Shown here: positions 1 through 64,000 of the stretch, in pieces
Layout of the letters: each line of letters begins with the position of its first letter
Numbering within the stretch: position 1 is the stretch's first letter
Assembly (NCBI RefSeq): GCF_000227115.2
Contig: NC_016488.1
Coordinates: 682,001 to 746,000 of the forward strand
DNA from: Naumovozyma dairenensis CBS 421
Taxonomy: Eukaryota > Ascomycota > Saccharomycetes > Saccharomycetales > Saccharomycetaceae
Reading direction: 5' to 3'
DNA length: 64,000 bases
The notes under the pieces: model-generated
Told to the model about the DNA's origin: nothing
Databases searched by the model: none
What the model saw: the letters and a program-made list of their open reading frames with translations, nothing else
Position numbers and translations under genes: made by a program

Positions 1-189
1 TAATATTTTATTATAAAGACTTGATTGCATTTAATACAGTACAGTATATTAATAATGAGACATTATGATTTTTGGTTGGAATTGCGATAGTGTTGTAGGG
101 GTAAAATAAGACATAATAATAATAATAATAATAATCAGACAAAAAATGGGATGTATCGATGATGCAAATTTTTATTTTTATTTCTCCAT

Positions 190-957
190 TTACACAGTTT
201 CCAAAACTTCATCCTTGAAACCAGAAACCTTCTTACCCTTTTCTTCACCAGAAGCTTCACCATGTAAAGCCATCAAAGAACCTAAATCGAATTTTGGTTG
301 TTTTAATAACTTAACTTTTCTAATGTGAACATTTTGTAATGGGAAGATATCCTTGGTAGCGTTTTCAATTTCCTTGTTAATAACTTCTGGAATCAACTTA
401 GAGGTCAATTGAGCTAAAGTACAGTTTTGAACTTCTCTGGTTAAGATTTCAGAAATAACCTTTCTGATAGCTCTAATATGAGAAGATTGAGCGTAAGCAG
501 TTCTCTTGACTTGGTTAGCTTGCTTTCTAGTGAAGGCAATGGCGAAAACTCTCAAAACATAATCATCAGCAGTCTTGACAGTGACATTGGCTTCAATCAA
601 AGTTTGCCATTTTCTAACCATAGATCTTAATTTATCAGTGGTGAAATCCATACCATGGAAGTTGGTCAATAAATTCTTACCTTGGACTTCATCAACTCTT
701 AATTTAACCTTTCTGAAAGAGTGATCTTCAGAACCTTGTAAATCAGCAAGACAAACTTCAACAACTCTACCCTTTAAGGCATCAGCTGCACTCTTCAAAC
801 CAGTAGATTTGTTGACTAAAGTCTTACCAACGTTTCTGTTTTCAAAAGTGGATGGAGCTTTGATATCAAACCATTCCTTTCTGGTGAATGGATCAACGAC
901 CTTCTTCTTCAAACCTTTCTTACCCTTGGATAGTCTCTTATTCTTACCAACAGCCAT
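190..957 (-). CDS. RPS1A: 40S ribosomal protein eS1 (Rps1)
   Basis: A 255-residue protein, the length of yeast Rps1A/B, beginning [15 protein letters not shown] and colinear with eS1 to its end. It is a small-subunit protein near the mRNA exit side and is needed for 40S maturation. The reading frame is intronless, as in S. cerevisiae, and opens at an ATG. It lies downstream of SIR3 on the same strand, as RPS1A does on S. cerevisiae chromosome XII, so I prefer the RPS1A track; the protein alone cannot separate RPS1A from RPS1B. Codon use is strongly biased (GGT, AAG, TTG), as expected for a highly expressed gene. Confidence 0.96.
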
Positions 958-1740
958 GATTACTGGATAATTTTTTTGATTGGTCTATATAATCTTGTCG
1001 ATCTTTTAAAAATAAAATGTCACTAAAAAACACCTACTTTTTAAATAAATGTACTCAAAAATTCAAGGAATCCCCAATTTTCAAGATTTTGATACTATCT
1101 TTTACAATATCTTTACAGGCATCTGTCACTACGTAACTTTGGAAAATTCCCACTACAAAGCTCTAGGTAACGCAACGATCATGCCCTACGTACACATCGC
1201 AATGCTTTGCTTGAGTCTTGCAAATCTTGTTTATCATTAGGCTCAGAATGTTTCAGTTCAAGAACATCAGTTCGGACAGAAGCTCCAAGGGAAACATCCT
1301 GAGTCTAGAAGGAGATCCCTTCCATTTCTCGCGGTTCATGGGCAAAAAACCCCGCCCCCTCCGAAGATTTCGTGTCGGGCTTCGACAGCCTGGGCCCGTT
1401 TTCCCCGTTGAATAATGCGCCAGAGGAAACACTTGTGAAAAGGAAAAAATAACGAATGACTTCAGGAATGTTTGGGTGCAATTTGGAATGTGCTGATGGT
1501 TAAACAGTCACAAATAAACCTAATGCTATTCAAAACAAAACGCCATCGATGTTAAGATATGCATAGCGTCACGGAGGTACAGCAACTTCATTTACCTAAA
1601 TAATATTACAAAAAATACATAGAAAACATGATTTTTTCTTTTGAATAATATAAATAACAAATACAGTAATCTATAAGAATTGGATGAAAGACAGAGGATA
1701 ATAATTTCAGATAGTAATAGTAGCAGGAATTCTTTTTCTT
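958..1740. promoter_or_regulatory. RPS1 upstream region / SIR3 3' flank
   Basis: This 783-bp gap holds the RPS1 promoter and the SIR3 3' end. A Rap1-like site is read at 1468-1479 (ATGTTTGGGTGC), about 510 bp from the RPS1 ATG. A GC-rich patch lies at about 1330-1410. Short ORFs here use no recognisable protein and look like chance. Rap1 control is expected for ribosomal protein genes; the site is inferred from its consensus only. Confidence 0.4.
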
Positions 1741-4700
1741 TTAAAACTCGTGCAAAATTCCAAAGTATCCTTCCAATGACCTTTTCAAATCTTGAAGTGG
1801 CATATGTATTTCAATATGCCTGATTTTACTTTTAAGATTCATTGACATAACACCTCCGTCAATTAGATCTTGAAGTACCCTAAACCAATGTATTGCTTGC
1901 AATATCTCTAGCGTTGGCTTGATGTTCTTGGGGAATAAACAGTCGATAAATTTCGCTATGAAAACGTTATCCTTATTATGTTCCATTAATAGGAGCGTTT
2001 CTTCAAGCACGTTCTTTGAAAATACTCGCATCGGTCCATTCTTTTTTATGTAATAATAAAGACCACAAAGAAATACCTTTCCAAGTAAAGATGTATTATT
2101 AATAGTTTCGAGGAGTGAAGTAGCAACCATGGTATTGAGTGCCTGTAAAATATGATGCATATGAACTTTTTTAATTTGTTTACCACTTAGGTCATGTTCA
2201 ATTGCCTCTTTTATGTTATTTGTCATGTCATCCTGTTCATCTCGAATAAAACCTTTTTTCTTAAGATAATCCAATTGAGCAAATTCAACAGCTTTTGAAC
2301 AATATTCCAAAGCACTCCTCGTATCAGTACAAACAGCAGCAATATTTTCCGCACCAGATTCAATAGTTCTGTTACTAATTTTCAAACGAACTTTTAATAG
2401 TTTACTTTTATCTTCGTCAACATTACCATCTTCTCCAGATATTTTATCGATAAATTTTATTTGTCCTGTTTCAGTGTTTATAAAGAAACATGACTTATTA
2501 ATACCTTTTAATTTGAATGCTATAATTTTTTCCACTTCTTGTCTATTATATTTCATGAACGGAATCTTAGTCAGATCAATTCTTGAACAGACTTGCTTAC
2601 CCAACAATCTCTCTGGTAAATCTATGGAAGAGCTGATTGCTATAACACAGACTTTTGCATTAATATAAGTAGTCCAATTGAAAAAATTATACAGAACATT
2701 TTTGCCCTTAATAATCAAATTATCTAAATCATCTAATGTTATTATGATTGGACGTTTTTTATTCTTAGGAACATGTTGGAAATAATATTCTAAAGCTTCC
2801 AAAGCTGCTCCAGGAATTAATTCTTCGCCCGATATTTGTTCCCATAATTTTTGGTAAAATAATTCTGAATCTCCTATTGTCAATCCACTTAAATTAACTG
2901 TTTTGAAAATCGGTAATTCTGTTTGTTCACTGGAGATCCCAAGTTCTGTAATGACTGCATCCACTGTCTGCCTTCTACCTACACCAGGGTTCCCAACTAT
3001 GTATAAGGCCTTCGATTCTCCTGATTCAATATAATGGAAAAGATTTGCATAAATGGAAGCATATTGTTGTTTTGCCACAGTAAGTGACGAGACAGCATTT
3101 TCATCAAAAATATTCACAATCGCCTGTTGCATTGCATCAATCGATTCAAGTGCTTCTTTTGGAATTTTGGAAAATAAAGTTTCTTCAGAGTCTTCTCTTG
3201 ACGAGGATCTTAATCTGTTTTCTAAACCGGCGACATCTAAACCTGAATTTGTCGAAAAATCTGAAGCATCTATTGAGGTAGTGGTTTTGGCGTCTAATTT
3301 TTGTAGTATTTTATCATATTTTTCTTTTACTGCGTTGATATTTCTCTTTGCTTGTTCTGTTCGAGACAACGGTTTCTGATCAGATATTATTGATGGGGAT
3401 TGATCAGATGATTTTTTGGCAGATTTTCTCTTTTCATCATCCGTGGTTTCAACCGTTAATTTACGTTTTGTACCAGCTGAATAGACATCAGCTTCATCAT
3501 CGACAGCAATATTACGATTGCCTCTTTTGGGAACAGAAATGTTTTCCTCACTATCATCATGATCTTCTTCTTTTTCTCCTTCGATGGTTTCAAGGTCAAA
3601 TTCATGTCCAGTAACCCCATTTCCTTGACTTTCATCTGTTTCAACTTCGTTTTCGCTGTATTCTTCGTCTTGTTCCTTCTCCTCTTGAGTTTCCTCTTCT
3701 TCTTCTTTATCCTCGCTTTTTTCGTCAGCAAGTTCAGCTGGAGTTTTATCTTCAGCACTAGCGTAATCACTAGAATCATTTTCATCCATACCGATATCAA
3801 GTACTTGTGGTTTAGTCCCTTTAGATAACTTTGGAATTGGCTGAGAATTTTCCTCCTCATCAGAATCATGATAAAATAAAGAAGTAACCTCCCTCGACGA
3901 AGGCCGGCTTAAGTGTTCATCCTGTAGTGGAGGCGGTTGACTAGAAGGATCCTCTAATCTCTTTTTCTCTGGCGCAATAGCTTTGGGCTGAAGCATTCCT
4001 TTTACAATTTGTTCAGATCTATTTGGTTTTTCCTTTTTAGTTACAGCTTTCTTTTCATCTTTCTCTTCTTTAGTTATATCTGGACTCACTCTTGATTCCT
4101 TCATTGGTACTTTCTTATTAGTTGTAGAGGATGGAGCAGACATTTGAAGTGAGCTGGCTTTAGATCTAGAACTTCCAACTACTGTGGCTCCGCGACTTGT
4201 TTTTGGGACTGATATTCTTTTCAAATGTTCTTCCGATTGTTTTGGCTCCATTTCTTTTATTCTTTTAATCTCTTTAAAGATATCAATCTTTGCGAAATGA
4301 TCAGCTGTAGGTTCACAAATGTATCTAACGAAGAAATCCACATCATGCTTCATTTTGAATTTAGGATCAAACTTTTCATTTTGAGTGACAATATTTCCTA
4401 CACCTATAAAATCTTTTAACCATATTTCCGAGAGTTCAGCTGTCAAATACAATTCATCCTTATCAACTTCTTTCAAAAACTTTTGCTTATAAAATTCCAT
4501 TGGTTTGTTCTGTTCAACCAATTCTTTATCAAATTGTTTATACCATAGCAAAGGTTTCAATTCAAACCATCGTAGAAACGAAAAGGCCCATAATTCCACG
4601 ACATTATTCAAAGTATTCAATCTTAATTCATGGACTAAATAGACAGAATATGTACCTGTTGTGGCATCATCCATAATAACAACATCACCACGACCAAAGC

Positions 4701-4842
4701 TTACCGCATCAGATTCTCTTTGTAAATAAACGTTTTCAACACCACGTTTCCTCGATCTTCTTCTGTTATCATGTACGACGTTACCATGTTCATCAGTGGT
4801 AACGACTTGCCAGCCCTGTAAATCTCTTTGAGTTTCAGCCAT
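1741..4842 (-). CDS. SIR3: Silencing protein Sir3 (ORC1 paralog with dead AAA site)
   Basis: A 1033-residue protein; S. cerevisiae Sir3 is 978. An N-terminal BAH domain (about 1-215) starts MAETQRDLQGWQV and keeps Ala2, whose acetylation matters for nucleosome binding in Sir3. A long acidic, Ser/Lys-rich linker follows, then an AAA-like domain (about 590-860) and a winged-helix-like C-terminus. The Walker A position reads GNPGVGRRQT (residues 617-626): the invariant lysine and following Thr/Ser of Orc1 are both Arg, and the Walker B region (around residue 700) reads TLDDLDN. This fits the nucleotide-free AAA fold of Sir3 rather than Orc1. Synteny agrees: RPS1 downstream and ECM7 divergent upstream, as at YLR441C-YLR443W. 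Expected role: spreading of silent chromatin with Sir2/Sir4. Confidence 0.92.
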   Translation of the reverse strand: MAETQRDLQGWQVVTTDEHGNVVHDNRRRSRKRGVENVYLQRESDAVSFGRGDVVIMDDATTGTYSVYLVHELRLNTLNNVVELWAFSFLRWFELKPLLWYKQFDKELVEQNKPMEFYKQKFLKEVDKDELYLTAELSEIWLKDFIGVGNIVTQNEKFDPKFKMKHDVDFFVRYICEPTADHFAKIDIFKEIKRIKEMEPKQSEEHLKRISVPKTSRGATVVGSSRSKASSLQMSAPSSTTNKKVPMKESRVSPDITKEEKDEKKAVTKKEKPNRSEQIVKGMLQPKAIAPEKKRLEDPSSQPPPLQDEHLSRPSSREVTSLFYHDSDEEENSQPIPKLSKGTKPQVLDIGMDENDSSDYASAEDKTPAELADEKSEDKEEEEETQEEKEQDEEYSENEVETDESQGNGVTGHEFDLETIEGEKEEDHDDSEENISVPKRGNRNIAVDDEADVYSAGTKRKLTVETTDDEKRKSAKKSSDQSPSIISDQKPLSRTEQAKRNINAVKEKYDKILQKLDAKTTTSIDASDFSTNSGLDVAGLENRLRSSSREDSEETLFSKIPKEALESIDAMQQAIVNIFDENAVSSLTVAKQQYASIYANLFHYIESGESKALYIVGNPGVGRRQTVDAVITELGISSEQTELPIFKTVNLSGLTIGDSELFYQKLWEQISGEELIPGAALEALEYYFQHVPKNKKRPIIITLDDLDNLIIKGKNVLYNFFNWTTYINAKVCVIAISSSIDLPERLLGKQVCSRIDLTKIPFMKYNRQEVEKIIAFKLKGINKSCFFINTETGQIKFIDKISGEDGNVDEDKSKLLKVRLKISNRTIESGAENIAAVCTDTRSALEYCSKAVEFAQLDYLKKKGFIRDEQDDMTNNIKEAIEHDLSGKQIKKVHMHHILQALNTMVATSLLETINNTSLLGKVFLCGLYYYIKKNGPMRVFSKNVLEETLLLMEHNKDNVFIAKFIDCLFPKNIKPTLEILQAIHWFRVLQDLIDGGVMSMNLKSKIRHIEIHMPLQDLKRSLEGYFGILHEF

Positions 4843-5414
4843 GTTGTCACACTATAGACAAATAAACAAATGAAGGAAACAATAACTTTTGGCAACAAAA
4901 AAGTGCAATATTTGTCTTTCTTTTCAGAACTGAATTTCCTGACGTAGCAAATGTGCTGGCCTTTAGTGTACAATTCTGTCTAATCTTGCTATTTCTTATT
5001 CCTTGATCAATGTGAAAGAGTACAAATAAATAAATAAACAAATAAATAAACAAACAAACAAACCTTTTAATACATATTTCCCAAAAAGCTCTTTTCTCAA
5101 CTTAAACGCGTTTCATGAAATCTGAAAAATAATACGTAAAAGAGAACAGAGCAACTGAAGGGAAGATCGAGTTGATTTTCGCGAAGGATAGTACGATATA
5201 GTTTGCTACATTTTTTTTGGTATTATTACCAGATTGTCCAGGATCCTTGCTCTTTGCTCTTTATTTATCGTGCTTTTTTTAAAGGACAAATAAATGAAGA
5301 CTTAACAGAAACGTTTTCTTTTACATGTTTCTCTGGTAGGCTTAGACATCTCAACGAGAAGAATTACGAACTTCTTTAGACTCATAGAGCATATATCATC
5401 GAGTTTCATTGTAG
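4843..5414. promoter_or_regulatory. Divergent SIR3/ECM7 intergenic promoter
   Basis: A 572-bp gap between divergent starts. It contains an AAATAAAC/AAACAAAC microsatellite-like tract at about 5024-5062 and T-rich runs near 5210 and 5275. No specific factor site is convincing. Confidence 0.35.
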
Positions 5415-6677
5415 ATGGGTCGCATAAAGACCTTTTTTAAAAGACCTTTCCAAAATTTAACTGCATTGGAAAGGCTTGTACAATGGATCAGAATCATCTC
5501 CACCTTCGCTAACATCGTACTGTCTCTTATGATAACTGATAGTGCTTGGAGGTTCCCAACCAAGTTTTATATGGGGAGACTTGATACGTTCCAATTTGAT
5601 ATTGCACAGGGTATCTTTAACGTGTTGAAAGATACTATGGAAACTTCTAATGGGATTAATAATGGAGTCGGATTGACTACATCAGAATTATATATCTTAA
5701 CTTCATATACTTTAACGCAAGTGGAAAATTTCCCTCAATATATCACTGCTTCATTATATGGGACATGTAATACATGGTTCAATACAACGGAAATGCCTTT
5801 AGATGGTACAATGCTTGTTGAAGCACATAAAAGGAATTCAAATTCAAGTATTACTAATGCATGCTATTATAATGGTTCAGATTTTATATTCGATTATAGA
5901 GAGATTTTATCTACGTATGGATTAAAGATTGTGTTAGATTATGCATATCCTGCTGAGAAAGACGCAACAGGATATAATGGGTATTTGAAATGGACGAGAA
6001 CCAACAAGATACATTTGCTTAAATTAATGAAATCTGTAATAACAATGGAATTTATTACATTCTTCCTAACGTATTGGTATTATTCTGTTAAGGGACGATT
6101 TATTAATGGATTACAAGAAAAGATTTTAGTTCATTTAATCTCATTATTGTCTTTTACCGTTTTCATATGTGGAATAGTAAGCATAGCAGGTTTAGCATTT
6201 ATGAATTATACATTACAATCTAGAATTAAAACAGAATTAGGAGGATTTGGATTCTCTTATCATCTAGGTAGATCGTGGTTTTGTTGTTTATGGCTCCTAA
6301 CTTCTTTCCTTGGGATTGGATGCTTGATTTGGTCAGGTTTAGAATGGTGTATTTCAGATACCGAAGAGCCCAATTTTGATGACCCAGATAATCAAATGCT
6401 GGGTTATCAACCAGGTGTATTTACTGGGACTGACAACAATGACAACAAGGATACTGCCATTTTAAATGAAACAAATGAACCAGGCAGTGATATGTACCTC
6501 AATCGACATGGAGATGCTAATAGTTCGCGCTCCCTTCCAGTGAACCCATTTGATGATCAATCAAGATCTGCATCCATAGAAGAATACGAAATGGAAACTA
6601 TTTCTCTACGACATAGTAACGAATCTGAAAGAAGTATTCAAAAAATTGTGCAACCATCTCCTACTATGTATTTTTGA
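5415..6677 (+). CDS. ECM7: Claudin-like plasma-membrane protein Ecm7
   Basis: A 420-residue membrane protein; S. cerevisiae Ecm7 is about 448. Four hydrophobic segments are visible (about 25-45, 205-225, 235-262, 290-312), with a Cys-containing extracellular loop (LYGTCNTWF, later NACYYNG) and potential N-glycosylation sites between the first two. The cytosolic C-terminus is Ser/Asp/Asn-rich. This is the claudin/PMP22-like layout of Ecm7, a regulator of high-affinity calcium influx in S. cerevisiae. The call rests on topology and its place divergent from SIR3, matching YLR443W. Confidence 0.85.
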   Translation: MGRIKTFFKRPFQNLTALERLVQWIRIISTFANIVLSLMITDSAWRFPTKFYMGRLDTFQFDIAQGIFNVLKDTMETSNGINNGVGLTTSELYILTSYTLTQVENFPQYITASLYGTCNTWFNTTEMPLDGTMLVEAHKRNSNSSITNACYYNGSDFIFDYREILSTYGLKIVLDYAYPAEKDATGYNGYLKWTRTNKIHLLKLMKSVITMEFITFFLTYWYYSVKGRFINGLQEKILVHLISLLSFTVFICGIVSIAGLAFMNYTLQSRIKTELGGFGFSYHLGRSWFCCLWLLTSFLGIGCLIWSGLEWCISDTEEPNFDDPDNQMLGYQPGVFTGTDNNDNKDTAILNETNEPGSDMYLNRHGDANSSRSLPVNPFDDQSRSASIEEYEMETISLRHSNESERSIQKIVQPSPTMYF

Positions 6678-7148
6678 AAAACTAGAGGGAGAATGTTTTC
6701 AAAAATAAGATAAATATTCTTACTATTAAAATAAGACAGTGTCATACCCTATAAATTTTACATATACAGCATGTTGCATAGAGTTATTACACAGCTACTT
6801 ATAGATAATTGGTCTATATTTCAATTAATTCCCATCAATGTATTTTTTTTGCTTTCATATCCTCTCTTTATATAGTATTAATAACGACTTATATACAAAT
6901 CCTCTGAATTATTAACACCAATATTCCTGTAAGGATACAGGTGGGTTTGTGATGCTGCTCGATTATCTTTTTGCTTTCAATTTGTGACGTTCTTGATCGC
7001 CATAATTGCTCGCTTCCCTTATTAACATTAATTTCTATGAAATTATAGACTAACCATTAGAAAGTCATACTATGCTATTTTTATATGGACGTGACGACGA
7101 ATGGGTAGGATCACAACATAACTAGAGTGTAAAGGATCAGATATTTTA
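6678..7148. other. ECM7-ERV41 intergenic region
   Basis: 471 bp, AT-rich, holding the ECM7 3' end and ERV41 promoter. No RNA gene or repeat is recognised. Upstream of the ERV41 ATG there is no GTATGT/TACTAAC pair, although I recall S. cerevisiae ERV41 having a short 5' intron. Confidence 0.3.
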
Positions 7149-8174
7149 ATGTCAAAGCTAGGTGCATTCGATGCATTCCCAAAAACTGAAGAAGAGCATG
7201 TTAAAAAATCTACTCGTGGTGGTTTAAGTTCCATACTTACATACTTATTTCTATTATTCATGATCTATAATGAAGTTGGTAGATATTTCGGTGGATTCAT
7301 TGAACAACAGTATATTGTAGATATTGAGATACAAGAAAGGGCACAAATTAACTTTGATATATTCCTCAATACTACTTGCGATTTAATTGATGTTCGAATA
7401 GTAGACTTGACTAGTGATAACATGAAGAGAAGCGTTTCTGATGAGATTAGTTTTGAAGATTTGACATTTTATATTCCATATGGTACAAGAATAAATATTT
7501 TAAATGGAATCTATACAACTGAGTTTGATGAAGTTTTAACTCAAGCGATTCCGTATGAATTTGGTATGAGAATAGACGAAAGACCTCCTGAAGATGATAT
7601 GCCAAACATAAATGCATGTCATTTATTCGGCTCCGTAGATGTTAATAGATTACCAGGTATTCTCGAAATATCGACAAATAGTACTGGAAATATCAATGAC
7701 AATGGTAAGAGTTTCGCTCATGTAATAAATGAGTTATCATTTGGAGAATTTTTCCCATTCATTGATAATCCATTAGATAATACAGCCAAAGTGTTACCAG
7801 ATCAGCCGTTGACTACATATTCATATTATTTGACTGTCATTCCTACTATATATGAGAAATTGGGTAAAAGGGTCAATACAAACCAATATTCTCTGAATGA
7901 ATTTATTTTCAAGCATATTTACAATGTAAAATCTCAAACACAATACGATGAAGCAATACGTATCCATTATGATTTTGATGCGCTCTCCATTTTTATGCAT
8001 GATACTCGATTAGATTTTATACAATTCCTCGTACGATTGGTTGCCATTTTATCGTTTGTTGTATACATTGCATCATGGGTATTTAGATTTATAGACAAAG
8101 CATTGATATTATTGTTAGGTCCAAGATGGTCACTAATGTATGAACCGGTTAGTCAACGTGGGCTATTAGATTAA
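7149..8174 (+). CDS. ERV41: COPII vesicle cargo-receptor subunit Erv41
   Basis: A 341-residue protein; S. cerevisiae Erv41 is about 351. It opens MSKLGAFDAFPKTEEE, matching the start of the Erv41/Erv46 family, then has a transmembrane helix (about 26-46), a large lumenal domain and a second helix (about 290-315) before a short cytosolic tail. Erv41 pairs with Erv46 as the receptor that returns or sorts soluble cargo between ER and Golgi. In S. cerevisiae ERV41 is on chromosome XIII (YML067C). Here it sits between ECM7 and GMC2, so this species kept the other ohnolog copy. No intron is needed to reach the conserved N-terminus. Confidence 0.93.
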   Translation: MSKLGAFDAFPKTEEEHVKKSTRGGLSSILTYLFLLFMIYNEVGRYFGGFIEQQYIVDIEIQERAQINFDIFLNTTCDLIDVRIVDLTSDNMKRSVSDEISFEDLTFYIPYGTRINILNGIYTTEFDEVLTQAIPYEFGMRIDERPPEDDMPNINACHLFGSVDVNRLPGILEISTNSTGNINDNGKSFAHVINELSFGEFFPFIDNPLDNTAKVLPDQPLTTYSYYLTVIPTIYEKLGKRVNTNQYSLNEFIFKHIYNVKSQTQYDEAIRIHYDFDALSIFMHDTRLDFIQFLVRLVAILSFVVYIASWVFRFIDKALILLLGPRWSLMYEPVSQRGLLD

Positions 8175-8400
8175 AAATGGTATATGTACTCGTATATTTG
8201 ATAGCTAATAGAGATCTTTGGTTCCTTAAGGATGTTTTCATAGCTTACCTATATAGAATAAAGATCAAAAGAAGGGACGGCGCTTGAATTGGTGGAGACT
8301 TCATTGTTTATTTACTATATATATTTACATGTCATGAATGTACTTTCTCGAAATGTAGAAAGTCAGTAACGAGAGAGTAACTTGTTTATTGGAAGAAGTA

Positions 8401-9047
8401 ATGAGCACTGAGGAAGAAACACAGGTTGAAGAACAATCAGTAGCATCTACAGTTACGAAAGTTGATGATTCTCATGGTAGATCATCACCACTTCGAGAAT
8501 TAGCCGCCGAGTGGCGAACTGAGAAATATATTGCAAAAGTACAGAAGGAAACAATTAAAAGTGAAGTATTATGCAAGATAAAGGAAACTACTGAATTAAT
8601 TAAGAGTTTCAACTCATGTAACGAAAAGCAAAATAATTCTAAAGGAACTGTAGTTGAAATTTTCGATTGGGAAAGTCTATATGACATATCATCCGGCATT
8701 ATTGATAATTATACAAGTAATGTTGATTCTATATTAAATGAATTAGATCAATTATACCGTGTATGTATATTAAAAAATTGTATTTTTGCTTTAATCGTTT
8801 TATTCTGAATTGTTTTTACTAACTATGTAGATTTCGTTCCCATTTTAAATCCTGTTAATAATAGAAACAAGGTGTATGGCAAGAGGCGGCATTTATAATG
8901 GATTCTCATCGAGGTGCAGCAGCCATCAGTAAGGCAGAAGAATGGATGACATTGAAAGAAGACCATTTGAAACATAAAAGTTCTGAGTTAGAAAAATTTG
9001 CTAAAGATATAGGAACTACTTTGGAAAGATTGAGTTCTGATAAATAA
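8401..9047 (+). CDS. GMC2: Meiotic synaptonemal-complex protein Gmc2 (spliced)
   Basis: Two exons: 8401-8760 and 8865-9047. Exon 1 alone runs into a stop. The GTATGT at 8761, TACTAAC at 8817 and AG at 8863-8864 define a 104-bp phase-0 intron, giving a protein of about 180 residues; S. cerevisiae Gmc2 (YLR445W, also spliced) is 188. An upstream in-frame TTG at 8389 is not the start; ATG 8401 (MSTEEETQVEE) is. The protein is acidic at its N-terminus and predicted helical/coiled-coil at its end. Gmc2 works with Ecm11 in the central element of the synaptonemal complex. The call rests mainly on synteny (ECM7 upstream, YLR446W-like downstream), size and intron. The AG at 8829-8830 is rejected because it lies only 8 nt from the branch A and yields an early stop. 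Confidence 0.8.
8761..8864 (+). other. Spliceosomal intron of GMC2
   Basis: 5' site GTATGT (8761-8766), branch site TACTAAC (8817-8823), 3' site AATAATAG ending at 8864. Length 104 bp, phase 0. Meiotic-gene introns in yeasts are sometimes splicing-regulated; nothing here proves that. Confidence 0.85.
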
Positions 9048-9145
9048 CGACAGAGTCATTTATATAGTGTATTGCTATAGTATCTAAATATTCTTTTGTA
9101 TTAAGCTTATTTTTTCTATGCATTTGTCCGATGAATAACGCAAAT

Positions 9146-10066
9146 TCATATGAAATTCAAATAATCTGTTATTTCAAAATTTTCTACTTCACTAAGAATT
9201 AAATCGTAATTTTGATGAAAAGTTTTCAATACTTGTTTATTGGAAATAGGTGAATTTAAATACTCCTTACTTTCATTGTTCGGCGAGGAATCATCAAGAT
9301 CTATGACGTTATTCAAATGTGGAGTCTTCCATTGACGGAAATGTAATATAGATGTTATTCTGAAAACGGTAAANAAATAATTACTAAACCACGTTTCAAA
9401 GAATTCAGAACTTAATTGAAGGAAAAACGATATTTGTTGTTCTAAGAATTTATCATCTTTTTCTAGATCACATGTAAGGTCCCTCATAAATCTCTCACAT
9501 TGAAATTTTCGTCTCTTATATTTTTCAAAGCTTCTAGAACGATTTTTTTCTTGCCTCTGTAATGTTTCATTGCATTGTGTTCTTTTTTTCCAAAACTTAT
9601 TTAATTTGTTACAATATTGTCTTCTTCTTGCGATTCTATTATTAATTTGATGGCAAAGATGAAGTAAATCATTTAACGACTTTATGACAGTTTTTTCGAA
9701 ATAAAGGAATTCACGATTAACTCTGTCTGAAATATCTTTCAAAGAATATGTAATTTCTGAAATAAGCGAAGTTCGTTTCTTATTTGCATTCATCTCTTGT
9801 TGATGTAATGGTGGCTGTAGTGATGTATCTTCTAGTTCTTTGAAAACGTTACGGAATGTATCAAAAAGCATTATTGTGTTGAGAAGATGTAAATCTAATG
9901 AATTTTTATAGGTGTTACATCCTTGTTGTAAGTTTCTCACATTAGATTGGAATAGGTTGAATTTTTGAATTAAATGAATTATTTTACCATTGTTCACATA
10001 GAAGTCTCCGCCATAATCGCCAGATTTTGAGGTTGGATTTGCAGGCAAAATATGATTATAAGGCAT
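9146..10066 (-). CDS. Uncharacterised coiled-coil, possibly BAR-domain protein
   Basis: A 306-residue frame opening at an ATG (MPYNHILPANP). I do not recognise an ortholog, and S. cerevisiae has no gene between GMC2 and YLR446W. The central 200 residues are helical and rich in Lys/Arg/Glu/Phe, with a pattern reminiscent of BAR proteins: a basic stretch (RIARRRQYCNKLNKFWKKR) followed by a long helix ending FFLQLSSEFFETWF. The C-terminus is acidic/Ser-rich. A single N at 9374 makes residue 231 unknown, though the frame stays open across it. It faces away from the hexokinase-like gene across a 1.08-kb gap. The gene is probably real because of its length and low-complexity-free sequence; the function is inference. 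Confidence 0.6.
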   Translation of the reverse strand: MPYNHILPANPTSKSGDYGGDFYVNNGKIIHLIQKFNLFQSNVRNLQQGCNTYKNSLDLHLLNTIMLFDTFRNVFKELEDTSLQPPLHQQEMNANKKRTSLISEITYSLKDISDRVNREFLYFEKTVIKSLNDLLHLCHQINNRIARRRQYCNKLNKFWKKRTQCNETLQRQEKNRSRSFEKYKRRKFQCERFMRDLTCDLEKDDKFLEQQISFFLQLSSEFFETWFSNYXFTVFRITSILHFRQWKTPHLNNVIDLDDSSPNNESKEYLNSPISNKQVLKTFHQNYDLILSEVENFEITDYLNFI

Positions 10067-11148
10067 CGTAGATCGTATGGTTTGTGAAATCTAGCAAGGG
10101 TTGTATGCGTACTTCTCTTGTTGTTTTCTATATCAATATAAAATATTATATATATATATATAAAAATATATATCAGGAAGATCTCAGGTTGGTAGAAATT
10201 TGTGTCGCGCGACGCACTTAGACGACAGTCTTTTGGTTTTACTATAATTGCTGCCAAACTAATCAACACTGATTAGTTTAGGCGATTTCTAGATACATGT
10301 AAGCTATAACTGACATATTTCTGAAAGGCGGGATAAGTCTTGATTGTATGACGAGTTGGCTAAACGAAGATGAAAGTGACATCGTTTGTTGCAACAAGAA
10401 CAACAAACAACAAACAGCCTGAGGAATGTCAGCTGATTTTATAAACCCAAGTCTATATATAACTCTGAAACGGTACTAAACCAGGAGGTAAAACGTCAAA
10501 ACACTCAATTTACATCCATACTTCTTAGAGCATTCTTCACAGATCATTCTTCCCAGATCACAGATCAGAAATCAGAGACAAATTACATTCCCGAAAGAGG
10601 AAAAATACGCGAAAAACACAATTGCCACGCCAAGAGCTTTAAACACCACAGAAAGGGCCGCACAACTTGTATCAAAACTGTTTCACGCGTTCCCAGCCAT
10701 TCCCCGATTAGGAAACCCCCGCGTTAACAAATTCACTATAAGCCAGCAACAAGACATATAATATTAATAGAAGTACGTATGATGGTAAGATAATAGAACA
10801 TGCCATTGATAAGGAAAGTAGGTAAGTGCTGGATATTAATATATTTTCTATTTTAGTAATGCTGTACATGGATCTCGATCTTTGATCTTTTTTTTCCCAA
10901 GTATATATAACAATTTATCAATTGTTTTTTTTTCCAAAAAATCTTGTTGGAACATCTTCAATCTTAAACTTTAAATCTTTTTGACCTTAAATTAATCAAC
11001 TTTCGAGAAAATTTCACCTACTCCGCAAATCAATCAGTGAAAAAAACGAAAAACGGCTATACTATACGATACTACACTACACGTAATACAATAAGATAGT
11101 CTCTTTATTATCCATTGCAGACTCGCTAAAAACAATTTTATATTAATA
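10067..11148. promoter_or_regulatory. 1.08-kb divergent intergenic region
   Basis: Upstream of both the 306-residue gene and the hexokinase-like gene. It contains an AT dinucleotide tract (about 10147-10172) and poly-T/pyrimidine tracts (about 10888-10935). A short ATG-initiated uORF of 18 codons lies at 10800-10856 (MPLIRKVGKCW..). No tRNA or repeat is recognised. Confidence 0.35.
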
Positions 11149-12564
11149 ATGACAACCGCTACAGTGACAACTACAAATGCGACTGCTATGACACGTAGCA
11201 ATTCTATAAACAACACAGACGACAGTTCATTCCTCTGGGATGATCTAAAACATTGGCTCACACCAAAGCACTCATTACCAGAAGCAATTCAACTTTTCCA
11301 AAATGAATTGCAAGAAAGATTAAACACAAGCACAGTATCAATGATCCCAACAAAATCACTATCGAAGGGTATCAGATCATCAATATTAGATAACGTCGTC
11401 GCAGTAAATCATAAACGTATATTAGCTATTGATTTTGGAGGTACGAGATTGAAATTCGCATTCGTTTCAATGCCTGATTGTAAAATTCAATCACAACATG
11501 ATTTAGAAATTACAAATAAAATAGTTAATCAAGATTTCTTCAATGATATCATTGGATGGATCGTAAATCATCCTTCATTTCTATCCAATTTGGATAGTAT
11601 CGAAGACATCGATAATGATTTATTGGTCGCGGTAACTTTCAGTTTCCCGTTGAATGAAAGGAAAGAAATTGTAGCTATGGGTAAAGGTTTCGTAATGACT
11701 GATGATCTTGTTGGTGTTCCATTAGATTCAATATTGAAAAAATCGTTTATTGAAAATGGTATGCCAAACGTGAAAATTGGTGATATTATTAATGATTCTG
11801 TCGCTGTTTATTTGACTAGTGAGGTCTTTTGTCCACAACAAATAATTGGCACCAAGGGTGAAAATGAAGATGTTAATTCATTCTCTCTGATACTGGGGAC
11901 CGGTACTAATTCCTGTTTTGAATTACCTTTTGATTCATTACCTGTTTTTAAACAATGGCAGTTTAAAGATTCTTTGAAGAAAAATGAAAATGTGAAAAGT
12001 TCAATTATTAACTCAGAAATCGGATTTTTGGGTACTTTTATTGATTTAGCTCCCTTTGATATCTCTACTAATCGCTACTCTAAAATCAATATGCCTTTGG
12101 AAACTATTACCTCAGGGAAATATATACCGATTATCTTACAAAATATATTACAAGATTACCACATCATTTCAAATTTACAATCATCTGCCATTAAATTTGA
12201 TGGACAATTGGTATGTGAATTAGTAAAACAAAAAAATTTAACAAAATTGTCTTTGAAATATGAAGAAAAGTTCGGATTATCATTAGAACAATTAATTATA
12301 GTTCAAAAAATTGCAATATTATTAATACAGAGAGCCGCTTTTTATCTAGTGGGCGCATTAAAGGCAATAATAAATTTAAAATATACAAAAATTGTTGAAG
12401 AAAATGAGAATCAAGTTTTCCAATTTGGTTACGTTGGGTCATTCTTACAATATTGTACTTTTTTCCAAGATCAAATATCAATTTATTCAAACAATACCAT
12501 TCAATTACAATTCTTGGAGGATAGTAACCTAATAGGTGCTGCAATTGCTGCCTTCATGAATTAA
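11149..12564 (+). CDS. Hexokinase-like protein (YLR446W type)
   Basis: A 471-residue hexokinase-family protein; S. cerevisiae YLR446W is about 433. The phosphate-1 loop is DFGGTRLKFAF (near residue 96), the sugar-binding segment reads VTFSFPLNE, the catalytic Asp is in INDSVAVYL (D216), and the phosphate-2 loop is LGTGTNSCF. The usual adenosine motif is degenerate (GYVGSFLQY). Key residues are therefore kept, but the surrounding sequence is far from Hxk1/2 or Glk1, as in YLR446W, whose hexokinase activity is uncertain. Its place between GMC2 and VMA6 matches YLR446W. It may phosphorylate an unusual sugar or act as a sensor; this cannot be decided from sequence. Confidence 0.85.
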   Translation: MTTATVTTTNATAMTRSNSINNTDDSSFLWDDLKHWLTPKHSLPEAIQLFQNELQERLNTSTVSMIPTKSLSKGIRSSILDNVVAVNHKRILAIDFGGTRLKFAFVSMPDCKIQSQHDLEITNKIVNQDFFNDIIGWIVNHPSFLSNLDSIEDIDNDLLVAVTFSFPLNERKEIVAMGKGFVMTDDLVGVPLDSILKKSFIENGMPNVKIGDIINDSVAVYLTSEVFCPQQIIGTKGENEDVNSFSLILGTGTNSCFELPFDSLPVFKQWQFKDSLKKNENVKSSIINSEIGFLGTFIDLAPFDISTNRYSKINMPLETITSGKYIPIILQNILQDYHIISNLQSSAIKFDGQLVCELVKQKNLTKLSLKYEEKFGLSLEQLIIVQKIAILLIQRAAFYLVGALKAIINLKYTKIVEENENQVFQFGYVGSFLQYCTFFQDQISIYSNNTIQLQFLEDSNLIGAAIAAFMN

Positions 12565-13102
12565 TGAAGGGTTTCACCATTATTTCTGCTCCTTTTTGGT
12601 ACGGCATTTTTACGAACAATTATATTCTTATTTACACTACGGACAAACCCTTTTATTTATCCTTCAAATCATACGGCAATGCATACTAATACAATTATCC
12701 AAAAACTTTGATATTACGTAATTCAACATTATATTATATTATATTATATTATATTATATTATATTATATAATAGTAATAAACGATTTTTTTTCAAAATTT
12801 AAATTTAAATAAATAAATTCTTGATCTAAACCACTTGAGAAATTTGGGGGGATTATTCCTATGCCGAGGACAAGGGAATATGAACAATAGTTACGATTCG
12901 TATTATTTTGTAATATTATTATTTATTGGAGTTAATTAATTATATATATTCGTTGTAGAAATATGTGAGTTGTTATTCGTTTTTCGTTTTATTTTTTACG
13001 TAACTATTTTATTTGAGAAAAGAATAGATCGTTTTTTTGTTTTCTTTTGGGAATGCATATATTCGAACAGCTCGAAAAAGCACATAAAGCCATTTCTAGC
13101 TT
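12565..13102. repeat. Convergent 3' region with ATATT tandem tract
   Basis: A 538-bp gap between convergent 3' ends (hexokinase-like and VMA6). It contains a perfect (TATAT)n-type pentanucleotide array at about 12730-12770. A similar array occurs after RPL6. No gene is seen. Confidence 0.6.
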
Positions 13103-14140
13103 CTAATAAACAGAGATATAATTATTTATTCTCTCTCTTTGGTTTTGTGCAATACATTCAGCAATCCAAGTAATATTTCTAACTTCTTGTTCCTTTGATT
13201 TCATCCATGCCCAAACAGTACTAATGGCAAATTGTTGTGTAAATGCATCTTTGCATAATTCCATTTCTAACTTATAAAAATGATCTTCTAAATTACCAGA
13301 TTCTAACATTCCACGATATTCAGGGACATTTGCTAAAGCCATTCTAACACCTTCGAAATCAGTAGCATGTGATAATTGTTCAGTTGCAACTGGGTATAAT
13401 TTCCCCAAATCAGGTAATAGTTCTCTCTTCAAATTAGCATCGATATCATTTGATTGTAAAGAATTCAAAGCAATGTTAATACTTCTTCTATCACCTTCAA
13501 ACCCTAATAGTCCTTGCATGATTTCCTTTGCTGGTTCATCAATAACATCGGTAACAAATTGATGAAAATCTTGTAAATATGCCTTATAAAGTTTATTCCT
13601 AATAATTTCAATATTCAAATCATCTAACTCATCAGCTTTATCAAAACAATCCCTAAAATATGGTGCTAATGGGGTATCCACAAGGACAGTTTCATATAAT
13701 GATTCAAGATCAGTAGCCACAGTTAAAGTTGGTAAAGTATCAAACCAACCTAATGGATGACAACGTTGTAAAATTTCAGCTTTATCTCTTTCATGAATTG
13801 TACCGGTGATCATCAATGCTACATTATCAATCATATAACCGTATGTGATATAATCTAAAAATAATTTGGTATTACCACTACTTTGATTCCTAATAAAATT
13901 GAACTCTTCATATAATTTTTCGGATGCGGTTTCTTGAATGATTGAAGTAGTTAAAGCTTCAGTGGAAACTGAAGAAAGAAAATTTCCATAATCTGTAGAT
14001 GATAATTGTAATTTTAAATCCTCTAAAGTATCACATTGTGTCAAATTAATATATTGATTACTTGTTAAAAGACCATTTCTGTATCCTCTAACAACACCTT
14101 CGATAAACCCGTTATCTATGTTAAAAAAAAGACCTTCCAT
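13103..14140 (-). CDS. VMA6: V-ATPase V0 subunit d (Vma6)
   Basis: 345 residues, exactly the S. cerevisiae length, beginning MEGLFFNIDNGFIEGVVRG and ending RINNYISVY. It is the peripheral V0 subunit that sits on the proteolipid ring and couples the central stalk of the vacuolar proton pump. It is conserved over its full length, with an ATG start. Its position between the hexokinase-like gene and RPL6 matches YLR446W-YLR447C-YLR448W. Confidence 0.96.
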   Translation of the reverse strand: MEGLFFNIDNGFIEGVVRGYRNGLLTSNQYINLTQCDTLEDLKLQLSSTDYGNFLSSVSTEALTTSIIQETASEKLYEEFNFIRNQSSGNTKLFLDYITYGYMIDNVALMITGTIHERDKAEILQRCHPLGWFDTLPTLTVATDLESLYETVLVDTPLAPYFRDCFDKADELDDLNIEIIRNKLYKAYLQDFHQFVTDVIDEPAKEIMQGLLGFEGDRRSINIALNSLQSNDIDANLKRELLPDLGKLYPVATEQLSHATDFEGVRMALANVPEYRGMLESGNLEDHFYKLEMELCKDAFTQQFAISTVWAWMKSKEQEVRNITWIAECIAQNQRERINNYISVY

Positions 14141-14963
14141 GTTTTTTCTTGAATAGTATGCAAATGGATATAATTGCTCACCTCCTAGTTTTTTCCTATT
14201 TCAAAAGTTGTAACCTTTTATGCATCCATCCATCTATTCATCCTTTTCTTCTATTTGACTTCATGGCTGCCTTTTTTTGGCCAACACTCAACTCATTCTT
14301 ATTTTTAATTTTATTCGGGTTTATTTTTCAAAAGAAGCAGTCAAATATATTGATAACCCAGACATCATTATAATATTGAAATAAGGTCTGGGTGGACAAC
14401 TTTTTCTAAAAAACTTCTCGAATTTCTTTGAAACTTTCAAAAAAAAAATTCAAATTGGGAAAGACACCGCGTCTCTCCCCTCCCCCCCTGTGGTGTATGA
14501 GGAATTCCGACGCGACGCGCATTTCTAAGCTTAGTTGTTAGGCAAGTCCTCAGGCAAGGGAGAAATAGTTAGTTAGTTCTGGATGAGCTCCTGACCAGCC
14601 CAGTCTGCCTGCTCCTTTCCAGTTACTGCCTACTGTTCATATTCATCTTACACGGGGGAGGGGATTGGCAGAGGAAGGCCTGCCAGGCAGGGATTCACAC
14701 CAACAACACCAAACTGATTCTGTGGATTCCAGGAACTGCGATGGAGGGTACCAATCCGGCGAAACTAGAGGCCAGTTGCATAGCGCGTAATACCTAGTAA
14801 TAGTAATAGTGGATAGTAGTAACAGGAGCCCTAATCACAGTGGAGTGGTCGATCGAACAACATATACTTGAAATCATCCTTTTAAAATATAGTTAGTAAT
14901 TTCTTAGTGTATACTTTTGGTATACTTTCAAACATAAAAGCACATAAATATATTCTAACAGAA
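14141..14963. promoter_or_regulatory. VMA6/RPL6 divergent promoter region
   Basis: 823 bp between divergent genes. The part from about 14460 to 14780 is GC-richer than its surroundings, with a CCCCTCCCCCCC run near 14480. I could not find a strong Rap1 match here, although RPL6 would be expected to use one. Confidence 0.35.
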
Positions 14964-15856
14964 ATGACTGCCCAACAAGTATGTCCTAATGATTGAAACT
15001 ATTGATTGAGAGGTGAAAATACACATAAGTATGAGGTTATAGGGAGTTTATTATCGACAATATGAAGGAATATGTGAAAAACATATCAAGAAACGAACAC
15101 CATGAAAGAAAGAATCTGCGTGGAAAGCGGATTGGAAAAAGCGCAATTGTGAATAAGGTTTTCCCTTATTGCTATGATAGATCTTACCGAAATAAGAGAA
15201 TAAAAACCCCTTCCACCAACCCTCAACTCTAATTCCTATTCCTCAAGTTTTTTTATTATTATGAACTTTTTACTAACTTATTATAATCATATTATATTGT
15301 TGTTGTTTTTTACACTCTAATTGGTTATATTTAATAATAGGCTCCAAAGTGGTACCAATCTGAAGATGTCCCTGCTGCCAAGAAGACCAGAAAGGCCATC
15401 CGTCCACAAAAATTACGTGCCTCTTTAGTCCCAGGTACAGTTTTAATTTTATTAGCTGGTCGTTTCAGAGGTAAGAGAGTTGTTTATTTGAAGAATATGG
15501 AAGACAACACTTTATTAGTGTCTGGTCCATTCAAAGTTAATGGTGTTCCATTAAGAAGAGTCAACGCTCGTTATGTCATTGCTACTTCTACCAAGGTCTC
15601 CATTGAAAATGTCAATGTTGAAAAATTCAACGTTGAATACTTCTCCAAGGAAAAATTGACCAAGAAGGAAAAGAAGGAAGCTAACTTATTCCCAGAACAA
15701 CAAACTAAAGAAATCAAAGCTGAACGTATTGAAGATCAAAAGAATGTTGACAAGACCTTATTGGCTGAAATTAAGAAGACTCCATTATTGAAACAATACT
15801 TGGCTTCTTCATTCTCCTTGAAGAATGGTGACAAACCACATTTGTTAAAATTCTAA
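14964..15856 (+). CDS. RPL6B: 60S ribosomal protein eL6 (spliced)
   Basis: Two exons, 14964-14978 (MTAQQ) and 15341-15856 ([15 protein letters not shown]...), give 176 residues, the length of yeast Rpl6. The intron splits after codon 5, as in S. cerevisiae RPL6A/B. The protein ends [11 protein letters not shown]. It is a large-subunit protein. ORF callers see only the later part from 15488 because the first exon is five codons long. The order VMA6-RPL6 matches YLR447C-YLR448W, favouring the RPL6B track; sequence cannot separate the paralogs. Confidence 0.96.
14979..15340 (+). other. Spliceosomal intron of RPL6
   Basis: 5' site GTATGT at 14979, branch TACTAAC at 15271-15277, 3' site TTAATAATAG ending 15340. 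362 bp, phase 0. No snoRNA-like boxes were noted inside. Confidence 0.93.
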
Positions 15857-16767
15857 GTAAAATAAAAAAAAATCGACCGATTAAACATTAGAAAACAAAA
15901 CAAATAAATAATTATATAAATAACCACCCCAACATTCTTAAATAATAGTACAATAACAAGTATAAGTAGACCATATTATATTATATTATATTATATTATA
16001 TATTATATTATATTATATTATACTATATTACCCAATCGTATACAAACGTAACAAAATTGGATATTAATTTCAAACTAAGATCTTTTCTCATAACGTAGAT
16101 GCACTACGATGTTACATCCATATAATATTAGATTGTAGCTTCCTCAAAATATTCCATCAGAAAACCTGGCAGATTACACCATATAACTATGAATACAAGC
16201 ACAAGCACAAGCACAAGCACAAGTAGAAGTAGAAGTAGAAGTAGGAGACTGCCACTAACAGTATTTTAAGTATGTATCTACGTATTTACATACCTACAAA
16301 CGTCAGTAATACGCCTATTCCTTCCCATTTCCATTTCCCAAAGAATATGTATTGTGTCGCTGTCGCTGTCGCCCGATTGCAAATTTGCTTTATTTTATTT
16401 TTCTTAATCTTTTTTGATTTCGAACAATACGAGTGTGGGGAGTAGTGGCGAACTAGCAATTCTAGAATCAAGAGACAAAGGAGTTGACGTTTAATCCTGG
16501 ACCCACAGCTGAACAAAGGAAGACATAGTTTCTGGTAGCGTTGTTTCTTATCAAAGGTTATGACTATCGGCTCCTGTCAATTGAAATAAATACAAAAAAT
16601 AAAAATTCGTCCGGTTTTCCTCTTCCAGAAGTTGTTTACTACGCATTCTTTATTCTGAAGCACTACAAATATTTGACTCATTGAACTTCTTGAGAAACTG
16701 TCATACTTAATAAGTATAATTCGTTCATAATAAGAAGCAATTATAATCAATTGAAAAACTGATAGAA
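15857..16767. repeat. RPL6-AGO1 intergenic with tandem microsatellites
   Basis: 911 bp. A TATAT pentanucleotide array lies at about 15972-16024. An imperfect hexanucleotide array, (ACAAGC)n followed by (AGAAGT)n, lies at about 16195-16245. The last few hundred bases are the AGO1 promoter, ending GATAGAAATG. No gene is recognised; short ORFs here lack family features. Confidence 0.6.
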
Positions 16768-19700
16768 ATGTCAACTGAACCAGGAGCTACAGCTCCTCCT
16801 CCAGCTTCTACTGGAGCTCAAGTTCCAAAACCTAAGAAGAAGTCCAGTTCAAAGAACTCTTCTGAAGCATCTCCAGCTCCAGCTGCTGCTGAAGGTGAAG
16901 AAAAACCAAAGAAAAAGAAGAAGGCTAAGAAACCAAAAGCTCCAAAGGACGCTGAAGGTGGTGAAACAGAAACTTCTATCTCTACTGCTACTCCCCCTAC
17001 TAGTGCAGAGGGAGAAAAGAAACCAAAAAAGGCTAAGAAACCAAAGAAAGCTAAGAAGGATTCTGAAGTTAGTGAAGAAGGTTCTGTAACTCCAACAACT
17101 GAAGAAGGTAAAAGTGAAAAGAAATCAAAGAAGACTAAGAAGGATAAGAAACCAAAGAGTACAGCTTCTTCTGAAGCACCAGCCGATAATGAAACTACTA
17201 CTGCTGAAAAGAAGGCTAAGAAGGATTCTGAAGTTAGTGAAGAAGGTTCTGCAACTCCAACAACTGAAGAAGGTAAAAGTGAAAAGAAATCAAAGAAGAC
17301 GAAGAAGGATAAGAAACCAAAGAGTACAGCTTCTTCTGAAGCACCAGCCGAGGATGAAACTACTGCTGCTGAAAAGAAGGCTAAGAAGACTAAGAAGGCC
17401 AAAAAACCAAAGGAAGATAAGAAAGGAACTTCTGTTGCTGCTACCTCTACTTCTGTTCCCGGTACAGCCCCATCCCAATTAAACATCCCAGTTTCAAGTG
17501 AAGCTTTTGATTTAACTCACGTTAAACCATCTAAGGAAGCTCCATCTGAAGAAAAAGATGGTTTCAAATTACACCCAAGAGTTGATTACGGTACCAAAGG
17601 TACTAAAGTTGATATTTTGACTAACCATATCTTAATGGCTGTTGGTGATGATGCCAGTCCCGATGAAAGATCTTCTGAATTGGACCCATGGTGGAAATCT
17701 GCGTTTATCTTCACTTATCGTATTGATTTTAATCCACCTCCTCCATCTGGTCCACGTAGAGGACCTCCACCTGCTTTATCTAAACCAAAAAAATTCGAAT
17801 TATTAGAAGCTTTATTCCATGAAGATGAAACTTTATATAAATATAAAGATCGTATTGCTTTCAATGGTGAAGATACTTTATACTCTCATGTCCCATTAGA
17901 AGAATTCACGTTATTTGATGGCTGTTGGGACGTTAGTAACAAACAAAAAAAGAAGAAGGCTACTGTTGCTGGTTTAAATACAAAATCAGCTGAAGAATTA
18001 GATGAATTAACTTCTCAAATTACATTGAAATTTGTTGCTAAAGTTGGTTTAGCTGATATTTACAAAGCTACCACCTCTAAAAACCCGGAAGAACAAGAAA
18101 ATAAAATGGCTAACACTGATAAAGCTGTCCTATTGTCATTAATGGGTGTTAAATTCTTAAACACTGACGAACAAATTTATCAATTGAACGGTAATAAGTT
18201 CTTCATTTTCAATGAACGTACTATTGCTACTCCTTTCCAAATTGGTGGTTTCTTAATGCATGGTTTCACAGTTTCCTTAAGATATGCGTATGGTTCTGTC
18301 TTATTAAATGCCATCAATGTTTGCTTACCATTCGTTAAATGGACCAAATATTTACCAGGTGATCCTAAATTCAAAGAAAATGCTAAGACTCAATACTCTT
18401 TACTTGATTGGATTATTGAATGTTATCAACAAGCTAATTCAAGAAGAGGACAAAAGCCAAGAGGTCCACCAACTTCTAAGGACATTAACTTTTTTGTCGA
18501 CAAAAATAGAGACATTCAAGATTTATTGAAAGGTTTGAAAGTTTATAGACCTTATATCAACTATAGTGTCAATCCAGATGGTACTCCAAAACCACCAAGA
18601 AGAATGCAACCAAAGGGGATTGTTGGTTTCGCCCGTGAAACACCAGATTCTTTGAAATTTAGAACTTTACCAAGTGACATGGAAAAGAATGGTGTTCCAA
18701 AACAAGGTGAAAAGGAAATCATGGTAACTACTACTGCTTATTTCGCTAAGAAATACGATATTAAATTGAAATACCCAGATGTTAAGATGGTCAGTTTAGG
18801 TGGTAAGAACGTTGTTCCACCTGAATGTTTAATTATTGTTCCAGGTCAAAAATTAAAGGGTATGGTTACAGATGAAAAGGAAATGATTGAATTCACTGCT
18901 TTGAGACCAGAAAAGAAGTTTAGAGCTATCACTAATCTAGCCTTACCAGCTATCAAGAGAGCTTTATCCACTGAAGAAGAAAATGCTAAGGCTCCTCATG
19001 ATACTGAATACAGCTTCTTAAAGGTCCCATCTCGTGTCATTGATGCCCCAGTAGTTCAATTCAAAGATAGTACAGTAGAATATGTTGATAAGCCTTTTGG
19101 TACCAAGAATGGTAAGAACAACCATGAAGAAACAAAAGGTAATTGGAATTTAAAAGAACATGAATTTATTTCTACTCCAGCTGAACCAATGAATTTAAGA
19201 GCCATTTTCATTAATGATTCTGATAATTCTCCGCCACTATCCGTCATGGATGATTTGAAGGCTTCTTTGGCTCAATTCTCTTCTGATGTTGCTGATGTTG
19301 GTGTTCATTTCGACACTAGTCAAGCTCCAATCTTGATTAACAGCTTCAATGCACCAGCTAAGAAAGTTACCGGTGGTGGTGGTAGAGGTCGTGGTAGAGG
19401 CCGTGGTGGTAGAGGTGGCCGTGGTGGCAGAGGAGGTTTCGGTGGTGGCCGTCCAGTTACCACTTGGGAACTTACTCCAGGTGAAGAAAAATTATCTCAA
19501 ATGTTGGAAAAGGTCCCACCAAAGACTTACGTCCTGTTTGTCTTGGGTCGTGCTAATGACTCTGGTATTTACAATAGATTGAAATATTTAGCTGATTTGA
19601 AATATGGTGTTCTAAATAACTGTGTTATTTGGAATAACTTTAGAAAACGTTCAGTTCAATATAACGTTAATGTTGTTATGAAGATGAATTTGAAATTAGG

Positions 19701-20619
19701 TGGTATCAACCATTCTTTGAGTCCAAATGATATATCACTTTTGAAAGAAAAGGAAACTGGTTTACCCTTCTTAGTCTTAGGTGCTGATGTTACTCATTAC
19801 CCAGAAAAGGATCAAAATTCTATTGCTGCCATGGTCGGTTCCTTTGATGATAAATTTGCTCAATTCCCAGGTAACTATTTGCTACAAAGTGGACCTGGTG
19901 AAGAAATCATTGCCGGTATTGGCAACATGGTTTTGAACAGATTGAAATTGTATCAAGAACATAACAACGGTAAATTACCTCCAAAGATTTTATTTTACAG
20001 GGATGGTGTTTCTGAATCACAATTCTCTCAAGTTGTTCAAATCGAAGTTAAAAATCTAAAGGAAACTATTAAGAAAGTAGGTACTAAATTGAATAACGGT
20101 GTCGCATACAACCCACCAATTACTACAATTTGTGTTGTTAAAAGAAACCAAGTTAGATTTATGCCATTAGAAGAAAATGCCATCAATGAAAAGGGTGAAG
20201 TTGCCGCTGTTCAATCATTCGGTAATATTATGCCAGGTACCGTTGTTGATCGTGGTATTACATCAAGTGCTCATTTCGATTTCTTCTTACAATCTCAACA
20301 GCCATTGAAGGGTACTGGTGTTCCATGTCATTACTGGTGTGTCTACGATGAAAACCAATTCGGTTCTGATTACTTACAACAAGTTACTCATGCTTTATGT
20401 TACTTATTTGGTAGATCCAGTACAAGTATTAAGGTTGCTTCCCCAGTTTACTATGCTGATTTGTTATGTGAACGTGCTGCTCAATACTTTAAGGCCAACT
20501 TTGATATTGCTCAATTTGAATTCTCTAAAGAAAGAAAGCACAAAGATGATATTATCCCAGCCGGTAAATTACTACAACATGTCCATGACGAGGTTAAGGA
20601 TATAATGTACTATATCTAA
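16768..20619 (+). CDS. AGO1: Argonaute (budding-yeast Ago1), catalytic tetrad intact
   Basis: A 1283-residue Argonaute. Residues 1 to about 235 are a Lys/Ala/Pro/Glu-rich tail with a 55-residue tandem duplication. N/L1 domains follow, then PAZ (around 650-705, with TAYFAKKYDIKLKYPD and ECLIIVPGQ), MID and PIWI. A Gly/Arg RGG insertion (about 868-895) interrupts the MID region. PIWI shows the DEDD slicer tetrad: D1007 in GADVTH, E1046 in GEEII, D1079 in YRDGVSE, D1231 in YYADLL. All four are present, so slicing is expected. In yeasts that keep RNAi, Ago1 acts with the noncanonical Dicer Dcr1 on siRNAs from repeats and transposons. S. cerevisiae has lost it from between RPL6B and FPR4. Codon use is like its neighbours; no break is seen. 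Confidence 0.97.
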   Translation: MSTEPGATAPPPASTGAQVPKPKKKSSSKNSSEASPAPAAAEGEEKPKKKKKAKKPKAPKDAEGGETETSISTATPPTSAEGEKKPKKAKKPKKAKKDSEVSEEGSVTPTTEEGKSEKKSKKTKKDKKPKSTASSEAPADNETTTAEKKAKKDSEVSEEGSATPTTEEGKSEKKSKKTKKDKKPKSTASSEAPAEDETTAAEKKAKKTKKAKKPKEDKKGTSVAATSTSVPGTAPSQLNIPVSSEAFDLTHVKPSKEAPSEEKDGFKLHPRVDYGTKGTKVDILTNHILMAVGDDASPDERSSELDPWWKSAFIFTYRIDFNPPPPSGPRRGPPPALSKPKKFELLEALFHEDETLYKYKDRIAFNGEDTLYSHVPLEEFTLFDGCWDVSNKQKKKKATVAGLNTKSAEELDELTSQITLKFVAKVGLADIYKATTSKNPEEQENKMANTDKAVLLSLMGVKFLNTDEQIYQLNGNKFFIFNERTIATPFQIGGFLMHGFTVSLRYAYGSVLLNAINVCLPFVKWTKYLPGDPKFKENAKTQYSLLDWIIECYQQANSRRGQKPRGPPTSKDINFFVDKNRDIQDLLKGLKVYRPYINYSVNPDGTPKPPRRMQPKGIVGFARETPDSLKFRTLPSDMEKNGVPKQGEKEIMVTTTAYFAKKYDIKLKYPDVKMVSLGGKNVVPPECLIIVPGQKLKGMVTDEKEMIEFTALRPEKKFRAITNLALPAIKRALSTEEENAKAPHDTEYSFLKVPSRVIDAPVVQFKDSTVEYVDKPFGTKNGKNNHEETKGNWNLKEHEFISTPAEPMNLRAIFINDSDNSPPLSVMDDLKASLAQFSSDVADVGVHFDTSQAPILINSFNAPAKKVTGGGGRGRGRGRGGRGGRGGRGGFGGGRPVTTWELTPGEEKLSQMLEKVPPKTYVLFVLGRANDSGIYNRLKYLADLKYGVLNNCVIWNNFRKRSVQYNVNVVMKMNLKLGGINHSLSPNDISLLKEKETGLPFLVLGADVTHYPEKDQNSIAAMVGSFDDKFAQFPGNYLLQSGPGEEIIAGIGNMVLNRLKLYQEHNNGKLPPKILFYRDGVSESQFSQVVQIEVKNLKETIKKVGTKLNNGVAYNPPITTICVVKRNQVRFMPLEENAINEKGEVAAVQSFGNIMPGTVVDRGITSSAHFDFFLQSQQPLKGTGVPCHYWCVYDENQFGSDYLQQVTHALCYLFGRSSTSIKVASPVYYADLLCERAAQYFKANFDIAQFEFSKERKHKDDIIPAGKLLQHVHDEVKDIMYYI
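17051..17380 (+). repeat. Tandem 165-bp coding repeat in AGO1
   Basis: Two adjacent near-identical 165-bp units (17051-17215 and 17216-17380) encode 55 residues each, rich in KKSKKTKKDKKPK and SEEGS/TPTTEEG motifs. They preserve frame and differ at a few bases, which suggests a recent duplication. Confidence 0.9.
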
Positions 20620-21071
20620 TCATGTCTGGTCATGTATCTGATTTTTAATCTGTTTATATTATTCTACTCTACTCTATTCTACTTTAATAACTTTTGCTAA
20701 GATATTAGCTATTTCTATTTGTAATAAGGTCCACGGATCGATAATAATTTTAAAAAGGTATTGTATTTAAAAAAGAAAAGGTCTTTAACACTCATACAAG
20801 CATACATATACTCATCGACAGGTGTTAGCTCTGCCCTTCACCAATCATCTACGTATTCATCTTGTAAAATGAAGTTTCTTTCCTTCGAAATTGTAGTTTT
20901 TTTTTCCTTCGAAAAATCTATAAAAAAAAAATCTATGTTGAAAATTTTATTTAAAGATATATAGAGAGAGATGTGAAAAATCGATGCCCTTCAAAAACTA
21001 TATCATTTCCCAGCAATAAGGTTAATAGGACACAAACCAAGCCTACTAAATATAAATCCTGTACCGTTAAG
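20620..21071. other. AGO1-FPR4 intergenic region
   Basis: 452 bp with the AGO1 3' end and FPR4 promoter, rich in A/T runs. The frame of FPR4 is open upstream to 20973 with only a GTG; it is not used as the start because the conserved N-terminus begins at 21072. Confidence 0.3.
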
Positions 21072-22358
21072 ATGTCTGATATGTTACCTATCGCTATGTA
21101 TAACCTAAATGTTGATCCATATGATCCAACTTTAGCTGTTAACAGTGAAACACCTGTTACTATCCGTATTACTATGGCATCCATTGACCCAACGCCTATT
21201 GATGACAAGAAACTACCTTCTACTTTGAGAATAATTAAGAAGACTCCAGGATTTGGAGATGATGGTTGTTGTGGCCACGATCACGATCACGATCACGATC
21301 ATGAACATGAACATGTCGATTCTGAAGAAGAAATTGAAGAAAAAGATTTAGCTAAGAAAGTCGCTGATGAACTTGAAGAAGAGGAAGATCAAGAGTTTCA
21401 AGAATGTATTTTATTGACTTTATCTCCTGAAACTCAATACCAACAGCGTTTAGATATTACTATTGCTCCAGAAGAAGAAGTACATTTCGTCGTTACTGGG
21501 TCTTACAAGATGTCTTTGAGTGGTAATTACGTTAAACATCCATTCGATGCACCAATTGACTCAGAAGATGAAGTTGAGGATGAAGAAGATTATGAACTTG
21601 AGGGCCAAAGTGATAGTGAAGAGGAATCTGATGAATTAGTTTCAACTCCAGAGGAAGATGAAGAAATATATCACGATGCAGAAGATAGATTAAACGCAGA
21701 AATTGAAGATGATCTCGAAGAAGAAGAAGATATTGACGCTAAATTAGAAGCTTTGGAAAATGCAAGTGATATTGATGCACACTTAGAGGACTTGATTTCT
21801 AAAGATGAAAAGAACAGTAAGAAGAGAAAGCAAGATAAACAGGCTGAACAAAGTCAAAATAAAAATAAAAAGGCCAAGAAGGATAAAGTAGAAGAACCTG
21901 TCTCAAAGAAGGTTAAGAAGGTCGAATTCAAAAAAGATCTAGAAGAGGGACCTACCAAGAAGAAACAAGAACCAAAGCAAAAGAAGCAAGAATCAAAGCC
22001 AAAGAAGGAAGAACCGCAACCAAAGAAAAGAACTTTGCAAGGAGGTATAATTATTGAAGATCGTAAAGTCGGTGAAGGTTCCGAAGCAAGAAGTGGTGCC
22101 AGGGTTGGTATGAGATATATTGGTAAATTGAAAAACGGGAAGGTTTTTGATAAAAATACAAGCGGTAAACCATTCACTTTCAAACTTGGGAGAGGTGAAG
22201 TTATTAGAGGTTGGGATATTGGTGTTGCAGGTATGGCAGTTGGTGGTGAACGTAGAATTACCATCCCAGCACAATTTGCCTATGGTAGCCAAAAACTTCC
22301 AGGCATTCCGGCTAACTCTGAATTAACTTTCGATGTTAAATTGGTTTCAATGAAATAA
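21072..22358 (+). CDS. FPR4: Nucleolar FKBP prolyl isomerase Fpr3/Fpr4
   Basis: 428 residues from ATG 21072 ([19 protein letters not shown]); yeast Fpr3/Fpr4 are about 411 and 392. The N-terminal nucleoplasmin-like domain contains [12 protein letters not shown] and [19 protein letters not shown]. Acidic tracts and a Lys-rich KKxE segment follow, then an FKBP domain (about 320-428) with [13 protein letters not shown] and [19 protein letters not shown]. It is a histone chaperone and proline isomerase acting on histone tails and in the nucleolus. Unusually, a 13-residue His/Asp-Glu run (69-81) sits in the acidic loop after a CCG. Position after RPL6/AGO1 fits YLR449W (FPR4); FPR3 is the alternative. 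Confidence 0.93.
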
Positions 22359-22989
22359 GTATAGTTATCATTCATTTCTCGTCTATTCACTGGGAAATTA
22401 TGTCATCGTATTATTGATGTACTTTGTAATTTTTGTAATTTTTGGGGACTTTTATCTAAATCCTGTATATTCAAATCGAATATTTGTAGAATAGAAATAA
22501 CTGTCTTTCGCTTTGTCTGTTCTAGACTCAATAACAATTCATTTCGAGAGTAGTTTACTGGAAAAAGTTCGTTTCTTGTCAAATAGTCAATTTTTGTTTA
22601 TTTTTCGTTATGGGTTTTCGTAACCCCATAGTGTATCCTGTTTTGAATGACAATGTACATTTGAATGAGGAAAATATACATTTACAGTGAAATAAAAACT
22701 ATGAAATTGTGGTTGTTCGAAACCATATCTTGGTACTTCTTCTTTTCAAGAACTACTAATGATAACTTTGCAACCGAGACAACTTCAGAGAACTTTAAAA
22801 ATCTTACAACCCTTTGGGTATTCCCCTTATCATCATCATCTTTTCGTTATTATATAAAACAACTAACTGAACCAAACCCGTATATTACACATGAACGTGG
22901 TTAATACCTAACCCTGAACTATCAATAAGAAGTAAATTACATCTAGCAGTATTGTACGAATGTGGACAAAAATAAGATATATAAATTCA
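22359..22989. other. Convergent FPR4/VPS70 3' region
   Basis: 631 bp between convergent 3' ends. This is the junction between the chromosome XII-like and chromosome X-like gene blocks; HMG2 would follow FPR4 in S. cerevisiae but is absent. No repeat or tRNA was recognised at the junction. Confidence 0.4.
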
Positions 22990-25440
22990 CTATTGTAATA
23001 AATACCTGACATTGGTGAATTGACTTGATAACAAAGTAAGCCATTGTAACACTTCGTCTCTATCTTTTGAAATCATTGCTTCATGCAAACCTGGTAAAAC
23101 GTCTCCTTTGAAACCAATAAACTTATCAGGTGCTAGGATAGAATGTTTGAACCATGATCTATCCTTTAATCCTCTTTGTGTAATAAATAGTTGATCTAGC
23201 TGTTTCAGTTTGTTGTTGGCCCTAGTTAAACGAATATAAATTTTGAATTTTTTGAATAGAGACCAAACGGGGAAATCTCTACTACAATCATCACGCAGCA
23301 GTGTATTTTGTTTATCGAAGTTTATACTATCTTTCCACGTTATCAAATCAAGAATTTCAGCAACATTTTTTGCTGATTTTAATAACTGATCATCATTCGG
23401 GAAAATTTTCGAGAGTGATTCCACAAGGATATTGTATGTTGAATAAATTGCGTTCAAATAATGATGCGTCTTAAAACTTGCTAGTTCGTTTTCTCCAATT
23501 GTTAGAGACAATAATCCAATAAATTCGACCATAGTATTGTGTAGCTTAAAATCGACATCCATTGAACCTTGAAGCCATTCAATCGAATCATACGCTGAAC
23601 CAACATGAGAAATTGGATCATTGATTCCATTGTTTTCAAAGGCGAAAGTAGCCGAAGGTATTCCTAAGTAATGCTGAAAACCCATATAGTCGGAATCCCC
23701 TCCAATGATATCGATTGTGTTGTTCGAAGCTTTCGTCCATTCTTCATAGAGAGTATGATCTTCTTCCTTTTTAAAGCTTGTCATCTTTGCAGTCTTATAG
23801 ATGATATCATTCAATAAAGGATTCGCCGAACAAGTAAACTGTGTTCCTGAAACGGCATGGTCGAGATTCAAATATACCAGAGCATTTCTCTTCAAGAGGG
23901 CCATATGTTCTTCTATAAATTCAGTGGATCCAATCATCGAAGGCTGTTTACCATCCCAACTAATTAGCTTGATAGTTCTTAATGGGATCCAGCCTTTTTT
24001 CCTTAATTCTTTCATTCCTCGAGCAATTTCTAACAAAATTGCAGTACCACTAAAAGATCTACTGACTCCACCAACTCCCCACGTATCTCTGTGAGCTCCA
24101 ATAATTACATCCCCACCAGTGAGAATTCCAGGAATAGTAATAACAACATTTGATATTTCTTTAATGGTATGTGTCTGTTCGTTATAAAGTCTCACTTGTA
24201 AATTTGGTGGTGACGGTCCGGAGAACCCTTGGAAGCCTTGAATATTACTGTCGTTCAAAAATCGATACCCTCGATTAGTTAATGTTTCTAATATTGGTTG
24301 GATTTCTCTAGCACTCATCGGAACAGAGGGGATGCTTGGGATTTTACCTGTTGGCGATAAGTGTTCCATATTCGGGAATTTCGATGGATAACCTGGCGTT
24401 GTCGGATCACCTGGTGAATTAAAAAAATATTGAACAGTATCTCTTTCAATACTACTTGGATTTCTTGCTGGCCCATCAGGGTATTCTTCAAATCCATGTC
24501 CTCTCGTAATATTCCCATCATCATGGGGATCCCTATAAAGGATAACTCCCGAAGCACCATATAATTGGGCATTCTTAACTTTTAGTCCATTTAATAATTG
24601 ACCTTGTCGTATTATATGTATTTTTCCTTCAATGTCAATATTATTCTCTAATAATAATTTATAATCTTCTAGAGTCCCATAATTGCTGTAAATGTATTGA
24701 TTAGTGACTAGCCCGTTTGGAGAATACGCATGGAATCCTCCTTTATATCGTTGATGCTGATCATTCTTGGGGTCATTGTCTCCCTTTTTTTCAAGAAGAC
24801 AATCCTCCATCATAGCAGCATTGAAAATTGTATTCTCGCCATCTAATAAACTAACAGATGTTAAAATTGGTTCAGTGACCCAAGGATAATAATTCTCAAT
24901 CTTCGGTATAAATTCCAAATCTTTGAATTGTTTTACCATAAATTCTAAAATTTGACTCTCTCTATCATCTCTATTATTCAATTCATTCAGCGTTTCCAAA
25001 TGATCAGCAATCAAATGAGGTCTACCGCTCTGGAAAGTATCCAAATATATTCTGTAAATTTCAGCAGTAGTCAATTTAGTTGAATGAAATCTTCTAAAAT
25101 CTCTGGATAATGATGTTCTTGGAGCAAACACAACGATGAAACTGAAGTATATCATTATTGATGTCAGTATCAAATATATGAACTTTTCTTTATCCATATG
25201 CTCTTTCACGATATGATAGCCATCGCTTACTATACTTGTTATGGTACTACTTCTATGTCGGAATGAAGGTTGCTGGGGTGGACTATCTCGAATATCATTT
25301 CGTATCATGTCGTTATCGAGTGGAGTTTGTTCTTCAGTTATGGGGGCTGAGAAGGATGATTCACGATTTCTTGGAGAGTGTGTTGTAGCAGGGGTATCTT
25401 GATCATTAGAAAATGTCCCATACAAATTATTGCGAGGCAT
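22990..25440 (-). CDS. VPS70: Transferrin-receptor/M28-like membrane protein Vps70
   Basis: 816 residues; S. cerevisiae Vps70 is 811. Type II layout: cytosolic N-terminus, membrane helix at about 86-107, then a lumenal protease-associated insert, an M28 peptidase-like domain and a TfR dimerisation-like C-terminus. The region aligned to the zinc site keeps GAHRDTWG, YLNLDHAV and the late His in ISHVGSAYDS. However, the Asp normally after HRD..GG is replaced (SRSFSG) and the Asp-Glu-Glu segment reads SWDGKQP, so the catalytic base and a ligand appear missing. It is implicated in vacuolar protein sorting. Adjacency to RSF2 matches YJR126C-YJR127C. Confidence 0.92.
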   Translation of the reverse strand: MPRNNLYGTFSNDQDTPATTHSPRNRESSFSAPITEEQTPLDNDMIRNDIRDSPPQQPSFRHRSSTITSIVSDGYHIVKEHMDKEKFIYLILTSIMIYFSFIVVFAPRTSLSRDFRRFHSTKLTTAEIYRIYLDTFQSGRPHLIADHLETLNELNNRDDRESQILEFMVKQFKDLEFIPKIENYYPWVTEPILTSVSLLDGENTIFNAAMMEDCLLEKKGDNDPKNDQHQRYKGGFHAYSPNGLVTNQYIYSNYGTLEDYKLLLENNIDIEGKIHIIRQGQLLNGLKVKNAQLYGASGVILYRDPHDDGNITRGHGFEEYPDGPARNPSSIERDTVQYFFNSPGDPTTPGYPSKFPNMEHLSPTGKIPSIPSVPMSAREIQPILETLTNRGYRFLNDSNIQGFQGFSGPSPPNLQVRLYNEQTHTIKEISNVVITIPGILTGGDVIIGAHRDTWGVGGVSRSFSGTAILLEIARGMKELRKKGWIPLRTIKLISWDGKQPSMIGSTEFIEEHMALLKRNALVYLNLDHAVSGTQFTCSANPLLNDIIYKTAKMTSFKKEEDHTLYEEWTKASNNTIDIIGGDSDYMGFQHYLGIPSATFAFENNGINDPISHVGSAYDSIEWLQGSMDVDFKLHNTMVEFIGLLSLTIGENELASFKTHHYLNAIYSTYNILVESLSKIFPNDDQLLKSAKNVAEILDLITWKDSINFDKQNTLLRDDCSRDFPVWSLFKKFKIYIRLTRANNKLKQLDQLFITQRGLKDRSWFKHSILAPDKFIGFKGDVLPGLHEAMISKDRDEVLQWLTLLSSQFTNVRYLLQ

Positions 25441-25858
25441 GCTTGTTGATGGTTGATGATTTCGTCACTAGAATGTTAGCAATATTATCATCCAAGAGGC
25501 CTTATTTGTTCCTGTTGAAGTCTTTCCTTTTCCTATGCAAGTATTTTCAATATTTAAAGGGACGTTCGTATAATTATTATAGCAAGCAAAACAGAATTTG
25601 TACACTACTGCAATGTAGAAACCAGTGGCATTAAATAGCACAATACTTTGGACAACTTCAAGAGATGCATATGATATGACTATTAATACATTATATTTTA
25701 TTAGTTTTATATACAGATATAGAGGAGGGTATAAAAAAAATACAACTTTCCTGAAAATAGACTATAATACAAATAAGTAGAAGTGGAAGATTTGGAAACA
25801 GACGAACTTGTAGCATGTAAACCGCAGGCACATACTCCTTCAGCGAATAGGCTCATTC
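25441..25858. other. RSF2-VPS70 intergenic region
   Basis: 418 bp carrying the VPS70 promoter and RSF2 3' end. AT-rich; nothing specific seen. Confidence 0.3.
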
Positions 25859-28800
25859 CTAATTGACGATATTTTGGTCTGATTGGAAGGATGGTTTCCT
25901 ATTCAATACATTAAATATAGCTCTTGATTGTAATGCATGAGCAAATGATAAAGCGATTGGCCAAATTGGGACGTCACCGAGGATTCTAACACCCAAGTAA
26001 AGGCATCTTGATGACAACTTTGCCTTATTGATTATATACATGTTCATTTCCTTTGTAGAATTAGGTCCCATGTATTTGTTAATCATTGCATCAGATAATG
26101 GGTTGATGTTGAATGAATTTTCATGATGCTGAGTAGATTGTAATTTCAAGAATTCTAGATACGATTTCATTGAATCATGTTGTGGCAAGACATTTTTTTG
26201 AACATTTTCTAATGTCTTCTCAATTTTAATCCACAAGTTTTTGTCTTGTTGGGATAGTGAAGATTTTTGTGCCATACCGTTGTCATCTAAGGCCCAATTT
26301 TCAAATTTTTTCAAATACTCTGCTATGGTGAAAGCAGTAATGAAAAGACATGTTGTTGTGAAGATTGGTGTCCTGAAATTAGTTCTTGAACCTGTCTTAG
26401 CCACTTTTAAAATTGTAACCCAGGAATCCAACATTAGTATTGAGTAATTGGTTGCCATAGTTAATTTATTCCAATCATAAGATAATTCTTCCAGGATTAA
26501 ATTCATCTTGTCCCAATCTTGAAGCCAAACTCTATTCATTACATGCGATAAATCTAAACATTTTCTTATTTTGACAAGGATGTACAATGGTATAATCAAT
26601 CTTATTGTAGGATGATCCTTTATGATAGGCATATTAGTGCTATTTGGTGTAATAATACCACTATTTTTCAAATACAAGTTTTCCCAATATTTAATCATTG
26701 AATCAATTTCCATGTCATCTTGACGATTGTTCTTGTAATTCATAAATAATTTTTCATGGATGGACATAATCAATGATAATGAAGTTAATAAAGAGATTTT
26801 AGAATTTGAATAGAAGAATTGATTACCATCAGTCAAATAAATTAGACAATCATTATAATGAGAAAATCCATTTGATAATTGAATTAAATCAAAATTTGAT
26901 TCTAATTTCATACCAAATGAATTAATTATTGAAAGCCATTCATTTGAATCAATCATTTGTTTAGAAAATAAAATTTCATATTGACATGGTAACCCACAAT
27001 GTAAATCGATTGAATGGAAACAACATTCAATACCAATTAATGACGCAAAGAAATTTGATAACAGTAATGTGGTATGGCATACTCTAATACGAGACTGCGC
27101 CAGGATAAAATAATCAAATAATTGGTCACTCGATAACATATTGAAACTTGGTAATTTATAATCTGGAATTGTTTCCATTGGTAAATTGATCTTGTTTTCT
27201 TTAATTAATTGAATCAATGTAATCAATTGAGAATCCATATTCTTGATAACATTTAAATCATCTGTAAATATCCCCATAAAAGTTAACAATAAGAGAGTTT
27301 GGATTACCCATAATGGGACTGGTTTATTCTTATGAGTGACCTCAACAATATTTTTCACGTAGACTGTTGAAATGATAGATAAGAATTTAGAATGGGATGA
27401 ATGGAATGCAAACAGAGCACCAATCATTGTCATTGATAATAATAGTGGAATATGTTCTTGAACATTTTGCTTTATGGAAAATAAGTGAATGAATGGGAAA
27501 TATTTATGGAACCATTTTTGATATAATGTAATATAATTATTTAATTCAGTTACAGTGGGGAATGAATCAGTTTGTAAATTATTAGTTATAATAATTAGTT
27601 GTCTAATTTCTTCATTGAAAAATTGTAAGTCATGAATTTGATGTAATGATGAAATGGAAGATGAATGAGATCTTGAACTAAATTTAGTTAATGGAAATGA
27701 TAATTGTTTTGTTTGGCTTATTTCATTTTGAATTTCTGTTTCAATTTGTAATGGTAGCGAGGTGGATGTTTCTTGCTGTTGTTCGTTTGGATTTATTGAA
27801 TTCAATGAGAAGGTTGTTGAAGATAAATTATTTATAAATTCTTTGGTCATTGACACAGCAATATCATTAGTTGTATTAATATTATTTGATTGTTGAACAA
27901 GTTCTTGATGATTTGGTATGATAATGTTATTCGTACTCGGAGGTATTGTAGCAGTAGTAGTCATATCATCCATATTAACGGTTGTAGTATCATTTCCAAG
28001 TTCATTAACTGATGCTGCTTGTAATTCTAGCAACTCATTTTGTAAAAGATCTAATTGTCTAGAGTTGAATAAAGTCGAAAGAGAATTACTAACGGAACTT
28101 TTCCTTCTTTTCTTTTCATCTCTTTTGCTATTATTACTATGTGCCTTTTTTTGAGAATGTGCATCTGATGACTTTAAAGGAGTCATGTTCATATTTGAAT
28201 GAAGGCCAACTATTGAGTTTGTTGTTGAAGAAGAATTTGAGTTAGAAGGTTTGAAAACACTATTACGTCTTGATCTTGCTGATTTTTGTTTTGATGTGGT
28301 ATTTGTCAACGATAATAATGGATTGGAATGTTTAATAATAACATCACTTATATTGTTATCAATATGTTCTGGAGAATTGGAGGTTGCACAAGAAGAAGAA
28401 AAAGAGGAGGCAACAGGTTTATTATTTTCAAAGGAAGATGAAACAGACCCATCCATTAAATTCATGGTATCAATGTTTCTTGGACTTGGATTATCATCAT
28501 TATTATTTACATTCAAATGATATGAATGTGAACTTGAATGGTGATCTGATGAAGAATTTGATGTGGTTGAAGCATTATCATTATCATTAAAGTTATAAAA
28601 TCCGACATCATTAATATTTCTAAATTTGATCGTGGAATCGAATTTATGATTTTGATCTAGATATTTATTTAACCATTGATCAGATTCATATCTTAGATCC
28701 TTTGGAATATAATTTAATGACAGATCAAAATTATCAGTATTCTTGGTATTAGCAATCATGGAAGATGCGGATGAAGATGTATGTGAAGATGATTCTGAGG

Positions 28801-28904
28801 ATTGTGGTAGTTGCGGTGGTACATTAATAACATTATTATAATTGAATTGAGTCATATTAACGGTCGAATTTGAATGAGAGATATGTAACGGAACGGTGTC
28901 AAGT

Positions 28905-28939
<35 letters not shown>

Positions 28940-30472
28940 TGAATCATCTTTGTAATAAGTATTGTTAATACGAACACGAGGGATATGAGGATTATTATTA
29001 TCGAACCCATTTGAAGTACTTACACCCATTGTCATTATATCAGTTAAAGAAGGTAACCTTCCTAAGAAAGATGAAGGGCTCAACAAAGGAGGATTACTTG
29101 TGTTGTTGGTGGATGATGAAGTAGATACTAATTGGGGAGTCATATTTGAAGTGAAAAGGTATGGATTTCTAGGAGATAAAATATTCTGGTGAAATACGTC
29201 TGTGCCATTATTATTATCTTTTGTTGAAATTGGATCCAAGTTTGAATTTAAACCTAAGTTTAAGTTTGAATTCGAGTTTGAATTTGAGTTTGAATGAGAA
29301 GAGGTAGAAGGAGGATTTGAGAAATCGATTTTCAAGTCCGAGAATTGTTTTTCAAACAATGGATCATCTTCCCTGGCGTTATTGTCATCAAAGAGATTTA
29401 ATTTGAAACCATTAATATTTTTCGGTAAATCCATATTGTTATAATCTAATATACCAGCATCTACTGCTTTTTCAATAACTTGATCAGTGGTTAGTTGAGG
29501 AGTTGAGAAACCAACTTGATGAGGTGCTTCTTCGTCTATTGTTTGAATTGTATCAATGAGCATATTATTGTTATTATTATCAGGAATGAAAGGAGATACT
29601 GAAGAAGTATTGGAAGAAGAATAATAATTATTGGTAGTCGGTGCTGTTTGTTCAGAAGATATGAATTGATCTATATTGGGTATATCTCGTGTATATGTGA
29701 AAGCGCTTGAAGCAGAAAATGAAGCATGCCTTTGTCTGTTTGTATTATTATTCTTGTTCGTCACAATTTGCGAACTAGAAGAGTTCGTGGAGTTTGTATC
29801 GGAGGTGTCTTGCTTAGTAGGAAATGGAATTGGATCTATATTGTCTGTTGATGGTATTGTTGTAGTTGCAACGGACAACGATTGAGGTAATAATAAATCA
29901 AGATTTAGGTTCAATCCATTTTCTCTAGCAGTAGTTAATAAATTTTCTAATTCGTCTTGTAATAATTTATCCTTTGATTTTATGTCAATATTATTTAATT
30001 TAATAAAATTCACAATATCATTCGTCAATTGTTCATTTGATTTATTGGTCATAGAATCCAACTGTAAAGTAGGTAATAGTGTCTTTTTGTTTCCATCAAT
30101 TTTGATGATATGTCTATAATTATCATGTTGATCTGCTTGGTGAACAAGTGAATTATATGTTTTTGAGTTATTTAATATGGATGAATGTAATTTGGTTTGA
30201 TGTCTTAACACCAAATCTCTTCTTGCGAAGCAACGTCCACAGAAGATACAAAGATATGGCTTTTCTTGAGTATGAGACCTTTCATGTCTTTTCAAATGTT
30301 CTAATCTCACGAAACCTCTCGTGCAAGTCGGACATAAGAATGGTCTTGGTTTATCTGTCTTGATTGTTCTTGATTTCTTAGGTATAGGCACAATGCCTTG
30401 TTTGTTATTGCCTTTGACAGCGGTGGTCGTGGGAGGACCAGTACGGGAAGTGCTATTAATTGCATGTGTCAT
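25859..30472 (-). CDS. RSF2: C2H2 zinc-finger transcription factor Rsf2/Tda9 type
   Basis: 1537 residues from ATG 30472; the frame continues upstream only to a TTG at 30505. S. cerevisiae Rsf2 is about 1380 and its ohnolog Tda9 about 1250. Two C2H2 fingers lie at residues 47-96 ([17 protein letters not shown] and [17 protein letters not shown]), separated by the standard SHTQEKPY linker, as in Adr1-like factors. A long Asn/Ser-rich low-complexity region follows, including a run of 12 Asn (near 28910-28945) and an SN repeat, then a C-terminal fungal transcription-factor homology domain. Rsf2 is linked to glycerol growth and respiratory gene control. Adjacent VPS70 supports RSF2 over TDA9. Confidence 0.9.
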
Positions 30473-31764
30473 TTTTGCTTTTCTTGCAGTGGAGTGCAGT
30501 GACAACTAACGTTAATATGTTAAGTATATCTTCACGTTTTCCTAATCGTTCCTATATGTTTTCTTTTGTCTATTTATGAGTACCAGCCTCGAAGTATATA
30601 GTATAGTCGCTGTTGAATCTCGAGAAGATTGTTGTTTAAAGTGTAACAAAAATACAAGTTAAGAAAAGAATAAGATATTGTGCTCCCTACCTTTTGCTTT
30701 AAAGGGAAGGGTTGCTTTATTTACGTATGATGTAATGGTACGGTATTGTATTGTATTGTATGAGTTCTCGAGGGCATAGAAGTGCAGAAACGGAATTTTT
30801 TAGAAAAAGGAAAACCGAAAAAGGAAAAGCGACTCCTTCCAGCCCCCGGGATCTGGCCACAGATGGCACCGTGGGTAACTTATGTGAGATACCGCCAACC
30901 TCCCTTCGACAGAACAAGAGGTATCCGTTGGGGAAACACGGGTTTTGGAGAGCTCGGGGGTAATGTCACGTGGTTGGAACCCAAAATAAGGCTCCCTCAT
31001 GGCTACCCCACACTCCAGTCACGTGAACATTTGGAGCCTGATTACCCGCATGGTCTGGAAATCAAGTTTTTCTCTCTCTTAGGGTTTCCAATCATTGATC
31101 GCCCTCTCGCCTCACCTCGCCTTTTTTAATTTTTGAAAGAAAAAAACATTTTGTATATAAACTCGAGGAACAATTTCTAATATGTTAAGAACTCTCAGGT
31201 CGTGTTTTTATGTATTCTAAAATATATCTTTCTTCATTTAGTTTCTTCTTAAAAAGGGCAATTAACTCTGTCCAAAAGTTTTCCACCGCTATAGACAGTA
31301 CGACCTCGTTCTAATCATTTTTCATAATGATATTAAGCTTTGGTTCGTGATAAGCGGTTTTTTAAGGATAGATCAAAGGCCTTCCTATAAGAACTCGAGT
31401 GGAGTTTTCTTAATCGTTTTGATTAATTTTTACATGAGACTCGAGTGTCAGAGGAAGTTTATATTATCTCACTTTTATTATATTCGTAAATTGCTTTTAG
31501 TAGAACCTTTTTTCATGCGATTTGTAGTCATTTGTCTTCTTGAGATTTATATCAATAGAATTTACTGATGAAGGTTTAGGCAGTATCTCTTCACTTTACT
31601 ATTATGCTAGTATAGTTTGAATTTAGCCGCCAATAGATACTCTGCGCGGTGTAAACACTATTTCTACGATATATAATCATACATATAAAAGTTTGATGAT
31701 CATGATGATTGATGGCAACAGAACGAACATCCAAATAATATTGATTGACTCTAAATCTTACAAT
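30473..31764. promoter_or_regulatory. RSF2 upstream / EFM3 downstream region with E-boxes
   Basis: 1.29 kb. A GC-rich island at about 30780-31110 stands out from AT-rich flanks and contains two CACGTG boxes (30967-30972; 31020-31025, the latter in the Cbf1-like context GTCACGTGA). The island can be read as an open frame of about 115 codons (30782-31129), but it starts at GTG and shows no protein family. It is best seen as the RSF2 promoter; Cbf1, Pho4 or Tye7 binding is an inference. Confidence 0.45.
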
Positions 31765-32808
31765 CTATATATTCGAAATCTCATAAATTCGAATGGGTGC
31801 TATTAACGGCCGAAATATTATTTCATTAATCATCTTTTCTTCACCTATTGGATCTGATTCCGTACTTTGAATTATTTGAACCTTCATTCCTAATTCTTCA
31901 CATTTCCTTTCAAAGAAATTTATAGTATCAATATTTCGAACAGTAGCTGATATTATTGCTTTACAGTCACGGTTCTTATCCATAAATTGCTTCAAACAAG
32001 CACATAAATCAGGTATAACACTATTATCATATGTAATATCTGCACCAACAACTAATCCAATCTTACCGTTGTCCTCTCCCGCTATCTTTTCATTAGGATC
32101 ATTCCACCATAATTTCCGTAATATTACATTCTCATCTTCTATATTTACATTATTGAGTTCGAAATTTTTATTCAAGATACTAGAAACTAGTTCTGAATCA
32201 CCATCTGTAACATAAACTTTGTCTCTTTTTATACCTTTTTGTAGATCATTTTCTAATATACAAAGACTAACAAGCCCAGTACCTGCACCTAATTCAATAA
32301 CATCAGTCTTTTCTATTAGATACTTTTCACAGTTATTAATTAAAAATTTAGATAAATAAACTGCACCTTCCCATGTACGAAACCCAGTAGTACTCTTACC
32401 ACTAATAATGTTCGGTTGCTCCTNNNACACCTTAATCTTAATATTTTCATTAATTCGATACATTATTATATCTGATGCCTCTGCATCATATTTGATAGGA
32501 ATTAATTCCATATATTTCTCATAAATCCAATCTTCCATGGAAAACAACGTTGCATCATTATAATATGATATTATCTTCATTGTATTATTACTATTGCTAC
32601 TACTACTACCGTTAATCAACTCATTCAATATATTCTTAATATAGATTTTGTTTATTAAGCAAATCTCTTCTAATTGACCAACTAATTTCGGAATTGTGAT
32701 CTTATCAACATTTTCAATTATGAAATCGATCAATTGATTCACCGGATATCGTTGTTTCAATCGATCTTCCAATAATAAATCTATATCAGTACCATCATTA
32801 TCAGTCAT
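31765..32808 (-). CDS. EFM3: Seven-beta-strand lysine methyltransferase Efm3
   Basis: 347 residues; S. cerevisiae Efm3 (YJR129C) is 339. SAM-binding motif I reads VIELGAGTGLVSL (about 169-181), with the family motif ADITYD downstream. In S. cerevisiae the enzyme trimethylates a lysine of elongation factor eEF2. NNN at 32424-32426 leaves residues 128-129 unknown but does not shift the frame, since sequence on both sides reads through. The order RSF2-EFM3-MNS1 matches YJR127C-YJR129C-YJR131W. Confidence 0.9.
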   Translation of the reverse strand: MTDNDGTDIDLLLEDRLKQRYPVNQLIDFIIENVDKITIPKLVGQLEEICLINKIYIKNILNELINGSSSSNSNNTMKIISYYNDATLFSMEDWIYEKYMELIPIKYDAEASDIIMYRINENIKIKVXXEQPNIISGKSTTGFRTWEGAVYLSKFLINNCEKYLIEKTDVIELGAGTGLVSLCILENDLQKGIKRDKVYVTDGDSELVSSILNKNFELNNVNIEDENVILRKLWWNDPNEKIAGEDNGKIGLVVGADITYDNSVIPDLCACLKQFMDKNRDCKAIISATVRNIDTINFFERKCEELGMKVQIIQSTESDPIGEEKMINEIIFRPLIAPIRIYEISNI

Positions 32809-35064
32809 TATTCGATATTGGATCCCTCACTGAATAGTACGTAAGTACTTACAGAATTTGAAGAAGTAATTTTTTTTATTTCATTTCCAGATTGTAAGCA
32901 AGTCTACTTGTTATTACTTTTTTTTTTTCTAAATAACAATCATTACCTTTAAAACATGAATTTTGCAAAATACACAAATTTATAAAAGAAAATAAGAAAG
33001 TACAAGGATTATCTTATGAAAGTTTTAAGACTGCCTTTGCAAAGTATATCTATCAAGAAGTTGCTAAAAAAATGATTCAAGAGAACAGCTTAGAAAATTA
33101 CTTTGTTATCTCAACTTCAATTCAGACTTGAACTGATTTTCACTTTACTCAGAAACACAGATAAAAACCTAACAACTAACGTCACTACGGGAGAATCAAC
33201 GACTCAAGATTTGTAACATACCATTTATAGTTCTTTAGTAATTCTTTCAATTTTGGCTCAGTTACCTCCGACATCTATCAATAATAAAAGACATGCTAAT
33301 AAAATGATATTATTTTATGCTGAAGGTCATCTTATTCCATGTGTACTGAGTGCCATTAGATTGGACGTCTATCAAAATAATTAAATAAACTGTAAAGGAA
33401 GGAAGAAGTTTGAAAGCTCGAAGAGGGATGACATTGCGGACTTGTTCAAATATGACGATTCCAAAGTCAGAGAATGAAGTTAATAGGCGGTAAAATTGTT
33501 ACTTGCTCTTTACCTTCTTATTTCCACGCTAGGAGACGAATTGGAGTTTAGATTTACAAGATTGGTTTGTTCGTACCAGTCTTTCTTTCCATAATCAACA
33601 AAAGCTCTAATGGAAAAAGAAGTCTAAGAAATCAGAACTAAGACACTCTGTACTACTAGTATTATACTGCATCAATCATAATAATAAGCCCAAGTAATAT
33701 TATGAAAATATACAGAATACTATATGAAATGAATTTTATGCAGTTGGGTGGGTGTAGTATCTGTCCAACTAATCTAAAACCGGCTACTTTTTACTAAGGA
33801 TTTATTACTTCCAGCACGGTATCATTGCCAAACAAAATATGTTGTGTTATTCAATCATTATGAACAAATCGAATGCGATAAGATTTGAACTTTGCAATTT
33901 AAACCATCAAACCTTACATGAAGCAGACATGTCAATCTTTGCACTGAACTGCTCACGAATCAAAAATATCACTATTAATTAACTGATTCCTTCATCATCT
34001 AAGGCTGATCATTCATGTTTTAATTGCCATCTCTGAACACACCATGTGTACTTTAATATTGGCATATGCTTGGAAAGCTCAAGTGATAGCGTACAACCAA
34101 ATCAAGAACTATCTCCGTGCTACACCTCATTAAATAAAAAAGACGTTATATACCTTTTATTCAATCAGAAAGGCACTGAATTTTGACATATATTTTTTCG
34201 ATCCACAACATATATATATATATATACCAAGGTGTTCTATGCCAATGGAAGCGCTATGATTAGTATCTATGGCGATAAGCATGTCATTACTGCAGTAATT
34301 GAGTTATTCACTATCTAGTTCAGTTTTTTTTCTTTGTCCTACCGTCTACATGTTGTTTCTAGTGCCCTTACTTAATTCACTGACTATAGTTTCTTTATTT
34401 ATTCTTATAATATATAATGAGATTAGTTTTGATGCGGAAGCTCTTGACCAATTTATATAAACAATAAATCTATATAAAGGTGCTCGCTACTCCTACTATA
34501 ATTCTTCAGAGAAGGTTCTCTTCTTTGAGTTTATAACCAAGTACGTATTTCATTATGAAAACACTAAACAAAAACAAATATGTCATTCATTCATTTCCTC
34601 TATGTTATTGAACAATGAAATTTTTAAACCAGCGCCAGCCTACAGGCTATTTTGCATTTCCATTATCTACCGCTGGCTGTTTGTCCATTTGGGTAGATAG
34701 AAGAGATACTTCATACATAAGAAATACCAGAAACAATTGTGACAGAGTGCTATATGGGAATCACATTAGAAACATAATGGAAATTGAGAATTGGGAACAT
34801 ATATAATACGGCACGTGGCCGGAATCACAGAGAAGAAGTAAAGTGTGTTGGTAAACCATATTTATTATTAGAACTGCTACGTACATATAGATGCATTAAG
34901 TGAATAACACCATTTTAAGTAGCATTCATACACAGGGAAATACAACGAGCTGTTCCACTGACTACACTTCTTCTAATCATTACTCTCTTTTTAACCTAAA
35001 GTAGTAGTTACTTGATTTGTTCTTCGAGGTCCCCCATAAATAACCATCTATACAAGTCTTTGTC
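32809..35064. other. 2.26-kb gene desert between EFM3 and MNS1
   Basis: Divergent promoters with no convincing gene. STR2 lies here in S. cerevisiae, but no trace of its protein is seen. It contains an AT dinucleotide tract (about 34205-34226), a TATATAAAGGTGCTCG promoter-like segment near 34472, and copy 1 of the 305-bp dispersed repeat (34653-34957). A 63-codon ORF at 34615-34806 runs into the repeat and is probably chance. A transposon relic is possible. Confidence 0.5.
34653..34957 (+). repeat. Dispersed 305-bp repeat, copy 1
   Basis: This 305-bp segment recurs in the same orientation at 47570-47874 with one internal difference (A at 34942, G in copy 2); flanks diverge immediately at both ends. 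Bounds TG...CA resemble an LTR, and a CACGTG lies inside. No flanking target-site duplication is visible with these bounds. Candidate solo LTR or MITE. Confidence 0.85.
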
Positions 35065-36885
35065 ATGGTGCAGAGGACAAAATTAACCAAAACTGGTAAA
35101 GGCGCAACCAAAAAGGACTACCAAAACAACAACGACAAGGCTAACGAAACCAAATCTTGGAAAAATACTAGTATTATAGTGGCATGTTTAGCAATATGTA
35201 CTTATTTTTATCAATCTGATTTCTTAAAGGGTAATAGACAACAATTCCATTATGAAGTACCAACTTTAAATAGATTCGATGAAATTAAATCCACCAAGGA
35301 TCAAATTGAAACCATGTTCTTACAATCTTGGTTAGATTATTCCACCAAAGGTGGTTGGGGGTATGATATTTATCATCCACTTTCACACACTGCTAAAAAT
35401 ATGCCTCAATCGAACCAACCATTAGGTTGGATTATCGTCGATTCCATAGATACCATTATGTTAATGTATAATTCTACTTCATTATACAAAGATATTTTCC
35501 AAAATGAAATATTAAGAATTGAAAATTGGATTAAGAATGATTTATCTTATAAAGATATTGATTCTGAAGTTAATGTTTTCGAAACTACTATTAGAATGTT
35601 AGGTGGATTACTTTCCGCATATCATTTATCATCCTTGGAATTCCAAATACCTGGTTCCAATCCAACGATTTATTTAGAAAAAGCTATTGAATTAGCTGAT
35701 TGTTTGACTCCTGCATTCATACAATCACCCACGGGGATCCCATATTCAAGTATTAATTTGAAAACAGGTCAAGCTATTAAAAATCATCAAGATAATGGTG
35801 CCTCATCAACTGCTGAATTCACCACATTACAATTAGAATTCAAATATTTAGCATACTTGACAAAAAATAAAACATACTGGGAATTAGTGGAAAATGTATT
35901 CCCGCCGTTATATCATAATAATGATATTTTATCCCAGGATAAACTCGATGGTTTAGTTCCAATCTATACTTTCCCCGACACAGGTCATTTCTTTACTGAA
36001 AATATTAGGTTAGGTTCACGTGGTGATTCATTTTACGAATATTTATCTAAACAATTCTTACAAACAAATCAACCTCTTTATAACATCTTATACCGTCATT
36101 CTGTAAATGGTATCAAAAGACATTTAGTCAATAAGACACATACATCAAATGAATTGACTTATATTTCTGAGAAACCAATGGGTCTAACTGCACCATCTTC
36201 ACCTAAAATGGATCATTTAGTTTGTTTCCTTGGTGGTACCATGGCCATGGGCGCTACTCGTGGGTTACCAATCAACAAGGCAAGAGTACAACCATGGTGG
36301 ATTGACGCTAAAGATGATATGGAATCTGATTGGCTTTTAGCTCAAGAATTGACTAGGACATGTTATGAAATGTATCATCAATCTCCTTCTGGGTTGGCTC
36401 CTGAAATTGTAGTGTTTAATGATGGGTCCGTACAGTATGAATTTGATGAGGATCAGGATTTTATAGTGAAACCATTAGATAGACATTGTTTGCAAAGACC
36501 TGAGACTGTAGAATCAATCATGTTCATGTACCACCTATCGAGTAACGAAGAAGAGGATGATGAAGCTAAGAAGTATCAATATCGAAAATGGGGTCAAGAA
36601 ATTTTAAATTCATTCAATGATAATTCTTGTATAGATTGTGAGATACCAAGTGAGAAAAGGTTTACAAGTTTAGATGATTGTTGGTCTATACCAACTGTTA
36701 AGAGAGATAATTTAGAAAGTTTTTGGCTGGCTGAAACTTTGAAATATCTATATCTTTTATTCGACGACGAATTTGATACAACGAAATTGACTCAATGGGT
36801 ATTTACCACTGAAGCTCATCCTCTTCCCGTGTTATCACCAGAAGAATTAACAAACATGGGACTAACAACTACCTGGTCTTTATGA
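35065..36885 (+). CDS. MNS1: ER alpha-1,2-mannosidase Mns1 (GH47)
   Basis: 606 residues; S. cerevisiae Mns1 is 549. A short basic N-terminus precedes a signal-anchor helix (about 34-50), then the GH47 catalytic barrel: SWLDYSTKGGWGYD, WIIVDSIDTIMLMY, STAEFTTLQLEFKYL, LQRPETVESIMFMYHL, and near the C-terminus the calcium-binding TTEAHPLPVL. It trims one mannose from Man9GlcNAc2 on newly made glycoproteins in the ER. It is longer than the S. cerevisiae enzyme, mainly through insertions. It is in tandem with NMD5, matching YJR131W-YJR132W. Confidence 0.95.
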   Translation: MVQRTKLTKTGKGATKKDYQNNNDKANETKSWKNTSIIVACLAICTYFYQSDFLKGNRQQFHYEVPTLNRFDEIKSTKDQIETMFLQSWLDYSTKGGWGYDIYHPLSHTAKNMPQSNQPLGWIIVDSIDTIMLMYNSTSLYKDIFQNEILRIENWIKNDLSYKDIDSEVNVFETTIRMLGGLLSAYHLSSLEFQIPGSNPTIYLEKAIELADCLTPAFIQSPTGIPYSSINLKTGQAIKNHQDNGASSTAEFTTLQLEFKYLAYLTKNKTYWELVENVFPPLYHNNDILSQDKLDGLVPIYTFPDTGHFFTENIRLGSRGDSFYEYLSKQFLQTNQPLYNILYRHSVNGIKRHLVNKTHTSNELTYISEKPMGLTAPSSPKMDHLVCFLGGTMAMGATRGLPINKARVQPWWIDAKDDMESDWLLAQELTRTCYEMYHQSPSGLAPEIVVFNDGSVQYEFDEDQDFIVKPLDRHCLQRPETVESIMFMYHLSSNEEEDDEAKKYQYRKWGQEILNSFNDNSCIDCEIPSEKRFTSLDDCWSIPTVKRDNLESFWLAETLKYLYLLFDDEFDTTKLTQWVFTTEAHPLPVLSPEELTNMGLTTTWSL

Positions 36886-37186
36886 ATCAAGTTCGAGTGC
36901 CAACTGAAGTTAAAAGACGATTGGCGATGGATAACCCGGACGACAAATTTTTCGAGAAAAGTGAAAAAATTGAAATAGTTACATATAGAAAAATATATAT
37001 TATATTATATAGATTTTACAATCAATAAAAGAGAAGAGCATCGCTGATTTGATATCTTGACCCAACAGCACTTCTTTTACCTCAAGACATAGGCATACCC
37101 TATTAAGAACGTGTTATACAATACGTGCTGAGATTGCATTATATTCCAATAGAAAAACACAAACAAACCGTCATCTCATTCTTCTA
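36886..37186. other. MNS1-NMD5 intergenic region
   Basis: 301 bp carrying the MNS1 3' end and NMD5 promoter. AT-rich; no motif stood out. Confidence 0.3.
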
Positions 37187-40100
37187 ATGGATCACAATAC
37201 TATACTGCAATGTTTTGCAGCTACTTTAGATCAAAATTTTACTATTAGATCTGATGCAGAAACTCATTTGAAGCAATTTAGTTCAAACCAAGGGTTTCTC
37301 CAAATATGTCTAGATATTATCTCCTCCAACGAGGTGGATGATAGTATTAAAATGGCTGCATCATTATATTTCAAAAACAAAATCGCTACTAGTTGGAACT
37401 CTAAATCGTCATATGCTTCTGCTACAAATACTATTGCAATAAATAAAGATGAAAAATTATTAATTAGAGATTTATTAATTCAAACAATGTTAAAATGTTC
37501 CAAAAATTCACCTCGTTGTATCAAAGTTTTGAAATATGCATTATCTGAAATTATACTTAATGATTATCCTGAAAAGAGTTGGGAATCATTATTACCTCAA
37601 TCTTTTGAATTGTTATCCAATTCAAATAATGATATAGATACTATTAACATTGCATTGATTTGTATCTCTGAAGTGTTCCGTACTTATAGATGGAAATATA
37701 ACGATGCAAGACAAGATTTAGAAGTTTTAATCATGGAATATTTCCCATCTTTATTAACTTTTGCAAATGACGTATTGTTTAATAACGGTACAAATATGAA
37801 TAACCAACAAATTGGTGATTTAACTAAATTGGTAATCAAGACCTATAAATTCGTTAGCTACTATGATTTACCATTCGTTTTACAACGCCAAGAATTCTTT
37901 ATTCCATGGGCTAATTTTTTCGTGACAATTATTCAACAAGATTTACCAATAGAGTTCTTAAATTCCACTGCAAATGATCCAAGTTCAAGAAGCAGAAATC
38001 CATGGGTGAAATGTAAAAAATGGGCTATGGGTAATATATATAGATTATTTTCTAGATACGCGGTTAATTCCATCACGAAAAAATTTGAATATAATGATTT
38101 TAAAACTGTATTCTTGAATGAATTTAGTCCACAATTTTTACAATTATTGTTTCAACAAATTGAAAAATGGGGTAATGCAAACTATTGGTTAAGTGATGAA
38201 TCATTATATTATTCATTGAGTTTCTTTGAACAATGTATATCTATGAATTCCACTTGGAAATTAATTTCTTCACATTATTTGAACATTTTACAACATATCA
38301 TCTTCCCATTGTTAACTCCAAATGAAGACACTCTAGAAACTTTTGAAAATGATCCACAAGAATATATTCATAGAAATTTGGAACTTTGGGATGATGATTA
38401 TTCCCCAGATTTAGCTGCAATTTCATTCATTGTTACTGCAGTTCATAAACGTAGCAAGAGAACTTTAGAACCAACTTTAGATTTCATTATTCAAGCATTA
38501 CAATCAAACATGTCTAATGGCAATGATATAACACTAAATAATGCTGTTCAAATTGAATCCTCTTTAAGAATGTTTTCAAGTATCATAGATAAGTTAACAC
38601 AACAAGATTCTCCATATTTGAATCATTTAGATGGCTTCTTAAAGAAGTTTGTCATTCCATTTTTCAATTCTAATTTTGCCATCTTAAGAACTCGTGTTTG
38701 TGAAATTTGTTCCAAATTGAATCCAATTGATATTAAAGATCCAGAAAATCGGGTAATCATTTTCAACGGCATTGTTTCATGCTTCAATGAATCCAAAGAT
38801 GATTCATTACCTGTCAATTTATCCGCAGCATTAGCATTACAAGTATTCATCGATGATAACCAATTCAAACAAGTTGTTTCTGAATATGTTATCCCCATGA
38901 TGGAAAGATTATTACAATTATCAAATGATTTTGAAACAGATGCAATTTCTGGAGTCATGCAAGAATTCGTAGAGCAATTTGCAGAACAACTACAACCATT
39001 TGGTGTGGAATTAATGAATAATTTGGTTCAACAATTTTTGAAATTAGCCATTGAATTAAATGAAGCGGCAAATTTTGATCCAAATACAATTATCAATGTG
39101 AAAGATATGCCTGATGAAGGTGATAAACAAATGGCTGCCATTGGGATTTTATCCACTGCTATTTCTATCTTATTATCTTTTGAAAATTCTCCTGATATTG
39201 TTAAGAATTTAGAACAATCATTTTATCCCGCTGCTGAGTTTATATTGAAGAATAATATGGAAGACTTCTATAGAGAATTGAATGAGTTTATTGAAAATTC
39301 TACATTTTTATTGAGAAGCATAAATCCAATCATTTGGAAAATTTTGGAATTGATTGGAGATAATAATAAGAATGAAAATTCCATGATTCCATTTTATTTG
39401 GAAGATTTCATGTTATCATTGAATAATATTATAATTTATGGTAAAGAAGAATTATGTAAAAATGAATTCTATACAAAGATCATTATAGAAATTTATGAAA
39501 AGGCAATTCAAGCTGAGGAAAATACTTTAGATGATATGAAAAATATTTTCCAATTATCACAAATGATGATACTAGCATTAGGTGATCATTTACCATCAAT
39601 TTTCAAAGAAAAATTCTTAACTGATGTTATGAAGGCAATTATTGAAGAGAAGGAAGATGGATTAAAGAAACACATTGTGTTTGCTGTTACGTCATACAAT
39701 GTTATCACTGCTAGTTTATGTTCAAGTTCTCCAACTTTGACATTACAATTTTTGAAGCAACATAATTGTCTTGAATTATTTTTACAACTTTGGTTTACCA
39801 ATTTTATTCCAAATTATACAAGAGTTTATGATATTAAATTATCATTAATTGCTGTTTTAAATATATGTTGTAATATGACAACAAATGCTTTCCATACCTT
39901 GGGGTTGGAATCTTTGTTAGATCAAATTGGTAAAGTTGTCGTTCAATTGATAGCCAAATTACCAATTGCCATTAAAGAATTGAATGATAAAAAGAGAGAA
40001 TTTAGTAATTTCGACGCTAATAAATGGGATGATTCTAATGGTGTTTTTGATAAAGCATTTAATGATGATGACGAAATCGACGAAAATGCTGATGATGACG

Positions 40101-40396
40101 AAGTTAATGGTGATGAGGAAGCTGATGATGTAAGGAAATTGATGGATATGTTAGAGAAAGATAATGGAGATGATTATCAATTCGTACATTCAGGTACATT
40201 TAATGAAGCAGATTCATTTGATGATTTAGAAGAAGATCCTTTAACAGAATCCATTTTACACAATATTGATGCATTCAGTCTGTTTAAAGAATCATTTGCT
40301 AACTTAGAACAGAACGATGTGACAAGGTATCAAACTTTAATGCATTCATTAAGTGAGGAAGAAATACAAATATTAAGACACACACTATCTTTATAA
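37187..40396 (+). CDS. NMD5: Importin-beta family karyopherin Nmd5 (Kap119)
   Basis: 1069 residues; S. cerevisiae Nmd5 is 1048. The N-terminal importin-beta domain (about 20-100) is followed by HEAT-like helices throughout. An acidic stretch lies at about 957-985 before the conserved C-terminus (FNEADSFDDLEEDPLTES). Nmd5 imports Hog1, Crz1, TFIIS and others. Sxm1 is the closest paralog, but synteny with MNS1 and XPT1 supports NMD5 (YJR132W). Confidence 0.93.
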   Translation: MDHNTILQCFAATLDQNFTIRSDAETHLKQFSSNQGFLQICLDIISSNEVDDSIKMAASLYFKNKIATSWNSKSSYASATNTIAINKDEKLLIRDLLIQTMLKCSKNSPRCIKVLKYALSEIILNDYPEKSWESLLPQSFELLSNSNNDIDTINIALICISEVFRTYRWKYNDARQDLEVLIMEYFPSLLTFANDVLFNNGTNMNNQQIGDLTKLVIKTYKFVSYYDLPFVLQRQEFFIPWANFFVTIIQQDLPIEFLNSTANDPSSRSRNPWVKCKKWAMGNIYRLFSRYAVNSITKKFEYNDFKTVFLNEFSPQFLQLLFQQIEKWGNANYWLSDESLYYSLSFFEQCISMNSTWKLISSHYLNILQHIIFPLLTPNEDTLETFENDPQEYIHRNLELWDDDYSPDLAAISFIVTAVHKRSKRTLEPTLDFIIQALQSNMSNGNDITLNNAVQIESSLRMFSSIIDKLTQQDSPYLNHLDGFLKKFVIPFFNSNFAILRTRVCEICSKLNPIDIKDPENRVIIFNGIVSCFNESKDDSLPVNLSAALALQVFIDDNQFKQVVSEYVIPMMERLLQLSNDFETDAISGVMQEFVEQFAEQLQPFGVELMNNLVQQFLKLAIELNEAANFDPNTIINVKDMPDEGDKQMAAIGILSTAISILLSFENSPDIVKNLEQSFYPAAEFILKNNMEDFYRELNEFIENSTFLLRSINPIIWKILELIGDNNKNENSMIPFYLEDFMLSLNNIIIYGKEELCKNEFYTKIIIEIYEKAIQAEENTLDDMKNIFQLSQMMILALGDHLPSIFKEKFLTDVMKAIIEEKEDGLKKHIVFAVTSYNVITASLCSSSPTLTLQFLKQHNCLELFLQLWFTNFIPNYTRVYDIKLSLIAVLNICCNMTTNAFHTLGLESLLDQIGKVVVQLIAKLPIAIKELNDKKREFSNFDANKWDDSNGVFDKAFNDDDEIDENADDDEVNGDEEADDVRKLMDMLEKDNGDDYQFVHSGTFNEADSFDDLEEDPLTESILHNIDAFSLFKESFANLEQNDVTRYQTLMHSLSEEEIQILRHTLSL

Positions 40397-41053
40397 GAAC
40401 TTTACTAAAAAAGTTGAAAACTAGAAGCGGGAACAAAAGAAAAGAGAAAAGAAACAAAATCATAACAAGCATGTATATTCTTGCAAATATATATATATAT
40501 ATCATTGCACGATTATAAAATATAACGTAATTTAAAGCAAGCAGGGAAGAATAGACAAGAAAAGACAGGAATAATAATCTAAAGGATCGTCTTATGATGA
40601 TCCATTTAGTAGCTTCTCAAAAAATGTTGATTTTTCCAAATTGTGACACAGTATCTCTGGTATTTGTGTAAATAGCTAAGCTGACTCAGCTAGCGGGCAC
40701 AGACATATGGAAGTAAGTTTGATAAAAGAATTGTACTTGAAGGAAAAGAATAGTCTATTATTACTTTACGTCTATTTCTTTTAATAATTAATATAAAGCA
40801 ACTTTAGTGTTTGTGACGCGGCCCGGGTAACAGGGAAAATTTTTCAAAATTAAAAAACCCACCTCATCTCATCTCATCGCATCACAATCTCATAGAGTAC
40901 GTATGTAGACTAGAATAAAAGATATAGGAACATAGTAATACAGCTCTGTAGGTCTGGTGATTACTAGCCAATTAATCTTGTAGTATTGTCGAAGTGCCGA
41001 GAATAGCCCCCCCCACAGTAAAGAGAATATATCCTTCATCAATACCACTTACT
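40397..41053. promoter_or_regulatory. UTP9 promoter with PAC, RRPE and Reb1-like sites
   Basis: 657 bp upstream of UTP9. It contains a Reb1-type CGGGTAA (40824-40830), an RRPE (40835-40846, TGAAAAATTTTC on the minus strand) and a PAC element (40868-40880, GCGATGAGATGAG on the minus strand). PAC plus RRPE is the classic pair of ribosome-biogenesis promoters, controlled by Stb3 and Dot6/Tod6 in S. cerevisiae. They lie about 175-220 bp upstream of the chosen ATG. Confidence 0.8.
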
Positions 41054-42736
41054 ATGACAATTGAACCTAGTGGGTCATTTTCCCCAGATGCAAGCAGATT
41101 TGTGATTAGAACTATTACACCACAAAAAAATTCTGTCGATATATATCCATTAGATGCATCCAATGGTTATAAGATCAATAGTTCATTGGTTAGTCATCTT
41201 GACTATGAAGCCAATGATTTAGTTGGGAAAGATGTCAATGCATATGCCTGGTGTACTGGCATGGATATGAATGATGGTGATGTACCAAGTCAAACAAAGA
41301 GGAAAATGACTGCTGAAAATGATGGTGAAGATGAAGAAAACTCTATGAGAAAAGTTTCTCAACGTGGGGACTTCCTTGTTAATATATTTGACGATGGGAA
41401 AATTGTAGTATTTTCTGCGGATGGGAAAGGTATTGTTAATATAATCCGTTTTAAGGAAAAATTGAAAGGTTATGCTATAGATGGTCCATATATTTGGCTA
41501 CATGATGAAAATGATTGTTTAAAGAAGTATGAATATAATAAAGCTAAGCCTATCAAAACTTTCCATCTAATTGAAGGGAAGGGTGATGTGGAACTCCGTT
41601 TAGATTCTACAATTACCACTAATGGTATCACGTATTTGGTCTTGATGTCCAAGAGCGAAGTACTAATTATTGATCCAACTAAGAGAAGACCTAGTACATT
41701 TAGGAAATATGGAATTGATAACCCAAGATGGTGTGATATAACTAATGATGGCAAGTTTTTCATTCATACAATAGACGGGACCAATATCTTTGATTTAGAA
41801 ACTAATCAAATGGTACAAAACTTTGACGACAACACGTGTGTGACGAAAATTTATGATGATCTATTGTTTTGTTTAAGTTTTGAAAATGAAATACTTGTTT
41901 ATAAACTCAAAGAGAGAAACCTTCTCTGTAAAATTATAGTAGGAGCAGAAACTGTGCTTGATTTTAAAGTTATTGGTCAAGATTTATTGATAGCATGGTT
42001 AAATGTGAACGAGCCAAATTTCAAACTAATCTCACTAGATAGCATAAGGGGTAACAAAGAAATTATACTTAATGAAGCCCCAAAATCAGAACAACAACTA
42101 GTAGCGGATGGTACAAATGGTCTTGCTGAAGTTGAAAGTAAGAACGAAGAACCTGAAACACAAAAACTAATAAAAGAAAAACCAACTAAAGCTGAACAAA
42201 CCGAGTTAAGCTCTTTGTTAGTAAAGGAATTGGCAGAATCCGATTTTCGGAATAATACTACAGCTGTTCTAGAATTGGTTGTATCAGAGAAATGGAGTGA
42301 ACCAAAGATAAAGTCGTTTGTCACACAGAAATTACAAGGGCAAGATATAATTTTGAAATTCACTAACCTAATAGTTATTGAGCTACAGAAAACTACTGAT
42401 AATAAAGAAATATTGTCTCTATGGTTGAAATATATTCTTCTTTGTAAAAGGGATCAACTAAATACATCTTCAAACAAGTCATTAAAGAAGAATTTGAAAC
42501 ATTTAAAAACATCTTTGAGAATTTCCAGTGAAACATTACCAATTTTATTGAGCATGCAAGGTAGATTAGAAATGTTAAAGAGACAAGCCTCATTAAGAAA
42601 AGAATTATCGGAATTAGATTTAGAAGAAACAACTGGACCAGATGGCATTGAATCCGTAGTAGTCAATGAAGGGACTGAAGAAGATAATTTGAATACATCG
42701 TCTGCTGATATATATGTAGACGCTACTGAGTTTTAA
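41054..42736 (+). CDS. UTP9: t-UTP subunit Utp9 of the SSU processome
   Basis: 560 residues from ATG 41054 (MTIEPSGSFSPDASRF); a GTG 60 bases upstream is in frame but the family start fits the ATG. S. cerevisiae Utp9 is about 575. The N-terminal half is a divergent beta-propeller (KRRPSTFRKYG, SWLNVNEPNF-like AWLNVNEPNF). The C-terminal helical domain has the Utp12-type segment LWLKYILLCKRDQL and LLSMQGRLEMLKRQA. It belongs to the t-UTP/UtpA complex in early 18S rRNA processing. S. cerevisiae UTP9 is on chromosome VIII, the ohnologous partner of this region, so its presence here reflects differential gene loss. Confidence 0.88.
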   Translation: MTIEPSGSFSPDASRFVIRTITPQKNSVDIYPLDASNGYKINSSLVSHLDYEANDLVGKDVNAYAWCTGMDMNDGDVPSQTKRKMTAENDGEDEENSMRKVSQRGDFLVNIFDDGKIVVFSADGKGIVNIIRFKEKLKGYAIDGPYIWLHDENDCLKKYEYNKAKPIKTFHLIEGKGDVELRLDSTITTNGITYLVLMSKSEVLIIDPTKRRPSTFRKYGIDNPRWCDITNDGKFFIHTIDGTNIFDLETNQMVQNFDDNTCVTKIYDDLLFCLSFENEILVYKLKERNLLCKIIVGAETVLDFKVIGQDLLIAWLNVNEPNFKLISLDSIRGNKEIILNEAPKSEQQLVADGTNGLAEVESKNEEPETQKLIKEKPTKAEQTELSSLLVKELAESDFRNNTTAVLELVVSEKWSEPKIKSFVTQKLQGQDIILKFTNLIVIELQKTTDNKEILSLWLKYILLCKRDQLNTSSNKSLKKNLKHLKTSLRISSETLPILLSMQGRLEMLKRQASLRKELSELDLEETTGPDGIESVVVNEGTEEDNLNTSSADIYVDATEF

Positions 42737-43904
42737 AAAAACAACGGAAAAGTACCAAAAAATAATGAGCTACCAAAATCAGTGTGATACAAAAGATAGT
42801 TTTATAGAACCGAAGTGAATATCATCTTAGGGAAGCATTTAATTATTGTTCATTTGCATATATGTAAGATATAAACTTTATAATTTACTTCGAACCCCCT
42901 TCACTCTAACTTCCTATAGTTGCATTAACCTCAGCTAAAACGATTACCAAAACTACTCAAGTTGTCCCCATTGGATCCCTAATGCTTATCTAATGATTTC
43001 GGAATATACAACACAGTACTAGCCTTGGTAGTTTCTCTTGGCTATTAACTATATAACTAGGGCCCATAATGTAATCTAATCTAAGTAATGAAATTCAACA
43101 AGAGAAGCTAGGATCCGTACATTTAAATTCATGTCACATATTCTGCCTGATAATATCATCTAAGAGGAAAGGAAGTCTTTTCATAACTATGATTGTGGTA
43201 GTACCACCTCTCCGTTGGATTTATTCTACAATTTACCAACCCATTACTTGAGCGTCCGTTTTCAACAGGTAGTCAAATTCGTCGACATAATATTTGAGGT
43301 TTACGACCCCCTCTAAAACCACGATGGTCATACGTTTAGAATTTAGTCACTGACCTGTCATAAGAATAGATCTCTTCAATGGTTTGAACAAGAATTGAAT
43401 TCTACAACAGTAACACCTAAGAGGCAAGAGCTGTCAAGTTTTATATCTTCATTATTCCAACGCTTCCTAACTTTACTCAAGTAAGTAGCATAACTCGATC
43501 ATCATCCGGTGACAGTGGTCAGTCGGCTAACTAATTAGTAGTGGAAAATGTTTGTACATAATCATCTTTATCTGCTTCATCTACCCACTTACGTTACATA
43601 TGTTAGTACCAGTTTACGTACGTAACTTTACGTACTTTTCTGGGAGGACGAAAGCGATGCTCATCGCTGGAACTGAAATAATTTATATAAATCTTGTCAG
43701 AAAATTTTTCACTTCGAGCTTTTTTGGTCTTTATTTGTTTAAGATTCTCGAGGAATAATGATAGAAGAGGCTTCCTTTGTACATTTGGATTATCTCTTTA
43801 TCATTCATTAGTAGTATCTTTTTTTCTCAAGATAGGTAAGCCAAACTGGTACGACCATCCGTTCATTCTAGTGCATATAAATATTATAAGTCCATCACGA
43901 AAAA
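42737..43904. other. 1.17-kb UTP9-XPT1 intergenic region
   Basis: UTP9 3' end and XPT1 promoter. Long for this genome. No tRNA, snoRNA or repeat recognised; short ORFs at 43552-43912 are AT-rich and look like chance. Palindromic GTACGTAAC-type sequence occurs near 43615-43630. Confidence 0.3.
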
Positions 43905-44534
43905 ATGAGTAACGCTGATAAGATGTACATCTCGTACAATAACATTCACAAATTATGCCAAAAGATTGCTAAGCAAATCTTAGAAAGGAATGAAAGACCT
44001 GATATCATTATCGCCATCACTGGTGGAGGTATGATTCCCGCTAGAATTATTAGATCTTTCTTGAAAGTTAAAGGTCAAAAAAACATTCCAATTCAAGCAA
44101 TTGGGTTATCTTTATATGAAGATCTTGGTTTAGATACTACTGTTGAAACTATCGGTAAAGAAGTTATCAGAACACAATGGTTAGATTTTATGGCATTAGA
44201 TAAACATTTCGATTCTTTAATTGGTAAGAAAGTTTTGATTGTTGACGAAGTAGATGATACTAGAACTACTCTACATTATGCTGTTTCTGAATTAGAGAAA
44301 GAAGTTGTTGAACAACAAAAAAGATTAAATAGATTAGATGAAGAAACATTGTTTTCTGTCTTTGTTCTACATAATAAAGACAAACCAAAGAAGGCAGATT
44401 TACCAAAGGAAATGCTTGAATCTGGTCGTTATTTAGCTGCTGTCACAGTTCCTGACAAATGGTTATGTTATCCATGGGAGGCTGAAGACATTGAAGAACA
44501 CACTAACTTGGCTAAATTACAAGGAAATGATTGA
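43905..44534 (+). CDS. XPT1: Xanthine phosphoribosyltransferase Xpt1
   Basis: 209 residues, the S. cerevisiae length, ATG start (MSNADKMYISYNNIHKL). The PRPP-binding motif reads VLIVDEVDDTRTTLHYA (about 109-125); the hood region has TGGGMIPARI. Converts xanthine (and guanine) to XMP with PRPP in purine salvage. Position follows the chromosome X order (YJR133W). Confidence 0.96.
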   Translation: MSNADKMYISYNNIHKLCQKIAKQILERNERPDIIIAITGGGMIPARIIRSFLKVKGQKNIPIQAIGLSLYEDLGLDTTVETIGKEVIRTQWLDFMALDKHFDSLIGKKVLIVDEVDDTRTTLHYAVSELEKEVVEQQKRLNRLDEETLFSVFVLHNKDKPKKADLPKEMLESGRYLAAVTVPDKWLCYPWEAEDIEEHTNLAKLQGND

Positions 44535-44840
44535 TCTGTATTATATTATAGGTAGCCTTAATAGGTTATATAACAACATATTGCATGCTATGTCATTTTA
44601 AAAACTTCTATTAAATTAAATTTAAATCGCCCGAAACTACCAATATGATCGCAGCATAATTTATATCCTTCATGAGAGATAGTACGTATATTATATTTTA
44701 TTATAGATAAAGTATCGCCAAAGTAATGCATCTATATAGTGGATTCTTGCTCTTTTGTTTCAATTGAATGAATTGCATAGGTGTTTTTTACTCAGGATTC
44801 AATTAAAGGGAACGATGTCTACGGGTACTATTAAATATTA
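44535..44840. other. Convergent XPT1/SEC39 3' region
   Basis: 306 bp between convergent gene ends. AT-rich; nothing else seen. Confidence 0.3.
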
Positions 44841-46985
44841 TTATTTTTCTAATGAGTACTTGTCATTTACAAGATCACGGATACTTAATTCCAATTCTAG
44901 TCCACTCCAATATGATATAATAGGTTCTACTTCTTCCACTGGACAAACATATAATAATTTACTTAATATTTTCATTTGTTGCATAAGTATTTCTGTAGGG
45001 ATCTCATTATCAAGCCAATTCGGATCAATAAATTTACCCACTTGATATATTGTCAACCAATAGTCGCACAAATTGAAACGTTCATCAGTCGCTATGCCAC
45101 TCGTTTCAGATTGTTGTCCTATGTATGTTTTAAACTTATCGAATAGTTCCATTGTTAGTTTATATGCAAAATTGAAATCCATGTTAACCAATGAATAATC
45201 AATATGTAGAGTCAATAATCGCATATATGCAACAATAACATCTTTTTTTTGAGCCGGTTTCAATTGATTATGATTTATGAATGGACATTGACATGCCATT
45301 GCTACGTTTAGTTTTTTCATTATTTCAAAAGTGACAGAGATGTCTTTGTATATCGAATTATTGGATTCCAATAAGATCGATATAAGCCCGGTTTCTTTTG
45401 TCTCAAAATCTAATATGTTTGATGGTTTGAAAATGTGTCCCTTTCCTAGATTCATTGAATATTTGGATAAATCATCAGACACATCCAGTAAAGTTTGTAA
45501 AGAATTTAATTCTTCCTTCGTTATTAAGTCCTGTCGCCCCTTTGTGTGCGCTTCTAGTGATAATAAATTTAAAACTTTACGACATTTGGTCATTCCAAGA
45601 CTCTTTTTGGATCCATTAGTTGAGTTATTGAAATAAATCCAAAAAAATTTAAGTAATAGCTTCGTAATGAATTTTTCTTTATATTGAGTTACAACCTCTT
45701 CTAAAACATCAAATTCCCCTAAGTCTAATACGGTTTCCAATAAAATTGATATTTTCCTTTCTATTGTTAAATGTGATAATACCATATCATTATCTTCGTG
45801 AACGATTGAATCAAAAATATCCTTTATCTTAGCATTATTAATGGAAGGTTTGTTTGCATTGGCACTTAGTTCTTCTTTACAAATAGATGCGAAATGTGCT
45901 AATTGGGACGATTCTGTACCTTTATTGATTAGATACAAATCTTTGAAAGAATCTTTACTTTTAGAAAAATTCTGCATGAATAATAAATATTTCTGTAGGT
46001 CATAATAATGCAAATTGTCATAATCTGTTAACATCACTGAATTGTCTGCGGTAACATTTACTAAGTTACTTAGAGTCGCGAGAGTTGTAAACTTTAATAA
46101 ATTACCACTATTTTCAAATATTATTCTTAATAAACTTGTCTTAAACGTGTGAATCTCATCTTGAGGTAATACCGAAGGTAAAATGTCAATTAAATTGTCC
46201 AACAATTCATAATTTTCCTGATTATCCATAGGAAATTGGGTTACAGTGCAGAAATTATTTAAGAAGGAAGTAAATGATTTCGTATATTGCAAATAAGGTA
46301 TTAGTTCTTTTTTCATATCACCACCTTCTAATATTAAAGGAAACACAGCGATAGGATCCATTTTGGAAAAATCTTTAATTTTTAATTTGGAGCCTAATCT
46401 TGAATTTATATAATTCAAAGGTTCGATAATGCATTCGATCCAATCTTTCCCTTCTTTATTTATATGAAAGTTGGAATGAGTCCATAATGGTTCATAAAAT
46501 GAAGTCATTTCTGGTATGACTTCATTGCATACCAAAATTCTAATTTGTAACCATAGGGATTGTAAATCTTCTAAAGAGCTCAGTGATGTTTCTAATGGGA
46601 TAATATTACTACTATACAACCCATTTAACTTTGATTCAATGAAATATTTAGTAGAGAGGTATCTAGTATTAACGATAGTATTCCCTACTTCCACCAATGG
46701 AATAAGGTCTGGATTATTTTCTAATAACTTCACCACAAGATTTTCATCGCTTAAAGAACCATCGTCGTTGGCACTTGCATTATTGTCATTATCGTCATTT
46801 CCCAATTCGATGGTAGGAAATAAAGATATTAGATTCATCGGATCATCTAATTCAGGCCAAAGTATACATGCTGCTTTGATGAAGTCTAAAGAATAATGCA
46901 CATGACGTAAAATTTGTGAAAGGTTTGTTGAGTCTGCCTTTGATGCAAACACACATGCTAATAGATACAATTGTTCTTTGAACAT
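44841..46985 (-). CDS. SEC39: Dsl1 tethering-complex subunit Sec39
   Basis: 714 residues; S. cerevisiae Sec39 (YLR440C) is 709. It opens MFKEQLYLLACVFASKAD and has WPELDDPMNL, SAQLAHFASICKEEL-like SSQLAHFASICKEEL, FKPSNILDFE and FIDPNWLDNEIPTEI, matching Sec39 along its length. All-helical. With Dsl1 and Tip20 it tethers Golgi-derived COPI vesicles at the ER. In S. cerevisiae it neighbours RPS1A; here it lies 45 kb from RPS1, within a chromosome X-like block, marking a rearrangement. Confidence 0.94.
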   Translation of the reverse strand: MFKEQLYLLACVFASKADSTNLSQILRHVHYSLDFIKAACILWPELDDPMNLISLFPTIELGNDDNDNNASANDDGSLSDENLVVKLLENNPDLIPLVEVGNTIVNTRYLSTKYFIESKLNGLYSSNIIPLETSLSSLEDLQSLWLQIRILVCNEVIPEMTSFYEPLWTHSNFHINKEGKDWIECIIEPLNYINSRLGSKLKIKDFSKMDPIAVFPLILEGGDMKKELIPYLQYTKSFTSFLNNFCTVTQFPMDNQENYELLDNLIDILPSVLPQDEIHTFKTSLLRIIFENSGNLLKFTTLATLSNLVNVTADNSVMLTDYDNLHYYDLQKYLLFMQNFSKSKDSFKDLYLINKGTESSQLAHFASICKEELSANANKPSINNAKIKDIFDSIVHEDNDMVLSHLTIERKISILLETVLDLGEFDVLEEVVTQYKEKFITKLLLKFFWIYFNNSTNGSKKSLGMTKCRKVLNLLSLEAHTKGRQDLITKEELNSLQTLLDVSDDLSKYSMNLGKGHIFKPSNILDFETKETGLISILLESNNSIYKDISVTFEIMKKLNVAMACQCPFINHNQLKPAQKKDVIVAYMRLLTLHIDYSLVNMDFNFAYKLTMELFDKFKTYIGQQSETSGIATDERFNLCDYWLTIYQVGKFIDPNWLDNEIPTEILMQQMKILSKLLYVCPVEEVEPIISYWSGLELELSIRDLVNDKYSLEK

Positions 46986-48197
46986 TGTGGCTAAGGTAGA
47001 AGAAGCAACTGAAGTAAAGGAGGTATTCTTGAGATGTTATGGCCACGCTCTGTTCGACCAACTGTTTTAAACTATCACTCACTCAGTCAATCATCAATAC
47101 GTAAGCTGTCTCATTTATTATATTAGACCATACTACACTAAACATTATATCTATATATTTGTTCAGTTTGATTTGGGGACCCTAAACAAAAAAGAGGGTT
47201 AGAAATGTTTACCCTAGACTTTAGAAGCAAAAAACAAATTAGGTCTTTATTTATTGACCAATTTCTGATTTGTTTCCATTTAGTTTCCTAGCACCTATTT
47301 TGAGTTTCAAATAAAAGTCTAACCGTATGTCCAATTCAGTGCGTAAAAACTTTACTTTAATTTCAAGCGAGTTTTCGATAGACACATGCCATCGAGAATA
47401 CCCAACACTAAATCCATGCGTAAAAACGTTACTATAACCCAACCAAAGCCTAATTAGGTCCACAACAAAAGGGCTAAATAAACCCTAAAATGAAAGTAAC
47501 GTTTCTACCTGTTGGAATTAGACATGCTAGCTGTTCGAGTGTAGCTACCACTACTTACATAAGTTAGTTTGCATTTCCATTATCTACCGCTGGCTGTTTG
47601 TCCATTTGGGTAGATAGAAGAGATACTTCATACATAAGAAATACCAGAAACAATTGTGACAGAGTGCTATATGGGAATCACATTAGAAACATAATGGAAA
47701 TTGAGAATTGGGAACATATATAATACGGCACGTGGCCGGAATCACAGAGAAGAAGTAAAGTGTGTTGGTAAACCATATTTATTATTAGAACTGCTACGTA
47801 CATATAGATGCATTAAGTGAATAACACCATTTTAAGTAGCATTCATACACAGGGAAATGCAACGAGCTGTTCCATTGGCGTAAAGATTTTCACTTAATTT
47901 TGCACGGATAAATGCAGATTCTTCATCAAATAATAGAAAGGATAAGCTTTTTCTCAAACTTTGGCAAGGATTGTTGATTTCTTCTGCGCAAGAAGAATGA
48001 CGGGTCAGTTATCCCAAGCAGAAGATATTAGAACAAGCTTGTATTGTGAGGTGCTCTGATATGAGTTTTATTATATTAGGGATTTGTTACTTCTATATCT
48101 TTCGCTTAGTCTATCACCTTTTTTATTAATTGTGTATAAAATATGCATAGACACATATATACAATGATATTCGTTTATTTGTATCTTTGCCTGGTCA
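46986..48197. other. 1.2-kb SEC39-SGM1 intergenic region
   Basis: SEC39 promoter and SGM1 3' flank, with copy 2 of the 305-bp repeat (47570-47874). A TGTTGGAATTAGACA sequence at about 47510 resembles a Ty LTR end, 60 bp before the repeat. A 70-codon minus-strand ORF (47251-47463) has no family features. This gap lies beside the SEC39 insertion point. Confidence 0.45.
47570..47874 (+). repeat. Dispersed 305-bp repeat, copy 2
   Basis: Second copy of the repeat at 34653-34957, same strand and length, with a single internal mismatch (G for A near the 3' end). Flanking DNA is unrelated. High identity implies recent movement or gene conversion. Confidence 0.85.
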
Positions 48198-50477
48198 TCA
48201 ACCCATTCGTTCTTGCATCTCCACCATTTGTTGCACTTGTTGATGTAACATTTCTTTCAAATCATCTACATCATTCTTTAGTTCATCTACAGTTTCCGTC
48301 TTCTCTCCCAGTAGTTGTAGTGATGTCTCTAATTTATGGTGTAATTGATCAATTTCTGATTTCAATTTGGTATTTTCTTCATTCAATCTTGTACAATCTT
48401 CATTGCTCTTCAGAAGCTTCAATATTTCTTCATTAGCATTATTTTTCTCAGCTTGTAATCTATCATACGATTCCTTTAAAGAACGATACTCTCCCTCCAT
48501 ACACCTTATTTCTGAACCTAACCGACTCAACATTTGTGCATTCATAATTTGTGCATTAGTGTTTGTACTTTGCATTGCTGTACTTGGTTTACGTAAGGAT
48601 GGAGTAAAGGGTATCGATGGATTTCTTTGGAATAAAGATTGTAATGCTGCTGCTTCGTCTGGAATATCATCATCATCAGTAACATTAATGGATATATCAT
48701 TCATAGTATCTGAATGATAATAATGATCATTATTTTCATTAGCTAAAGTGGAATTCCCATCCCCTAAAATATTAGAATTTTGAATCACATCACCTATTTG
48801 GTTATCAATATTTTCTTCTGCATTATTTGTGTATGGGATGTTACCACTATTTAACCATTGTTTTTGAAATGTTGATATAATCGCATCATTAGAGGTTGTA
48901 GATGATAATGATATGTTTTTCCTCTTAGGTAAAACAATATCACTTTTTGTCTTGCTGTTAATTTTATCTTGAGCAGTACTATCAAGAGTAGCAGGGAAAT
49001 TATCTATACTGTTTCCTCTCGAGGATATGCTTGATGGAACAATGTTTTGTTGTAGTTGACTTTTTTGAATATTATACTTTTTTTCCAAAAGCGCGTGATC
49101 TTCTCTTAAATCATGTAATGACTTATTCAAAGATTCAAGTTCAGAAGATAATGATTTTTTCTCTTCTGTTAGATTTGAGATTTTTTCATGATCCTTATCT
49201 AATTGAGAGTTTAATTGTGAGTTCTCTAGTTTAAGTTCATCTATTTTCTTTTCTAATTTATCAATATCATCTTTTGATCCCTTTAATAATGTATTTAAAT
49301 CGGTTATTTTAGTATTAAGTGAAAATTCAATACTTTCCCAATTTTGTTTACTTGAATTGAATTGCTGTTGAATAAGCTCGTATTGGTTTCTAACATTATG
49401 GAGAGATGTACTGGAGTTATCGTTGTTGCTATTATTAATAAGATAACTGCTACTTTGATCTCGGGTTGTATCTTTATTATTTTCCAATTCAATTTTCAAC
49501 TCTTCAATAGTAGATTCTAGATTCATTATATGTTTATTATTAATTTCTTTAATACTATCAAGTTCATCTTGTAATTTTAATTTTTCATCATTTAAAGTTG
49601 TAGATGTAGTTGATAATTCTTCTGTTAATTCGTTCAATTTTTCATTTTTGACATTCAATTCTGATTGCAAACTGACTAATTCTTCATTATCTTTTAACAA
49701 TCGAGAAATTTTTTCATTAGATTCAGTCAAAACGGTTTGAATATTGCTATATGATTCATTTAATGAATCGAGTTCATCAGATTTATCATTCAATTGGTTA
49801 TGTAGGTCAGATATCTCCTCTTCCATATTCAATATTGTTTTCTTTAAACTTTTAACTTGATTTGACTTTTTGAATTCATTTTTGGATAATGTTTCACCTT
49901 CTTTCTTTAATTGTTCTATTATATCTTCTTTATCTCTAATTAATTTAAAAAGACTAGAATCAGTCTTGGTAGTAGTTTGACTATCTTTTAATTGTGATTT
50001 CAAATTTTCATTTTCCTTTTGTATTGATCCTATTTTAGGTTGAACGTATGACGATAATACTTCCAATATTGGTAAATTTTCATAATTATCTGGTAACCAT
50101 GATCTCATACCTTCGCTAATTACAAGTTCTTTTTGTTGTTGCGATGCATCTGCATTGAGGCTCTTTTCTTCGAAAAAAGTTTTATCATTTTCATCAGTGT
50201 CATGTTTTTGTGAAAGACTACTAGTAGAAAGTATATCACTATCAGGAACTGTTACTTCATGTCCTGCATTAGGAACAATACTCGGTGAATTGGGTACAGG
50301 GGTAGATGATACCGAACTTCTTATGTTTCCTTGAATATCGTTATCATCATCATCCGTTGTTAATGTTGCCAAACTAGCAGTTGAAGTAGAAGATGGTTTC
50401 TTTAATTTCTTCTTCCCTTTTTTCGTAGCCAGAGAAAGACGTTCTTCTAAAGATAATTTTTTCTTCGGTTGAGACAT
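48198..50477 (-). CDS. SGM1: Golgi coiled-coil protein Sgm1 (TMF1-like)
   Basis: 759 residues; S. cerevisiae Sgm1 is 707. N-terminal basic start (MSQPKKKLSLEERLSLATKK), then coiled coil over most of about 150-480, an Asn/Asp-rich linker, and a conserved C-terminal coiled-coil TMF-type domain (LGSEIRCMEGEYRSLKESYD). Sgm1 binds the Rab6 homolog Ypt6 at the Golgi. The C-terminal domain and the SGM1-MCM22-TIM8-TTI2 order (YJR134C-YJR136C) support the call. Confidence 0.9.
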   Translation of the reverse strand: MSQPKKKLSLEERLSLATKKGKKKLKKPSSTSTASLATLTTDDDDNDIQGNIRSSVSSTPVPNSPSIVPNAGHEVTVPDSDILSTSSLSQKHDTDENDKTFFEEKSLNADASQQQKELVISEGMRSWLPDNYENLPILEVLSSYVQPKIGSIQKENENLKSQLKDSQTTTKTDSSLFKLIRDKEDIIEQLKKEGETLSKNEFKKSNQVKSLKKTILNMEEEISDLHNQLNDKSDELDSLNESYSNIQTVLTESNEKISRLLKDNEELVSLQSELNVKNEKLNELTEELSTTSTTLNDEKLKLQDELDSIKEINNKHIMNLESTIEELKIELENNKDTTRDQSSSYLINNSNNDNSSTSLHNVRNQYELIQQQFNSSKQNWESIEFSLNTKITDLNTLLKGSKDDIDKLEKKIDELKLENSQLNSQLDKDHEKISNLTEEKKSLSSELESLNKSLHDLREDHALLEKKYNIQKSQLQQNIVPSSISSRGNSIDNFPATLDSTAQDKINSKTKSDIVLPKRKNISLSSTTSNDAIISTFQKQWLNSGNIPYTNNAEENIDNQIGDVIQNSNILGDGNSTLANENNDHYYHSDTMNDISINVTDDDDIPDEAAALQSLFQRNPSIPFTPSLRKPSTAMQSTNTNAQIMNAQMLSRLGSEIRCMEGEYRSLKESYDRLQAEKNNANEEILKLLKSNEDCTRLNEENTKLKSEIDQLHHKLETSLQLLGEKTETVDELKNDVDDLKEMLHQQVQQMVEMQERMG

Positions 50478-50747
50478 ATATGTTAAAGTTTAATTCAATT
50501 AATGTATGGAATATGGAACACTCTTCCTATCTATAATATACTGGCATATAGTGCCCTTTTCTTGTCTTTGTCGTAATACTAGTGGTAGTAGAAGTAGTAG
50601 TAGTTCGTAGTAGTAATGAACTGGCCAAAGTCTTTACCGATTGAGTGAATGTTTCGCCGTTTTTATTTTTCAGAAATTTTTCAAAAGTTGGAAACAAAAA
50701 AAAAACTCGACCGAGTTTCGAACAGACAATAATGAATTCACTACATT

Positions 50748-51548
50748 CTATGATAAATCTGAATCAATGAAGTCAATCAATTGAACTCTTCTATCTCTGG
50801 GTGAGATATTAGAGTCTCCTTCACATATTATTAAATTGGACTTTAGTAATAGTCTATACAGTCTCATTAACGCGCCATTACCTTGTTTGTCTTCTTTGAA
50901 ATCTTCTAATGTTAAAGTTGGATCATAATTAATCAGTTTTTTCAAAACTTGTGATACTATATCCTTAGTTAACACATTAGCATATGGATCATTGGAGAAC
51001 AATGCTTCTGTGACAAATTTATTTAATGATTCCCATAACTCTTTATTCTTCATGGCTGTCGATGTATCCCAATCCATTGCATGAGTTTGCACTTGGGAAT
51101 GTCTTACTTGTCCCTGATCGTCATCATCACCATTCGCATTGTTGTCCAATGATTTAATTAAAGTCTCTATATTATCATTCAATTGTTTCTGATATATTAG
51201 CATAGAGTCTAGATTCTGTGTATTCCCTTTCATTACATTTATTGCATCTTTAGAACTCTCCATTCTCATTGATTGACTTAATGATGCTAAACTCAATCCA
51301 ATGGGATCTGATCTCTCAGGAAATAGCATTGATTTACTCAAGAACCGATTCCATACTTCTTCTTTGTTCTTCTTAGTCTTCGATAGTTCAGCACCGTCTT
51401 GTTCTGCTGTTGCAGCAGCAGCTTTCAGTTCACTAATGGCATCTCGAGCCTTCTTTAAGAAATATTTTTTGTTTTCAATGTTTGTTCTTAACGTCTTACC
51501 ATATAGATCATACCATTCCGATTTTGTTGATACTAATTCTTCCTTCAT
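50748..51548 (-). CDS. MCM22: Kinetochore Ctf19-complex subunit Mcm22 (CENP-K)
   Basis: 266 residues; S. cerevisiae Mcm22 is 239. Helical N-terminal half with a coiled-coil-like Lys/Glu pattern and a C-terminal winged-helix-like part (LTLEDFKEDKQGNGALMRLYRLLLK-like segment at about 220-245). Fast-evolving, so the call leans on position between SGM1 and TIM8 on the same strand as YJR135C. Mcm22 pairs with Mcm16 and Ctf3 at the inner kinetochore. Confidence 0.75.
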   Translation of the reverse strand: MKEELVSTKSEWYDLYGKTLRTNIENKKYFLKKARDAISELKAAAATAEQDGAELSKTKKNKEEVWNRFLSKSMLFPERSDPIGLSLASLSQSMRMESSKDAINVMKGNTQNLDSMLIYQKQLNDNIETLIKSLDNNANGDDDDQGQVRHSQVQTHAMDWDTSTAMKNKELWESLNKFVTEALFSNDPYANVLTKDIVSQVLKKLINYDPTLTLEDFKEDKQGNGALMRLYRLLLKSNLIICEGDSNISPRDRRVQLIDFIDSDLS

Positions 51549-51865
51549 AACTATCTGGTAGATTATCTTTCCTGCCAGTATTACCGATCCTCTTCACAAG
51601 TTTTGTATCGATCAGACTTCTTTGCCGCTTGCCCAACCAACTCTTCTTTTAGTCTGTGTATTATATATATATAACGAACGCAGTTTTAGTTCTTGTTAAA
51701 GGGCGAGAAGGAATAGATGTATATCACCACAGAGAAACTTTGATAGTACAAGTGAACAACTGAAGAAGAAACAATAGGTTCTTCCAATTATATTGTCTTT
51801 CTGATCTCGAATTACATTAACGTGTTACTAATTGTACTTGAAAAAAATATACTACTCTTCTAAGG
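51549..51865. other. Divergent MCM22/TIM8 promoter
   Basis: 317 bp between divergent starts, with a TATATATATATA tract near 51662. No specific site called. Confidence 0.3.
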
Positions 51866-52159
51866 ATGTCCTTTAACTCTGCTGCTAATACTACCGCCTC
51901 CTCTCTTTCTGCTGAAAGTCTATCTTCCTTAGATGCAAATTCTAAGAAAGATATTTCAACTTTCATAGAGTCTGAAAATGCCAAGCAAAAAGTTCAAATG
52001 TCTATCCATCAACTAACAAATACATGTTTTAAGAGTTGTATTACGAATGTTTCAGATCCAGATTTGAGTTCTCAAGATCAACAATGTTTAGCCAATTGTG
52101 TTAATAGATTCTTAGATACTAACATTAGGTTAGTTAAAGGCTTACAAAACATCCAATGA
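51866..52159 (+). CDS. TIM8: Small TIM chaperone Tim8
   Basis: 97 residues; S. cerevisiae Tim8 is 87. Twin CX3C motifs CFKSC and CLANC are separated by 15 residues (TNVSDPDLSSQDQQ region) and followed by VNRFLDTN, diagnostic of small TIMs. It works with Tim13 in the intermembrane space, guiding Tim23-type precursors. N-terminus is Ser/Ala-rich. Convergent with TTI2, as in YJR135W-A/YJR136C. Confidence 0.95.
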   Translation: MSFNSAANTTASSLSAESLSSLDANSKKDISTFIESENAKQKVQMSIHQLTNTCFKSCITNVSDPDLSSQDQQCLANCVNRFLDTNIRLVKGLQNIQ

Positions 52160-52204
52160 TAAGAAATGGTTCCTTCGAGAAAAATTATCCCATATATTGT
52201 CTAT

Positions 52205-52250
52205 ATAATCTATCCATCTATCTATCTATCTGTCATCTATCTGTATATAA
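52205..52250 (+). repeat. TCTA tetranucleotide microsatellite
   Basis: Imperfect (CTAT/CTGT)n tract between the convergent TIM8 and TTI2 ends, reaching the TTI2 stop region. Confidence 0.6.
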
Positions 52251-53570
52251 AAATAAAATTCGAACATCTTCATGCTTACTTATTAACATTTCCTTTTCAT
52301 CAACTTCAAAATTGCAACCTTTGGATTCTAATTGTTTCATAATTTTCTTTAAACTAATGATAATGTCATTAACTTCTTCCTTTACAATCAAACCTTCTTG
52401 TCGGCATTTTAATAGAATCATTATTTCCAATCCTAGAAGATCATACTTATGAAAAACTAATCTTTCAGAAGGACATTCTTCAATCAAATTCGATACTAAT
52501 TCTAAGATTTTAATAATAACATCTTCATATAACGTTATGAATGGATTTTTCACAAAATATTGACCCAAGACATATATGATACGTTGTAAATGGATTACTG
52601 ATTGAGTTTTCAGGATTTTGATATTTTCAATTAATATATCAAATAAAGTTATCAATAACTTATTATATTTCAGATCTAAACGTGGTATTATATTTTGAAG
52701 CAAGATTTCAGATACTACTTCAGAAATTCTTTTATTCCTTTCCTTGAGATCCCGCTCAAACTCTACATAATACAATTGGTTTAATACCGGGAAAACAAGC
52801 GTCATTACTTGAATCGATTCTTGTTCTTTATTCATTGGTGGAATAAAATAACACATTTTCTTCAATAGTGGTTCGTATAATTGGAACAACCCTGTGTCTT
52901 TGAACGTTATCCATTTATCATCTTTATCAAACGTTTCGAATTTTTGTAAAAATATGTTCAAAAGTAAAACACCTTTCAATACAATACCTTGTAGATCAGT
53001 GGTATCATCTAACAAATTTAAAATTGCAGGATTAATCCACCAAAGATTACTTGATATCTCATTCCTATGTAATAACTTTAATATACCGTACATTAACGGT
53101 ATACTATTCAAACCACCATTTTGTTTCCATTTCAATTTTTCATCATCATCATCTTGAAACATATTTAATCTTAATTTAGTATTTAATAAAATATTCTTTT
53201 TAATACCATTATCAAACTTATATTTGACTTTCTGTAAATCACTAGCATTAGTATTAGCACTATTTTTCAATAGTAACGGTTGTAAACGATCAACGAGCCA
53301 TTTAATGATATCTTCTCTGTTTACAACGAGTCCTTCTTGTGGATGCAGTAGTTTATCTACTATTTTCAATACATGAGATTCATTATCTACAATCAATAAT
53401 AGTAAACATAATATTAATTGTTTCCTTTGAATGTCATCTAGTTGCATATTAGCATCATTATTATTATCTTGTAATAACTTATCAATTCCATTTAAATCTT
53501 TATATGAAAGTTTTGGAAGTAAATTAATGTTCGATGCAGGTATTTTAAATTGATCGACAAGTTCCATCAT
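52233..53570 (-). CDS. TTI2: TTT-complex subunit Tti2
   Basis: 445 residues; S. cerevisiae Tti2 is 421. All-helical HEAT-like protein starting MMELVDQFKIPASN. Tti2 with Tel2 and Tti1 stabilises PIKK kinases. I recognise it mainly by length, helical character and place next to TIM8 (YJR136C); the protein family evolves quickly. Confidence 0.78.
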   Translation of the reverse strand: MMELVDQFKIPASNINLLPKLSYKDLNGIDKLLQDNNNDANMQLDDIQRKQLILCLLLLIVDNESHVLKIVDKLLHPQEGLVVNREDIIKWLVDRLQPLLLKNSANTNASDLQKVKYKFDNGIKKNILLNTKLRLNMFQDDDDEKLKWKQNGGLNSIPLMYGILKLLHRNEISSNLWWINPAILNLLDDTTDLQGIVLKGVLLLNIFLQKFETFDKDDKWITFKDTGLFQLYEPLLKKMCYFIPPMNKEQESIQVMTLVFPVLNQLYYVEFERDLKERNKRISEVVSEILLQNIIPRLDLKYNKLLITLFDILIENIKILKTQSVIHLQRIIYVLGQYFVKNPFITLYEDVIIKILELVSNLIEECPSERLVFHKYDLLGLEIMILLKCRQEGLIVKEEVNDIIISLKKIMKQLESKGCNFEVDEKEMLISKHEDVRILFLYTDR

Positions 53571-54018
53571 TATGTGCCGTTGTATCCTCCTTTTCTTCCA
53601 TTAACTGTGTTCCTTTCTTTAGCGATGGTCTGCATGCTAACTTATTTCGATGCCCTTAAGAATACATGCAACTTTTTCAACCTATTCACAAAAACGGACG
53701 CCAAAAGAGGTGGTAACCCAAATAGCTTGATCTTTTAACAAAAAAACAAAAAACTGCTAGTCTAATGAATGATTCAATTAGACTTATACCTTAAAAAGTA
53801 TTAGGGACTATTTGAGCTTTTTACCTCTCAATTACTGCACATTGACTATTACTTAGTACTTTCGGTGCGACTTACATTTGCCAAAAACCAAAATTTACTA
53901 AAAGAATCATGCGTTAGAAAAAATATAGAATTACGTAGAAGTATATGTATATGTATACAACATTAGCATGGTGAAGCGAAGTGAAGAACCATAAACGTTG
54001 TCGTTATATTACTGAAAC
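53571..54018. other. TTI2-BAT2 intergenic region
   Basis: 448 bp. In S. cerevisiae, MET5, IML1, HOM6 and more lie between TTI2 and BAT2, so this gap is a rearrangement or gene-loss junction. No RNA gene seen. Confidence 0.35.
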
Positions 54019-55149
54019 TTAGGATAAATCGGCAATAACTTTAGACCAGTTACCATGAGCTTCCTTACCGTATTGAATAGCAGCAACCCATTCAGCAACT
54101 TGTTTGGTTAATGGACCAGTTTGTTCACCTGGAGTTAATGGGACTTGAATGTCTTCACCTCTCCATCCAATTTCCTTAATTGGAGAGACGACAACGGCAG
54201 TACCAGAACCAAAGGCTTCAACCAATTCGCCAGTCTTGGATCTTGAAGCAACTTCATCAATTGTACAATAACGTTCATTAATATCCCATTCATTTGGATC
54301 TAGTCTTTCCCTAGCTAATTGTAAAATGGAGTCTCTAGTAACACCTTCCAAGATGGTACCATCTAATGGAGCAGTAACTAATTCTTTCTTACCAGTCTTA
54401 TTGTCCTTAAAGACAAAGAAGGCATTCATAGTACCAACTTCGGTAATATTATGTTCTGGACCAAATAACCATAAATTTTGTTGATAACCTCTTTCAGCAG
54501 CTTGTAATTGAGGTAAAACACAAGGAGCATAATTGGCACCCAATTTCTTGTCACCAACACCACCTGGCCAAGCTCTAGTAGCATAATCAGTAGCTTCTAA
54601 TCTAACAGCTTTGAAACCAGTCTTATAATATGGACCCACAGGAGAACAAATAACGTAAAGTAAAGCTCTATCTGGAGTGGACACACCAAGAGATGCAGTA
54701 GTACCAATTAAAGTTGGTCTAATATATAAAGAATAACCTTTACCCTCTGGAACCAAATGTTTATCTTGTTCGATCAATTTACCGATCAATTTAATCAATT
54801 CTTCAGGGTCAAAATTTGGCAGACAAATTCTTGAAGCAGATTTGTTCATACGGATCATATTCATATCTGGACGGAACATGGTAATCTTATGATCATCAGT
54901 TCTGTACGCTTTTAAACCTTCGAATAATTCAAAAGCATAGTGGAAAACAACAGCAGATGGATCAAGAGATAAGTTACCGTATGGTTTTATTTCTGGAATA
55001 TCCCATCCCTTTTCGGCAGTCCATTCAATGGTCAACATATGATCAGTGAATGTCTTACCGAAGATCAATTGATCATTAGATTTCAATTGAGTTGGATGAG
55101 AAGTTGGAGTGACCTTCAATTTTGATGCGTCTAGAGGAGCTTGTGTCAT
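54019..55149 (-). CDS. BAT2: Cytosolic branched-chain aminotransferase (Bat2 type)
   Basis: 376 residues from ATG 55149 (MTQAPLDASKLKVTPT), exactly the S. cerevisiae Bat2 length. The frame reads 8 codons further to a TTG, which I reject. The PLP lysine lies in GDKKLGANYAP; the class IV aminotransferase landmarks ATRAWPGG, NAFFVFKD, LDGTILEGVTRDSIL and EAFGSGTA are intact. There is no mitochondrial presequence, so this is the cytosolic form that exchanges amino groups between Leu/Ile/Val and 2-oxoglutarate. BAT1 is the ohnolog; position between TTI2 and RPS4 suits either track. Confidence 0.93.
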   Translation of the reverse strand: MTQAPLDASKLKVTPTSHPTQLKSNDQLIFGKTFTDHMLTIEWTAEKGWDIPEIKPYGNLSLDPSAVVFHYAFELFEGLKAYRTDDHKITMFRPDMNMIRMNKSASRICLPNFDPEELIKLIGKLIEQDKHLVPEGKGYSLYIRPTLIGTTASLGVSTPDRALLYVICSPVGPYYKTGFKAVRLEATDYATRAWPGGVGDKKLGANYAPCVLPQLQAAERGYQQNLWLFGPEHNITEVGTMNAFFVFKDNKTGKKELVTAPLDGTILEGVTRDSILQLARERLDPNEWDINERYCTIDEVASRSKTGELVEAFGSGTAVVVSPIKEIGWRGEDIQVPLTPGEQTGPLTKQVAEWVAAIQYGKEAHGNWSKVIADLS

Positions 55150-55591
55150 TTTTGATTTTTGGTTTGGGTTCAATTGAGAAAAGTTTTAAGGGATCTAATG
55201 TGGTTACTAAACTGTCCTAATCAGAAAAAGGATTTTTACTTTTCTTATATGATAAGTTTTTATTTTTCTGACAATGTTTATTTGCGATCGGCTTTACTTA
55301 AATAAACAACAATTGTAGAGTCATAAAATGGGTAGATGACAGCAAGAGAAGATGAGGAGGGAGAAAGGGTATATAAAGGTATGTAATTATCCAATTAGAT
55401 ACTAAGTTATTTATATATGTTCGACTTTACAAGTGCGTAAGCTTAGATATTGTATTTAGTAACTTTTATATGACTAACAATATGTTTGCCGTAACAGGCC
55501 GGATTCAATCCGGGGAGCATTCTGTTGTGTACATTGTTATTGTACAGTACAGTACCAGCCGATTCTGTGAAGAGAAATGACAGTAATTCGT

Positions 55592-55598
55592 TGAGTCA
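55592..55598. promoter_or_regulatory. Gcn4-type site (TGAGTCA) upstream of BAT2
   Basis: Perfect 7-bp Gcn4 core, about 440 bp upstream of the BAT2 ATG. Gcn4 control of branched-chain genes is established in S. cerevisiae; use here is inferred. Confidence 0.6.
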
Positions 55599-56037
55599 CA
55601 AATTTTTGAATCTCTTAAATAATGTAATAAGTACGTACGTATATAGGTCTATGTATAGAACTATTCATTGCTGTTGTTAAAGTCATCAATTTAACGTTAT
55701 ATAAGATATCAGGAAATTGTCATAATGATGGGGAACAGAAAAACACAAACACGTTAAACTTGCTTTATTTGGTTTTTACAGCTGACACAACAGTTGCGGT
55801 TAGTATATAGACAATAATAGAAAGGGTTCCCTTTTCTTTGTTTCCTTTTCCGTTCAATGGAATTGTTCAGTATCCATATTAAATCGTACAATTCACTGAT
55901 CTTCTATTATAGATATGTCATACATAGTTGCACGGTACGTAGTCCTCCGGTTAAATGGCCGGTAACGGAGAGTATTTTTGCTCTACCCGTGTTATGGGAA
56001 AGGGATACATTTTCAAAACCAAAACAGTCACTCCAAT

Positions 56038-56084
56038 ACATCCGTACATTTATTTTTACTTTTTTGGAGAGGAACATCCATACC
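56038..56084 (+). promoter_or_regulatory. Tandem Rap1 sites upstream of RPS4
   Basis: ACATCCGTACATT at 56038-56050 matches the Rap1 consensus fully; ACATCCATACC at 56074-56084 is a second match in the same orientation. Spacing (36 bp) and distance to the RPS4 start (about 330-375 bp) are typical of ribosomal protein promoters. Confidence 0.85.
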
Positions 56085-56413
56085 TTCCCGATGCATTTTT
56101 GTACAGTATCCTGGCGGTGACAAAAGATTGAAGCGAGCGTCGCACAAATTTCCACGGCAAATCCGATAACGGGCTCTGGCCCATACTCGAAACTTCACGC
56201 TTCAATACTGTACGTAGACCTCACACTACGCAGGATTCGCCTTACTAGCTCTAGGAGGAATGGTAATGATGGCTCCCGCTGAGACCAAGAATTAACTAAC
56301 AAAGGACTAGAGGCTATCACGTTAAAGATAATGAATATTGAAAAATTTCATATTATTAAACAAAATGTAAAAGTGACTTAGAATACCCATAGAAATCAAT
56401 CACTAAAATAAAG

Positions 56414-57522
56414 ATGGCTAGAGGACCGTATGTTTAAAATTACGATTTTGTGAAGAGAACGAAAAAAATAGAGATTTGAAATTATTGCCGCATCGATAAG
56501 TGGGAAGAGAGATAAAGTAGAAGAATTGATGGATTAAAGATCAAAATAGAAATGAGAAAATTTAAAGACTGATACACGGCTGTATTGAAAAGAATAATTG
56601 TTAATTGGTATAAAATGAACTACTAGAGGCAATAATATCTATTTTAATAATACAAGAAAATAGACCAAAAAACAACAACAGAAGTACTAACAAAAACACT
56701 GAAAATAATATTATTATATTATTATAATCAACAAATTTTTTTTAAAATAGAAAGAAGCATCTAAAAAGATTAGCAGCTCCACACCATTGGTTATTGGACA
56801 AATTATCCGGTTGTTATGCTCCAAGACCATCTGCTGGTCCACATAAATTACGTGAATCTTTGCCATTGATTGTCTTCTTAAGAAACAGATTAAAGTATGC
56901 TTTAAACGGTCGTGAAGTCAAGGCTATCTTGATGCAACGTCACGTTAAAGTCGACGGTAAAGTTAGAACTGATACCACTTACCCAACTGGTTTCATGGAT
57001 GTCATCACCCTTGAAGCCACTAACGAAAACTTCAGATTAGTTTACGACGTTAAAGGTAGATTCGCAGTTCACAGAATTACTGATGAAGAAGCCTCTTACA
57101 AATTAGCTAAAGTCAAGAAGGTCCAATTAGGTAAGAAAGGTGTTCCATACGTTGTTACCCATGACGGTAGAACCATCAGATACCCAGATCCAAACATTAA
57201 AGTTAATGACACTGTCAAGGTCGATCTAGCTTCTGGTAAGATTACTGATTACATCAAGTTCGATGCTGGTAAATTAGTCTACGTTATTGGTGGTCGTAAC
57301 TTGGGTAGAATTGGTACCATTGTTCACAAGGAAAGACATGATGGTGGTTTCGATTTAGTCCACATCAAGGATTCATTAGATAACACCTTCGTCACCAGAT
57401 TAAACAATGTTTTCATCATTGGTGAACCAGGTAAGCCATACATCTCCTTGCCAAAGGGTAAGGGTATTAAATTAACCATTGCTGAAGAACGTGACAGAAG
57501 AAGAGCTCAACAAGGTTTATAA
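56414..57522 (+). CDS. RPS4A: 40S ribosomal protein eS4 (spliced)
   Basis: Two exons, 56414-56427 (MARGP, last codon split) and 56751-57522, give 261 residues, the yeast Rps4 length, with the intron after the second base of codon 5, as in S. cerevisiae. Sequence is almost identical to Rps4 ([20 protein letters not shown], ending [10 protein letters not shown]). Highly biased codons. An ORF search alone starts it at 56794, an internal non-ATG position. Neighbouring BAT2 and PMT4 fit YJR145C, though RPS4B on chromosome VIII is the ohnolog. Confidence 0.97.
56428..56750 (+). other. Spliceosomal intron of RPS4
   Basis: GTATGT at 56428, TACTAAC at 56685-56691, 3' site TTTAAAATAG ending 56750. 323 bp, phase 2. 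Confidence 0.93.
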
Positions 57523-58245
57523 ATAAATCTGCTAACTTCTCAATCCCAATTCTTTCCCGATTTTGTAGATCTACGTAGTTTCATATAATAATACATAACA
57601 TTTAAAACACAATAATAAAAATAAGAATAAAAAAAATAAAAATAAAACAACTAACCAGTGTGTTACTGTCAAATATAGTCTATTATTTCTGAGGACTAAC
57701 ATAACGTTCTTTCATCTGCTATTTAATTATTCACGTCAACAAAATTACACAGCAAGAGAATAAATGACCCTATAGCCCATTGTTTATTTTTCCTTTTATG
57801 ATTTTACATTAACGAGTCAATTCAAAACTAAGCAGCTAGCAAAATATCATAAAACAACATAAATAAAAATTCAAAAACCTAAAAACTCTTCTTGAGAACA
57901 GAAACTTGTTCTCAAGAAGAAGTTAACGGATTCAGATTGATTAGCCATCTTGAAGTTTAAAGATAATATAGTATAATTGATAATGTGATTTTCTACACAC
58001 CCTATTTAAAAATAACTAAAAAAAATAAAATAATACAATTGTACATACGAAATTAGGGAATGGTCTTTCCATTTTGTCGTGTGTTTATATACAGTTTAGG
58101 ATTGTGATCTAAGTTTATTATTCATGGAATACTGATTTGCAACAACAGGTAACGAAGCTAAATCAAGAATTAAAGTTTCAATTTTGTTTGTAGTTACTAC
58201 CAAAATAATTTCCCAAGCGCTTAAAATAATATCAAATATTACTAT
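57523..58245. other. RPS4 3' flank with strong hairpin
   Basis: 723 bp, AT-rich. Contains a perfect 14-bp inverted repeat with a 6-nt loop (arms 57887-57900 and 57907-57920, left arm TCTTCTTGAGAACA). No gene seen. Confidence 0.55.
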
Positions 58246-59048
58246 TTAGCTGAACGTGGTCAGCTGATTGAATGCAGAATCGTCACAACCTTCAAAATTT
58301 GATCCAAATGTTCTACATTGCTCAAGAATTAACTTACCAGTAGACATAAGCTGTCTCCAATTCCCACTCACATAATCATTGTAATCAATGATCCCAATAT
58401 CACAGTAGTAAGAACCTAAAATATTACCAGATTGCTCACTAACTTGCCTCCACATATCGTCCCAGTCATATTGGCTAGTCAGATAGTGATTATCTGGATA
58501 GCAATAATTGTATTTAAGACCTTCCCCTAAATCAACAATTTCACTAAGATTCTCATCACGTTTCGTCAAGGCTGCATTTCCATATACCTTATGATAATGC
58601 TTCAAAGAAACGAAAGTACTGTTATCATTTATGGTTGCGTTCACAGCGAATGCCGGAAAATGGTCCTCTCTCCGCAATAATAGAGTTCAGATTTTCTTCA
58701 CTCCTTGGAAGAACAGCCACGGCAACTAATGCTGAGACAGCTAAACCAGTCATTAATAGTGCCAATATCGCTGACAATGCACAGGAACGGCCAGAGTATG
58801 CACCGTTGTCTCCCTCAGTATCTAGACATTCATCTGAGAACGTATCACACTTCACTGCTGCATCACTAGAAGCAGCTAAACCTCCTGATAGAAGCCCCCC
58901 ACCAAACAAGACTAAAAGCACGTTCCTCTAGAGTTCCGTCATCACCGTCATCACTGTAACTAGTAAGTAATGTTTTACCTTCCCATGTCATGCATGGCCC
59001 AACATTAACCGCGTCACAGGATGGAAAGGAGGTACTTCGGTATAACAT
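58246..59048 (-). pseudogene. Frameshifted K1-type killer-toxin relic
   Basis: Three overlapping minus-strand frames (59048-58866, 58921-58625, 58677-58246) look like one protein broken by two frameshifts: one near the run of six C at about 58895-58901, one near 58640-58680. The middle part has two hydrophobic segments (about 58921-58870 and 58780-58706) around a Cys-bearing hydrophilic loop, as in the pore-forming subunit of K1-like toxins. The last part has a Kex2-type Lys-Arg (58558-58563), then a Cys/Trp/Tyr-rich domain ending with NFEGCD near its C-terminus, a signature I associate with K1. Such chromosomal K1-like genes are known in Kazachstania and Naumovozyma. No signal peptide is clear. 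As read, it cannot make the full toxin; sequencing error at the homopolymer is possible. Confidence 0.6.
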
Positions 59049-60197
59049 ATCTTTACCAAAACATCATCTTCACATAAGTTAGAGATTACAGCATCCATTT
59101 TCGTTTGAGTTTCTGCAATTACAAATTAAAGATGACTTGCCAGTGTTGATAATGTTGATAAGCCTTTCATTTTAGACAGATGAAATAAAAGTAAGAATAG
59201 TGAGTAGAATGTTCAGTAATATTAGAGTAGTGACTAATGGATCACTCATTCTTGATACAATTATAAATAGGAGTTATATAAACAAAATAATCAGCAGAAT
59301 CAATTTTAATATTCCTGTATTCAACTTGCTTTTTATACTTATCGCTTGGGCTTTTTTTTAACCCAGATTTGTTCTGGTTGCATATCTCTTTTGTTGTTTT
59401 CCTAGTTCAGGAATCGTTCTAAAACAATGGCCAAAAAATTAAGTGGCTTCTTAATGTCATTGCCATGTAAGACCAAAAGGCGATTCAAAAAAGCTTTCGC
59501 GCTCATCGACTTTTGGTCTAAAACGGGCCAAAAAATGTGCCAAAAAACGTGCCAACTTCTGTCCTACCCGGGTAATGTTACATTCTTCTGTATTTTATGC
59601 AAAAACTTATACTAACTGTGTAACGCAGAGGCCTGGTTTTTCAAAAGCCATTTTTCTAATGAGGTGAATTTTATGCAAAGCTGTGCAAGAGGGTCCATAT
59701 TTTGTGAAAACAGCGGGCGGGAAATGTTTCACCTCACCCCTACTCCGTTTGTAGGAATTTGAAAATACCTTTACACGGTGCCTTTCACACTAATTAACTA
59801 GTCATTTTAAAAATATTTTAGATATATATCTGTACCCCCAATCCTTCCCTCCCTCCAAATTTATGGTGCTACCCCGGTCTCAACCCCAAAATTTTTAATC
59901 CAATCCGACCCCATGCCCAACCCCTCCCATGTCTGGGGGTGAAAGGTATTGATCCACTTTTTGGTCCATTCAGAACCAATGTTGCATCAGGCAAGAAAAA
60001 ATTGAAAAAATTGAAAAATTTGAAAAAACTCTAATTTAGGGTAAAGTTCTTGGGTCACCAGGGTCTGTTAAATGTTACAAGAATAAAAAACGAATTTTCT
60101 TTCAGACCTTATTTTTACGTTAGCACTACACATAATTTACATAGACATAGACATAGACATTTAATTTAAGAGTTTTATACAGAACACAGTCAAAAGT
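59049..60197. other. Gene-poor stretch between toxin relic and PMT4
   Basis: 1.15 kb. Contains a CGGGTAA Reb1-like site near 59570, an intron-3'-end-like TACTAAC...GCAG at about 59611-59632 with no matching 5' site, and an ATAGAC hexanucleotide tract (about 60138-60160). A 62-codon ORF at 59427-59615 has no family features. MGM101 occupies this interval in S. cerevisiae but is not seen. Confidence 0.35.
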
Positions 60198-60383
60198 TTA
60201 GTTACAAAGCAGGCGGGTTCTCTTGACAAGGGTCTTCATCAAAGAGGTTGGAAAAAACCGTATATTTGGATCTGCAGGAGGAAGAAGTGGTGGTTGTTTA
60301 CTGGACAATGAAGCAGAAGGAACTGTATCTTGAGGATATATGTTATCGTATGCATCCTGTAAATCATCATTAATGAAATTCAT
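60198..60383 (-). CDS. Small hypothetical ORF, 61 residues
   Basis: Opens at ATG (MNFINDDLQDAYDNIYPQD) and ends LVKRTRLLCN. Composition is protein-like, with a Pro-rich middle (SKQPPLLPPADPN). The frame stays open nine codons further upstream (with two Cys), so it could be a remnant or a 3' exon of something larger, but no splice acceptor pair is convincing. No family recognised. Confidence 0.25.
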   Translation of the reverse strand: MNFINDDLQDAYDNIYPQDTVPSASLSSKQPPLLPPADPNIRFFPTSLMKTLVKRTRLLCN

Positions 60384-60713
60384 CCAGCAATCCTGCTTGT
60401 TTCTGCATCGTTATATAAAGTTGTTAAGTTTCTGGAGGTATTCTACTAGTTTTAAATGTGGTTATTAAATTTTTTTTTGTCGTGGATTTACAACTAATTG
60501 TGGTGTATAATTATTCATAGTATAGTATATACATGTCTGTCCAAATTAACGCAACGCGAAAGTTGAAACCGAACAACTTTCCATTTATTGAAACATTTTT
60601 TAACTTACATGAACACGTCAGTAACTTCTCTATACAAAAGATCTTTAATATCGTCAAAACCTTTATAATCTTATCAAATAACGCTGTAGGTATAATACCA
60701 AACTCGAGAAAGT
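60384..60713. promoter_or_regulatory. PMT4 upstream region
   Basis: 330 bp before the PMT4 ATG; includes a poly-T run near 60470. Overlapping ORFs here are shadows or chance. Confidence 0.3.
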
Positions 60714-63005
60714 ATGGCAGCTTCCAAAAGGCACAGTGTGAAATCGGTGTCACCACGCATCGACGTGGACGATCAATTATTCAAATATACAAAAAGTAAT
60801 GGATCTAAATCTTTCGAACAAATAGCGCAAAACTGGTTATTGAAACCATTACCAGATTCTCAAGTTAAGTATTCCTTTTGGTTATACGCGGTTACATTAA
60901 TTGCATGTGTTGCAAGATTTTACATGATTTGGTACCCAAATGAAGTCGTTTTCGATGAAGTCCATTTCGGTAAATTTGCATCATATTATTTAGAAAGAAC
61001 CTATTTCTTTGATGTTCATCCTCCTTTTGCCAAAATGGCCATTGCATTTATCGGTTGGTTAGTAGGTTATGATGGATCTTACAAATTCGATGACATTGGT
61101 GATAGTTATGAAACGCATCCTGCTCCATATATTGCCTACCGTTCATTCAACGCTATATTAGGTACTTTAACCGTTCCAATCTTATTCAATACTTTGAAAG
61201 AACTGAATTTCAAAGCTATAACTTGTGCATTCGGTGCCTTGTTAGTTGCTGTCGACAATGCCCATGTCACAGAAACAAGATTGATCCTATTAGACGCAAT
61301 CCTTTTAATTTCTATTGCAAGTTCATTCTATTGTTTTGTTCGCTTTTACAAGAGCCAATTAACTTCTCCATTCTCTTTACAATGGTACACTTGGTTATAT
61401 GCCACAGGGATCTCATTATCTTTCGTCATTTCTACTAAATATATTGGTGTCATGACTTATTCTGCGATTGGTATTGGCATTATCGCCAATTTATGGCAAC
61501 TTTTGGATATTAGAGCAGGTTTAAGTTTGAAGTTATTTACAAGACATTTTAGTAGAAGATTAAATGGACTAATTCTCATTCCTTTTTGTATTTATCTATT
61601 CTGGTTCTGGGTTCATTTTACAGTTCTAAATAAATCCGGTCCAGGTGATGTCTTCATGTCTGCAGAATTCCAAGATACTTTAGGTGACTCTCCATTGAGT
61701 ATTGGTTCCAAACAAGTCAATTTTTACGATATTATTACAATCAAACATACTGACACAAACGCTTTCTTACATTCTCACTTGGCTTATTACCCATTACGTT
61801 ATGAAGATGGTCGTGTTTCTTCAGAAGGTCAACAAATCACTGGTTACATGCATGAGGATATCAATAACGAATGGGAAGTTTTACCAGTTAAGGAATTACC
61901 TTCTACAAAAGGTCAACCAGTCTTACTGAATGATAAAATTAGGTTAAGACATGTCAGTTCAAATACCTTCTTATTAGCGCATGACGTTGCATCTCCACTT
62001 TATCCAACAAATGAAGAAATCACAACTGTCTCTGAAGAAGATGCAAACGGACCAGCATATAAGGAAACCATTTTTGCCTTCCAACCATTGAAGAAAACTG
62101 ATGAAGGTTATGAAATTAGAACGAAGAACACACAATTCCGTATCTTCCATGTTGAAACAGCTGTGGCCTTATGGACTCACAATGACGAACTATTACCAGA
62201 ATGGGGGTTCGAACAGCAAGAAGTGAACGGTAGTAAAGATGTAGTTAACCCTGAAAATCATTGGGCTATAGAAGCTATCACTAATCTTGATGATGAAAGA
62301 AAAGTTTACACTCCGAAAGTAACCAAGAGTATGTCATTTTGGTCAAAATGGTTCGAATTACAAAACTCGATGTTCGAACATAATAACAAACTTTCCGCAG
62401 AACATCCATTTGCTTCTCAACCACAAAGTTGGCCAGGTGGGCTATGCGGAGTTTCATTTTGGACTTCAGATTCTCAAAGAAAACAAATTTTCTTTACTGC
62501 CAATATCGTTGGTTGGTGGATACAAGTTATCTCTATGGCTGTTTTTGCTGGTATTATTTTAGCTGATTTAGCAACCAGACAACGTGGTTATTTTGCCCTT
62601 GGTAAAATCACTAGAGAGAAATTATATGGTCCATTATTATTCTTATTCCTCGGATGGGCATGTCATTATTTCCCTTTCTTCTTAATGCATCGTCAAAAGT
62701 TTTTGCACCATTATCTACCGGCTCATATGATCATATCTCTATTTACAGCTGGGTTATGGGAAGTTATCTTCAGTGATTGTAAATCTCTAGATCCATCTAT
62801 CGATGAAGAAGAAGCAGGTGCCAAATATAATGAATGTCCAAAGATCTATACGCCATTATTAGCCATTTTCTTCATAGTTTCATCAGTTGCCATTGTTTGG
62901 TTCTTCATCTATTTCGCTCCATTAATTTATGGTAATGTTTCCCTACCACCAACTGAGGTAGTAAAGAGACAATGGTTCGATATCAAACTAAACTTTGCCA
63001 AATAG
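60714..63005 (+). CDS. PMT4: Protein O-mannosyltransferase Pmt4
   Basis: 763 residues; S. cerevisiae Pmt4 is 762. Start MAASKRHSVKSVSPRID; multiple membrane helices at both ends; the lumenal loop-1 motif DEVHFGKFASYYLER and FDVHPPFAKM define GT39. Three MIR repeats (about 330-520) fill the central lumenal loop, and the C-terminus keeps HYFPFFLMHRQKFLHHYLPAH. It moves mannose from dolichol-phosphate-mannose to Ser/Thr of mainly membrane-anchored proteins in the ER, acting as a homodimer. The N-terminal SLKYTK-like LFKYTK and overall sequence pick Pmt4 over Pmt1/Pmt2 groups. RPS4-PMT4-YJR142W order matches chromosome X. Confidence 0.96.
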   Translation: MAASKRHSVKSVSPRIDVDDQLFKYTKSNGSKSFEQIAQNWLLKPLPDSQVKYSFWLYAVTLIACVARFYMIWYPNEVVFDEVHFGKFASYYLERTYFFDVHPPFAKMAIAFIGWLVGYDGSYKFDDIGDSYETHPAPYIAYRSFNAILGTLTVPILFNTLKELNFKAITCAFGALLVAVDNAHVTETRLILLDAILLISIASSFYCFVRFYKSQLTSPFSLQWYTWLYATGISLSFVISTKYIGVMTYSAIGIGIIANLWQLLDIRAGLSLKLFTRHFSRRLNGLILIPFCIYLFWFWVHFTVLNKSGPGDVFMSAEFQDTLGDSPLSIGSKQVNFYDIITIKHTDTNAFLHSHLAYYPLRYEDGRVSSEGQQITGYMHEDINNEWEVLPVKELPSTKGQPVLLNDKIRLRHVSSNTFLLAHDVASPLYPTNEEITTVSEEDANGPAYKETIFAFQPLKKTDEGYEIRTKNTQFRIFHVETAVALWTHNDELLPEWGFEQQEVNGSKDVVNPENHWAIEAITNLDDERKVYTPKVTKSMSFWSKWFELQNSMFEHNNKLSAEHPFASQPQSWPGGLCGVSFWTSDSQRKQIFFTANIVGWWIQVISMAVFAGIILADLATRQRGYFALGKITREKLYGPLLFLFLGWACHYFPFFLMHRQKFLHHYLPAHMIISLFTAGLWEVIFSDCKSLDPSIDEEEAGAKYNECPKIYTPLLAIFFIVSSVAIVWFFIYFAPLIYGNVSLPPTEVVKRQWFDIKLNFAK

Positions 63006-63368
63006 AGCTCCTCTAGGTGAAGGTAAAAATATCATGAAAAAAAATTAAAAATAAAAGAAAGGCCTTGGTATTATAATTTTTGTAAATATACAGATATATA
63101 TTTTGTACTTGCCAATAGCAACATTGTTTCATATAATCCATTCACGAAGAAAAATAACAAGGGAATAAAAGTATAACTGAATTGTTTAACGATAAGGTTT
63201 TATTATAGAACCTAACTCTTGCTTCAACATTCGAAATATTTAAACTAACTGAATTATTCCGAGTCTATGAGAGAGTACCCATGCTAATTGTATAAGTCTA
63301 TTTAACATTCGATATATCGTTCATTTTAAGAAAGAAACAACTTTGAAATGATTTATGTTTAGTAAAAG
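63006..63368. other. Convergent PMT4/YJR142W 3' region
   Basis: 363 bp, AT-rich, between convergent gene ends. Nothing else seen. Confidence 0.3.
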
Positions 63369-64000
63369 TTAATTTAGTGTAGGAAAAGGGAGGGCCCTAT
63401 GCATCTTATTAACTATTTCCAGATAGTTTGGTTCGTTTTCAGTGGTGATATAACCATGTCTAATTAAAAAATCCACCATCACTAAGGCACAATTAGGTTT
63501 GAATTCACCATTTTGCAAAGCTTCAATAACTTCTTGCAAAGTAAATAAATTAAAACTGTCTACTTCACCGTCATTTGGTGTTGGTATTATATCATGATCT
63601 AACTTCAAATCATAGATATATTCGACTTCTCCAACAATGAAACTTGACTCTGTTGTAAAAGTATCTTCTTGGATATTTTTAGGATAATATAAGTATGAAA
63701 CAACGCCTGCTGCTTTGATACATTTTTTAATGACACTTTTTGGTAAGTTAGCCTCTTCAACACTTTCCTTGAAAACGGTTTCTTCAATGCCGTATGGATA
63801 ACCTAGTCCACCTGCAATTATATTATCCAGCATCGATGGCCATGTCGGTTTATTTGCTGATCTTCTGGGAACCCAAACTCTGATTTCCCTTGTAGTTTCG
63901 TCCACGACATAACCATTGATATGCACACCGTATGTAATTATTCCCAAGATGCCTGCCATGGCTCTTTCCACGAGGACATATGGTATCGCTCTAGGAGCCC
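63369..64000 (-). CDS. Nudix hydrolase, YJR142W type (5' part beyond window)
   Basis: C-terminal 210 residues; the frame is open to the window edge with no start, so the gene begins beyond 64000. The full S. cerevisiae YJR142W is about 342 residues. A Nudix box is visible (GGLGYPYG...KESVEEANL) with the E-x2-EE core kept, Lys for the usual Arg and Tyr for the first Glu. YGVHINGYV and VWVPRRSANKPTWP are family landmarks shared with plant/yeast thiamin-related Nudix proteins, which clear damaged thiamin diphosphate forms. Convergent with PMT4, as in YJR142W-YJR143C. Confidence 0.9.
   Translation of the reverse strand, partial: APRAIPYVLVERAMAGILGIITYGVHINGYVVDETTREIRVWVPRRSANKPTWPSMLDNIIAGGLGYPYGIEETVFKESVEEANLPKSVIKKCIKAAGVVSYLYYPKNIQEDTFTTESSFIVGEVEYIYDLKLDHDIIPTPNDGEVDSFNLFTLQEVIEALQNGEFKPNCALVMVDFLIRHGYITTENEPNYLEIVNKMHRALPFPTLN

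What the first reader, a model, noticed from the sequence alone, without database searches (positions are those of the whole stretch)
58246..59048. Decayed chromosomal K1-type killer toxin gene near an active-looking AGO1
Three minus-strand frames together show the K1-like plan: paired hydrophobic segments, a Kex2-type cleavage site and a C-terminal domain ending with NFEGCD. Budding yeasts with RNAi are known to lack dsRNA killer viruses, so a chromosomal copy would be one way an RNAi-positive lineage could carry a killer trait; here it appears to have decayed.
Basis: partly seen in the sequence, partly recalled or inferred. Interest (0 to 1): 0.75.

Follow-up and report, generated by a model that had tools for sequence, protein, structure and literature searches.

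The report
Broken yeast killer-toxin gene relic
A short stretch of a budding-yeast chromosome looks like the decayed remains of a gene for a secreted antifungal killer toxin, a kind of gene and of decay already described in this species.

Summary
The genome is Naumovozyma dairenensis CBS 421. No frame matches a Pfam or NCBIfam family and no second copy was found in the genome. Against K1-like (KKT) genes of the same genome the third frame is the best of 6,701 frames outside the family, but weakly (E 0.62; 9 of 5,000 shuffles reach it, the second frame 102, the first 1,074). Cysteine spacing differs from K1 and KKT. Most likely it is a decayed, Kex2-processed killer protoxin of the K1 superfamily, nearest to KKT, between RPS4 and a PMT gene beside a Ty-type LTR. 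Chromosomal KKT genes and pseudogenes in RNAi-positive yeasts, this species included, and the RNAi argument itself, were published in 2021 (PMC7888664). The locus does not fit the positions given in the parts of that text I read, so it may be an unlisted pseudogene. AGO1 is 37.6 kb away and shows no link. Ordinary in kind; modest interest.

The parts
58246..58686 (-). frame C: open frame with gamma/beta-type features (KR at 58558-58563, four cysteines after it, FEGCD at 58282-58296)
   Evidence: gamma/beta profile score 8.4 bits, 9 of 5,000 shuffles reach it
58625..58927 (-). frame B: alpha-type features (weak hydrophobic stretch, three cysteines, strong hydrophobic helix, then LPR)
   Evidence: alpha profile: 102 of 5,000 shuffles reach it
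58866..59063 (-). frame A: LEERAF (58914-58931) and LVWWGASI (58887-58910), resembling motifs of NDAI_0C01080 and NCAS_0G00110
   Evidence: profile score not above shuffles (1,074 of 5,000)
59126..59170 (-). short frame starting MKGL, a candidate start of the relic, ended by a stop
   Evidence: inference from length (about 308 codons to 58246)
59172..59249 (-). short hydrophobic frame starting MSDPL, a second candidate signal-like start, ended by a stop
   Evidence: mean hydropathy 2.34
57907..58119 (-). fragment (positions 74-281 of 281) of a dispersed Ty-type LTR, 126 bases downstream of frame C, same orientation
   Evidence: L004 copy has a 5-base duplication
56932..57522 (+). flanking gene, ribosomal protein S4 family
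60714..63005 (+). flanking gene, protein O-mannosyltransferase (PMT4 by recalled gene order)
16768..20619 (+). AGO1, whole, 37.6 kb away; not part of the relic

Best explanation
A pseudogene of a secreted, Kex2-processed killer protoxin of the K1 superfamily, nearest to the KKT (K1-like) genes of the same genome. The ancestor would have run signal-delta-alpha-gamma-beta from about 59170 to 58246: an alpha part with hydrophobic segments and a cysteine loop that attacks the target yeast's membrane, a gamma part removed by Kex2, and a beta part for cell-wall binding. It now lies in three or more frames with stops between them and is expected to make no toxin. It probably came in separately from the subtelomeric KKT copies, or long ago, and sits in a rearranged interval next to a Ty-type LTR. 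Shown: frames, motifs, position, LTR, no second copy found. Inferred: homology, ancestral function, route of entry.
For: Architecture. Frame C ranks first outside the family among 6,701 frames with whole-length and with gamma/beta profiles (E 2.2 and 0.62); 9 of 5,000 shuffles reach its score; 0 of 94 real frames of similar length reach its pairwise score to P0001, 1 of 94 to P0002. Motifs shared with the family in frames A and C (chosen after the fact). Length from 59170 about 308 codons, P0001 307 and P0002 311. The species is known to carry KKT genes and pseudogenes (PMC7888664).
Against: No E-value below 0.6 over all frames. Frame A does not beat shuffles; frame B scores as well with the gamma/beta profile (104 of 5,000) as with the alpha profile (102). 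Frame C shows nothing with P0003 and P0004 (64 and 84 of 94 real frames score as high) or with the C4 and C5 C-terminal pieces (P 0.21-0.87). Cysteine spacing differs. The pattern for FEGCD occurs three times in the genome and so does its backward control.
Confidence: 0.68

Rival explanations
1. A relic of another family of the same superfamily (K2/KHS with DUF5341, K45 or K74), or of an undescribed one, rather than nearest to K1/KKT.
For: Cysteine spacing does not fit K1/KKT. A single alpha disulfide before the hydrophobic helix and a late beta disulfide are described for K2, K45 and K74-type toxins (PMC13211469 and PMC13404059). The genome holds four DUF5341 places.
Against: No DUF5341 match in the frames. 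Against two K2-like loci, frame C with the matching C-terminal parts P 0.56-0.93; the lowest values are for non-matching parts (frame A with the C9 C-terminal piece 0.027-0.028, frame C with the C9 N-terminal piece 0.056-0.138). K45 and K74 were not available for comparison.
Confidence: 0.15
2. Chance: unrelated short frames in a long intergenic stretch that only look like the plan.
For: Weak statistics throughout; 12 of 1,000 shuffles give a frame as long as C; codon usage near background.
Against: Frame C is the best non-family frame in two profile searches, the locus is richer in G+C than its flanks, and several features occur in the expected order.
Confidence: 0.12
3. A live killer gene that only looks broken because of assembly errors or an intron.
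For: Frames A and B overlap at a run of equal bases, a common site of sequencing errors (general knowledge).
Against: At least three changes of frame and further stops upstream; the only splice-like 5' motif found lies inside frame C and none of the branch-point motifs scanned was present. No matching annotated protein was found for frame C.
Confidence: 0.04

Closest known systems
KKT (K1-like killer toxin) genes of N. dairenensis, e.g. NDAI_0G00100 (P0001) and NDAI_0C01080 (P0003); the KKT label is inferred
   Same: Likely length, dibasic sites, hydrophobic alpha part with cysteines, some motifs, pseudogene state of several copies
   Different: No DNA similarity, weak protein similarity, other cysteine spacing, internal site 41 kb from the contig end and no tRNA gene found in the window
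K1 toxin of S. cerevisiae M1 satellite
   Same: Four-part plan; FEGCD-like end (recalled, not tested)
   Different: Encoded on a chromosome, broken, other cysteine spacing; K1 itself was not compared
K2/KHS (DUF5341) family
   Same: Similar plan; chromosomal members such as KHS1 are known (PMC13404059)
   Different: No DUF5341 match and no convincing similarity to two K2-like loci of this genome

Membership tests
K1/KKT family | Sequence similarity to members | tested here: inconclusive
   Frame C 9, B 102, A 1,074 of 5,000 shuffles; E 0.62 over 6,701 frames
K1/KKT family | Three cysteines in alpha as C-x2-C-x10/11-C between hydrophobic segments | tested here: not met
   Three cysteines between hydrophobic stretches, but C-x6-C-x14-C against K1 C92, C95, C107 and P0001 C66, C69, C80
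K1/KKT family | Three cysteines in beta, the first two as C-x8-C | tested here: not met
   Four cysteines at 59, 92, 121, 131 of frame C; K1 C239, C248, C312; P0001 C224, C233, C303
K1/KKT family | Kex2 sites between parts | tested here: inconclusive
   LEER-AF in frame A, LPR in frame B, TKR in frame C; no second dibasic site before the end of frame C, so gamma and beta cannot be told apart
K1/KKT family | One whole open frame | tested here: not met
   Three or more frames with stops; pseudogenes are known in the family
K1 superfamily | Fold with a central hydrophobic helix wrapped by beta strands | not tested
K2/KHS (DUF5341) family | DUF5341 domain | tested here: not met
   No match in the frames; four other places in the genome
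Captured dsRNA satellite | Satellite marks: 5' GAAAAA near the start, DPA motif downstream | tested here: not met
   No GAAAAA on the minus strand of 58901-59500; no DPA match in the window with up to 3 mismatches. Old capture could have lost them.

The most novel reading that the evidence does not exclude
The locus is the only trace of a separate, old acquisition of a killer gene from a branch of the K1 superfamily not yet described (own cysteine pattern), captured at an internal chromosomal site with Ty help and since lost in an RNAi-positive yeast.
Probability: 0.2. Interest if true: 0.4.

Novelty: new member of a known kind. Interest (0 to 1): 0.22.

Why it matters
If homologous, it adds one internal, divergent pseudogene to the record of gain and loss of killer genes in yeasts that kept RNAi, and shows that nucleotide searches with known KKT genes can miss such relics. 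It opens no new question.

Tried and rejected
Rejected: relic of MGM101, which by recalled S. cerevisiae gene order belongs between RPS4A and PMT4; the only Mgm101 match in the genome is an open frame on contig C4. Rejected: recent duplicate of another locus of this genome. Rejected: NdKKT2 of PMC7888664, placed by the paper on chromosome III; that is most likely NDAI_0C01080 on C3 (the match to the paper's name is inferred). Two scans of IMG/VR, with frame C and with a KKT alignment, gave no relative. The pattern for FEGCD gave three places in the genome, and its backward control also three; around the two others (L037, L038) no frame of 60 codons or more on the matching strand covers the motif. 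Papers that hold the species name but were not read: PMC11017505 (one search failed) and PMC5499181.

Full report
What is there. The window is C10:682001-746000 of a 13.5 Mb, 11-contig genome; C10 has 782,356 bases. A protein read from C7 is identical to NDAI_0G00100 of Naumovozyma dairenensis CBS 421, on a contig of the same length, so the genome is that strain. The locus is C10:740,246-741,048, 41.3 kb from the contig's end. They overlap, so the exact place of the breaks is not determined. Upstream there are two candidate starts, at 59170 and 59249, each ended by a stop. From 59170 to 58246 is about 308 codons.

More than chance? In 1,000 dinucleotide shuffles of the 3,191-base interval, 12 had an open frame of 146 codons or more. 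G+C is 41% in the locus and 33% in the window. Codon usage says little: frames A, B and C score -0.127, 0.002 and -0.022; C beats the other five readings of its stretch clearly, B only narrowly (next -0.016), and A is narrowly beaten by one (-0.123) (the script stopped before giving the values of real genes).

Direct family tests. None of the three frames matches Pfam or NCBIfam. Against solved structures, frame C met two antibody chains at E 0.6 and 0.89 and frames B and A nothing up to E 10. A search of frame C against 5.8 billion proteins found no candidate, although the collection holds N. dairenensis proteins. Frames A and B were not searched there. No second copy was found by protein (frames C and B) or DNA; these searches score only the best candidates.

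Relatives for comparison. A broken gene in the left subtelomere of C4 (L025, 12264-13274) led to others: C7:263-1183 (whole, P0001); C5 about 1178525-1179538 and C6 about 1135509-1136441 (broken); a piece at C3:1529118; C3:214540-215290 (P0003, NDAI_0C01080); C8:997466-998074 (not fetched). P0002 of Arxiozyma heterogenica and P0004 of N. castellii also belong. That these are the KKT genes of PMC7888664 is inferred from species, length, plan and the member on chromosome III; no tool printed that name.

Comparison, with results for and against. (24 comparisons, two matrices each, 1,000 shuffles): frame C with the C7 protein P 0.011-0.012, with its C-terminal part 0.005-0.010; with the C4 and C5 C-terminal pieces 0.21-0.87; with the C5 gamma and alpha pieces 0.09-0.25; frame B with the C5 alpha piece 0.019-0.029, otherwise above 0.15; frame A nothing below 0.35. 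(12 comparisons): frame C with P0001 P 0.006 and 0 of 94 real frames of similar length as high, with P0002 0.049 and 1 of 94, with P0003 and P0004 64 and 84 of 94; frame A with P0003 0.02 (17 of 1,623) and P0004 0.037 (42 of 1,623), the other two above 0.79; frame B 0.052 at best (24 of 379). Profiles over 6,701 frames of 25 codons or more from the window and 26 fetched stretches (L011-L036, not the whole genome): whole-length profile, frame C E 2.2, best outside the family; gamma/beta profile (two sequences), frame C E 0.62, again best outside the family; alpha profile (six sequences), frame B 255th and frame A 1,928th. Taken singly, frame C has E 9.3e-5 with the gamma/beta profile, but 9 of 5,000 shuffles reach its score, which is the fairer figure. 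The six shuffle counts (of 5,000; shuffles below the reporting limit count as lower): alpha profile A 1,074, B 102, C 588; gamma/beta profile A 2,783, B 104, C 9. B is thus no more alpha-like than beta-like by this measure.

Motifs. LEERAF and LVWWGASI in frame A and GNAALTKRDEN in frame C resemble LEKRAF of P0003, VAWWGAFI of P0004 and GNSLVKRDEN of P0001. Five patterns were counted in the 6,701 frames: LEERAF-type 1, WWG-type 2, GN..KRD-type 3 and FEGCD-type 1, all in the locus or the family; KRD[EQ]N 4, one of them in an unrelated frame. They were drawn after seeing both sides, so they illustrate and do not test. The site in frame C fits the Kex2 site inside gamma by sequence and the gamma/beta site by distance to the end.

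Against K1/KKT membership. Cysteine spacing differs in both parts (frame numbers; K1 positions from passages of PMC6739482; P0001). K1-family toxins have six cysteines split evenly between alpha and beta (PMC13211469 section 14 read); here the C-terminal part has four. I therefore do not file it as a KKT member; it looks as if it worked like a K1-superfamily protoxin and is nearest to KKT. K2 membership is tested and not met: DUF5341 lies at four other places, and two of those loci, compared (12 comparisons, two matrices each), gave no low value for matching parts. How the ancestor worked (membrane attack by alpha, wall binding by beta, gamma removed, immunity from the precursor) is carried over from K1 (PMC13211469 sections 14 and 17; PMC6739482 passages).

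Surroundings. The locus lies between an RPS4 gene and a PMT gene. The order aminotransferase-RPS4-locus-PMT recalls S. cerevisiae BAT2-RPS4A-MGM101-PMT4 (gene order recalled; families). The only Mgm101 match is on C4, so the locus is not its relic and the interval is changed in this lineage. A Ty-type LTR (positions 74-281 of 281) lies 126 bases downstream in the same orientation; the L004 copy shows TGTTG...AACA ends and a 5-base duplication. This suits the retrotransposon route proposed in PMC7888664 (section 22), but solo LTRs are common and it proves nothing. ARAGORN with its bacterial setting found no tRNA gene in the window and Rfam none in 56000-61500, unlike the two internal KKT genes of the paper.

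RNAi. AGO1 is whole and aligns to KpAGO (4f1n) over residues 258-1283. RNase III domains occur at five places, four over the cut-off, which suits RNT1 plus at least one Dicer (inference).

What is known. Of PMC7888664 I saw abstract, passages and sections 18, 19, 20 and 22. It reports 24 KKT genes and 14 pseudogenes in six yeasts including N. dairenensis, an active NdKKT1, and the argument that RNAi may explain genomic killer genes and few dsRNA viruses, with T. delbrueckii as an exception. It says that only two of the 38 lie away from the subtelomeres (about 20 kb from the ends), the N. dairenensis one on chromosome III. The present locus, on the tenth contig and 41 kb from its end, is not that one, so the text seems not to count it; its tables were not readable here. 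Of PMC13404059 I saw passages and section 12, of PMC7021474 one passage. Paper searches made: (several lists were cut); in the listed titles and abstract starts I saw nothing on this locus.

Verdict. A decayed killer-type protoxin gene: about 0.85 for some member of the superfamily, 0.68 for nearest to KKT. No function expected today. New member of a known kind, modest interest.

Noticed in passing
L042 (C3:214540-215290), P0003 NDAI_0C01080: The internal KKT-like gene carries two alpha-type domains in tandem and no gamma/beta part in its 271 residues.
   Followed up: partly
G000 C8:1002021-1002494, C9:6824-7288, C7:10013-10477, C2:119128-119409: Four DUF5341 (K2-family) places in the same genome, one with a stop inside; the genome has both K1-like and K2-like loci.
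   Followed up: partly
G000 C5:2419, C11:19035, C11:184561, C8:77465: Four RNase III matches over the cut-off, two of them within 20 kb of a contig start; perhaps more than one Dicer-like gene.
   Followed up: no
L034:4840-6475 minus (C10 right end): A secreted-looking 207-residue frame with dibasic sites and a shorter frame beyond it; no Pfam match.
   Followed up: partly
window 59483-59543: A 60-base dispersed repeat with copies on C7, C2 and C3, upstream of the locus.
   Followed up: no
L019:2511-6320 minus (C9 left end): A 1,269-codon subtelomeric frame that looks like a Y'-type helicase (recalled resemblance), next to a DUF5341 locus.
   Followed up: no
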